34,604 bases of DNA, from positions 1 through 34,604 of IMG/VR virus record IMGVR_UViG_3300025120_000241; one strand, given 5' to 3'. The position numbers and the translations under genes were made by a program. Source of the DNA: a virus. The notes beneath the pieces are model-generated. The model did no database searches, was not told the DNA's origin, and saw only the letters and a program-made list of their open reading frames with translations. Positions 1 to 34,604 of the stretch are shown here, piece after piece. The stretch's first letter is position 1. Each line of letters starts with the position of its first letter.

Positions 1-2
1 CT

Positions 3-185
3 GTTGGGCTAGAAGCACCAGATCCCGACAGCTTCACAGCTTACGCAGACATCTCAGAAGCAGATGCAATTGCATGGTGCAAAGCAGCCCTTGGCGAAGA
101 ACAGGTGACGGCTTACGAAGCGTCAGTTAGCAGCCAGATCGAGTTAGCAAAAAATCCAGTTAGCAGCACAGGAGTACCTTGGTGA
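3..185 (+). CDS. Small tail-fibre-adjacent protein, C-terminal part (5' truncated)
   Basis: This open frame enters from the left edge and stops at TGA 183-185. It encodes the C-terminal 60 residues of a protein whose full-length diverged version lies at 33547-33876. Both contain VGLEAPDPDSFTAYADISEADAIA-type sequence followed by an A-L-G-E-x-Q-V-T-A-Y segment and an I-E-L-A-K-N-P tail. The first 52 bases are identical to 33683-33734 and then diverge. This copy ends in G-V-P-W while the right copy ends in PASWA. Proteins of this kind often sit beside tail fibres in aquatic phages; the function is unknown. It is a fragment only because the window begins inside it. Confidence 0.75.
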   Translation, partial: VGLEAPDPDSFTAYADISEADAIAWCKAALGEEQVTAYEASVSSQIELAKNPVSSTGVPW

Positions 186-409
186 TGGAAGAAGCAACAA
201 GCCCGGTTATCACAATTAACGATACCGAACACCAACTGCACGATTTGCCGCTGGAAAGTCAGCAACACGTTGCGCGAGTGGCGCAGCTTCGCCAAGAAAT
301 CGCTAACTTGCAGATGCAGATCAATGAGCGTCAGTTGGTGTTGCAAGGTTACACAAATGCAATTGTTGAAGCCGTCAACCCAGCAGAAGACGAGGCAGAA
401 GCATCGTGA
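185..409 (+). CDS. Small conserved phage protein, DUF6447-like
   Basis: A 74-residue acidic, helical protein. The ATG at 185 overlaps the upstream stop (TGATG), which makes it a better start than the TTG or GTG just before it. It has a short N-terminal strand-like part (VITINDTEHQLHDLP) and then a Q/R-rich amphipathic helix (VAQLRQEIANLQMQINERQ) likely to form a coiled coil. That architecture resembles the DUF6447 family of small phage proteins, but I recall this by pattern only. A diverged homologue is at 34046-34270 (VTIEIEGVPHDLASLP). In the right copy it follows the small membrane protein, whereas here it precedes it. Function unknown. Confidence 0.7.
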   Translation: MEEATSPVITINDTEHQLHDLPLESQQHVARVAQLRQEIANLQMQINERQLVLQGYTNAIVEAVNPAEDEAEAS

Positions 410-576
410 GCATTACCGAGATTATTGCGCTTGTCAGCAGTTTGAGCGTCATTTGCAGTGCCATCGTTGCCGCCACGCCGACGCCTGCGGACGATCGCAT
501 TTGGGCGAAGATATACCCTTGGATAGAGCGAATAAGTTTGACAGTGGGTAAGGCGAAAATGAAGCCCGGTGAGTAG
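406..576 (+). CDS. Small single-TM membrane protein of the lysis cassette
   Basis: A 56-residue protein starting at GTG 406, overlapping the previous stop (GTGA), and ending at TAG 574-576. The N-terminus is hydrophobic (ITEIIALVSSLSVICSAIVA), then a T-P-T-P-A-D-D linker and a C-terminal W-A-K-I-Y-P-W-I-E-R helix. The protein at 33867-34049 is clearly related: ITEWIAL at its start, T-P-K-D-D in the middle, and W-S-K-V-Y followed by I-E. The conserved GTG start and the shared architecture support a real gene despite its size. It may be a holin or lysis accessory protein; that is inferred only from location and the membrane segment. Confidence 0.65.
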   Translation: MSITEIIALVSSLSVICSAIVAATPTPADDRIWAKIYPWIERISLTVGKAKMKPGE

Positions 577-818
577 TGTGCTACTTAAAGATGGCCGAGG
601 TTTGGGGTTTGGATAGGGCCGAGGAAGTTGCTCACCGCCAATCAACGCACGAGCAGCTTTGTGAATTGAGATACCAGCGCATTGAAGAAAAGCTGAAACA
701 AGGATCAGACCGTTTTGATCGCCTAGAAAAAATGCTAATGCAAACTAACGCAAAACTTTGGGGGATCATTGTTTTAATCATCGCGAGCATTTTGGTGCCG
801 CAATTTCTTGGAGGATGA
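576..818 (+). CDS. Coiled-coil protein with C-terminal membrane anchor (XhlA-like topology)
   Basis: An 80-residue protein read from GTG 576, which overlaps the upstream TAG (TAGTG); ATG 591 is an alternative start. Residues 15-60 form a charged helix (CELRYQRIEEKLKQGSDRF) and residues about 60-78 a transmembrane segment (LWGIIVLIIASILVPQFL). The protein at 34248-34472 has the same layout, with a charged helix and a C-terminal membrane segment, but low identity. A cytoplasmic coiled coil followed by a C-terminal anchor is the topology of XhlA-type lysis proteins. The location upstream of holin and endolysin fits, but the function is inferred. Confidence 0.65.
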   Translation: MCYLKMAEVWGLDRAEEVAHRQSTHEQLCELRYQRIEEKLKQGSDRFDRLEKMLMQTNAKLWGIIVLIIASILVPQFLGG

Positions 819-820
819 AA

Positions 821-1129
821 ATGAGTGAATCAAGCAACATTAGCTTGCCAACCTGGAGCCTACCGCTGGTGTTCGCGTTGGGTTCGGGGCTTGTTGTCTA
901 CGGTAGTACCGAAGCAAGAGCAGAAGCAACCGCGCAAGAAGTGATAAAGATAGAAGAAGCCGTAAAAAAGCAAGCAGAAAAGATAGTGGCGAACGGGGAA
1001 CTAAGCAAAGTCAATCAGGCTCAAATAGTGTCAGTGGTAGACGCTCTGAAAACGAACTCAGACGCACTAGCGAAGACGGACGCCAGCTTGAATCTGTTAA
1101 TTCAGACAATGCTGAAAAACCAGCAGTAG
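821..1129 (+). CDS. Membrane-anchored coiled-coil protein, candidate -1 frameshift donor
   Basis: A 102-residue protein. ATG 821 is chosen because GGAGG at 810-814 lies six bases upstream; ATG 815 is too close. Residues about 12-30 form a membrane segment (SLPLVFALGSGLVVYG) followed by a long A/K/E/Q-rich helix, a topology like an inner-membrane spanin, but this is not proven. The heptamer A AAA AAG occurs in register at 964-970. The -1 frame stays open from there to 1404, although it has no ATG, GTG or TTG before 1183. A second, weaker slip candidate, G AAA AAC, lies three codons before the stop (1114-1120). The 5' part (845-943) is identical to 34506-34604. Confidence 0.75.
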   Translation: MSESSNISLPTWSLPLVFALGSGLVVYGSTEARAEATAQEVIKIEEAVKKQAEKIVANGELSKVNQAQIVSVVDALKTNSDALAKTDASLNLLIQTMLKNQQ

Positions 1130-1182
1130 ACCCGTTCCCCTGGCTTGACCCCACGCTCGACTGCGACCTTCGCAGATGGGAG

Positions 1183-1404
1183 ATGCTTCGCACTCTCCAC
1201 GGCCAAAACCAACGAAACCAAGCAATCCAATGGCTCACTGACGCACAGCAGAAGTGCGGCTACGGGCAAATGATCTATGTGCAGAACACTATGCACAGAT
1301 ATTTGGCTGGTGCGGTAAATCGCCGCATTGAACTTTTGAGTTGGACGCTACAAGCGCCGACGGCAATCAAGCGCGAGGCGGTTAAACAAAAACGGAGACT
1401 CTGA
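1183..1404 (+). CDS. Hypothetical protein; possibly the 3' half of a -1 frameshift product
   Basis: From the first usable start, ATG 1183, this frame gives 73 residues (MLRTLHGQNQRNQAIQWL at the N-terminus and a basic C-terminus). The same frame is open upstream to a stop at 904-906 but lacks any ATG, GTG or TTG there. The codons just upstream (1132-1182) still read like a natural protein (PFPWLDPTLDCDLRRWE), so ATG 1183 may not be the true start. A -1 shift from the 821 gene at A AAA AAG would give a 194-residue membrane-anchored fusion. Alternatives are a rare start codon or a small deletion. The C-terminal domain is not recognised. The stop overlaps the next gene (TGATG). Confidence 0.5.
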   Translation: MLRTLHGQNQRNQAIQWLTDAQQKCGYGQMIYVQNTMHRYLAGAVNRRIELLSWTLQAPTAIKREAVKQKRRL

Positions 1405-1628
1405 TGGAAGCAACGACGATGTTTCCGAACAGCGTCAATTCCCCATCGGTCATCATTATTAAAGACAAGCTGCACCGGGTTGAGCGTTTTGACCAAATCT
1501 CTCGGCAACTCAATCAGACTGTTCAAGCCACAACCAGATATTCCGAGATGGTTTATACCTACAAAAACGGCCAAGTAATGTCGTCAGTTTTGAGGATTAA
1601 TTCTCAAATGCTGGATGTCACCGCATGA
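1404..1628 (+). CDS. Hypothetical phage protein
   Basis: A 74-residue protein starting at ATG 1404, which overlaps the previous stop by one base, and ending at TGA 1626-1628, which overlaps the next ATG. It shows no signal peptide, membrane segment or recognisable motif. The sequence alternates strand-like parts (SVIIIKDKLHRVERF and YSEMVYTYKNGQVMSSVL) and is probably a small mixed or beta fold. It belongs to the lysis-region operon by overlap. Function unknown. Confidence 0.6.
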   Translation: MEATTMFPNSVNSPSVIIIKDKLHRVERFDQISRQLNQTVQATTRYSEMVYTYKNGQVMSSVLRINSQMLDVTA

Positions 1629-1867
1629 CGTTGATGATTTTTGTGCTGATTATTTTAGAGGGCGGTCGCCCAACGGGTGAAGAATTTTACTTTCGGGAGT
1701 TGACGTCCTGCCTTGAGTTTTCCGACGCATTGAATGCGCAGTCAATCAGCTTTCCACTTGCCGGGCGCAACCGATTCTTTGAATCTTATTGTCGAATTCG
1801 GGAGATCCCAACCGCAGATGCAGGAACAAAATTCCAGTTCCGAGATCCAAAAAACACGGAAGAATGA
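1625..1867 (+). CDS. Hypothetical protein with short hydrophobic N-terminus
   Basis: An 80-residue protein with ATG 1625 in an ATGA overlap with the previous gene and a stop that overlaps ATG 1867. The first 11 residues are hydrophobic (MTLMIFVLIIL) but short for a full membrane segment. The rest is soluble with two cysteines (TSCLEF and SYCRI). Small proteins of this pattern, with a strand-like start, a C-L-E-F-type helix and a late cysteine, occur in lysis-proximal regions of aquatic phages. I do not recognise a function. Confidence 0.55.
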   Translation: MTLMIFVLIILEGGRPTGEEFYFRELTSCLEFSDALNAQSISFPLAGRNRFFESYCRIREIPTADAGTKFQFRDPKNTEE

Positions 1868-2012
1868 TGCGTTTTTACGAACTATCAGAGAAATTAAAGC
1901 CGAGCGAGATCAAAGCAAACGCGATGCTGGCGCTCGTTTGGTTGGCGCACTGTTGGTATCGGCTGGCGTACACGCATTTCTGTTTTTCCTTGCGTTTGTG
2001 GCAGCAGCTTGA
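1818..2012 (+). CDS. Alternative overlapping membrane-protein frame
   Basis: A 64-residue frame on the same strand as, and largely overlapping, the 1867-2049 gene. It starts at ATG 1818. Residues 11-40 form a highly charged helix (AFLRTIREIKAERDQSKRD) and residues 41-64 a convincing C-terminal transmembrane segment (LVGALLVSAGVHAFLFFLAF). No good ribosome site is visible. Nested same-strand frames are typical of Rz/Rz1 spanin pairs, but neither frame here has a lipobox, so I do not call spanins. It may be a by-product of the real frame. Confidence 0.35.
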   Translation: MQEQNSSSEIQKTRKNDAFLRTIREIKAERDQSKRDAGARLVGALLVSAGVHAFLFFLAFVAAA

Positions 2013-2049
2013 GTCATTCCGCGCAAAACATTCGGTGAGGTACAGATGA
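1867..2049 (+). CDS. Small hydrophobic protein in the lysis operon
   Basis: A 60-residue frame starting at ATG 1867, which overlaps the upstream TGA. GGAAG at 1858-1862 is a plausible ribosome site. It ends at TGA 2047-2049, overlapping the holin ATG 2046. Both overlaps match the translational-coupling style of this operon and are the main argument for this frame. Residues about 19-45 are hydrophobic and aromatic (AMLALVWLAHCWYRLAYTHF), suggesting a membrane segment. A different frame over the same DNA (1818-2012) also encodes a plausible membrane protein; one or both may be real. Confidence 0.5.
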   Translation: MRFYELSEKLKPSEIKANAMLALVWLAHCWYRLAYTHFCFSLRLWQQLESFRAKHSVRYR

Positions 2050-2423
2050 GCATTTTGGGATCGTTGCTTGCCCCTGCAACTGAGTTACTCGACAAAGTTA
2101 TCCCCGACGCGGACGAGAAGAATCGGATTGCCTTTGAGTTGTCCACGATGGCTGACCGCCATATGCAGGAGCAGCTACAGGGCCAATTAGAGATCAATAA
2201 GGCCGAGGCCAAGGGTAACTGGTTCCAATCAAGTTGGAGGCCACTGGCGGGCTATGTGTGCGTTTTAGGGCTAATGGTTAACTTTCTAATTGCACCTATT
2301 GCTGCTGGGTTTGGCGTCACGATTTTGCAGGCAGACGCGGGGGTGATGATGCCATTACTTCTGGGCCTTTTAGGGCTATCTGGCGGTAGGAGTTTTGAGC
2401 GCGTGAAGGGCGTTAGCAAGTGA
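2046..2423 (+). CDS. Holin, 3TM (GTA-type) family
   Basis: A 125-residue protein whose ATG overlaps the upstream stop (ATGA). The N-terminal half is an amphipathic, charged region (TELLDKVIPDADEKNRIAFE), then W-F-Q-S-S-W-R-P-L-A-G begins the first clear membrane helix (about residues 62-85). A second follows at about 96-112 (GVMMPLLLGLLGLSG), and the end is G-G-R-S-F-E-R. The W-x-S-W-R-P signature and layout match the family described as holin of 3TMs for gene-transfer release (PF11351). Such proteins make the inner-membrane lesion that releases the endolysin. The endolysin gene follows with a four-base overlap. Confidence 0.85.
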   Translation: MSILGSLLAPATELLDKVIPDADEKNRIAFELSTMADRHMQEQLQGQLEINKAEAKGNWFQSSWRPLAGYVCVLGLMVNFLIAPIAAGFGVTILQADAGVMMPLLLGLLGLSGGRSFERVKGVSK

Positions 2424-2779
2424 GATATTTCACCGAAGAAGAATTGGAGTGTCAGCACTGTGGAGCGCGCAACTTTGATGAGCAATTTTTGGAACTGGTT
2501 TCACAACTCAGAGAAGATGCAGGCTTTGCTTTTCCTGTTTCTTCTGGCTATCGCTGTGCTGAACATCCTCTTGAGGCCAAAAAGAAAAGCGGCCCTGGAG
2601 CGCACTCAACGGGCAAAGCAATCGACATTGCCGTAAGCGGTGAGCGGGCATTGAAACTGATTGAGCTTGCCTTGGCTGCTGGTATACAGCGTATCGGCGT
2701 CAATCAGAAGGGTGCGCACAGATTCATCCACTTAGACGCTTGCGACCAAAAAACCACACCAGCAATTTGGAGCTATTGA
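2420..2779 (+). CDS. Endolysin, M15-family D-Ala-D-Ala carboxypeptidase-like
   Basis: A 119-residue zinc peptidase that would cut peptidoglycan cross-links at lysis. GTG 2420 overlaps the holin stop (GTGA). The sequence has the M15_3-type hallmark S-G-Y-R-C at 42-46, then G-A-H-S-T-G-K-A-I-D-I at 60-70, giving zinc ligands His62 and Asp69. The third ligand is probably His105 in R-F-I-H-L-D. There is no signal peptide, so it depends on the holin. The N-terminal C-Q-H-C pair (11-14) is a common extra of this subfamily. It is the last gene before the att region. Confidence 0.88.
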   Translation: MRYFTEEELECQHCGARNFDEQFLELVSQLREDAGFAFPVSSGYRCAEHPLEAKKKSGPGAHSTGKAIDIAVSGERALKLIELALAAGIQRIGVNQKGAHRFIHLDACDQKTTPAIWSY

Positions 2780-2784
2780 CTCCG

Positions 2785-2806
2785 TTCGTACGAAACAACG
2801 TACGAA
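2785..2806 (+). other. Hairpin after the lysis operon
   Basis: TTCGTACG (2785-2792), loop AAACAA, and CGTACGAA (2799-2806) form a perfect 8-bp stem five bases after the endolysin stop codon. There is no T-tract, so it is not a standard intrinsic terminator. It could protect the 3' end of the transcript or bind a protein in the att region. Confidence 0.5.
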
Positions 2807-2814
2807 GAACCTAC

Positions 2815-2839
2815 GAATCTGCCCCCAATCTGCCCCCAC
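2815..2839. repeat. 25-bp direct repeat, copy 1 (possible integrase arm site)
   Basis: This 25-base C-rich element contains two CTGCCCCCA units and recurs exactly at 3031-3055. The two copies lie on either side of the tRNA-like core. Tyrosine integrases use arm-type sites on both sides of the attP core, so arm binding is a reasonable inference. Confidence 0.6.
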
Positions 2840-2867
2840 TGCTTGATTTCTATTGCAGGAATATGAG

Positions 2868-2994
2868 CTAAGTCATTGAAATATATGGCGCACCCGACAG
2901 GATTCGAACCTGTAATCCCCGGTTTCGTAGACTGAAATGGTGTATGTAGGTGTCTGTCAGTGCTTTTATATTGTTACTGAAATCAATGACTTAG
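2868..2994. repeat. 12-bp inverted repeat flanking the att core
   Basis: CTAAGTCATTGA at 2868-2879 and its exact reverse complement TCAATGACTTAG at 2983-2994 bracket the tRNA-derived core. Together with the 25-bp direct repeats this makes a nested, near-symmetric layout typical of a site-specific recombination region. Binding of integrase, Xis or IHF is possible but not shown. Confidence 0.55.
2886..2930 (-). other. attP core: 3' part of tRNA-Arg(ACG)
   Basis: Read on the minus strand, this is a 45-nt tRNA 3' fragment. It runs from the anticodon loop CTACGAA (anticodon ACG) through 3' anticodon stem ACCGG, variable loop, T stem ACAGG/CCTGT with loop TTCGAAT, acceptor CGGGTGC, discriminator G and encoded CCA. 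The 5' half of a tRNA is absent; beyond the anticodon loop the pairing fails. It lies next to the integrase gene. Insertion at such a site would rebuild the 3' end of the host tRNA gene. The encoded CCA fits many gammaproteobacterial hosts. Confidence 0.8.
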
Positions 2995-3030
2995 GTTTTT
3001 GGTCGTGCATTGACGGGCTATCTGGATCAG

Positions 3031-3055
3031 GAATCTGCCCCCAATCTGCCCCCAC
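3031..3055. repeat. 25-bp direct repeat, copy 2 (possible integrase arm site)
   Basis: This is an exact copy of 2815-2839, ending directly at the integrase stop codon. GGGGGCA-type repeats next to integrase genes are common in attP regions. Confidence 0.6.
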
Positions 3056-4126
3056 CTAACGCTTATCAAGCCTGTCCCAGGCGTCGTGCATTATCTCTAC
3101 CTCGTTACGAATCGGGAGATATTTGGCGTAGTAGGTAAGGATTGTATCAACGCGATCACCGACGTTGCTGGCAACAAGAAACGGATCGACCCCGATAGAC
3201 AGCATTGAGCTAATGTATGTATGTCGCCAAGGGTAGGGGCCACTACGCCAACGCACTTGCGCCTCGTCGTGCGCCTTTCTAAAAGCAGCAACAATTGGTT
3301 TCGCGTTTGTGATCGTTTCCCCGGTAACAGACACAACGCTACCGCCGTTTATCGGGCGAGCCATGCCTTGCAGATGCCGCGTCAAATCTTTGCTCAAAAC
3401 AACCCGCCGGGGCTTGCCCGTTTTTGTGCGTTGTTGGAGTTTGCCGCGCACCACTGATTTATTGATCCACAAACTTTCGCCGTTCCAATCTGCCCAAGTC
3501 AGAGCCAGCAATTCCCCTGTCCGCGCTCCCGTCCCAAACGCCAGCCGAAAGTAGTCGGCGAACCTTCCTTTGTCCGTCACTTTCAACAATCGATTTACCT
3601 CGTCTTGCGTGTAAGGATCAGCGTCTGTCGCTTCGACTTTCGGGTTTTTTAAGGCAGTAGTCGGGTCGTCCGCAATCCAGCCTCGCGACATTGCGTAGCG
3701 AAACACTCCGCGCAGTGCGGTTAGCGCATTTTTGTGAGTGCGGCTGTTTGACCACTGGATTGACTCGTCTAGGTCAATCAGATCGTTGCGCGTGACGTGT
3801 TGTATCAATTTGCCGTTGATGGGGTGCCAAAACTTATTCAAATTGCTTTGGTAGCCTTCAAGAGTTGAGTTCTGACGACCAAGCGTTTTTTGTTTTTGCA
3901 GGAACTTAGCTGCTACGTCGTAAAACAAGTATTCGCCGACTTCTGAGTCGTCAGGCTTGCCTCCAAATCGGACGCGCTCGTAAAGCGCATCGCGCTGCTT
4001 AATCGCGGCTTCTATACCACTTTTAGTGGGTCGAAAATCGGTTGTCTGACGGTAACGGATTTTCTTGTGGACGATCCCGATTCTGAGCTTGCCCCGGTGT
4101 AGGGCAATGTTCCTTGGCAGATCCAA
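3056..4126 (-). CDS. int: Tyrosine-recombinase integrase with DUF3596-type arm domain
   Basis: A 356-residue integrase that would catalyse insertion at tRNA-Arg. The start is TTG 4126, with AGGAG eight bases upstream; the longer frame to 4195 has no good start. Residues about 12-55 match the DUF3596 arm-binding domain (K-I-R-Y-R followed by R-P-T-K). SAM-like core binding is at about 65-165. The catalytic domain has A-R-T-G-E-L (Arg202), a K-T-G-K-P-R-R segment, W-R-H-T-Y-I-S (Arg301) and Tyr332 or Tyr333 in T-Y-Y-A-K-Y. The usual HxxR histidine is Tyr298, as seen in relatives, and the usual G-H is G-D. The start overlaps the excisionase gene by about 115 bp. Confidence 0.92.
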   Translation of the reverse strand: MDLPRNIALHRGKLRIGIVHKKIRYRQTTDFRPTKSGIEAAIKQRDALYERVRFGGKPDDSEVGEYLFYDVAAKFLQKQKTLGRQNSTLEGYQSNLNKFWHPINGKLIQHVTRNDLIDLDESIQWSNSRTHKNALTALRGVFRYAMSRGWIADDPTTALKNPKVEATDADPYTQDEVNRLLKVTDKGRFADYFRLAFGTGARTGELLALTWADWNGESLWINKSVVRGKLQQRTKTGKPRRVVLSKDLTRHLQGMARPINGGSVVSVTGETITNAKPIVAAFRKAHDEAQVRWRSGPYPWRHTYISSMLSIGVDPFLVASNVGDRVDTILTYYAKYLPIRNEVEIMHDAWDRLDKR

Positions 4127-4278
4127 TTTTCTATCTCCTGCACGTTCAAAAAGGTCGTGCGATCCCTCACAACATAGTGCGTTCCCCTGATCCACAACCC
4201 TCGCTGAATCTTGCTTCTGATTTGATTAGACGTCAAACCTGTTAGGTCTGACGCCTTTTGTTTTGTGACCCAATTCAT
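4012..4278 (-). CDS. xis: Excisionase-like HTH protein
   Basis: An 88-residue protein with a winged-helix/MerR-like N-terminus: V-T-K-Q-K-A-S-D-L-T-G-L-T, then IRSKIQRGLWIRGTHYVV, then an I-E-N-W-I segment. This is the pattern of short phage excisionases found beside DUF3596-type integrases. They bend attachment-site DNA to steer integrase towards excision. ATG 4278 overlaps the Erf stop (ATGA). The basic C-terminal tail extends into the integrase gene in another frame. Xis and Int translation are therefore probably coupled. Confidence 0.75.
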   Translation of the reverse strand: MNWVTKQKASDLTGLTSNQIRSKIQRGLWIRGTHYVVRDRTTFLNVQEIENWICQGTLPYTGASSESGSSTRKSVTVRQPIFDPLKVV

Positions 4279-4916
4279 GCAGTCGCCGCCTTTTGGATTT
4301 CCTTCTGCTCATGCAGCAGCGCGCGCATTCGTTTCCGAACAGGCGCAGGGATGAATTTCCAGAGCATTGTTAGGTAATCTTTGTCGCCATCCAGCAGTTC
4401 CAAATAAGCTTCTAGCAACTCACTGTCATCTGTCAAAGCTGCCACCGCAGCACCGTGTTGGCGCATTTTTTTCTGGTCGCCACTCAGACCTTCTTGTTCA
4501 GTCACGGTATCGACAACACTTTGGCCGCGTGGTTTGGGCTTTGATGAAACCGCGTTTCCGTCGTCGTCCTCGTCTGCGGAAATCCCGCAGGCCATAGCGA
4601 GGCTATACCTTTTCGCATAGGTGATAGCGGCTCCAATCGAGTGCGCGTCTGGCTTTGCGACAGGGACGGTAACGACTCCAGTGCCTATCGCTTCGCTATG
4701 ACCGTAAAAAACGGTTTCAATTCCTACTCCGTTGTCGACTGGCCGAGCGTGCTGAATAAACGCAATGCCATGCTTTGCCAGCGGTTTAACAGCGTCGATC
4801 ACAGCCGTAAGGCTGCTGTACTTAGATTTGAAGTATGGGTTTTCGCTGTCTAACTGAGCGTGGCCCATCTCTGATTGTGCTGCTGCCAATGCTGCCGCCA
4901 AGTTGTTATGTTCCAT
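4275..4916 (-). CDS. erf: Erf-family single-strand annealing protein
   Basis: A 213-residue recombinase of the ERF family (PF04404), which anneals complementary single strands and can circularise or repair phage DNA. Diagnostic parts are M-G-H-A-Q-L-D-S-E-N-P-Y-F-K-S-K-Y near residues 17-35, V-K-P-L-A-K-H-G-I-A-F-I-Q, and the core G-A-A-I-T-Y-A-K-R-Y-S-L at about 97-110, followed by an acidic A-D-E-D-D-D-G-N segment. ATG 4916 is preferred over TTG 4931 because GAGG sits at a usable distance. Its start overlaps the upstream gene by 11 bases. It is placed in the same leftward operon as xis and int. Confidence 0.88.
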   Translation of the reverse strand: MEHNNLAAALAAAQSEMGHAQLDSENPYFKSKYSSLTAVIDAVKPLAKHGIAFIQHARPVDNGVGIETVFYGHSEAIGTGVVTVPVAKPDAHSIGAAITYAKRYSLAMACGISADEDDDGNAVSSKPKPRGQSVVDTVTEQEGLSGDQKKMRQHGAAVAALTDDSELLEAYLELLDGDKDYLTMLWKFIPAPVRKRMRALLHEQKEIQKAATA

Positions 4917-5271
4917 ATTTTCGTCCCTCAAAAAATTGTGGTGTTAGTTCTGGCAAGCCTGTCGGCTCTTTGCCTTTAGTTGTTTGTTCGCGCGTTCTGA
5001 AAAAGCCGTCGTATTGCGGATGCTTGCGATGGAAGCGTCTTGCATAAAACGCCTTGTGGTTGTTGTTGAGCTTGAATTCGGACTGCCCATCGCCACCTGC
5101 GTCCTTTTCCCACCGAATGCGTTCCCATACGGCGGCAACGGAATAATGCTCAAATCCTCGCGCAATCATGTCCAACGCAAACCGCTCAAACAGATCCCAA
5201 ACATCAGGATGTTGTTGGTGGAATTGGTTGCACTGCGCGCGCATTTCCTCAAAACGATCAGACTCCTGCAC
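4906..5271 (-). CDS. Conserved phage protein of unknown function
   Basis: A 121-residue, mostly helical protein. Features include H-P-D-V-W-D-L-F-E-R-F-A, then V-W-E-R-I-R-W-E, then L-N-N-N-H-K-A-F-Y-A-R-R-F-H, and an F-F-R-T-R segment. This H-P-x-V-W...N-N-H-x-x-Y-A-R pattern recurs in many phage early regions next to recombination genes, but I know of no assigned function. It overlaps both neighbours in the leftward early operon, so it is probably expressed with Erf and may assist recombination or replication. Confidence 0.75.
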   Translation of the reverse strand: MQESDRFEEMRAQCNQFHQQHPDVWDLFERFALDMIARGFEHYSVAAVWERIRWEKDAGGDGQSEFKLNNNHKAFYARRFHRKHPQYDGFFRTREQTTKGKEPTGLPELTPQFFEGRKYGT

Positions 5272-5425
5272 GATCAGCCTCGTACTCTGCTTGTGTCATT
5301 TCGGGTTCAAAGCCGTCGCACTCGCGACAGACGTATCCACCCGGCTGGCCCGGTTGATCGCGGGTGTCAGCCTCGTAAGGTTGGTCGTCGTGGATGGTTT
5401 CGTCGTCACAATGAATGCAGTACAT
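5258..5425 (-). CDS. Small zinc-ribbon protein
   Basis: A 55-residue acidic protein from ATG 5425. It contains two Cys pairs, C-I-H-C near the start (residues 3-6) and C-R-E-C around residue 35, the arrangement of a zinc ribbon. The frame is open further upstream to a TTG at 5596, but that extension looks non-natural and lies in the putative control region. It overlaps the next gene by 14 bases. Nucleic-acid or protein binding is possible; the role is unknown. Confidence 0.6.
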   Translation of the reverse strand: MYCIHCDDETIHDDQPYEADTRDQPGQPGGYVCRECDGFEPEMTQAEYEADRAGV

Positions 5426-5573
5426 CGTTGGCCTGTCATGCCCGTAAAGCGCAGCAGACACGTTTGCTACCGCCAAAGCCCAGCGGCTCACAATTGCACC
5501 CCGATAAAGAAAAACAGCGTTAGAAGGGCAGCGTCGGCCCCGTAAATCTTTAAATAGGTCAAAGATATCTCCT

Positions 5574-5622
5574 AAAAGTTGAATAAGGAGACACAATGAA
5601 CTAATTAGAGATTAAATTCAAC
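5574..5622. promoter_or_regulatory. Candidate repressor operators in the leftward operon
   Basis: GTTGAA at 5578-5583 and TTCAAC at 5617-5622 are half-sites of the palindrome seen complete at 9646-9662. The first reads CTAAAAGTTGAA, close to the reverse complement of TTCAACTTTAG. The gap 5426-5617 separates the CI-linked gene from the rest of the leftward operon and would suit an internal controlled promoter. I could not identify a convincing -35/-10 pair. Confidence 0.4.
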
Positions 5623-6223
5623 CTTTGGTGGAGGTTCCGTCTTGCAATTTGTAGACGGTGGCTGGTTTCGTTGTTTTTTGCGGCGTTGCAGCAATAACCT
5701 CGCGCAATTCTTTCAGCAGGCTGCTGCGAGCGAAAAGATATTGATCAACCCCGAACCCATTAATGGCGGTTTCATGTTTGTTTAACGCTTCTTTGAATTT
5801 GGTCGTGATGTTGGGATCTCCAAGGTTCCACAGTTCGCCCACTCGACGGTCAACTAGCCGACTGATTTTGCGAGCGTGCGGAACCATGATCCGAGCGTCT
5901 TCTGGGTCAAGGAAAAAGATGTCTATGCGGCCTGGGCTGCGCACGCAAAACATGCACTTGTCTTCGTCGAGATGAACTGACCAAAAATACGGCTCCGTTA
6001 GGTAGAGCGGGCAAAATCGCTCCAACAACAACGTAATTAGGTTGACATGAATTGGGTCTTGCAAGTTGCGGGCATGGCGCACCAAATATTCGGGATCTTT
6101 CGAGTCGTGATATTTAAGCGTTAGCTTCTCGCCGGTCGTTGGAATGACAAATTGCAAAGCAACTTCTCCGTCGCCTTCAAGAACACGTTTCAAACGTGAG
6201 CCAGATATTTTTTGATGCATCAA
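5618..6223 (-). CDS. Unknown protein co-transcribed with the CI-like repressor
   Basis: A 201-residue soluble protein. Starts at ATG 6223 or 6220 overlap the CI stop, so it is translated with CI and probably made in lysogens. No HExxH, nuclease or HTH motif is visible, and I do not recognise the family. Visible parts are VALQFVIPTTGEKLTLKYHD near the N-terminus, a central hydrophobic/aromatic L-Y-L-T-E-P-Y-F-W-S-V-H, R-I-D-I-F-F-L-D, and a lysine-rich end. The partner position suggests an immunity modulator, anti-repressor-type controller or superinfection function. That is inference from location only. Confidence 0.7.
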   Translation of the reverse strand: MMHQKISGSRLKRVLEGDGEVALQFVIPTTGEKLTLKYHDSKDPEYLVRHARNLQDPIHVNLITLLLERFCPLYLTEPYFWSVHLDEDKCMFCVRSPGRIDIFFLDPEDARIMVPHARKISRLVDRRVGELWNLGDPNITTKFKEALNKHETAINGFGVDQYLFARSSLLKELREVIAATPQKTTKPATVYKLQDGTSTKG

Positions 6224-6552
6224 CTACTCCCGTTTTTTTGAAGATTTTGTTCGTCAATTAAAAGCTCAATGAATCGCTTGAGCAGTTGTTGATTCGGAAT
6301 CGTGAGTTGTTCGATCTTTTGATCCAGCGTTAAACCCTCGTCGTCAAAATATTCTTGCCCGAACATGAGAAAAACTTTGCTGATCTGAAGCGCGTCTGCC
6401 AGTTTTTGCAGATGGCGTTCGCGCGGATGCGCTTGCCCCAATTCCCACTTTGAAACCAAATTAATGCTGACCCCAAGCGCGTCAGCCACCTCTTTTTGTT
6501 TAAGCCCAATCGCCGTTCTACTGTGCTTTATTCGTTCTGAAATCTTATCCAT
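6220..6552 (-). CDS. CI-like repressor, XRE-type HTH
   Basis: A 110-residue repressor starting at ATG 6552. GGGG lies nine bases upstream; the longer TTG start at 6567 lacks a ribosome site. Residues 1-62 are an XRE/HTH_3 domain: RIKHSRTAIGLKQKEVADAL, then G-V-S-I-N-L-V-S-K-W-E-L-G as the recognition region, then L-Q-K-L-A-D-A-L-Q-I. The rest is a short C-terminal helical region (LDQKIEQLTIPNQQLLKRFI), too short for a LexA-type peptidase domain. It is therefore probably not inactivated by RecA-stimulated self-cleavage. It is divergent from the Cro-like gene at 6712, the normal lysogeny-switch arrangement. Confidence 0.88.
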   Translation of the reverse strand: MDKISERIKHSRTAIGLKQKEVADALGVSINLVSKWELGQAHPRERHLQKLADALQISKVFLMFGQEYFDDEGLTLDQKIEQLTIPNQQLLKRFIELLIDEQNLQKNGSS

Positions 6553-6711
6553 CGTCGTTGTCCCCAAAAAATCGCCGAGTCTACCTGCTTACTCCCTTCG
6601 ATTTCACTTTTAGTTGAAGTTACTCCCCTCAATTCCAGAAATCAACAAAAACGAGAAAAAAATCTCTATTTCCCCTTGTGAAAATATTCTCCAAATGGTT
6701 GAATCTCTCGC
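6553..6711. promoter_or_regulatory. Divergent immunity control region
   Basis: This 159-base region separates the CI-like and Cro/YdaS-like genes. It holds two GTTGAA half-sites (6613-6618 and 6698-6703) related to the palindrome at 9646-9662. It also holds two TTACTCCC repeats (6589-6596 and 6620-6627) exactly 31 bases apart, about three helical turns. A possible rightward promoter is TTGTGA (6676-6681), 17 bases, then TTGAAT (6699-6704), which overlaps one half-site. That would place the transcript start at or near the ATG at 6712. Confidence 0.55.
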
Positions 6712-6903
6712 ATGGATGAAAACACACGCAAAGAATTTTGGGTACGAAGCCGGGCAACCGAGCTATCGAACACGTTGAAACTTTCTAAGTCAGCGATTTA
6801 CCGCTGGCGGGAAAGCAACCAAATCCCTGTTAAACGGCTAAGGGCCGTTAGCGAGGTCACAGGATTCAGTCGCGAGCAGTTGCGTCCAGACATATTCGCG
6901 TAA
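6712..6903 (+). CDS. Cro/YdaS-like transcription regulator
   Basis: A 63-residue HTH protein. L-K-L-S-K-S-A-I-Y-R-W-R-E is the helix-turn-helix core. It is followed by I-P-V-K-R-L-R-A-V-S-E-V-T-G and ends with Q-L-R-P-D-I-F. The I-P-V-x-R...T-G...L-R-P-D pattern is that of YdaS/Cro-type proteins found opposite phage repressors. It should drive the lytic branch by repressing CI or its own promoter. No Shine-Dalgarno sequence precedes ATG 6712, and the predicted promoter ends only a few bases upstream, so the message may be leaderless. Confidence 0.8.
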   Translation: MDENTRKEFWVRSRATELSNTLKLSKSAIYRWRESNQIPVKRLRAVSEVTGFSREQLRPDIFA

Positions 6904-7093
6904 CGGCGGGCGCTCACCTGGAGGGCGCTTAATAAATGCGAAGGGGAGCAGGGGTCAAACCAGCGGATGCTCGGAACACCGCAGGGCCGTATGCCGACAA
7001 CTCAGTCGCGTGCAAGAGGGCCGTTTGCTTTCTAGTTGACGCTAGGGGGTAGGGGGCCGTTCACCTCAAATCTAATCACGAGCAGGAGTAACG

Positions 7094-7450
7094 ATGGGAC
7101 TCAAGAAGACATATCCGAAATGGTTTGAAGACATCTGGGAGGCTTATCCAAAGTTTCCCAAAGGACGAAGCCTCAAAAGCGACGCCTTTCTCGCGGCTGA
7201 AAGAAACCGAATTGAAGATGACTGGGAAGATGACGCAGTCGCTGACCTCATCAAAATAATTTGGGCCTTCCGTGAAAACGCTCCCCACTGGCAAGAGACA
7301 AGTCAGTACGGGCCACCGAGTTTGCAATCGTTTTTGAGAAGACGCCTATACGAGAACGATATTCCAGAAACCCACGTTCCCAAAAAAAAATTGGATCGTT
7401 GGGACAGGGCCAACATCGAATTCGAGCAACGCATGAGGGTCGTGAAATGA
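7094..7450 (+). CDS. Hypothetical early protein, possibly replication-linked
   Basis: A 118-residue protein with GGAG shortly upstream of ATG 7094. The N-terminal part reads FEDIWEAYPKFPKGRSLKSD. The W-x-A-Y-P-x-x-x-x-K-G-R-S pattern is common in C-terminal parts of phage replication or helicase-loader-type proteins and in stand-alone homologues. Later it has P-S-L-Q-S-F-L-R-R-R-L-Y, and it ends basic. It opens the rightward early operon after the Cro-like gene and overlaps the next gene by four bases. Replication involvement is inferred from pattern and context. Confidence 0.65.
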   Translation: MGLKKTYPKWFEDIWEAYPKFPKGRSLKSDAFLAAERNRIEDDWEDDAVADLIKIIWAFRENAPHWQETSQYGPPSLQSFLRRRLYENDIPETHVPKKKLDRWDRANIEFEQRMRVVK

Positions 7451-7815
7451 GACCTAGCTTTGTGGAGTTCGTCGGAGGTTTAGAAAACTTTCGGCAGTTA
7501 GCAGCTCAGATGACGGTCGACGATGCCATTAAAGGCACTGGCTTTGAAAAATCGTGTGTCCGCAAGCTGGCTCAAAAATACCGCATCCGATTTATGCGGC
7601 GGTGCAAAAGTTGTCTGACGTCCAAGCAGGCAGACCAATTCAATAAAAGCGCAAGCGTGTGTGTTGACTGTCGCACAAAGATTAATCAACGGCCTGCTGG
7701 CAACGCCGCCCTTTGGCGCACTGAAACGGCAAAGTTTCAATTCTCAATGATGATGCTGACAAAACCTTGGTCGAACGCAAAAGGCCCGCTCAACTATTGG
7801 AGGCAAAATGCTTAA
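7447..7815 (+). CDS. Zinc-finger-containing protein, possible DNA binding
   Basis: A 122-residue basic protein whose ATG overlaps the upstream stop (ATGA). Residues about 28-52 look like a helix-turn-helix (VDDAIKGTGFEKSCVRKLAQ). A zinc finger follows with C-K-S-C and C-V-D-C pairs separated by about 18 residues. The C-terminal part is W-rich. The mix of HTH-like and zinc-finger parts suggests a nucleic-acid-binding early protein. I do not recognise a named family. It overlaps the SSB start by eight bases. Confidence 0.65.
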   Translation: MRPSFVEFVGGLENFRQLAAQMTVDDAIKGTGFEKSCVRKLAQKYRIRFMRRCKSCLTSKQADQFNKSASVCVDCRTKINQRPAGNAALWRTETAKFQFSMMMLTKPWSNAKGPLNYWRQNA

Positions 7816-8179
7816 CGACGTCACTCTTGTCGGAAACCTTGGGCGTGACCCGGAGATGCGTAGGTCGGTAAAGGATCTTGCGATAACACGATTTTCGCTC
7901 GCGACAAAATATGGAGAAGAAACGACCTGGCACAACATTGTCTGCTTTGGACGGCTTGGCGAGAACATGGAAAAGATGCTCTCAAAGGGGTCAATGGTCG
8001 CGGTCAAGGGCCGAATAAACATTCAGTCCTATGAGAAGGACGGAGAGAAGCGCAAGTCGTTTGAAATCATTGCAGGCTCAGTGCAGATCCTGAGTAGGAA
8101 AGACCCCCAACCACCATCTCAGCAAGCCGCTCAGTTAGAGCCAGCATTTGAGGGCGATTTAGAGGACATACCGTTTTGA
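7808..8179 (+). CDS. ssb: Single-stranded DNA-binding protein
   Basis: A 123-residue SSB of the bacterial OB-fold family. The N-terminus is M-L-N-D-V-T-L-V-G-N-L-G-R-D-P-E, followed by W-H-N-I-V-C-F-G-R, A-V-K-G-R-I-N and Y-E-K-D-G-E-K-R. It ends with the acidic tip D-L-E-D-I-P-F that recruits partner proteins. It would coat single strands during phage replication and supply substrate to the Erf annealing protein. It overlaps both neighbours. Confidence 0.95.
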   Translation: MLNDVTLVGNLGRDPEMRRSVKDLAITRFSLATKYGEETTWHNIVCFGRLGENMEKMLSKGSMVAVKGRINIQSYEKDGEKRKSFEIIAGSVQILSRKDPQPPSQQAAQLEPAFEGDLEDIPF

Positions 8180-8505
8180 TCGTCGACGATGACGAGCTTG
8201 AGAGCGCGCTTGAGCAGTGGGCTGACGCGGTTGAAGGCTGGAAAGAAGACGCCGACAAAGCTGCCCGCTTGGACGCTCATTTTAAGGCTTGGTGCGCAGC
8301 GACAAAAAAGGTGGCGCTCTTGACCGGGAGCAGTGCTGCGAAGGCTGAGATTGAGCTTATGGCTGACCCGGAGTGGCATGAGAAGTTTCTGGTTGTTAAC
8401 GCGCAAAACATTGTCGTTGAGAACTGGAAAAAGAAGCTGCGCATTGCAGAAGCGGCGTTTGAAGCCGAGCGGAGTCGACAAGCAACACTGAGGCAAGTGC
8501 GATGA
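8176..8505 (+). CDS. Conserved phage protein near ssb
   Basis: A 109-residue, highly helical, acidic protein. It reads from TTG 8176 (TTGA overlap with ssb); no in-frame ATG offers a comparable fit. The central part H-F-K-A-W-C-A-A-T-K-K-V-A-L-L, an A-K-A-E-I-E segment and an E-R-S-R-Q-A C-terminus match small helical phage proteins that often follow ssb. Those proteins share a K-A-W-R-K-T...E-x-x-R-S pattern. Function unknown. Confidence 0.7.
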   Translation: MIVDDDELESALEQWADAVEGWKEDADKAARLDAHFKAWCAATKKVALLTGSSAAKAEIELMADPEWHEKFLVVNAQNIVVENWKKKLRIAEAAFEAERSRQATLRQVR

Positions 8506-8687
8506 ACGCAGATTATGAGTATTTGAAATACTGCGCTGCGCGCTCAGTTATCCCAAAACGGTACAACAAGACGCCTAGCGGAAAAGGCAATTGGGGCCAG
8601 TGGTTTGAGAAGAAATTTGGGGAGGATTTAGATGTCTATCGACAAAATCTCCTACGTCAGGTCGAAGAAGCTACTCCAAGCTTCTAA
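8502..8687 (+). CDS. Small hypothetical protein
   Basis: A 61-residue protein with an ATGA overlap to the upstream gene. It is basic and aromatic: Y-E-Y-L-K-Y-C-A-A-R, then KRYNKTPSGKGNWGQWFEKK. Its last 56 bases overlap the next gene in another frame, a longer overlap than usual here. No function recognised. Confidence 0.5.
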   Translation: MNADYEYLKYCAARSVIPKRYNKTPSGKGNWGQWFEKKFGEDLDVYRQNLLRQVEEATPSF

Positions 8688-8964
8688 AGATCAAAGCTGC
8701 GTCAACTGTGGTGCCGTCGGTACTGTGGTGGGCGCTCATTTGACAGGGATGCGCGCTCAAGCGTTTGGCAAAGGCACGGCGAGAAAGGCGCACGACTTCT
8801 GTGTCGCTGATCTTTGCATGAGGTGCCATGCAAAATTTGATGCTTACGAGGGGACGGCGGGCAAAAACCTCCAATTGCGCATCGATCACAGTGAGCAGTT
8901 CTTGTACTGCGTACTTAAAACCATAGAGCGCCGGTTTAAAGACGGCGTTATTGAAATTAGCTGA
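8632..8964 (+). CDS. HNH-like nuclease, YbcO/DUF1364-like
   Basis: A 110-residue protein with a C-V-N-C-G-A knuckle at about residues 23-28, V-V-G-A-H-L-T-G-M-R, G-K-G-T-A-R-K-A-H-D, and C-M-R-C-H-A-K-F-D near residue 63. Paired Cys-x-x-Cys knuckles with H-L or H-x-x-G and C-H-x-x-x-D are the pattern of YbcO (DUF1364) and related HNH-fold recombination nucleases of lambdoid phages. They are thought to resolve branched intermediates, sometimes in the place of NinG or RusA. The start at ATG 8632 has GGAGG upstream (8621-8625). Confidence 0.7.
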   Translation: MSIDKISYVRSKKLLQASKDQSCVNCGAVGTVVGAHLTGMRAQAFGKGTARKAHDFCVADLCMRCHAKFDAYEGTAGKNLQLRIDHSEQFLYCVLKTIERRFKDGVIEIS

Positions 8965-9284
8965 TGTCTCAGGCTGAAGAAGAATTCGCCCTAATCCTGC
9001 GCGCAGCCAAGATCCCGTTTGAGCGCGAGCATAGGTTTCACGACACAAGGCGGTGGCGCTTTGATTTTGTGATTCTGCCTATTGAGGCAAAGATTGCGGT
9101 GGAGATTGAGGGTGGGGTGTTTACCCAGGGCAGGCACACCAGGGGCAAAGGTTTTACTCAGGATCTACTAAAATACAACGAGGCCGTACTAATGGGGTGG
9201 CGCGTGTTGCGCTTTACCACGGCGCAAATCCACGGCATTGCGCTAGAACAGTTGGAGGCTCTGATTAATGAGTACGGACGTTGA
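8964..9284 (+). CDS. PD-(D/E)XK / Vsr-like endonuclease (DUF559-type)
   Basis: A 106-residue protein that overlaps the HNH gene stop by one base. Features: F-E-R-E-H-R-F-H near residue 19, R-R-W-R-F-D-F-V with the first active-site Asp, then A-V-E-I-E-G-G with the acidic E-x-E, R-H-T-R-G-K-G-F, D-L-L-K-Y-N-E-A, and G-W-R-V-L-R-F-T. This order is that of Vsr/DUF559-type nucleases. Together with the previous gene it forms a small nuclease pair in the recombination block. Confidence 0.75.
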   Translation: MSQAEEEFALILRAAKIPFEREHRFHDTRRWRFDFVILPIEAKIAVEIEGGVFTQGRHTRGKGFTQDLLKYNEAVLMGWRVLRFTTAQIHGIALEQLEALINEYGR

Positions 9285-9636
9285 AAAATACTTACACATA
9301 TGGGCGCAAGCCGCCCGGCAGATGCCCAAGGTCGGATGGTACAGCGAGCAGCCCTGGTACACCCCAGCAGGCTATCGTGAAAGTTCCGTACCCGTTACAT
9401 CCGAGGACGCAGAGATTGCTGATCGCGTTGGTCAGGTGGTTGCAAGACTACATGAAAAGGAAAAACGGTCAGCCGAGCTAATCCAAATTTTCTACTGGGC
9501 AATCCCCGGTGAGTTGGTTGAAAAGCCACGGCGTTTGCAGATTATTGAGGCGGCATTAAGCATCCCCAGGCGCGAGGCCTATCGGCAGATCGATGCGCTG
9601 AAGCGGCTGATTGAGGGGGCGGTGTTCTTTAATTAG
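9268..9636 (+). CDS. Possible late-transcription regulator (Q-like)
   Basis: A 122-residue protein overlapping the nuclease gene by 17 bases. The N-terminal part is W/P-rich (WAQAARQMPKVGWYSEQPWY). The C-terminal half has D-R-V-G-Q-V-V-A-R-L-H-E-K-E-K-R-S-A, an I-F-Y-W-A segment, and an HTH-like end (ALSIPRREAYRQIDALKRLI). Short proteins with this layout at the end of a phage early operon often belong to the Q/ArpU/RinA type of late regulators, which act before the lysis or structural operons. Assignment is by position and weak pattern. Confidence 0.5.
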   Translation: MSTDVEKYLHIWAQAARQMPKVGWYSEQPWYTPAGYRESSVPVTSEDAEIADRVGQVVARLHEKEKRSAELIQIFYWAIPGELVEKPRRLQIIEAALSIPRREAYRQIDALKRLIEGAVFFN

Positions 9637-9645
9637 TTTAATATA

Positions 9646-9662
9646 TTCAACTTTAGGTTGAA
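9646..9662. promoter_or_regulatory. Palindromic operator overlapping a promoter
   Basis: TTCAACTTTAGGTTGAA is an inverted repeat with 6-base arms and a 5-base centre. Its right arm contains the -35 element of the promoter at 9658-9686, so a bound repressor would block RNA polymerase. Half-sites of the same sequence flank the CI-like gene. I infer that this is an operator of the CI-like or Cro-like protein. Confidence 0.6.
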
Positions 9663-9686
9663 ATATAGTGAGTAGTTCGGTAACAT
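9658..9686 (+). promoter_or_regulatory. Sigma70-type promoter
   Basis: TTGAAA (9658-9663), a 17-base spacer, and TAACAT (9681-9686) form a good vegetative promoter about 30 bases before ATG 9716. It overlaps the palindrome at 9646-9662. It would drive the two small genes up to the terminator at 10272-10293. Confidence 0.6.
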
Positions 9687-9715
9687 TGTCTTATTGTTAA
9701 TTAAGGGACAACGAG

Positions 9716-10012
9716 ATGACAACACCACAACAATACGACTATGAACATTCTTACGACTTCAATCCCTATGCGCCCTCTAATCCGAAGGCTGACGAACTGA
9801 TGTCGAGCAAGGAAATTGAGAAATTTGCGAAGACCATCAAGGGGTACAAGTGGCTAGATTCAGACATAAAAGTGTCTTCGTATCTTGCTGACGCGGTTGG
9901 TGAACGCGAGATCAACTGCGCAATGGCGCGGCAGATGCTGGAGGCGCTCAACATAGAAGCCTGCGATTGGTTTAAGCACGTTGTTGGTGACGCAAAATTG
10001 GGGGCCGCGTAA
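9716..10012 (+). CDS. Hypothetical protein under a repressible promoter
   Basis: A 98-residue acidic protein with AGGGA upstream of ATG 9716. The N-terminus is Y/N/P-rich (YDYEHSYDFNPYAPSNP), followed by a helical part with K-E-I-E-K-F-A-K-T-I-K-G-Y-K-W and A-M-A-R-Q-M-L-E-A-L-N. No known family recognised. It is the first gene after the operator-promoter at 9646-9686. It may be an early effector or regulatory protein controlled by the immunity repressor. Confidence 0.65.
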   Translation: MTTPQQYDYEHSYDFNPYAPSNPKADELMSSKEIEKFAKTIKGYKWLDSDIKVSSYLADAVGEREINCAMARQMLEALNIEACDWFKHVVGDAKLGAA

Positions 10013-10027
10013 GCGGCGGGGGGCAGG

Positions 10028-10249
10028 ATGCGTAACGAACAAGATGAAACACCGCTACAAGCAGCGCGAATGCGCGTGCTAGAACAATTGTCGTTGATGG
10101 CGAGAACGGACGATTACTCTCGTTTAAATGAGATTGATTCGTTTGATCGGGAAGTGCGCGAGCATTATGCCGCTATTCACAATCAATTGGCGGGCGATTG
10201 GGGAGTGCCAAAGAAAATCGTTTTTCTAAAAAATCCTGCTTTGGAATAG
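10028..10249 (+). CDS. Small hypothetical protein
   Basis: A 73-residue helical, acidic protein preceded by a G-rich stretch and AGG just before ATG 10028. It contains Q-A-A-R-M-R-V-L-E-Q-L and EIDSFDREVREHYAAIHNQL. No family recognised. It is the last gene before an intrinsic terminator, so it shares a transcript with the 9716 gene. Confidence 0.6.
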   Translation: MRNEQDETPLQAARMRVLEQLSLMARTDDYSRLNEIDSFDREVREHYAAIHNQLAGDWGVPKKIVFLKNPALE

Positions 10250-10271
10250 CGTAAAGCTAGTGACAACGAAG

Positions 10272-10293
10272 ACCGCCTTCGGGCGGTTTTTTT
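10272..10293 (+). terminator. Intrinsic terminator
   Basis: ACCGCC (10272-10277), a TTCG loop, and GGCGGT (10282-10287), followed by a run of T to 10293. The stable UUCG-type loop and T-run make this a strong rho-independent terminator, ending the early transcript before the structural module. Confidence 0.9.
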
Positions 10294-10535
10294 ATGCGCA
10301 GAAACCTAGCGAGGTTCGTGCGCAGACAAGCAGTTTTTGTTCAATTTCCCAACAGGTCGGTTTTTTGCTGTGCGCATTGATATTTGAAAGAATTACCAAG
10401 ATCCACTTATGTCCCTTGCGGATCGGTCAGCCAACTCCTGCGGCTGACGTGGCCGTCCTATCCCCCATCGGTAGGGCGGCTGCATTTACAAAAACAAAAG
10501 CCAAAACAATTAAAAAAATAAACGGGGAAGGACTC
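10294..10535 (+). promoter_or_regulatory. Structured leader before the packaging operon
   Basis: This is about 240 bases with no convincing gene. It holds two adjacent hairpins. The first is GTCAGCC (10426-10432) with GGCTGAC (10442-10448). The second is GCCGTCCTA (10452-10460) with TAGGGCGGC (10472-10480), containing one G-U pair. Neither has a T-tract. Possible roles are a leader recognised by an antiterminator, a late promoter region or a packaging site near terS. None is proven. Confidence 0.4.
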
Positions 10536-10628
10536 ATGCCTGGGACGCACTACGGCTCGTATAGAAAAATGACGAAGAAAAAGCCAAAGATGGCGAAGCG
10601 TACAACTGCTAGAAAACGTAGAAGATAA
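10536..10628 (+). CDS. Very basic 30-residue peptide
   Basis: ATG 10536 has GGGGAAGGA upstream, a strong ribosome site. The peptide begins M-P-G-T-H-Y-G-S-Y and is then almost entirely K/R/T (MTKKKPKMAKRTTARKRRR), ending at TAA 10626-10628. It has about fourteen Lys or Arg in its last twenty residues. Short M-P-x-x-Y...K/R-rich peptides occur near terminase genes of podovirus-like phages. It may bind DNA or RNA. A longer frame from 10260 is rejected because it runs through the terminator. Confidence 0.6.
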   Translation: MPGTHYGSYRKMTKKKPKMAKRTTARKRRR

Positions 10629-10632
10629 AACC

Positions 10633-10836
10633 ATGTCAGAGCAGGCCAAGAAGGTCGAACTAGATGTGGTCGATATGTTTGAAGACACGCAGGAAATTTG
10701 TTGCGCGTTAGAGTATTTGTCGGTGAAGTACTTAATGAAGCCGGGGGATGATTACTACATCCAAGAAGCAAAAGAGAGCCTGTTGGGTATGCAAACGTGG
10801 CTGAGAAAAATGCAAAAAGAACTCAAGAAGCAATAA
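10633..10836 (+). CDS. Hypothetical protein upstream of terS
   Basis: A 67-residue protein, four bases after the basic peptide and directly abutting the next ATG. It is helical, with acidic V-V-D-M-F-E-D-T-Q-E-I and a basic C-terminus (LRKMQKELKKQ). Two adjacent cysteines occur at E-I-C-C-A. No family recognised. Tight spacing places it in the packaging operon. Confidence 0.6.
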   Translation: MSEQAKKVELDVVDMFEDTQEICCALEYLSVKYLMKPGDDYYIQEAKESLLGMQTWLRKMQKELKKQ

Positions 10837-11244
10837 ATGGCTGTGCGGCTCAACAAGCGCCACTCCGACATGGTGCGCACAAAAATCCAAGCTAGTCAGT
10901 TAATTAATCGTCTTGAAAATCATGCGTTTGGCGAGTGTGAGTTATCGACCACACAACTGCGCGCGATTGAAATCCTATTGAATAAGTCAGTGCCGAATTT
11001 AGCAGCGATTGCAGTACAGCACCTAGAGGGCGCAGACGAACAACTCAAACAAATCACGGTGAAGTTAGTTGGAGAAAACACTAGAGATACCGGCGGTTTA
11101 CCAGAGCCTTTATCAGCCGAACCGCTACAAAGTGTTTTGGGGAGGCCGGGGCGCGGCGAAGTCATGGAACTGCGCTATCGCTCTACTGATACAAGCGACG
11201 CAGAGGCCATTGAGGATTCTTTGCACGAGGGAAGTACAGGGTAG
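10837..11244 (+). CDS. terS: Putative terminase small subunit
   Basis: A 135-residue protein directly upstream of, and overlapping, TerL. The N-terminal block contains R-T-K-I-Q-A-S-Q-L-I-N-R-L, G-E-C-E-L-S-T-T-Q-L-R-A-I-E-I-L-L, and K-S-V-P-N-L. It matches a small-terminase type of podoviruses that recognises the packaging site; the I-Q-x-S-Q-L-x-N-R-L motif is its hallmark. The last 59 codons overlap TerL in another frame, and that tail (from about T-R-D-T-G-G-L) looks less conserved. The real functional domain probably ends near residue 78. Confidence 0.75.
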   Translation: MAVRLNKRHSDMVRTKIQASQLINRLENHAFGECELSTTQLRAIEILLNKSVPNLAAIAVQHLEGADEQLKQITVKLVGENTRDTGGLPEPLSAEPLQSVLGRPGRGEVMELRYRSTDTSDAEAIEDSLHEGSTG

Positions 11245-12367
11245 CATCCGCGAGTCTGTACATAAGCTACTGGCAGATCAGATTAATCGCCTTGGGCTGC
11301 AAGACGAATACGAGATCGTTGAACACACCATCCGGGGCCGTAACGGTTCTGAATTCATCTTTGAAGGCTTGCGGCACAACGTCGACAAGATCAAGTCGAC
11401 TGAGGGCATCGATATTTGCTGGATCGAAGAAGCTGACCGGGTGTCAGACGAATCCTGGCAAGTGTTGATACCGACCATTCGTAAGCCCGGCTCTGAGATA
11501 TGGGTCACGTTTAACCCGCAATTGAGATCCGACGCAACGTATCAACGCTTCGTTGAGAACGCGCCAGATAACGCCGTCGTTGAGAAGGTGAGTTGGCGTG
11601 ACAACCCTTGGTTTCCTGATGAACTGGTCAGCGAGCTAGAGCATCTAAAGCAGATTGATTACGACGATTATTTGCACGTTTGGGAAGGCGAGTTTAAGAC
11701 GTTTGCAACGTCAGCCATATATGGCAAGCAGCTAAAACAAGCGCGCGAGGAAGGGCGCATAACCTCAGTCCCTATAGAACCGGCGTGCGAAGTCCACACG
11801 GCATGGGACTTAGGTAAGAACGATACAACCGCCATCTGGTACTTCCAGAAGGTAGGCGTTGAATATCGGTTCATCGACTACGACGAGAATCGGTTGGTCG
11901 ATCTTGATTGGTACGCCAAAGTTATTAAGAGCAAGAATTACCTATACGGAACGCACTACCTACCTCACGACGTCGACTTTGAGTTGTTGGGTATGGTGAA
12001 CAATCGTAAACACCAGCTAGAAGACGCAGGCGTAAAGCCTATCGAGGTTGTGCCGCGCATCAGGCACATACAAGAAGGCATTGAGATGACCCGGCGCATG
12101 TTTGCCAGTTGTTGGTTTGACAAAGAGCGTTGCGAGCGGGGCATAGAGTCATTGTCGAACTACGAATACAGCTTTGATGCAAAGAACAACACGCACCGCA
12201 GCACGCCCTTACACAACTGGGCATCGAATGGCGCGGATGCATTCAGACAAGTCGCTCAAGGATTTAAGCAGTCCTCTTGGGCGCGAATACATGAACCGGC
12301 GATAAGTGAACGCCGACGCAAAATAGTCGGCACGCAGTGGTCGCAAGACACCGCCTGGAGAACCTAA
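11069..12367 (+). CDS. terL: Terminase large subunit
   Basis: A 432-residue packaging motor and nuclease. Walker A is G-G-R-G-A-A-K-S at residues 25-32. Walker B is I-D-I-C-W-I-E-E-A-D at about residues 111-120. V-T-F-N-P-Q follows, and a C-terminal nuclease block contains A-W-D-L-G-K-N-D-T-T-A-I-W. It resembles Terminase_3/PBSX-type large subunits. It must start upstream of Walker A; TTG 11069 is the only useful start, so it overlaps terS by 176 bases. The stop overlaps the portal ATG (TAATG). Confidence 0.93.
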   Translation: MEKTLEIPAVYQSLYQPNRYKVFWGGRGAAKSWNCAIALLIQATQRPLRILCTREVQGSIRESVHKLLADQINRLGLQDEYEIVEHTIRGRNGSEFIFEGLRHNVDKIKSTEGIDICWIEEADRVSDESWQVLIPTIRKPGSEIWVTFNPQLRSDATYQRFVENAPDNAVVEKVSWRDNPWFPDELVSELEHLKQIDYDDYLHVWEGEFKTFATSAIYGKQLKQAREEGRITSVPIEPACEVHTAWDLGKNDTTAIWYFQKVGVEYRFIDYDENRLVDLDWYAKVIKSKNYLYGTHYLPHDVDFELLGMVNNRKHQLEDAGVKPIEVVPRIRHIQEGIEMTRRMFASCWFDKERCERGIESLSNYEYSFDAKNNTHRSTPLHNWASNGADAFRQVAQGFKQSSWARIHEPAISERRRKIVGTQWSQDTAWRT

Positions 12368-14472
12368 TGGAAATAGAGCCAATGGACGAAAGCCAAGTCG
12401 TCAGCATTGTGCGCGGCAAGATCAATGATTGTCTGAACGAGTCGGGTGGAGAAATCTCCGAGACTCGCATGGAGAATTATGACTACTACGTTGGCCGCGA
12501 ATACGGCAACGAGCGCGATGGTTTTTCTAGCGTTGTTACTCGTGAATCAATGGAGGCCGTTGAGTGGGCATTACCCTCAATCATGCGCGTGTTTACGTCC
12601 AGCAATGAGGTCGTAAAGTATGAGCCGGTTGGCCCGGAAGACGAACAAGAAGCGCGTCAGCAGACGCAGATCAGTAACCACTATCTCACCCGCGAAAACA
12701 ACGCATTCCTAGCCCTATACAACTGGTTCAAAGACACGCTCATGTATCCGAACGGCTACATCAAGCTGTTTATGGACGAGCGCGTTGTCACGCGCACCGA
12801 AGAATTCAAAGGCTTGGACATGATGCAGTTGCAAGCTGCGATGGTGAATCTTGCTCAAGAGGGGGAGGTCGAGGTTGTTGAGCAGGAGTCTGCTTACGAA
12901 GAAGTGATGACGGACGGATATGCGTCACAGACCGAAACCTTTAGCGTCAAGCTGCGTGTCACCAAGCAAATCTGTGAGCCGAAGCTGGTTAACATCCCGC
13001 CTGATGAACTGCTTGTCGCAGAGAATTGTTTTTCTATCGACCTAGACGAAGCCGATTTCTTATGTCACCGGGTGAAGAAGACGTACTCCGAACTGGTTGA
13101 GATGGGCTATGACAGAGACATGCTTGAGGACGTTGGTTCTGGCAGCAATCAGTTTGATGAAGAAGACGAGAATAAACTGTTCTCCGAGGACGAGGATGAC
13201 GTTGATGAGTCTGATCCATCGATGCGCCTGTACACGGTCAACGAGTGTTTCTTAAAGATTGACGAGGACGGTGATGGCATAGCCGAACATCGCAAAATAT
13301 GTCTTATCGGCAGCACGATCTTTGCTGACGAGGAAATCAATTACCAGCCATTCGTCGCGCTCACGACTGTACCGCTGCCGCACCAGCACCCTGGCATGTC
13401 GATGATCGATATGGTCAAAGACATCCAGAAGATCAAGTCAACGCTGATGCGCAACATGCTGGACAACATCTACAAAGCAAACGTGCGACGCAAGTACGTT
13501 GGCGATGCGTTTATATCGGATGAAGCAGGCACGCTGGATGTGCTGCTAGATACGGCGAGTGAGTTTATCCCGGCGCGAGATCCTAGTGCGCTCCGCGAAG
13601 AACAGGTGCAGCCGATTGTCTCAGAGATACTGCCGGTGATTAAGACGATGGACGAAGTGCAGGGCATCCGTACAGGCGTCACGCCGCAGTTGAGCCTAGA
13701 CCCGAACATACTGCGCGAAACCACAATGGGCGCGTATCAGTCTGCCATCAGTCAGGCAAGCCAGCGTATAGAGATGATCGTGCGCATATTTGGCGAGACA
13801 GGCGTTAAGCAGTTGTTCATCAAGATGCACCAACTGTTACGCACGACGGTAGACAAAGACCGCACCATCCGCATTAGAGGCGAGTGGGTAGCGTTCAACC
13901 CGGCAAACTGGTCGGAGCGTAATAACGTGACCGTTGAGGTCGGGCTTGGTTACAACAGCAAAGCCGAAGAATTGCAGATGCTCAATAACCTGCTGACGAT
14001 TCAGAAAGAGGCTGCGCAGCATGGCTTGGCAACGCCAGGTAACGTCTACAACACGCTAGACCGCATCGTTGAGTTAGGTAACGTCGGTGAGACTCAGACG
14101 TTCTTTACTGACCCAGCAACCGTGCCGCCGAAACAACCTGCAGGCCCAACCGTTGCAGAGCAGCTTGCAATGACCGACTTGCAGATGCGTCAGGCCGAGA
14201 GCCAAGCCAACTTGCAGATGAAGTCTAACGAGATGCAGATGAAGCAGCAGTCGGCTGCGGTAGAGGCTCAGACCAAGATGGCAATGGATCAGCAGAAGAT
14301 GCAGATGCAGATCGCTGAGTTGCAGGCGAAGCTCGCTGAGATGGACGCCGATAAGAAACTCAAAGAAGCGCAAACCTATAAGACGCTGGAAGAAGCGCGC
14401 GGGTTGGATCTTGAGAACGACGGCACTGAGACAGGCGTGGTTGATCTGCTGACGGAGCAACTGCGTGGGTAG
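12367..14472 (+). CDS. Portal protein, P22 type
   Basis: A 701-residue portal that would form the dodecameric DNA gate at one head vertex. ATG 12367 overlaps the TerL stop. Visible family parts are M-E-A-V-E-W-A-L-P-S-I-M-R-V-F at about 59-73, D-T-L-M-Y-P-N-G-Y-I-K, P-D-E-L-L, G-M-S-M-I-D-M-V-K-D-I-Q-K-I, and L-R-N-M-L-D-N-I. Length and motifs resemble the P22 gp1/DUF4055-like portal group used by podoviruses. The C-terminal part is a Q/M/E-rich coiled coil (MKSNEMQMKQQSAAVEAQ), like the P22 barrel. Confidence 0.9.
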   Translation: MEIEPMDESQVVSIVRGKINDCLNESGGEISETRMENYDYYVGREYGNERDGFSSVVTRESMEAVEWALPSIMRVFTSSNEVVKYEPVGPEDEQEARQQTQISNHYLTRENNAFLALYNWFKDTLMYPNGYIKLFMDERVVTRTEEFKGLDMMQLQAAMVNLAQEGEVEVVEQESAYEEVMTDGYASQTETFSVKLRVTKQICEPKLVNIPPDELLVAENCFSIDLDEADFLCHRVKKTYSELVEMGYDRDMLEDVGSGSNQFDEEDENKLFSEDEDDVDESDPSMRLYTVNECFLKIDEDGDGIAEHRKICLIGSTIFADEEINYQPFVALTTVPLPHQHPGMSMIDMVKDIQKIKSTLMRNMLDNIYKANVRRKYVGDAFISDEAGTLDVLLDTASEFIPARDPSALREEQVQPIVSEILPVIKTMDEVQGIRTGVTPQLSLDPNILRETTMGAYQSAISQASQRIEMIVRIFGETGVKQLFIKMHQLLRTTVDKDRTIRIRGEWVAFNPANWSERNNVTVEVGLGYNSKAEELQMLNNLLTIQKEAAQHGLATPGNVYNTLDRIVELGNVGETQTFFTDPATVPPKQPAGPTVAEQLAMTDLQMRQAESQANLQMKSNEMQMKQQSAAVEAQTKMAMDQQKMQMQIAELQAKLAEMDADKKLKEAQTYKTLEEARGLDLENDGTETGVVDLLTEQLRG

Positions 14473-17236
14473 TAAGCCAAGCCTTGCAAGCCTCGTTGTA
14501 GATTACAAGCGCAAGAAGCTGGACGCGGTTCACGGCACTGGCTATGAGTTTGACGAGTTTGAGCTAGGCGTTAACCAAGGCACGCACGGCCAGATGTACG
14601 GTGAAGGCATTTATGCGTCTACAGCCGACGAAATTGGCGGTAACTACGCGCCTCGCGATTTAGACCATGAAGAATGGATGATGTCGCAGTACCAGGCGGC
14701 AGATGGCGACTATTACTTGATGGACGCTTGGGAACGGGCGCTGTCGCATGAGACACCTTGGTCGATGCGCGAGATGGCAAATGACCCTGACATTGATGCG
14801 GGTACACGCGAGGCGTATTTAGAGGTTGCACAGGCGCTATCGGACAACCCTCCTAAAAAAGGTCACATGCTGCGGTTGGAGATCGACGCCGACGCTGGTG
14901 AACTATTGAACTGGGACGCGCCTTTAAGTGAGCAGCCAGAATTCGTGCAGAACGCGGCAGCAGGCATGGGTCTGCCAAGCAACCCGAAGGGTAAAGACAT
15001 TTACTACCGCATGGTAGACGCAAGCACACCGGCACAAGAAGCGCCGACTAAAATACGCCAAGCCCTACAAAAGATTGGTGCAAAGGGCATTACTTATAAA
15101 GAGCGCAACTCAGCAGACGCGCAGAACTATGTGATCTTTGACCCCAAGATTATTGAAATAGCCGAACGATATGCGATGCCGGTTACCTATGTCGGGGCGG
15201 GTGGGTTAACGGCTTACACGGCGCTATCGGCTGAAGAGACTCAGGCAGCTTTGCCGGGTAAGCCTGCAATGTTTAAGGGCAAGGACGTAAAGACTCTTAG
15301 CCCTGACGAGTTCGCGGCGTTTGGCAGAGAATACGGCGTTGAAAATCTTGGCCCGTTGTCTAAAATAGAGAGTGTTGGAGACAGTGGGCAGTCAGTGGCC
15401 GTGCCTGGCGGTCTGGAAGGCGAATTTACTTACGCTGACCTGATTTGGTTAAAAGCAAACCCGATTGACCCATCTCAACTCGACAATGGAACGAGGATCG
15501 CGATCCAGAACAAAATGGTTCGCGCCGTGAGTCCTGCACCAGGGAACGAGTTGGACGTCTTCAACCGCTATGTATTTGGGATGTTAAGCCCAAACCAGCC
15601 TTTGACCCCTAATGAATTTGAAGCAGCCGCGCTCCGAGTAAGATCGCAGGACGACATTGATCGGTTTGCAAGTTTTATTGATTGGGAACCTGGCGAGAAA
15701 GTAAGCAAAGAACGTCGAAAAGCTGCTGAAACAAAGATGGCAGAGTTCTTTGAGACTCAGGCCGGTAGTCGTGGAGGTATGGGCCTCAAAGGATCAGCCG
15801 ATTACACCAATCTGGCCGAGTTCGCCAAGCTTTATAAGAAAGACCCCAGTTGGTGGACAAAGAACGAAAGCGAAAGCTGGATCGACTTCGTTGAGCGCGT
15901 GCAGACACAAGGTCGCGGTCTAAGCAGTAAAGTCGCATCTTTTTCCACCGTATGGCAAGACCCAGTCAACGCAGCCATCAGTGCAATAGACCGGCACATG
16001 GCGCGGGAGTTCATGCCCGAACTGTTCGCGACTAAGAAGTCACGCAAGCAATTTGAACAAGGTGTTGTTAAGCGATTTAACAGCATGGTGGACGAAGTCA
16101 GGCGAGCAAAAGACGACCCAGAAGCAATAGCGGCGTTAAAGAAAAAAGGGTTCCCAATCGGCGCTACTAGCAAGGTGAAAAACCTAGATCAAGTGTTTGG
16201 TCAGCGTGGCGGTGATGCGGTGTTTATGGAACGCATTATGAGTTTGTTAGGGGCAAAGTCGCCTAAATACAGGCTTAAAACGGGAGAAATAAACCCTAAC
16301 CTTCCAGAAAACCTCAAAAACACGGAATTCCTGGTAGAGCCAGAAACGGCGCAAGTAGTTGGTGATGCATATCGGCGGGCGCTTACTGAAAACGAGCGCA
16401 TCGCTGTTGATAACGGTATGCACTTGTTTAGCCAGCAGTGGATGCTGTGGGACAACATTCGGCGGCGATTAGAGCCGCATGAGGTAATGTTCCCAGGCTT
16501 AGAAAAACTGCCGCCAATGAGTAGGAATCAACTGGAATCGGCGCTATCAGAACATAAACAAGCAGGCTACATGAACTCGTCAAAAGAGTTGGTGGCAGAC
16601 CCTGTGACGGGCGAGCTAAACCCTCGGATGAAGCCGACTCGACCAATGGATTATCAAAAGGCAATGTATTACACGGCGGCAGGCGGTGTTGGATTAACTC
16701 AAGCCGATAATTTATACGCCGAAGAAATACCCAACATGCAGGCCGTAGCGCAACGCGCGCAGACGTTCTCATTGAACCGCGACAACAAGAACAGAGCATG
16801 GACGGGCCTTAAAGACGCGGTGGGCAAGATGACCCAACCGTTTCAGCCGTTAGCGGAGTTCGTGGCACACAGTGCAGCGGGGATGGGTTCTGGTTTAGTT
16901 GGGTTTGCAGGTCATGGCGGTGGCGGTGACTTGCAGAAGGACTTTGGAACGCCTTATAGCCCGCAAGCGGTAGAAGACATGAGGGCGTCAATTCGTGGCG
17001 TACCGGAGCAAATTGGGTTTGGCCCAATGGATGACAACTCGTATCAGCGAGCGTTGAACGATGCGATGGGGTCAGTTGCCGACACGGTGACAAGCAATCC
17101 GGGTTATCGCGCATTTGTCGAGCCGATGTTGCCTGACGCTGCCGAATTCTTAATAGACCAATACCAGCAAGAGCCGCCGCATTATCAAGATGCGCTGAGT
17201 GGCCTTGGCGAGTACATAGGAAACGCAATTCGATGA
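14465..17236 (+). CDS. Large head-module protein with N-terminal ADP-ribosyltransferase-like domain
   Basis: A 923-residue protein from GTG 14465, overlapping the portal stop. Residues about 20-230 resemble ART-PolyVal domains: A-V-H-G-T-G (His23), F-D-E-F-E-L-G, G-Q-M-Y-G-E-G-I-Y-A-S-T (Tyr50), then G-I-T-Y-K and Q-N-Y-V-I-F-D-P near 205-230. The H/Y arrangement is that of diphtheria-toxin-like ARTs; the third catalytic residue is unassigned. The middle (about 250-770) is helical and unrecognised. The C-terminal part is G/A-rich with amphipathic helices. Its place between portal and scaffold suggests that it is packaged and ejected. ART activity is inference. Confidence 0.7.
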   Translation: MGSKPSLASLVVDYKRKKLDAVHGTGYEFDEFELGVNQGTHGQMYGEGIYASTADEIGGNYAPRDLDHEEWMMSQYQAADGDYYLMDAWERALSHETPWSMREMANDPDIDAGTREAYLEVAQALSDNPPKKGHMLRLEIDADAGELLNWDAPLSEQPEFVQNAAAGMGLPSNPKGKDIYYRMVDASTPAQEAPTKIRQALQKIGAKGITYKERNSADAQNYVIFDPKIIEIAERYAMPVTYVGAGGLTAYTALSAEETQAALPGKPAMFKGKDVKTLSPDEFAAFGREYGVENLGPLSKIESVGDSGQSVAVPGGLEGEFTYADLIWLKANPIDPSQLDNGTRIAIQNKMVRAVSPAPGNELDVFNRYVFGMLSPNQPLTPNEFEAAALRVRSQDDIDRFASFIDWEPGEKVSKERRKAAETKMAEFFETQAGSRGGMGLKGSADYTNLAEFAKLYKKDPSWWTKNESESWIDFVERVQTQGRGLSSKVASFSTVWQDPVNAAISAIDRHMAREFMPELFATKKSRKQFEQGVVKRFNSMVDEVRRAKDDPEAIAALKKKGFPIGATSKVKNLDQVFGQRGGDAVFMERIMSLLGAKSPKYRLKTGEINPNLPENLKNTEFLVEPETAQVVGDAYRRALTENERIAVDNGMHLFSQQWMLWDNIRRRLEPHEVMFPGLEKLPPMSRNQLESALSEHKQAGYMNSSKELVADPVTGELNPRMKPTRPMDYQKAMYYTAAGGVGLTQADNLYAEEIPNMQAVAQRAQTFSLNRDNKNRAWTGLKDAVGKMTQPFQPLAEFVAHSAAGMGSGLVGFAGHGGGGDLQKDFGTPYSPQAVEDMRASIRGVPEQIGFGPMDDNSYQRALNDAMGSVADTVTSNPGYRAFVEPMLPDAAEFLIDQYQQEPPHYQDALSGLGEYIGNAIR

Positions 17237-17508
17237 AACGAGGCAATTCAATAGTTAAAGGTAAAGACGCAGAGCAGTTGCTAGAGCATCCGCTGCTGCA
17301 AGAAGGTTTTGATTCAATTGAGAGGGATGTGGTTAACGCTTTGGCTTCTACCGGGCTTGTGTCCGGCGAATATGACGAGGCGTTAGAACTGGTGCGCACG
17401 CTCCAGGCAAACCGTCGATTGAAGAAAAAGCTGTGGGAATACGTTTCACACGGCAAATTGGAAGCTCGCGCCGAAGAACAGCGGGCAAAACAAAATAGAG
17501 GTCGTTGA
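17233..17508 (+). CDS. Small conserved head-module protein
   Basis: A 91-residue helical protein whose ATG overlaps the previous stop (ATGA). Features: A-E-Q-L-L-E-H-P-L-L-Q-E-G-F, then E-R-D-V-V-N-A-L, E-A-L-E-L-V-R-T-L-Q-A-N-R-R-L-K, and a charged end. The L-L-x-x-P-x-x-Q-x-x-x-x-x-x-E pattern with a later L-Q-A-x-R recurs in small proteins between portal and scaffold genes of podoviruses. Function unknown. Confidence 0.7.
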   Translation: MKRGNSIVKGKDAEQLLEHPLLQEGFDSIERDVVNALASTGLVSGEYDEALELVRTLQANRRLKKKLWEYVSHGKLEARAEEQRAKQNRGR

Positions 17509-17528
17509 CCTCATAAAAGGAGAATGAA

Positions 17529-18605
17529 GTGGATACCCCGCAAACGGATTCTACAAATTCTGTCGACATCGCTACCGAACGCTTTATGCAGAGTTCTGTT
17601 TTTGGTGACGACGAGGGAACAATCCAAGAAACAGAGGCGCAAGCCCCGGTTGAGGACGACGCCGAAGTCGAAGAAGTAACAGAGGAAGCAGAAGCAGATG
17701 TAGAGACTGTCGATGAAGACAGCGACCCAGAGGAAGTCGAAGAACCGGCATCCGAGGAAGACGAACAACAGGCATCTTATGAGAGCCTGGCTGACTTTGC
17801 CGAGGCGCTAGACGTTCCCATTTCGGAACTTCTAACTACCGTGAAGGCGCAAATAAAAGTCGACGGCCAGACGGATGAGGTCACCCTGGACAGTCTGATC
17901 CGAGATCACCAAAAAAGTAGACATTTTCTCAATAAGGCGAATCAGCTTGCCGAAGAACGCCGACAATTTGATGCGGAAGTCACGGAGAGACAACAGCAAT
18001 TTGAGTCATCAAACGCTCAATCTGCGTACATTCTCAACACACTAACCGCCGGGATCACGCAGCAAATGCAAAGCCCAGCCATGAAGCAACTACGAACGTC
18101 GAACGTCGCAGAGTGGAACGCTAAACGCATTGGCTACGAGGATCAGTTGAAGGCTATTGAAAAGCTGAGATCAACCGCTGCTGCGAAATATGACGCGACT
18201 AAAGCGCAGATTGCCCAAGACCGTCAAACTCGCATTGCAGAGCAGCTCGTTGGTGAAGCTGAACGATTAGAAGAAGTGATACCGAACTGGAACGAGACAA
18301 CCCGGAATGAAGTAACGACGTTTCTCATGCAGGAACCCGATTACGGATTTACCCCGGAGCTTGTTAACAGCATCCACGACCATCGCTATGTGCGAATGGC
18401 TTGGGAGGCTATGCAGTATCGAAAGCAACTTGCCAGTGCAGGCGAAGCGGTGAAAACCGTGAAGAAGGCACCCAAGGCGCTCACTCCTGGTAAACGTCAG
18501 ACACCAAGAACCAATCAGCAAAAGCAAGTAAAGGCACTACGGGGCCAATTGCGCAAAAGCGGAAATGTTAAGGACGCAGCAGCATTATTAGAGAAAATTC
18601 TTTAG
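17529..18605 (+). CDS. Scaffolding protein
   Basis: A 358-residue protein from GTG 17529, with GGAG at a usable distance. The first about 85 residues are strongly acidic (EEVEEPASEEDEQQ and similar). Then come A-D-F-A-E-A-L-D-V-P, I-K-V-D-G-Q-T-D-E-V-T-L, and a long coiled coil (NKANQLAEERRQFDAEV). The C-terminus is basic (KKAPKALTPGKRQT), the end that typically contacts coat protein. Acidic N-terminus, coiled-coil centre and basic C-terminus directly before the coat gene are typical of phage scaffolds. Confidence 0.88.
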   Translation: MDTPQTDSTNSVDIATERFMQSSVFGDDEGTIQETEAQAPVEDDAEVEEVTEEAEADVETVDEDSDPEEVEEPASEEDEQQASYESLADFAEALDVPISELLTTVKAQIKVDGQTDEVTLDSLIRDHQKSRHFLNKANQLAEERRQFDAEVTERQQQFESSNAQSAYILNTLTAGITQQMQSPAMKQLRTSNVAEWNAKRIGYEDQLKAIEKLRSTAAAKYDATKAQIAQDRQTRIAEQLVGEAERLEEVIPNWNETTRNEVTTFLMQEPDYGFTPELVNSIHDHRYVRMAWEAMQYRKQLASAGEAVKTVKKAPKALTPGKRQTPRTNQQKQVKALRGQLRKSGNVKDAAALLEKIL

Positions 18606-18617
18606 AGGAATCTAATC

Positions 18618-20173
18618 ATGGCTCAGTCCACCAATACGCTAGATCGCTATGACCTAGCAACCAACGGTGACAATGCTCGCGAAGATTTAAGAAACATCAT
18701 CAGCGACATTTCACCTACCGACACCCCGTTCCAATCTTCAATTGGCCGGGATAAAGCAACCAACACATATACCGAATGGCTTATGGACAGCCTTGCTACA
18801 GCGTTAATTGGCGCTCCTGCTTAGGAATAGGCAGGCAAACAGACGGTGAACTCAGGGAACCTCTCAAGCAGACAATCCTGATCCAAGCCTCAATAGAGGA
18901 AGGTGCAACGATCATCCCGAAAGGGAGTAGGGCCAAGTGGCCCGAAGCGCCGTCTACCCAGACCGGGTAAAGATATGATCTCAACTGTGTGGCGACACGC
19001 AGCAGCCTACGGGCGCTGACAGACTAACGACCTGTCGGGAAGGTACAGCAAGCAGCAACGCTCACATAGACGGTGACGAGTTCTCAGGCGACGCCCTGAC
19101 CACTCCAGCCCGACTCGGTAACTACTGCCAGATTTCACGCAAAGACCTAGTGACATCACGCCGAGCTAACATTGTTAACAAGGCGGGTCGAAAGCAGGAA
19201 ATGGCGTACCAGCTTGCAAAAGCCGGTAAGGAAATCAAGCGCGATGTTGAGAGCGTACTGTTAGCCAACCAAGTTGGTGCATCAGGCTCTAGCAGTGGCG
19301 CTAGTACAACAGCAGGCTTACCAGCCTGGATTGGTGTCGCAGTTTCATCTGAAGTCGACAGTGGAAACACAGACAGAGGATCAGGTGGAGCAGACCCAGC
19401 GTTGTCCTCAACTAATGACGGATACCCCGGTACAGCAGCTACGGACGGAACGGCTCGCGCGCTGACCGAAGACGGCTTGTTGGGTGTTATCAAGTCATGC
19501 TACATCAACGGTGCAACCCCCAACGTCATTATGATGGGGCCAACCGTTAAGCAGCTATTCAGCAAGTATATGTTCTCTAGCAGCAGCCGAATCGCGACCC
19601 CTTACCAAGACTTTGGTAAGAACACTCGCGACGGTGTTGGTGTTGTGGGAGCAGTAGACGTATACGTTAATTTAGGCGTAGCCGCATAGGAATATGCGGG
19701 CAATAACGTGGTGAACTCAGGGGACAACTCTAAGAGTCAATCCTGATCCAAGCCGAGAAATCGGAAGGTGCAACGACTATCCCTTACGGGAGTACAACCA
19801 AGCGGTTGGAAGCGCCACGCACCCAGAACGGGTGAAGATATAGTCTCATCTCTACGGCGACGTAGAGCAGCCGAAAGGCGGGGCCAGTTTAGCGAACTGG
19901 TTTGAAGGTTCATGCTCAGATTTCGGTGTACTTGATGTGGTTCCTAACAGGTTCCAACGACAAGTATCGTCCGATTACACTGACGTCTTCGTTCTTGATA
20001 CTGAATACGCAAAGGTGGCGTACCTCGACGATTACCGTACTGACGTTATCGCTAAGGTAGGCGACGCCGAACGCAGAATGCTGTTGGTTGACTATGCATT
20101 AGTTATAGACAACCCCGGCGCGCACGGCATCTTTGCAGACGTAAATGACGACACTGCAATGACTGCAAGCTAA
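18618..20173 (+). CDS. Major capsid protein, SU10-like, split by two group I introns
   Basis: The gene is best read as join(18618-18804, 19049-19667, 19915-20173): 187+619+259 = 1065 bases, 354 residues. Exon 1 ends in D-S-L-A-T-A. The first junction makes TCA and continues S-S-S-N-A-H-I-D-G-D. Exon 2 ends in D-V-Y, and the second junction makes GTC and continues V-S-D-F-G-V-L. Both joined regions match the SU10/DUF5309 coat family in register (family: D-S-L-A-A-A-V-T-T-N-A-Q, D-V-Y-V-S-D-F-G). The unspliced frame would stop at 18824. Other family parts are G-N-Y-C-Q-I-S-R-K and V-P-N-R-F-Q-R. Upstream AGAGG is a plausible ribosome site. Confidence 0.9.
18805..19048 (+). ncRNA. Group I intron 1 in the coat gene (244 nt)
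   Basis: Hand folding gives: P1 exon AGCGT(T) 18800-18805 with GGCGCT 18810-18815 (U-G at the splice site); P2 CCTGCTT/AGGCAGG; P3 GACGG 18842-18846 with CCGTC 18950-18954; P4 CAGG/CCTG; P6 CCTC/GAGG; P7 GATCAT 18910-18915 with ATGATC 18975-18980; P7.1 and P7.2 hairpins; P8 TACCC/GGGTA; P9 with GCGA loop. The last base is G (19048). Extra stems between P7 and P3 suggest subgroup IA. There is no endonuclease ORF. Most stems covary with intron 2. Confidence 0.93.
19668..19914 (+). ncRNA. Group I intron 2 in the coat gene (247 nt)
   Basis: Same architecture as intron 1: P1 TACGT(T) 19663-19668 with GGCGTA 19675-19680; P2 CCGCAT/ATGCGG; P3 CGTGG 19707-19711 with CCACG 19815-19819; P4 CAGG/CCTG; P5 ACTC/GAGT; P6 CCGA/TCGG; P7 GACTAT 19775-19780 with ATAGTC 19840-19845; P7.2 CAACC/GGTTG; P8 CACCC/GGGTG; P9 CTCTACG/CGTAGAG with GCGA loop. 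A further stem CCAGTT/AACTGG precedes the 3' end. The last base is G (19914). No ORF. It is clearly a sibling of intron 1. Confidence 0.93.
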
Positions 20174-20190
20174 TTAATTAGCGCAGTGAG

Positions 20191-20215
20191 AAGGGGGCTA
20201 CGGCCCCCTTTTTTT
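20191..20215 (+). terminator. Intrinsic terminator after the coat gene
   Basis: AAGGGGGC (20191-20198), TACG loop, GCCCCCTT (20203-20210), then T to 20215. This is a strong rho-independent terminator between the coat gene and the tail genes. It would give the coat messenger a defined end. The next gene begins only 12 bases later, so tail genes need read-through or their own promoter. Confidence 0.9.
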
Positions 20216-20226
20216 ATGGGATTTTT

Positions 20227-20553
20227 ATGAAGAAAGTAATCCAAGACCAGCTATGGAACGGCAACGTCAATCGCGTTTATACGGATGGCGATACGGTGAT
20301 TTCCGAGGACGTAAAGCCTGCAAAACAGGTGCAAGCAATCCTCGACAGTAACGCAGAGTTGCGTAATCACGCCGTTATTAACAAGCAGGCGCGTGGCCGA
20401 TTAGTAGCACGCATCCCTGACACCATGCATAGGGAATGGAAGAAAGAGTGGCAGACCAAGTACCGGCAAGATTGGACTTGGCGCACCTATCTAAGCATGA
20501 AATTAAACAGCCGAGAAAACAGCTATCTGAAGCTGATTAACGGAAAAATCTGA
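20227..20553 (+). CDS. Conserved phage protein between coat and adaptor
   Basis: A 108-residue protein starting at ATG 20227, whose stop overlaps the next ATG. The N-terminal half is strand-like (VNRVYTDGDTVISEDVKPA), followed by V-Q-A-I-L-D-S-N-A-E-L-R, a central R-G-R-L-V-A-R-I-P, and a W-rich basic end (EWKKEWQTKYRQDW) finishing in Y-L-K-L-I-N-G-K. Similar small proteins with an I-L-x-x-N and a Y-L-K-T/L end occur in podoviruses between coat and tail genes. Function unknown. Confidence 0.7.
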   Translation: MKKVIQDQLWNGNVNRVYTDGDTVISEDVKPAKQVQAILDSNAELRNHAVINKQARGRLVARIPDTMHREWKKEWQTKYRQDWTWRTYLSMKLNSRENSYLKLINGKI

Positions 20554-21176
20554 TGACCACATACGCAACGCTTAAAAGCGACATCACTGAGTACATGGCT
20601 CGCAGCGACATCACCGACGCGCTCAAGGCGACGTTTGTGCGTCTGGCCGAGGCTGAGATTCGCAGAAGCGTGCGTATTGGTGCGATGGAAGTGACAGACA
20701 CCTCGTTTGCAGTGAGCAGCCAATCGACTGCGCTGCCTACCGGGTTTATCGCAATGCGAAGCCTGTCAAACAACACACAGAACAAGCGCGAAATGGACTA
20801 TCTGCCGCCTGCACGATTGCGCAGCAGTAAGGTAATGGACATCGGCTCGCAGACCCCAACAGCGTACACAATCGAAGGCACCAACCTGGTTGTGGCCCCA
20901 ACGCCCAGTGCTGGGACAACGCTTACGATGGTGTATTACAAAGCCTTTGATGCGCTCTCAGCGGACTCTGACACCAACGTGCTGTTATCTACCTATTACG
21001 ACGTTTACCTCTATGGCGCGCTTAGAGCGGCGTCTGAGTGGGCGTTAGAGCCTGATGCCGAGGGCCGTTATACGCAAAAGTTTCTGGCCGTTATTGAGCA
21101 GACGAATCAAGAGGAACGCTGGTCGAGGGTGAGTGGTTCTGCATTATTCAGAACCGGCGGCATGGGTACACCATGA
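20553..21176 (+). CDS. Head-to-tail adaptor protein
   Basis: A 207-residue protein, overlapping neighbours by one and four bases. The N-terminus T-T-Y-A-T-L-K-S-D-I-T-E-Y-M-A-R-S-D is followed by F-V-R-L-A-E-A-E-I-R-R-S-V-R. The centre contains L-P-T-G-F-I-A-M-R-S-L, Y-T-I-E-G-T-N-L and T-M-V-Y-Y-K. The order matches adaptors (gp6- or SU10-type) that sit between portal and tail hub in podoviruses. It probably forms a ring below the portal. Confidence 0.82.
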   Translation: MTTYATLKSDITEYMARSDITDALKATFVRLAEAEIRRSVRIGAMEVTDTSFAVSSQSTALPTGFIAMRSLSNNTQNKREMDYLPPARLRSSKVMDIGSQTPTAYTIEGTNLVVAPTPSAGTTLTMVYYKAFDALSADSDTNVLLSTYYDVYLYGALRAASEWALEPDAEGRYTQKFLAVIEQTNQEERWSRVSGSALFRTGGMGTP

Positions 21177-22633
21177 CCAAGATGATCTTTGGCGAGTGGT
21201 TGCCAGATCAACCGGCGCTCGATAATCCGGGCGCGACCATTGCTAAGAACGTGCTGCCTTATGTGCGCACTTATGGCTCGTTTAAGAGTCTGCAATCGTT
21301 TTCTACTGCACTGAGCGCGGCGTGTGTGGGGTCTGTAACCGTCAAGGACAGTGCGGGCACCATCCATAACCATGCGGGTTCTGGCACTAAAATAGAGGCG
21401 TTATCGGCCACTAAAACGTGGGCCAATATCAGCAAGAGCGGCAACTATGTCGGTGCCAGTTCTTGGCGTTGGGGCCGGTTTGGTGATCGCATGATCGCTG
21501 TGGCTCCGGGGATTGCTCCGCAGTATTACGACCTAACAACATCCAGCACTTATTTGGATTTACCTGGTTCGCCGCCAAAAGCCGAAAGCATTGCGACCAT
21601 TCGTAACTTCTTGGTGTTGGGCAACATCAACGACGGTTCGCCAAGGCCGAACCGATTGAACTGGTCGGGCTATAACAATACCGAGCTATGGACTGCGAGC
21701 ATTGCTACGCAGTCAGACACAAGAGATTTAGAGGGCGACGGTGGCGATATTCAAGCCATCGTTCCAGGAGGTTACGGCGTCGTGTTCCAAGAGAACTCAA
21801 TATGGACGATGACGTATGCAGGCCCGCCGACGATATTTAGATTAAACGAGGTCGAAGAAGGTCGAGGCACGCCAGCACCCGATAGTGTGTGTTGGTCAGG
21901 ATCAACGATCTACTACTTGGGTCAAGACGGGTTTTATGCCTTCACCGGCCAAGGCTCGCGTCCGATTGGCGCTGAGAAGATCGACCGCTGGTTCTTTGAA
22001 ACCGCAGACGAGAATTCTGTGCGCTTTGTGCGCGGTGTTGTTGATCGACGTAACCGCATGGTCATTTGGTCGTTCAGATCAAGCAGCACGCTGGACTACA
22101 ACGATTACCTGTTGATCTACAACTGGGCTGCGGACAAGTGGTCGTACTGCCAGGTCAACACTGAGGTGATCTCTGAGTACCTGACAACGGACTACAACCT
22201 TGACCAATTAGACACGCCACTGCCCAACGGCATCGATACCGATTCGATCCCCGTCGACTCCGAAGCGTTTAGAGGTGGTCGGGTGTCTATGGCCGCGTTT
22301 GGTACAGACCACAAGATGGGTACGTTCAACGGTACATCGCTTAACGCCGAGCTAGAGACAAAAGAGATCGCAGACCCTAGTGGCAATACGTTGGTGCTTA
22401 CCGGCGTCAGGCCGTTAGTGGATGGCGCAAGCGCGACAGTGACAGTGCAGAGCGGCACGCGCACAAACCAGAACGAGAATTATCAGTATGGCTTGTCTCA
22501 GGCGCAGAACACGCTGGGCAAGATGAGTTTTAGAAACAAGGCGCGGTATCACCGCATTAGGGTCAACACGACGGGCGAGTTTAACGACGCCTTTGGTGTG
22601 GATATTGACGTATCGCTTGGAGGCAAACGGTAA
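21173..22633 (+). CDS. Tail hub / packaged-DNA stabilisation protein, P22 gp10-like
   Basis: A 486-residue protein. The start M-T-K-M-I-F-G-E-W-L-P-D-Q-P-A-L, then N-P-G-A-T-I-A-K-N-V-L-P is typical of phage stabilisation proteins. Repeated W/G/D blocks look like beta-propeller blades: W-R-W-G-R-F-G-D-R-M-I-A-V, R-N-F-L-V-L-G-N-I, P-G-G-Y-G-V-V-F-Q-E-N-S-I-W, I-Y-Y-L-G-Q-D-G-F-Y. The C-terminal part is strand-rich. It would close the channel below the adaptor and carry fibres. Confidence 0.88.
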   Translation: MTKMIFGEWLPDQPALDNPGATIAKNVLPYVRTYGSFKSLQSFSTALSAACVGSVTVKDSAGTIHNHAGSGTKIEALSATKTWANISKSGNYVGASSWRWGRFGDRMIAVAPGIAPQYYDLTTSSTYLDLPGSPPKAESIATIRNFLVLGNINDGSPRPNRLNWSGYNNTELWTASIATQSDTRDLEGDGGDIQAIVPGGYGVVFQENSIWTMTYAGPPTIFRLNEVEEGRGTPAPDSVCWSGSTIYYLGQDGFYAFTGQGSRPIGAEKIDRWFFETADENSVRFVRGVVDRRNRMVIWSFRSSSTLDYNDYLLIYNWAADKWSYCQVNTEVISEYLTTDYNLDQLDTPLPNGIDTDSIPVDSEAFRGGRVSMAAFGTDHKMGTFNGTSLNAELETKEIADPSGNTLVLTGVRPLVDGASATVTVQSGTRTNQNENYQYGLSQAQNTLGKMSFRNKARYHRIRVNTTGEFNDAFGVDIDVSLGGKR

Positions 22634-25401
22634 TGCCGGGTAGCAACAATACAGAAGCAGAAGACGAAGACGACAATGTAAATCCGTATGCCGGTAGCCC
22701 AGAAGACGTCGCCGAATACATTGAAAAAAACAACATCCCCGGCCCTGTCTGGATGGAAGAAATCGCAGATGCAGATGATTTAGCAGCAATCCAAGACGCG
22801 CTTGCGAACATTGCCAACCAGCCAACTGTGGAGGCGCCTCCCCAACAAGGGCCACCGTTGCCTTCCGACTATACGCCACCAAGCGTAGGCGCAGCGCCAC
22901 AGCTTCCGTCGACAGGTGGCACAACAAACCCTTATACGCCGCCACCAGTTGTTGATCCGACAGTAAATCCTGACGTTGATTCAAATGTGATACCGGGATC
23001 GGGCAGCATTTATTCGGGAAGCGTGGGCGCAGGTTTTGGAACCTTTATTCCAATAAGCGCAATTCAAGGCCAGTTAGATGATCTGCGGCAGGACGATCTT
23101 GATGCTTATAACGCCATCATGGGCAACGTAACGCCTACTGGAACCGTGGAAATTAATGAAGATACGTTAGCGGCAATTGAGGCAATGCAAGGGTATGCAG
23201 ATGCGCCGGGCCAAACAATCGCAGAGAAGCCCGGAGAAGTAGAGGCAACGCCAGACACTAACCCACAGCTACCAGCCGACGAACAGGATGTTAACAGCAC
23301 GGTTGCCCAACAACTCCCAGACGATTGGGAGCTAGACATTAAGCTGATTTTGGACGCTTTAGAGTCGGGTGATGAGGCGGCAGCGGCACAAGCCATTGCG
23401 AACGCTCAAAATACAGCAGCGACACAAAAGGCAGTTGCAGATGCGTCTACTACAACGCAAGAGGCCGTAACGGGCGCTGCGGGCGAAACGCAAGAAGTCG
23501 TGACGACTACAGCAGGCCAAACGCAGGATGCGGTCAGTGGAGCAGCAGGCGAAACCCAAGACGTTGTAACAACTGCCGCTGGTCAGACGCAGGATGCAGT
23601 TAGTGCGGCAGCAGGTGAGACACAAGATGTTGTGACGACTACTGCGGGAGAGACTCAAGACGCAATTGCTACGTTGCAAGAAGCAATTAACGCAGGTGCC
23701 TTAACCTTTGAGGAATTGGTTGCGTCTGGCTTCTTAGACGTTACCGAAACTTTTGCCGATACCTACGAGGATTTAGCGACACAGATAGAAACCGGCCAGA
23801 CAGATTTGGCAACTGCTATTGATAATGGCCTTGCGTCAGTTAACACCGACATAGCGGATCAATTTGGCGACGTTACAACTGGCTTAGAAGGCGTTGCGGA
23901 GGGTGTCACCGAGACACAACAAGCGGTAGAAGATACTGCCGGTGAAACGCAAGCGGCGGTTGGGGAAGCGGCGAGCGAGACACAAGACGTCGTTACGACA
24001 ACGGCTGGCGATACGCAAGACACGGTAACGACCACTGCCGGTGAAACGCAGGATGTGGTCACTACATCGGCGGGCGAGACTCAGGATGTTGTCAATACGG
24101 CGGCTGGAGAAACGCAAGACGTTGTTACTACCTCAGCAGGCGAAACTCAAGAGGCCGTCCAGAAAGCGGCTGAAACCACTGACGAGGCGATTAAGACATT
24201 AGCCAGTGCAATGGGCGTCACTCAAGACGAGATCAAAGAAGCCGTAAACAACGGCAACACTCAAGTGATAGAGGGTCTGGCTGAGATTGAAACCTTGCTA
24301 ACGGAAGCGGACAGCGCCATAGAAGCCGTGGCCGAACAAGTAGGGCTGACCGGCGAAGAACTGACCAAGGTGATCCAAGACGGTGACGCATCAGTCGTGC
24401 AAGGATTGGCAGATATAGAAGCTGTTTTAGATCAGTTACCAGAACCGATAGCCGAAGCGTTGGAGCCGTATTTTACTGCTCTTAGCGAAGGTATAACGAC
24501 GCTAACCTCAGACCAAGAAAAAAGTCTGCAAAGCATATTGGAAACGCTTGGTGAGATGAACGTGCCTGTTGTTTCGGCTATTGCTGATTCTACGGCTGAC
24601 ACTATTGGGGCAATAACAGGCGTCAAGGACGTACTTTTAGGAATGGGCGAAGCGGTGTATGACCGCCTTTTCAAACCTAGAGAGCCAGGGGATGCGATAA
24701 CCGCAGATGAATACGCCGCAGATTTAGCGGGCGCTGCAAGCATAGATCGAACTGGCGCTGGCCTTGGTAGTGGTGGCTCAAGCGTCATAGGCGGTACGGG
24801 CAGTGGCGGCACAGGTGGTGGGTCTGGTGCTGGCAGTCGTGACCCGGTAAACATCACCGATTACATATCGGTAGATAACGACACACAAACGGGATCGGGC
24901 GGCGGGAACGTCAGCACTGATCCTACGAGCGGAGAAGGCGCGCAGAGCAATGCGTTCACAAGGCCGGTGCCGATTGCTAACCAAGAGTTGTTTGGTGGCT
25001 ATATGGGCCAAGCGCAGCGTCTCAGCGGTACGTTAGACACTTATCCGCAATTGCAGCGGCAAGCGAGCGAGCAGTATGGCGCACAAGTCGCGTCAGAATT
25101 TCCAGCCCTCAATCAAGATCAGCAAGGCGCATTTGCGCAATACGTTACCGCGAAGGTGCAGGCCAAGGCAGGCATTGGGCAAGACCCTGGCTTCTTGCCA
25201 TACGACATATACAACAAAGTTGCCCCGCGACTGTCTGAGGTGCTGGGCGACATTGGTTATTACCAATACTCAAGCGGTCGTCGCATCCCCGGCTTTATGA
25301 ACTATATGCCTGACTATCAGGACTCTATGTTTAACCGCCAGGACATCGGCACTGATCCGCTTCCGGGCGGGCCTCCACCAACGCAACCTGGCTTCGTATG
25401 A
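22633..25401 (+). CDS. Large structural protein with 11-residue repeats
   Basis: A 922-residue acidic protein. Residues 1-260 are P/N/D-rich. Residues about 274-346 and 424-513 consist of tandem 11-residue units such as A-A-G-E-T-Q-D-V-V-T-T, matched by 33-base DNA repeats. Such hendecads usually form extended amphipathic or right-handed coiled-coil helices. The section 514-680 is helical. A glycine linker rich in G/S/T follows at about 710-740, then a C-terminal domain with A-F-A-Q-Y-V-T-A-K-V-Q-A-K-A-G. Its location between tail hub and ejection proteins suggests an internal or ejected protein. No known family identified. Confidence 0.7.
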   Translation: MPGSNNTEAEDEDDNVNPYAGSPEDVAEYIEKNNIPGPVWMEEIADADDLAAIQDALANIANQPTVEAPPQQGPPLPSDYTPPSVGAAPQLPSTGGTTNPYTPPPVVDPTVNPDVDSNVIPGSGSIYSGSVGAGFGTFIPISAIQGQLDDLRQDDLDAYNAIMGNVTPTGTVEINEDTLAAIEAMQGYADAPGQTIAEKPGEVEATPDTNPQLPADEQDVNSTVAQQLPDDWELDIKLILDALESGDEAAAAQAIANAQNTAATQKAVADASTTTQEAVTGAAGETQEVVTTTAGQTQDAVSGAAGETQDVVTTAAGQTQDAVSAAAGETQDVVTTTAGETQDAIATLQEAINAGALTFEELVASGFLDVTETFADTYEDLATQIETGQTDLATAIDNGLASVNTDIADQFGDVTTGLEGVAEGVTETQQAVEDTAGETQAAVGEAASETQDVVTTTAGDTQDTVTTTAGETQDVVTTSAGETQDVVNTAAGETQDVVTTSAGETQEAVQKAAETTDEAIKTLASAMGVTQDEIKEAVNNGNTQVIEGLAEIETLLTEADSAIEAVAEQVGLTGEELTKVIQDGDASVVQGLADIEAVLDQLPEPIAEALEPYFTALSEGITTLTSDQEKSLQSILETLGEMNVPVVSAIADSTADTIGAITGVKDVLLGMGEAVYDRLFKPREPGDAITADEYAADLAGAASIDRTGAGLGSGGSSVIGGTGSGGTGGGSGAGSRDPVNITDYISVDNDTQTGSGGGNVSTDPTSGEGAQSNAFTRPVPIANQELFGGYMGQAQRLSGTLDTYPQLQRQASEQYGAQVASEFPALNQDQQGAFAQYVTAKVQAKAGIGQDPGFLPYDIYNKVAPRLSEVLGDIGYYQYSSGRRIPGFMNYMPDYQDSMFNRQDIGTDPLPGGPPPTQPGFV
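23455..24170 (+). repeat. Two arrays of 33-bp coding repeats
   Basis: Inside the 922-residue gene, 33-base units run at 23455-23670 and 23905-24170. Equivalent ACGCAAG/ACGCAGG/ACCCAAG starts at 23488, 23521 and 23554 show the exact 33-base step. Units differ at many third positions while keeping the G-E-T-Q-D-V-V pattern, so the protein repeat appears to be under selection. Confidence 0.85.
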
Positions 25402-25802
25402 CAAAAGTTTTTGCGGTTTCCCCGCAGCACTTACCGGCGGTTTGGCCTAAAGCCAGCGAACAAATTGAGCGCGCTAACAATATAAGCGAGACAGGTTTCA
25501 CGATGGACGATCTGCGTGAAAAGATCGCAGATGGTCGCAACCAGCTTTGGGTAATTGATAACGGCGCGGCGTCAGCGATTACGTCTGTTGTGAGTTATCC
25601 ACAGCACAAGTGCGTGAAAGTGACGTATCTAGGCGGCGACAACATGAAAGATTGGTTCGTTCCGTTTGTTGAAAAGATCGAAGAATTTGGGCGCAGCCAA
25701 GGCTGCAAGTTTATTGAAACGGCTGGGCGTAAGGGGTGGGAGCGTATGTGCAAACCACTAGGCGCAAAACTTGAATTCATAGTTTTAAGAAAGGCACTGT
25801 AA
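25398..25802 (+). CDS. GNAT-fold-like protein
   Basis: A 134-residue protein overlapping both neighbours by a few bases. It resembles GNAT-fold proteins seen in podovirus tail operons: L-W-V-I-D-N-G-A-A-S-A-I-T-S, V-K-V-T-Y-L-G-G-D-N-M, F-V-E-K-I-E-E-F-G-R, then G-C-K-F-I-E-T-A-G-R-K-G-W-E-R and a C-terminal strand with V-L-R-K. The G-R-x-G-W-x-R near the end is a recurrent hallmark. A classical acetyl-CoA Q/R-x-x-G-x-G/A loop is not obvious. Enzyme activity is therefore uncertain; it may be structural. Confidence 0.7.
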   Translation: MTKVFAVSPQHLPAVWPKASEQIERANNISETGFTMDDLREKIADGRNQLWVIDNGAASAITSVVSYPQHKCVKVTYLGGDNMKDWFVPFVEKIEEFGRSQGCKFIETAGRKGWERMCKPLGAKLEFIVLRKAL

Positions 25803-26665
25803 TGACAGATTTTTGGGAAAAAGACGAAGGCAGCGAGGTGCAAACCTCATTAGCCGGTTACATCGAACCGTATGCAAAAGCCGGTATTGCTGGGGCGTCT
25901 GAGCTGTATCAATCAGGTGGCCCACAATTCTACCCTGACGCAACTTATACACCGTTTGCGAACCAAACCGAGCGCGGTTTGCAGATGTTGGAGAATCGCG
26001 GCACGCCATCGCAGACCACAAACCTTGGCACGCTGGTAGACAATACGCTTACAGGCGACTACCTCGATCCAACAACCAACCCGTACCTCACGCAAACGTA
26101 TAACCAAGCAGCGGGTGAGCTAACGGATACGTTTACAAATACAGTGTTGCCCGCTCTATCTGCGCAGTTTGGCGGTGCAGGCGGTTCCAACTCACAGATC
26201 CAAGGTCAGATCGCAACTAACGCGGCAGGCAAGCTGTCTGACTCATTAGCGAAGTTGCAGACCAACCTTTACGGTCAGAATTATCAAACGGAGCGTGCGC
26301 GGCAGATGCAAGCCGGGGGCATGGTGCCTATGTACAACCAAGTCGCGCAGCAGCCAATTATGGATCAGTTGCAAGTGGGAAGTGCTGTCGAAGGCAAGGC
26401 GCGTGAGGTGCTGGGCGACGAGATTAATCGCTTTAACTACTACCAGACGCGACCAGAGGTCAACTTGCAAAACTACTTGCGCAACATCAGCGGCAGCTTT
26501 CCAACGCAGCAGACCATCCCAACCAGCGGGCTGGCCTCGACGCTTGGTGGTGCTGCAACGCTTGGCAGTTTATTTAACTCATTCCAAGGCGAGGACAACG
26601 ACGACCCAACAGCGGGTTACGTCGGTACTGGCTTGGGCGCATTAATCGGCTTACTCGGAGGCTAG
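25802..26665 (+). CDS. Ejection-type internal virion protein
   Basis: A 287-residue protein. N-terminal F-W-E-K-D-E, then Y-I-E-P-Y-A-K, P-Q-F-Y-P-D-A-T-Y-T-P-F. The centre is Q/N-rich with T-N-P-Y-L-T-Q-T-Y-N-Q-A, F-G-G-A-G-G-S-N-S-Q-I-Q-G. The C-terminus is G/A-rich and hydrophobic (GLASTLGGAATLGSLF and YVGTGLGALIGLLGG), suggesting insertion into membranes. This layout is common to short ejection proteins of podoviruses. Exact role inferred. Confidence 0.75.
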   Translation: MTDFWEKDEGSEVQTSLAGYIEPYAKAGIAGASELYQSGGPQFYPDATYTPFANQTERGLQMLENRGTPSQTTNLGTLVDNTLTGDYLDPTTNPYLTQTYNQAAGELTDTFTNTVLPALSAQFGGAGGSNSQIQGQIATNAAGKLSDSLAKLQTNLYGQNYQTERARQMQAGGMVPMYNQVAQQPIMDQLQVGSAVEGKAREVLGDEINRFNYYQTRPEVNLQNYLRNISGSFPTQQTIPTSGLASTLGGAATLGSLFNSFQGEDNDDPTAGYVGTGLGALIGLLGG

Positions 26666-26666
26666 T

Positions 26667-27842
26667 GTGGCAAACGAAAAACCATCAATGATAAGTCGCA
26701 TGTTCCAAGGCATGATGCAGGGCGGCGGTAAGGCTGGCTTGCTAGGCGACCCACTGTTCCAAGTCGGCATGGGCTTATTGGCTAAAGGCCAGGACAACCG
26801 CATCCCCTACGCGACTGCTGTAATGGGCGGGCTGCAAGGCGCACAAGCTGCGCAAGATCAGTCTACGCAGCGGCAGTTATTGCAAGAACAAGCAAGGCAA
26901 GCGAAGCAGCAGCAAGAACTTTACGAGCAAAACGTCAGACGCTTGTTCCCTAACACGCCCGGCGATATGGCTGCTCAACCTGTGCCGAGTCAAGTTGCTC
27001 CGGGCATGGAAATGCAAATGATGGGGCCACCGACGCCACCAACACCCAACCCAATTGCTGGCGCTTTGTTAGCTAACCCGAAAGCGGGTTCTACTGCGTT
27101 AATTGACGGGTTGTTAGGTCAGCAGTTTGGAACAGCGGATGGGAAAGGCCCGTCTGCGGTGCAAGAATATAATTTTTTTAAGACCCTAAACAAAGAACAG
27201 CAAGCAAATTATTTAAACGTAAAACGCGCGCCTCAAACGGTTGAGTTTGGCGGCGTGAATATGCGCGTTAACCCAATTACGAATGAAATTGAAGCGCCAG
27301 GCGGCATGAGTGCAAACGAATACTTTGAGCAGCAATTAAAGCTAGAAGGCAAGCGCGCGATGCAAAGCAACGAAATGGCCGTCGTGCTGGCAGATATGAA
27401 GCAAAAGGGAGCCGCCCTTAGAGAATTGCCGATTGTTGAAATTGATGTACGAGAGGCGGTGAGAGTTATTGACCAACTGCGAGTGCATCCCGGCTTAGAG
27501 GATGCTGTCGGCAACTATTTTGTTGAATCCTATGCAAACACTGAAGGCAGAAACTTTATTAACAAGTTAGACGGCTTGCGTGGCCGCAACTTCTTGCAAG
27601 CAATTGAGGCACTGAAGGGTGCTGGAACGATCACAGATATAGAGGGAGCAAAAGCAGAAGCGGCACTGCAAAGCTTGGCAACTTCTCAAACCGAGGCTGG
27701 CTTTAGAGAAAGTCTAGACGAGCTTGAGCGCGCCTTAAAAGTCGGGATTGACCAGAAGCGAATAAAAGCTGGTTTGGAGCCTTACTACATCGACCCGGAA
27801 ACCGGCGAGTTGCGAGAGGAGGGAGACACTGGTGGACTCTGA
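26667..27842 (+). CDS. DNA-transfer / ejection protein
   Basis: A 391-residue protein from GTG 26667, one base after the previous stop. The N-terminal part is G/M-rich and hydrophobic (FQGMMQGGGKAGLLGDPLFQ), then a Q/R-rich helix (QRQLLQEQARQAKQQQELYE). The C-terminal domain contains G-R-N-F-L-Q-A-I-E-A-L-K-G-A-G-T-I-T-D-I-E-G and L-A-T-S-Q-T-E-A-G-F. That domain recurs in phage pilot/ejection proteins. It ends with Y-Y-I-D-P-E-T-G. It would leave the head with DNA and form part of the transport channel. Confidence 0.78.
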   Translation: MANEKPSMISRMFQGMMQGGGKAGLLGDPLFQVGMGLLAKGQDNRIPYATAVMGGLQGAQAAQDQSTQRQLLQEQARQAKQQQELYEQNVRRLFPNTPGDMAAQPVPSQVAPGMEMQMMGPPTPPTPNPIAGALLANPKAGSTALIDGLLGQQFGTADGKGPSAVQEYNFFKTLNKEQQANYLNVKRAPQTVEFGGVNMRVNPITNEIEAPGGMSANEYFEQQLKLEGKRAMQSNEMAVVLADMKQKGAALRELPIVEIDVREAVRVIDQLRVHPGLEDAVGNYFVESYANTEGRNFINKLDGLRGRNFLQAIEALKGAGTITDIEGAKAEAALQSLATSQTEAGFRESLDELERALKVGIDQKRIKAGLEPYYIDPETGELREEGDTGGL

Positions 27843-29925
27843 TTATCTACGGAAACTTGCAAATGCAACGGATTCACAACTCAGAAACGCTGCAAGTCAA
27901 AGAGCGCCGGGGGGCAGCGGCGAAGACGCTGAATTGTACGCGGCGATTACGGCAGAAATAAATAAGCGGAAAAGCGCAAATGCTCCAAAAGCAAAAGCTG
28001 AACCGTCAGCGTTATCCAAGGCGGCAAATTACGCAAGCGCCATAAATGATGGTGCAGCTATTGGGTTTTCTGATGAGCTAACGGGGCTGCTGGGTGCGCC
28101 AGCAACATATCTGTACAGGCCAGATTGGGCCAAAGGTATGTCGATGCCAGAGCGATATGCGGCGTTGCGTGATGCAAATAGAGGCCAAAAGCGACAATTT
28201 GCAGACAACAATCCGGTGACATCAACCGCTCTGAATTTTGCCGGCGGTCTTTTGACAGGCGGCGCGGGAACGCAAGTTGCGAAGCAAGCCGTTAACCCAG
28301 CATTGCAAGGCGTTCAAGCCGTGAAGGGGAGTATTCCGACACAAGCGCCGTCTATGTTGGCACCGCAAACAAGACTGCAATCAGTTGCTCAGGGGTTGCC
28401 GCTAGGGGCTGTTGCCGGGGTAGGCGCAAGCGAAAAATCAATTTTAGAAAACCCGTTAGGTGTTGCGGGCGATGCGGCTTTCGGTGCTGCTACGGCTGCG
28501 CCGTTGTCTGGGTTGTTACACCTGCGCCCTGACTTTTTAGTTGACCGCATCGCGAGTCTTAGAAACTTGCCATCGCAGTCAACAGCAGAACGAGTAGTGC
28601 AAAGGGAATTAGGTCGCGATGATATGACGCCAACAGAAGCGGCTGGCCGGTTACAAGAAATGCCAGAAGGCGCAACGCTGTTAGATGTGGACGCCCCTAA
28701 TGTGCAGCGTTTAGGCGAGGCGGTTATGACCGAAAAGGGCCAAGGTTTTGCTAGAGGCAAGCGCCTGATGGATCAACGCCAAGAAGATGCCGCCCCGCGA
28801 GTGACCGAAACAATTGCCACGGTAATGGGCGACCCAAACACGTTTTCGACGCGCGTTGAACAGTTTGAAGAAAAGATGTTGCGCGATGCAGCACCGTTGT
28901 ACGAGCAGTTTCGGGCAATGGCAGTGGAATTTACACCGACCTTAAATCGCATTATTAGAAGGCTAGAACGAGGTGGCAGTAGTTCATCAAATATATTGAA
29001 CAAGGCGCGAAGGCTTGCAGAAACGGCTGGCGATATTGAGCCGCCTGCTAAGGGAGCAAATGAAGGCCCCATAAATATGACGGTTCTTGACTACGCGAAA
29101 CAACATCTTGACGACCTTATTGAAACAGCCGCAGCCAAAGGCACGGGCGCAGAATTAAGGGCGTATCAAAAACTAAACAACGAGCTTAAAAAAGAATTGG
29201 ATGCGCAAACGGGAGGCAAATATGCCGAGGCGCGCAATGCTTATGAAGGCCCAGCAAAATTAAAAGGGGCTTTAGAGGCTGGGAGAAAGTTCTTGCGGCT
29301 TGATTCCGACGAGATCAGCAAAAATATGGATGGCATGAGTAAAGGGGAGCAAGAAATGTTCCGCTTAGGCGCAGCTAAATATCTGCGTGATCGAATGCTA
29401 GACCGTAGTGATAACCGAGATGTATCAAAAGCATTTTTCAACAACGCACTCAAGAGGGAGCGGATAAGAGAGTTGTTCCCAGAAGCAACCAGCTTCAAAG
29501 CGTTGGAAAAAATGTTTAGGGATGAGGAGGCAATGTTCCAAACGCAAAGCCTCTTAACTGCAAATAGTCGGACGGCTCCAAGGCAAGCGGGACGCGAGCA
29601 GTTAACAACGGATGTTGTTTCGACGGCGGCTGAGTTAGCGCAAGGCAACCCCATGCCCGTTATGCGGCGATTGGCAGAATTTGTTGGGTTACGCGGTGCG
29701 AGAGAAATTATGCAGTTGTCCGAGCCAGTACGGGATCAAATTGCAAAAATAATTTTCAACGGAACGCCGGGGCAGCGAGAGCAAATTATTAGAGCGTTAA
29801 ATGCTCCGGGGCAAGTTAAAGCAAAAGATTTAGCTGGGAGCGGGCTTTTAAGGCCGTTAACCACTGCCGTTGCGCCCGCAGCCGCTATCGCTGGCGGGCT
29901 GCTGCAAGAGCGCCTTAGAAACTAA
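27832..29925 (+). CDS. Large ejection (internal virion) protein
   Basis: A 697-residue protein from GTG 27832, overlapping the previous gene by 11 bases. The region A-A-I-G-F-S-D-E-L-T-G-L-L-G near residue 75 is a hallmark of large pilot proteins. It is followed by hydrophobic segments (FAGGLLTGGAGTQVAKQA). A long helical centre includes R-L-E-R-G-G-S-S-S-S-N-I-L-N-K-A-R. The C-terminus has L-A-E-F-V-G-L-R-G-A-R-E-I-M and a final hydrophobic stretch (TAVAPAAAIAGGLLQE). I see no clear lysozyme or transglycosylase motif. Confidence 0.78.
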   Translation: MDSDYLRKLANATDSQLRNAASQRAPGGSGEDAELYAAITAEINKRKSANAPKAKAEPSALSKAANYASAINDGAAIGFSDELTGLLGAPATYLYRPDWAKGMSMPERYAALRDANRGQKRQFADNNPVTSTALNFAGGLLTGGAGTQVAKQAVNPALQGVQAVKGSIPTQAPSMLAPQTRLQSVAQGLPLGAVAGVGASEKSILENPLGVAGDAAFGAATAAPLSGLLHLRPDFLVDRIASLRNLPSQSTAERVVQRELGRDDMTPTEAAGRLQEMPEGATLLDVDAPNVQRLGEAVMTEKGQGFARGKRLMDQRQEDAAPRVTETIATVMGDPNTFSTRVEQFEEKMLRDAAPLYEQFRAMAVEFTPTLNRIIRRLERGGSSSSNILNKARRLAETAGDIEPPAKGANEGPINMTVLDYAKQHLDDLIETAAAKGTGAELRAYQKLNNELKKELDAQTGGKYAEARNAYEGPAKLKGALEAGRKFLRLDSDEISKNMDGMSKGEQEMFRLGAAKYLRDRMLDRSDNRDVSKAFFNNALKRERIRELFPEATSFKALEKMFRDEEAMFQTQSLLTANSRTAPRQAGREQLTTDVVSTAAELAQGNPMPVMRRLAEFVGLRGAREIMQLSEPVRDQIAKIIFNGTPGQREQIIRALNAPGQVKAKDLAGSGLLRPLTTAVAPAAAIAGGLLQERLRN

Positions 29926-29927
29926 CC

Positions 29928-30272
29928 ATGAGCGCACAAGGTTCACAGCTTGCCCAAGTGAGGCCGAGCGGCACCAGCGCGTCCGCAGCTTTTACAGCGA
30001 CGATCCCCACTGAGGTCACGCGGGTATTTATAAGTAACACAACCGGGTCAGCCGCAACGTATTCGTTGTATCACGACGACGACGGCACGACCTATGACCA
30101 AGCAACCGCACTTTTCTATGGCGTGAGTGTTCCAGCGAACACCACCACCGAATTCCAGTGCAACCCTGGCGCAGGCATACAGATGCGCTCTGGCGGGGCG
30201 TTAGCCGTCCAAACGGACACCGGCAATGCGCTCACATTCTCAATTTATGGAATCACGGCACAGGTAGAATAA
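29928..30272 (+). CDS. Small beta-sandwich structural protein
   Basis: A 114-residue protein, two bases after the ejection gene, whose stop overlaps the tail-fibre ATG. It is strand-rich: T-R-V-F-I-S-N-T-T-G-S-A-A-T-Y-S-L-Y-H-D-D-D-G-T, V-P-A-N-T-T-T-E-F-Q and a closing A-L-T-F-S-I-Y-G-I. This is the pattern of small Ig-like or jelly-roll proteins next to podovirus tail fibres. It could be a fibre base or head decoration protein. Confidence 0.7.
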   Translation: MSAQGSQLAQVRPSGTSASAAFTATIPTEVTRVFISNTTGSAATYSLYHDDDGTTYDQATALFYGVSVPANTTTEFQCNPGAGIQMRSGGALAVQTDTGNALTFSIYGITAQVE

Positions 30273-33200
30273 TGGCTGAAATTAAAGATTTAAGTGGTAC
30301 AGACGCCAACAACACCGGCACCGCTGCGAACGCAGGGTTCCCCGAAAACATGGCGTACTCGGACGTAAACAACGCAGCACGCGCCCTTGAGGGCATGATT
30401 GCCCGGCACTTTGCAGACTCCAATGGCACGCTTACCACTACAGGTTCAAGCAACGCTTACCTCCTGACACCGAATCGTACCGTTAGCGCATACACGGCTG
30501 GCGATGCGTACATGATTAAAGCCAGCTTCACGAACACTGGCGCGGTCACAATCAACGTCAGCAGCTTGGGCGCTAAGAGCATTGTAAAACCGTCAGGTGA
30601 TGCTCTAGCTGCGGGCGAGCTAACAAGCGGCGGTATCTATGCACTCATCTTTGACGGCACCAACTTCCAGATGGCCGGTGCTGATGATCCAGAAAACCTG
30701 ACCCTGACAAGCCTTACTGTCACCGGCACGACTGCGCTTAATGGCAATACAACCATTGGAGACGCTGCAAGCGATACGGTCACGATCACCGCCGACGTTG
30801 CCAGCGACCTAATCCCTAGTGCGGACGGAACTCACGACCTTGGTGCTGTTGGTTCTGAGTGGCAGGACTTATTCATTGACGGCACCGCGAATATTGATTC
30901 GTTGGTGGCTGATACTGCTGACATAGATGCTGGAACCATCGACGGAACTGTGATTGGGGGCAATAGTGCCGCTGCCATTAGTGGCACGACCATTGTGGCT
31001 AGCACCAGCCTCAACATTGCTTCTGACGGCGCGACGGTTACAGGGATAAAGGATGAGGATGACATGGCATCCGACTCTGCGACAAAACTCGCAACGCAGC
31101 AGTCAATCAAAGCCTACGTTGACAACCAGGTAACTGCGCAAGACTTAGATTTCCAAGCGGATTCGGGAGGCGCGTTAAGTGTCGATCTCGACTCACAAAC
31201 CTTTGCGCTTACTGGTGGCACCGGCATTGATACGTCAGGCTCTGCACAGACGGTGACCTTTGATATTGATAGCACCGTTGCAACCCTCACTGGATCACAG
31301 ACGCTAACGAACAAAACCCTGACCAGCCCGGTACTCAATACAGGCGTTTCTGGCACTGCCGTTCTCGATGAGGACAACATGGCGTCTAACAGCGCGACGC
31401 AGTTGGCTACTCAACAGTCGATTAAGACTTATGTGGACAACCAACTGACCGCCGAAGATTTAGACTTCCAAGCCGACAGTGGTGGCGCATTAAGCGTCGA
31501 CCTTGACTCGCAGACGTTCACCCTGACAGGTGGCACCGGCATCGATACAGTTGGGGCCAACCAGACGGTTACGTTCAACATCGACAGCACGGTGGCAACG
31601 CTTGCTGGCAATCAGACGCTTACGAATAAGACGCTGACCAGCCCAGTATTAGACACCAGTGTTTCGGGTACTGCTGTGCTTGATGAAGACAACATGGCGT
31701 CTGATTCAGCAACTAAGCTTGCCACGCAGCAGAGCATCAAAGCCTATGTAGACGCGCAAATTACTGCTGAAGATTTAGACTTCCAGGCAGACAGCGGAGG
31801 CGCGCTGAGTGTCGATCTTGATTCGCAAACATTTACGTTAACCGGCGGCACCGGGATTGACACCGTTGGGTCGGGGCAGACTGTCACGTTCAACATCGAC
31901 GACTCTACTGTCGCAACGCTCACAGCCACCCAAACCCTTACAAATAAGACGCTGACAAGCCCTGACATAAACACGCCTGATATAGACGGCGGCACAATCG
32001 ACAACACAGTCATAGGCGCATCTACGGCTGCTGCGGGTAGTTTCACCACTGGGTCGTTTAGCGGCAGCGTGACTGCAAATCCTAGCGGTGGCAACGTCGG
32101 TGTAAAGATTAGAAATAATTATTCATCGGTACAATCAGATTGGAATATAGCTGCTTCTGGTGGAACGTCAGGTTGGGGAAATGCTAATGGAAATTTCATA
32201 GTAAGAGATGACACTACCAACTCTACTGCTTTTGAAGCAGAACGAGGCGCAGGGGGTGCATTCGGCGCGGTATATGTCGATGCAAACAGCAAAGTGGGCA
32301 TCTCCACTAGCAGTCCAAGTCACGAATTAACAATTGGCGCATCTGGAGCCGACGCTAAACGAAGTCTGAGCATAGAAGGCACTAATGGCAGCAGTCAAAA
32401 AGCTACCTTAGAGATTGAAACTGATGGCGAAAACAGCGTAGCAAATTTTAAATTTAATACTGGCGGCGGCACAGGCACCACCAGAATGGCTATCGACAGC
32501 AGTGGCAACACCACATTCAGCGGCAGCGTGACAGCTACATCTTTAATCGCTACAAACGGCGTCCTTGAGCTAGACGATAACGGCAGTCACAACGGAATCA
32601 TCAACGTCCCCGCTAGTTTGTTTATCAATATTGATAGCGATAACGGTTCTACAGGCGAAGATTTTGTTATTGGCAAAGACCGCACAAGCACTTCAGGCGG
32701 CACTGAGCTATTCAGAGTTCAAGAAGACGGCAACGTAGGCATCGGTGCAGCGCCAGACACCACAAATTACGGCGGCACATTTAAGTATTTCGGCGTAAAC
32801 GCTGGAGCCGGTTATGCCGTAATCGAAGGTCAGACCAGTAGCGTAACAGCAGGAGATGGCGCAGCTAGTTTCTTTGCCAGCACCACTGGCACTAGTGGAC
32901 TGAACTTGCTGGGCGGCATGCAGGTTTATAACTACGCAAGCAGCGCATCAAATGCTGAAGGCGGGTTGCGTTGGTATACAGCGACGGGCGGCAACATTAC
33001 TGCTCATATGTATCTGACAAACAGCGGCAATTTGCTTGTGGGGAAAAGCGCAACAACACAATCAACCGCTGGAACGGTGCTCTACAACAACGGGCAGATT
33101 TATGCGACTGCAAATGGGGCGCAAGTACAGGTTTTAACTAGAACGTCAACTGATGGGAAAATCCAAATTTTCTATAAGGATTCTGCGGAAGTTGGCAGCG

Positions 33201-33544
33201 TCTCAACTAACGCAAATTCTTTACCTTCAGACCGTAATTTTAAAACCAACATCAACGATTTAACGCTGGGATTGGACTTTGTAACGTCCTTAAAACCTGT
33301 CACTTACAACTACAAAATCGACGATGAAGGCTCACCAGTCATGTCTGGCTTAATCGCTCAAGACGTTGAGGAATCCTTGGACGCCGCTGGTGTTGAGAAA
33401 AACAGCATGACAATGCTGCAACACGAACCGACCAAAGATGAAAAGCAGTCTGACTATCAAATGGATTACTTGAAGCTAGTCCCTGTTTTAATTAACGCAA
33501 TTAAAGAACTACAAGCCGAAGTATCGGCACTTAAAGGAGCATAA
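30272..33544 (+). CDS. Tail fibre with C-terminal S74 chaperone
   Basis: A 1090-residue fibre. ATG 30272 overlaps the previous stop (TAATG); the frame further upstream is a shadow. Residues 1-140 form the attachment part. Three 105-residue repeats follow from about residue 261 (31052, 31367, 31682), each with A-T-Q-Q-S-I-K, D-F-Q-A-D-S-G-G-A-L-S-V-D and L-T-N-K-T-L-T-S-P. Beta-rich tip modules follow. The C-terminus is a peptidase-S74 (endosialidase-type) chaperone: S-D-R-N-F-K-T-N-I with Ser986 and Lys991 as catalytic dyad, and S-G-L-I-A-Q-D-V-E-E. The chaperone cleaves itself after trimer folding. Confidence 0.92.
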   Translation: MAEIKDLSGTDANNTGTAANAGFPENMAYSDVNNAARALEGMIARHFADSNGTLTTTGSSNAYLLTPNRTVSAYTAGDAYMIKASFTNTGAVTINVSSLGAKSIVKPSGDALAAGELTSGGIYALIFDGTNFQMAGADDPENLTLTSLTVTGTTALNGNTTIGDAASDTVTITADVASDLIPSADGTHDLGAVGSEWQDLFIDGTANIDSLVADTADIDAGTIDGTVIGGNSAAAISGTTIVASTSLNIASDGATVTGIKDEDDMASDSATKLATQQSIKAYVDNQVTAQDLDFQADSGGALSVDLDSQTFALTGGTGIDTSGSAQTVTFDIDSTVATLTGSQTLTNKTLTSPVLNTGVSGTAVLDEDNMASNSATQLATQQSIKTYVDNQLTAEDLDFQADSGGALSVDLDSQTFTLTGGTGIDTVGANQTVTFNIDSTVATLAGNQTLTNKTLTSPVLDTSVSGTAVLDEDNMASDSATKLATQQSIKAYVDAQITAEDLDFQADSGGALSVDLDSQTFTLTGGTGIDTVGSGQTVTFNIDDSTVATLTATQTLTNKTLTSPDINTPDIDGGTIDNTVIGASTAAAGSFTTGSFSGSVTANPSGGNVGVKIRNNYSSVQSDWNIAASGGTSGWGNANGNFIVRDDTTNSTAFEAERGAGGAFGAVYVDANSKVGISTSSPSHELTIGASGADAKRSLSIEGTNGSSQKATLEIETDGENSVANFKFNTGGGTGTTRMAIDSSGNTTFSGSVTATSLIATNGVLELDDNGSHNGIINVPASLFINIDSDNGSTGEDFVIGKDRTSTSGGTELFRVQEDGNVGIGAAPDTTNYGGTFKYFGVNAGAGYAVIEGQTSSVTAGDGAASFFASTTGTSGLNLLGGMQVYNYASSASNAEGGLRWYTATGGNITAHMYLTNSGNLLVGKSATTQSTAGTVLYNNGQIYATANGAQVQVLTRTSTDGKIQIFYKDSAEVGSVSTNANSLPSDRNFKTNINDLTLGLDFVTSLKPVTYNYKIDDEGSPVMSGLIAQDVEESLDAAGVEKNSMTMLQHEPTKDEKQSDYQMDYLKLVPVLINAIKELQAEVSALKGA
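31052..31961 (+). repeat. Three tandem 315-bp coding repeats in the tail fibre
   Basis: Repeat starts at 31052, 31367 and 31682 are exactly 315 bases (105 residues) apart; the third unit is partial and diverges near 31961. Each contains D-E-D-x-M-A-S, A-T-Q-Q-S-I-K, D-S-Q-T-F and L-T-N-K-T-L. Synonymous differences between units are plentiful, so the duplications are old or maintained at protein level. Confidence 0.9.
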
Positions 33545-33546
33545 AA

Positions 33547-33876
33547 ATGGCAGCAACATGGGCAGTTTCAACAATGGAAAGAACGCTAAACGACTCTGAC
33601 AGTGGTTTAGAGGGGGTGGTTAACATACTGCACTGGCAATGTACGGACTCAGATGGTGACCATCATGGCCGCTGCTACGGCACTGTTGGGCTAGAAGCAC
33701 CAGATCCCGACAGCTTCACAGCTTACGCAGACATAAGCGAAGCAGATGCGATTGCGTGGGCTAAACAAGCCCTTGGTGAACAACAGGTGACGGCTTACGA
33801 AGATTCAGTGGCTAGTCAGATTGAGCTAGCAAAGAACCCAGTCACAGCCACAGGGGTGCCAGCATCATGGGCATAA
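33547..33876 (+). CDS. Small tail-fibre-adjacent protein, full length
   Basis: A 109-residue protein two bases after the tail fibre. The N-terminal part is M-A-A-T-W-A-V-S-T-M-E-R-T-L, then V-V-N-I-L-H-W-Q-C-T-D-S-D-G-D and Y-G-T-V-G-L. The C-terminus is A-L-G-E-Q-Q-V-T-A-Y and I-E-L-A-K-N-P-V. It is the complete version of the truncated gene at 3-185. Similar small proteins (possibly DUF7936) follow the fibre in many aquatic phages. A fibre-associated or assembly role is likely but unproven. Confidence 0.75.
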   Translation: MAATWAVSTMERTLNDSDSGLEGVVNILHWQCTDSDGDHHGRCYGTVGLEAPDPDSFTAYADISEADAIAWAKQALGEQQVTAYEDSVASQIELAKNPVTATGVPASWA

Positions 33877-34049
33877 CGGAATGGATCGCATTAATCCCAA
33901 CAATTTCTATGTTGGCGTCGGCATTCTGTTCTTTAACAGACACACCAAAAGATGACGAACTGTTGTCACGCTGGAGCAAGGTGTACGCCAAGCACTTGTA
34001 TCCAGTTATTGAAACTTTGGCGATAAATCTTAACAAGGCCAAGCAATGA
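33867..34049 (+). CDS. Small single-TM protein of the lysis cassette (right copy)
   Basis: A 60-residue protein homologous to the one at 406-576. ITEWIALIPTISMLASAF forms the membrane segment, followed by T-D-T-P-K-D-D-E and W-S-K-V-Y-A-K-H-L-Y-P-V-I-E. ATG 33867 overlaps the previous gene by 10 bases. Here it directly follows the fibre-adjacent gene and precedes the DUF6447-like gene, the reverse of the order at the left end. Confidence 0.65.
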   Translation: MGITEWIALIPTISMLASAFCSLTDTPKDDELLSRWSKVYAKHLYPVIETLAINLNKAKQ

Positions 34050-34270
34050 GCGAAGAAGCAGTAACAATTGAAATTGAAGGTGTGCCACACGACCTAGCGT
34101 CGTTGCCACAACCAACCCAAGCCAACGTTCAACGCATTGCAACGCTAAGGCAGCGTGCAGCAGCGTTAGAAACTGAGTTGCAAGAACTTAAGCTAGTTAT
34201 CGACGCTTACAGCAACAGCGTTATTCAAAGCCTAAAGCCGGTCGAAGATGACTCAGCAGTCAACGAATAA
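34046..34270 (+). CDS. DUF6447-like small protein (right copy)
   Basis: A 74-residue homologue of 185-409. V-T-I-E-I-E-G-V-P-H-D-L-A-S-L-P is followed by the coiled-coil-like helix RIATLRQRAAALETELQELK and an acidic end. ATG overlaps the upstream stop (ATGA). DNA similarity to the left copy is low, so the two are not a recent duplication. Function unknown. Confidence 0.7.
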   Translation: MSEEAVTIEIEGVPHDLASLPQPTQANVQRIATLRQRAAALETELQELKLVIDAYSNSVIQSLKPVEDDSAVNE

Positions 34271-34472
34271 CGACTTAGCCGTTGAGGCGCTAGACCGCAT
34301 CGCACGGCATGAAAAAGAGTGTGCAGAGCGATGGATGGAGGCGCTGGTGGAGTTGAGATCGTTGAAAAAAGCGACCGACGCGCATGCTGCGCGCTGGGAG
34401 CGATTAGCGTGGCTTGTAATCGCCACAACTATGGGCGCGATTGCGACTGTGGTTAATTCTTTAATTTTATGA
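34248..34472 (+). CDS. Coiled-coil protein with C-terminal anchor (right copy)
   Basis: A 74-residue protein with the same topology as 576-818: a charged helix (HEKECAERWMEALVELRSLK) then a C-terminal membrane segment (LAWLVIATTMGAIATVVNSL). It overlaps the upstream gene by 23 bases. It is probably a lysis accessory protein of the XhlA-like layout. Sequence identity with the left version is low; position and topology are the link. Confidence 0.65.
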   Translation: MTQQSTNNDLAVEALDRIARHEKECAERWMEALVELRSLKKATDAHAARWERLAWLVIATTMGAIATVVNSLIL

Positions 34473-34481
34473 GGTAAAAAA

Positions 34482-34604
34482 ATGAGTGAATCTAACAGCA
34501 TTAGTTTGCCAACCTGGAGCCTACCGCTGGTGTTCGCGTTGGGTTCGGGGCTTGTTGTCTACGGTAGTACCGAAGCAAGAGCAGAAGCAACCGCGCAAGA
34601 AGTG
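34482..34604 (+). CDS. Membrane-anchored coiled-coil protein, 5' part (truncated by window end)
   Basis: ATG 34482 with GAGG upstream begins M-S-E-S-N-S-I-S-L-P-T-W. The first codons differ from the copy at 821, then 34506-34604 is identical to 845-943. The gene runs off the window. It is the right copy of the candidate frameshift donor, truncated before its slip site. Confidence 0.8.
   Translation, partial: MSESNSISLPTWSLPLVFALGSGLVVYGSTEARAEATAQEV

What the first reader, a model, noticed from the sequence alone, without database searches (positions are those of the whole stretch)
18618..20173. Coat gene split by two small group I introns
Seen: three in-frame pieces of one SU10-like coat protein are separated by 244- and 247-base segments that would otherwise introduce stops. 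Each segment folds into a group I core with P1 to P9, a U-G pair at the 5' splice site and a terminal G. Splicing restores 1065 bases (354 codons) with family residues in register across both junctions. Two introns in one phage coat gene is unusual; known phage group I introns mostly sit in DNA-metabolism or lysis genes.
Basis: partly seen in the sequence, partly recalled or inferred. Interest (0 to 1): 0.95.

Follow-up and report, generated by a model that had tools for sequence, protein, structure and literature searches.

The report
Phage coat gene with two introns
A phage's coat-protein gene is cut in two places by small RNA segments that should splice themselves out, and they belong to a family of such segments that sits mostly in the coat genes of many otherwise unlike phages, with up to four per gene in this phage's closest relatives.

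Summary
The finding holds. The SU10-type coat gene at 18618-20173 is split by two group I introns: 18805-19048 (244 nt) and 19668-19914 (247 nt). Rfam RF00028 hits both, at 47.3 bits (just under the 50-bit cut-off) and 70.7 bits. Splicing gives 1065 nt / 354 aa that matches Pfam SU10_MCP end to end (E 1e-79). Relatives carry the gene uninterrupted at exactly these points. Six introns from four sites of this gene fit one P1-P9.2 model with 97% of pairs kept and 39 of 68 pairs doubly changed (0/500 shuffles). P1, which pairs exon with intron, covaries; the U.G pair at the splice site is invariant.

Beyond the finding: relatives carry three (L005) and four (L019) introns in this gene. Introns with the same core lie in capsid genes in 47 of 49 IMG/VR contigs, across several coat families. 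Closely related introns share a site, while deeper relatives sit at other sites of the gene. Changes cluster beside one intron in the way homing leaves them. Neither window intron encodes an endonuclease. Splicing itself is inferred, not observed. Introns in capsid genes were known (LittleE, crAss-like phages); a small, ORF-less, largely capsid-bound, multi-copy family appears new.

The parts
18618..18804 (+). Exon 1 of the SU10-like major capsid protein gene (codons 1-62 plus one base)
   Evidence: open frame; 100% match to the N-terminal part in relatives L003/L004; spliced product matches PF17236
18805..19048 (+). Group I intron 1 (244 nt, no endonuclease ORF), after the first base (T) of codon 63
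   Evidence: RF00028 47.3 bits; exact boundary from intron-free relatives, U.G pair and terminal G
18801..18814 (+). P1 of intron 1: exon GCGU (18801-18804) plus intron U18805 paired with the guide GGCGC (18810-18814); U18804.G18811 marks the splice site
   Evidence: covaries across sites; minimum-energy fold contains it
18822..18824 (+). In-frame TAG that ends translation of unspliced RNA (68 aa), in the P2 loop region
18910..18914 (+). P7 5' strand GAUCA, pairing with UGAUC at 18976-18980 (guanosine-binding helix)
   Evidence: covariation GAUCA/UGAUC versus GACUA/UAGUC
19049..19667 (+). Exon 2 of the coat gene
   Evidence: homologous in frame to intron-free coat genes
19668..19914 (+). Group I intron 2 (247 nt, no endonuclease ORF), after the second base of codon 269 (GT|C), before the codons for SDFG
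   Evidence: RF00028 70.7 bits, above the gathering score; boundary from relatives
19663..19680 (+). P1 of intron 2: exon UACGU (19663-19667) plus U19668 paired with GGCGUA (19675-19680); U19667.G19676 at the splice site
   Evidence: minimum-energy fold contains it
19687..19689 (+). In-frame TAG that ends translation of RNA with intron 2 retained, in the P2 loop region
19775..19779 (+). P7 5' strand GACUA of intron 2, pairing with UAGUC at 19841-19845
19915..20173 (+). Exon 3 of the coat gene with the stop codon
   Evidence: 100% match in L003/L004/L005; end of the SU10_MCP profile

Best explanation
18805-19048 and 19668-19914 are two ORF-less group I introns of the IA type (P1, P2, P3-P9 with P7.1 and P7.2, then P9.1 and P9.2) inside the major capsid protein gene of a temperate SU10-like phage. 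In the transcript each folds, binds guanosine at P7, cuts after the U of the U.G pair in P1, then joins the exons and leaves with its 3' terminal G. This restores one 354-residue coat protein; unspliced RNA yields only a 68-residue fragment. They belong to a small-intron family that sits largely in capsid genes and has colonised at least four sites of this gene in near relatives. Shown here: homology, structure, exact boundaries, empty sites, restored frame, presence/absence at sites. Inferred: splicing in cells, spread by homing with an endonuclease supplied from elsewhere, and near-neutrality for the phage.
For: RF00028 hits. Exact empty sites in homologues. Spliced protein matches SU10_MCP E 9.9e-80 over residues 15-345. 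Six introns from four sites: 97.3% pairs kept, 39/68 pairs changed on both sides, 0/500 shuffles; sliding the structure drops pairing to 35-41%. P1 covaries between exon and intron: at site 25, L005 has GCGU with guide GCGC while L010 has GGCU with GGCC. Unconstrained minimum-energy folds show P1-P9.2 without the P7 pseudoknot, z -2.6 and -3.8. Site 25, 62, 121 and 270 introns are present or absent independently in close relatives. Of the 12 differences between L005 and L019 exons, four fall within 7 nt of the intron that only L019 has. Same-family introns in capsid genes: 47/49 contigs.
Against: No RNA data were available, so splicing is not observed. Intron 1 scores just under Rfam's gathering cut-off. 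The co-conversion signal at site 121 is modest under a block-preserving null (p about 0.008) and weaker at site 25 (0.015-0.08). The endonuclease that would move these introns is not identified: the window has an HNH-type gene at 8632-8961 (PHROG 131), but it lies 10 kb from the coat gene and may have another role.
Confidence: 0.93

Rival explanations
1. Assembly chimera or sequencing error put unrelated segments into one coat gene.
For: The window is a virus record from the IMG/VR type of collection, probably metagenome-derived.
Against: Two other contigs from different IMG datasets (L003, L004) encode identical exon 2 proteins and carry the same two introns; the spliced coat DNA of L003 equals the window's base for base; L005 and L019 carry the same two introns plus others. 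The inserts are covarying group I introns, not random sequence.
Confidence: 0.01
2. The segments are degenerate, no longer splicing, and the phage coat gene is broken or replaced by another coat gene.
For: No RNA evidence; intron 1 is below Rfam's gathering score.
Against: The helices are intact, P1 and P7 included. The exons stay open and highly similar to homologues, and the joined protein is full length. The two introns are conserved to 0-1 differences between window and L019.
Confidence: 0.04
3. The introns are kept because splicing regulates coat production (for example a late-expression checkpoint sensing GTP or translation), not merely as tolerated mobile elements.
For: Strong concentration in capsid genes of several families; stop codons 18-22 nt into each intron keep ribosomes out of the ribozyme core.
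Against: Intron-free alleles exist in relatives with open frames, number and sites vary from 0 to 4 within one gene lineage, and early stops are expected for any phage intron.
Confidence: 0.12
4. The introns spread within capsid genes by reverse splicing of the RNA into new sites followed by reverse transcription, rather than by DNA-level homing.
For: Sites 25, 62 and 270 mostly share an exon end CGU matched by a similar guide; nearest relatives of win_s270 lie at other sites (84/85 support; 15-row clade 96/98 spanning six sites).
Against: Shallow clades are site-specific (site 62, 28, 265, 116), and exon changes flank the newest insertion as co-conversion would leave them; relatives in capsid genes carry LAGLIDADG endonuclease ORFs.
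Confidence: 0.15

Closest known systems
Rfam RF00028 group I introns, subgroup IA (phage T4 td, Twort, SPO1 type)
   Same: P1-P9 core with P7.1/P7.2, U.G at 5' splice site, terminal G; core matches phage introns in helicase, polymerase and terminase genes at 67-82% identity
   Different: No endonuclease ORF, 244-247 nt, inserted in a coat gene, two per gene (four in L019)
Mycobacteriophage LittleE capsid intron (PMC3706429)
   Same: Group I-like intron in a major capsid gene, splicing shown by RT-PCR and protein sequencing
   Different: Single 819-bp insertion with a LAGLIDADG-type ORF; different coat family
crAss-like Zeta-group MCP genes (PMC7886860)
   Same: One coat gene broken into five pieces, inferred self-splicing introns
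   Different: Three of four inserts encode intron-type domains; human-gut crAss lineage; no family-wide capsid association of ORF-less introns described there
Phage C72C1 (OQ984150), unannotated capsid intron
   Same: SU10-like MCP split by a relative of the window introns (76% identical over 68% of intron 2) at about position 116
   Different: Only one intron found; GenBank lists two separate 'major head protein' genes and spurious ORFs

Membership tests
Group I intron (RF00028) | Covariance-model match to the group I core | tested here: met
   70.7 bits (intron 2, over cut-off) and 47.3 bits (intron 1, E 8e-13, just under cut-off)
Group I intron (RF00028) | P3-P9 helices including the P3/P7 pseudoknot, supported by covariation | tested here: met
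Group I intron (RF00028) | P1 between 5' exon and guide with U.G at the splice site; intron ends in G | tested here: met
   U.G invariant in 6 of 6 introns; all end in G
Group I intron (RF00028) | Guanosine-dependent splicing | not testable with these tools
   needs RNA
Group I subgroup IA | P7.1 and P7.2 hairpins between P7 5' strand and P3 3' strand | tested here: met
   UCCC/GGGA and five-pair P7.2 covarying at all five pairs; subgroup rule from general knowledge
Mobile (homing) intron | Encodes a homing endonuclease | tested here: not met
   244/247 nt with no room for an endonuclease ORF
Mobile (homing) intron | Presence/absence polymorphism with exon co-conversion | tested here: inconclusive
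   polymorphism clear; co-conversion at site 121 p about 0.008, site 25 weaker
SU10 major capsid protein (PF17236) | Profile match over the full length after splicing | tested here: met
   E 9.9e-80, profile 11-291 of 292; SU10 portal and adaptor also in the window

The most novel reading that the evidence does not exclude
A lineage of small, ORF-less group I introns specialised on phage capsid genes: it passes between unrelated capsid families and hops between conserved positions within one capsid gene, stacking several copies per gene, and is moved by endonucleases encoded elsewhere.
Probability: 0.4. Interest if true: 0.78.

Novelty: new variant of a known kind. Interest (0 to 1): 0.66.

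Why it matters
Coat protein is among the most abundant products of an infection, so several self-splicing introns in its gene demand very efficient splicing. The variable sites in closely related genes (0, 1, 2, 3 or 4 introns) are a natural experiment on how introns gain sites and what they cost. On the practical side, such coat genes are split in annotations (as in phage C72C1), and intron 1 is missed by Rfam's standard cut-off, so capsid-based virus surveys may lose or mis-split these phages.

Tried and rejected
(1) P1 read as the CCUGCU/GGCAGG hairpin of intron 1: rejected, it lacks a U.G counterpart in intron 2 and is P2; the empty sites of relatives fix the 5' site upstream. (2) Search of bacterial genomes for a prophage host with this coat gene: no relative. 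(3) Exact spliced-junction DNA in IMG/VR as empty allele or cDNA: none at either site. (4) Control pattern for T4-like cores: the strict form found nothing; a looser one gave 117 loci with usable flanks, of which at least 27 lie in capsid genes and 18 in psbA. So capsid genes are a common intron host generally, and the near-exclusive capsid association belongs to the window's own subfamily. (5) A first reading that the window has no endonuclease gene was withdrawn: 8632-8961 matches an HNH family in PHROGs. (6) A profile search with mistyped coordinates failed and was not repeated.

Full report
Observation. The window is a 34,604-base virus record of a temperate SU10-like phage: integrase 3056-4195 (-), terminase 11069-12367, SU10 portal 12337-14472, head scaffold 17529-18605, coat gene 18618-20173, SU10 adaptor, holin and lysis-type peptidase. 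The coat frame is open in three pieces in three frames. Joining 18618-18804, 19049-19667 and 19915-20173 gives 1065 nt with one stop, 354 aa, matching Pfam SU10_MCP over nearly its full length, E 9.9e-80.

The inserts. Rfam's group I model matches 19634-19867 at 70.7 bits, over the cut-off, and 18796-19002 at 47.3 bits, below the 50-bit cut-off but with E 5e-11 in the stretch and 8e-13 in the one-family search of the record. These are the only two group I matches in the record.

Boundaries. Relatives from IMG/VR include uninterrupted coat genes, L006-L009 and L012-L018, with 74-92% identical proteins, that run straight through both sites. Requiring a U.G pair, a terminal G and the preserved frame leaves introns 18805-19048 (244 nt) and 19668-19914 (247 nt). 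The unspliced frame stops at 18822-18824 and, after exon 2, at 19687-19689, both in the P2 loop region, so unspliced RNA can give only a 68-residue fragment.

More introns in the same gene. Relatives carry the same two introns (L003, L004), three (L005: sites 25, 62, 270) or four (L019: sites 25, 62, 121, 270); L010 has only site 25 and L011 only site 62. All spliced coat genes checked are 1065 nt with one terminal stop. L003's spliced gene is identical to the window's. Between window and L019, intron 62 differs at one base and intron 270 at none. The two window introns are 72% identical to each other.

Structure. One secondary structure was written for six introns from the four sites: P1, P2, P3, P4, P5, P6/P6a, P7 (pseudoknot with P3), P7.1, P7.2, P8, P9, P9.1, P9.2. 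Of 403 cells 97.3% pair; 39 of 68 pairs change on both sides; no shuffle of 500 reached any measure; sliding the partner by one to three columns drops pairing to 35-41%. The control has limits, since the structure was drawn on these sequences. P1 joins exon to intron and covaries: L005 has exon GCGU with guide GCGC, L010 at the same site has GGCU with GGCC, while U.G at the splice site is invariant in all six. Free folding of each window intron returns P1-P9.2 except the pseudoknot, z -2.55 and -3.80. P7.1 and P7.2 place them in subgroup IA (rule from general knowledge).

Family. A DNA pattern from the core of the two window introns hit 49 IMG/VR contigs; 47 have the intron in a capsid gene. 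A second core pattern hit 119 further contigs, at least 61 in capsid genes. Coat families identified by profile: SU10_MCP (PF17236, PHROG 1328), T7-type Gp10A (PF21703), Phage_capsid_2 (PF19821), Phage_capsid_4 and PHROGs 267/1357, PHROG 9953, HK97-type PHROG 10, PHROG 422. These share the HK97 fold by general knowledge; some PHROG profiles overlap weakly. A third, more distant core pattern gave 117 usable contigs, at least 27 capsid and 18 psbA. So capsid genes are common intron hosts overall, and the window's own subfamily is nearly confined to them. Of 109 contigs in which a capsid gene carries these introns, 44 have two or more intron matches (some matches may be parts of one intron). L154 has exons of one coat gene separated by five introns, with a sixth match just upstream.

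Sites and history. Mapped on the window coat protein, insertions in SU10-like genes fall near residues 25-33, 56-68, 84-96, 109-117, 122-125, 265-272 and about 317. The YV|S site of window intron 2 is also used in L051, L080 and L117, whose SU10-type coat proteins are only distantly related. In a tree of 52 SU10-gene introns, shallow clades are site-specific (62; 28; 265; 116), as homing predicts. But window intron 270 is nearest to the site-62 introns (84/85), inside a clade of 15 (96/98) spanning sites 28, 62, 96, 124, 265 and 270, so the lineage has moved between sites. L005 and L019 exons differ at 12 of 1065 bases, and four of the 12 (357, 360, 366, 369) flank the junction after base 363 that only L019 fills. 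Random p is 5e-5, block-preserving p about 0.008. A similar cluster around site 25 is weaker. This suggests DNA-level homing with co-conversion.

Mobility source. The window introns have no endonuclease ORF. Some relatives in capsid genes do (LAGLIDADG; a cluster of ten loci). The window has a free-standing HNH-type gene at 8632-8961 (PHROG 131, E 2.5e-12), far from the coat gene, role unknown.

Literature. Among papers in the library, capsid introns are reported in mycobacteriophage LittleE, where splicing was shown (PMC3706429, which also cites lactococcal phage Tuc2009), and in crAss-like Zeta phages with a five-piece coat gene (PMC7886860). Splicing of phage group I introns, some of them unaided in vitro, is shown in Bastillevirinae (PMC11878797), where no capsid gene is mentioned. 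Huge gut phages carry many small introns, with splicing supported by metatranscriptomes (PMC12363816). I found no description of an ORF-less intron family concentrated in capsid genes; most subscription papers are not in the library.

Verdict. It is a new variant of a known kind: canonical group I introns in an unusual, recurrent and multi-copy setting. What is missing is RNA.

Noticed in passing
L019:4324-6385: Four group I introns in one coat gene, at sites 25, 62, 121 and 270 of the same protein.
   Followed up: yes
L154:3660-6305: A different coat family (PHROG 1357-like) whose exons are separated by at least five group I introns, perhaps six.
   Followed up: partly
L185:190-1528 (- strand): Five group I intron matches within about 1.5 kb in a gene I could not identify.
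   Followed up: no
L209 (OQ984150.1, phage C72C1) 2111-3312: Public annotation lists two separate 'major head protein' genes and spurious reverse ORFs where an unannotated group I intron splits one coat gene.
   Followed up: partly
L120 and 18 contigs of the third pattern (e.g. L273): Group I introns in cyanophage psbA genes, several per gene in some contigs.
   Followed up: no
window 8632-9281: HNH-type nuclease (PHROG 131) followed by a short gene with weak resemblance to DUF559 and to a homing endonuclease family, in the early region.
   Followed up: partly
window 14465-17236 and 22633-25401: Two large proteins (923 and 922 aa); the first has no Pfam or PHROG match, the second has no PHROG match (Pfam not run on it).
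   Followed up: no
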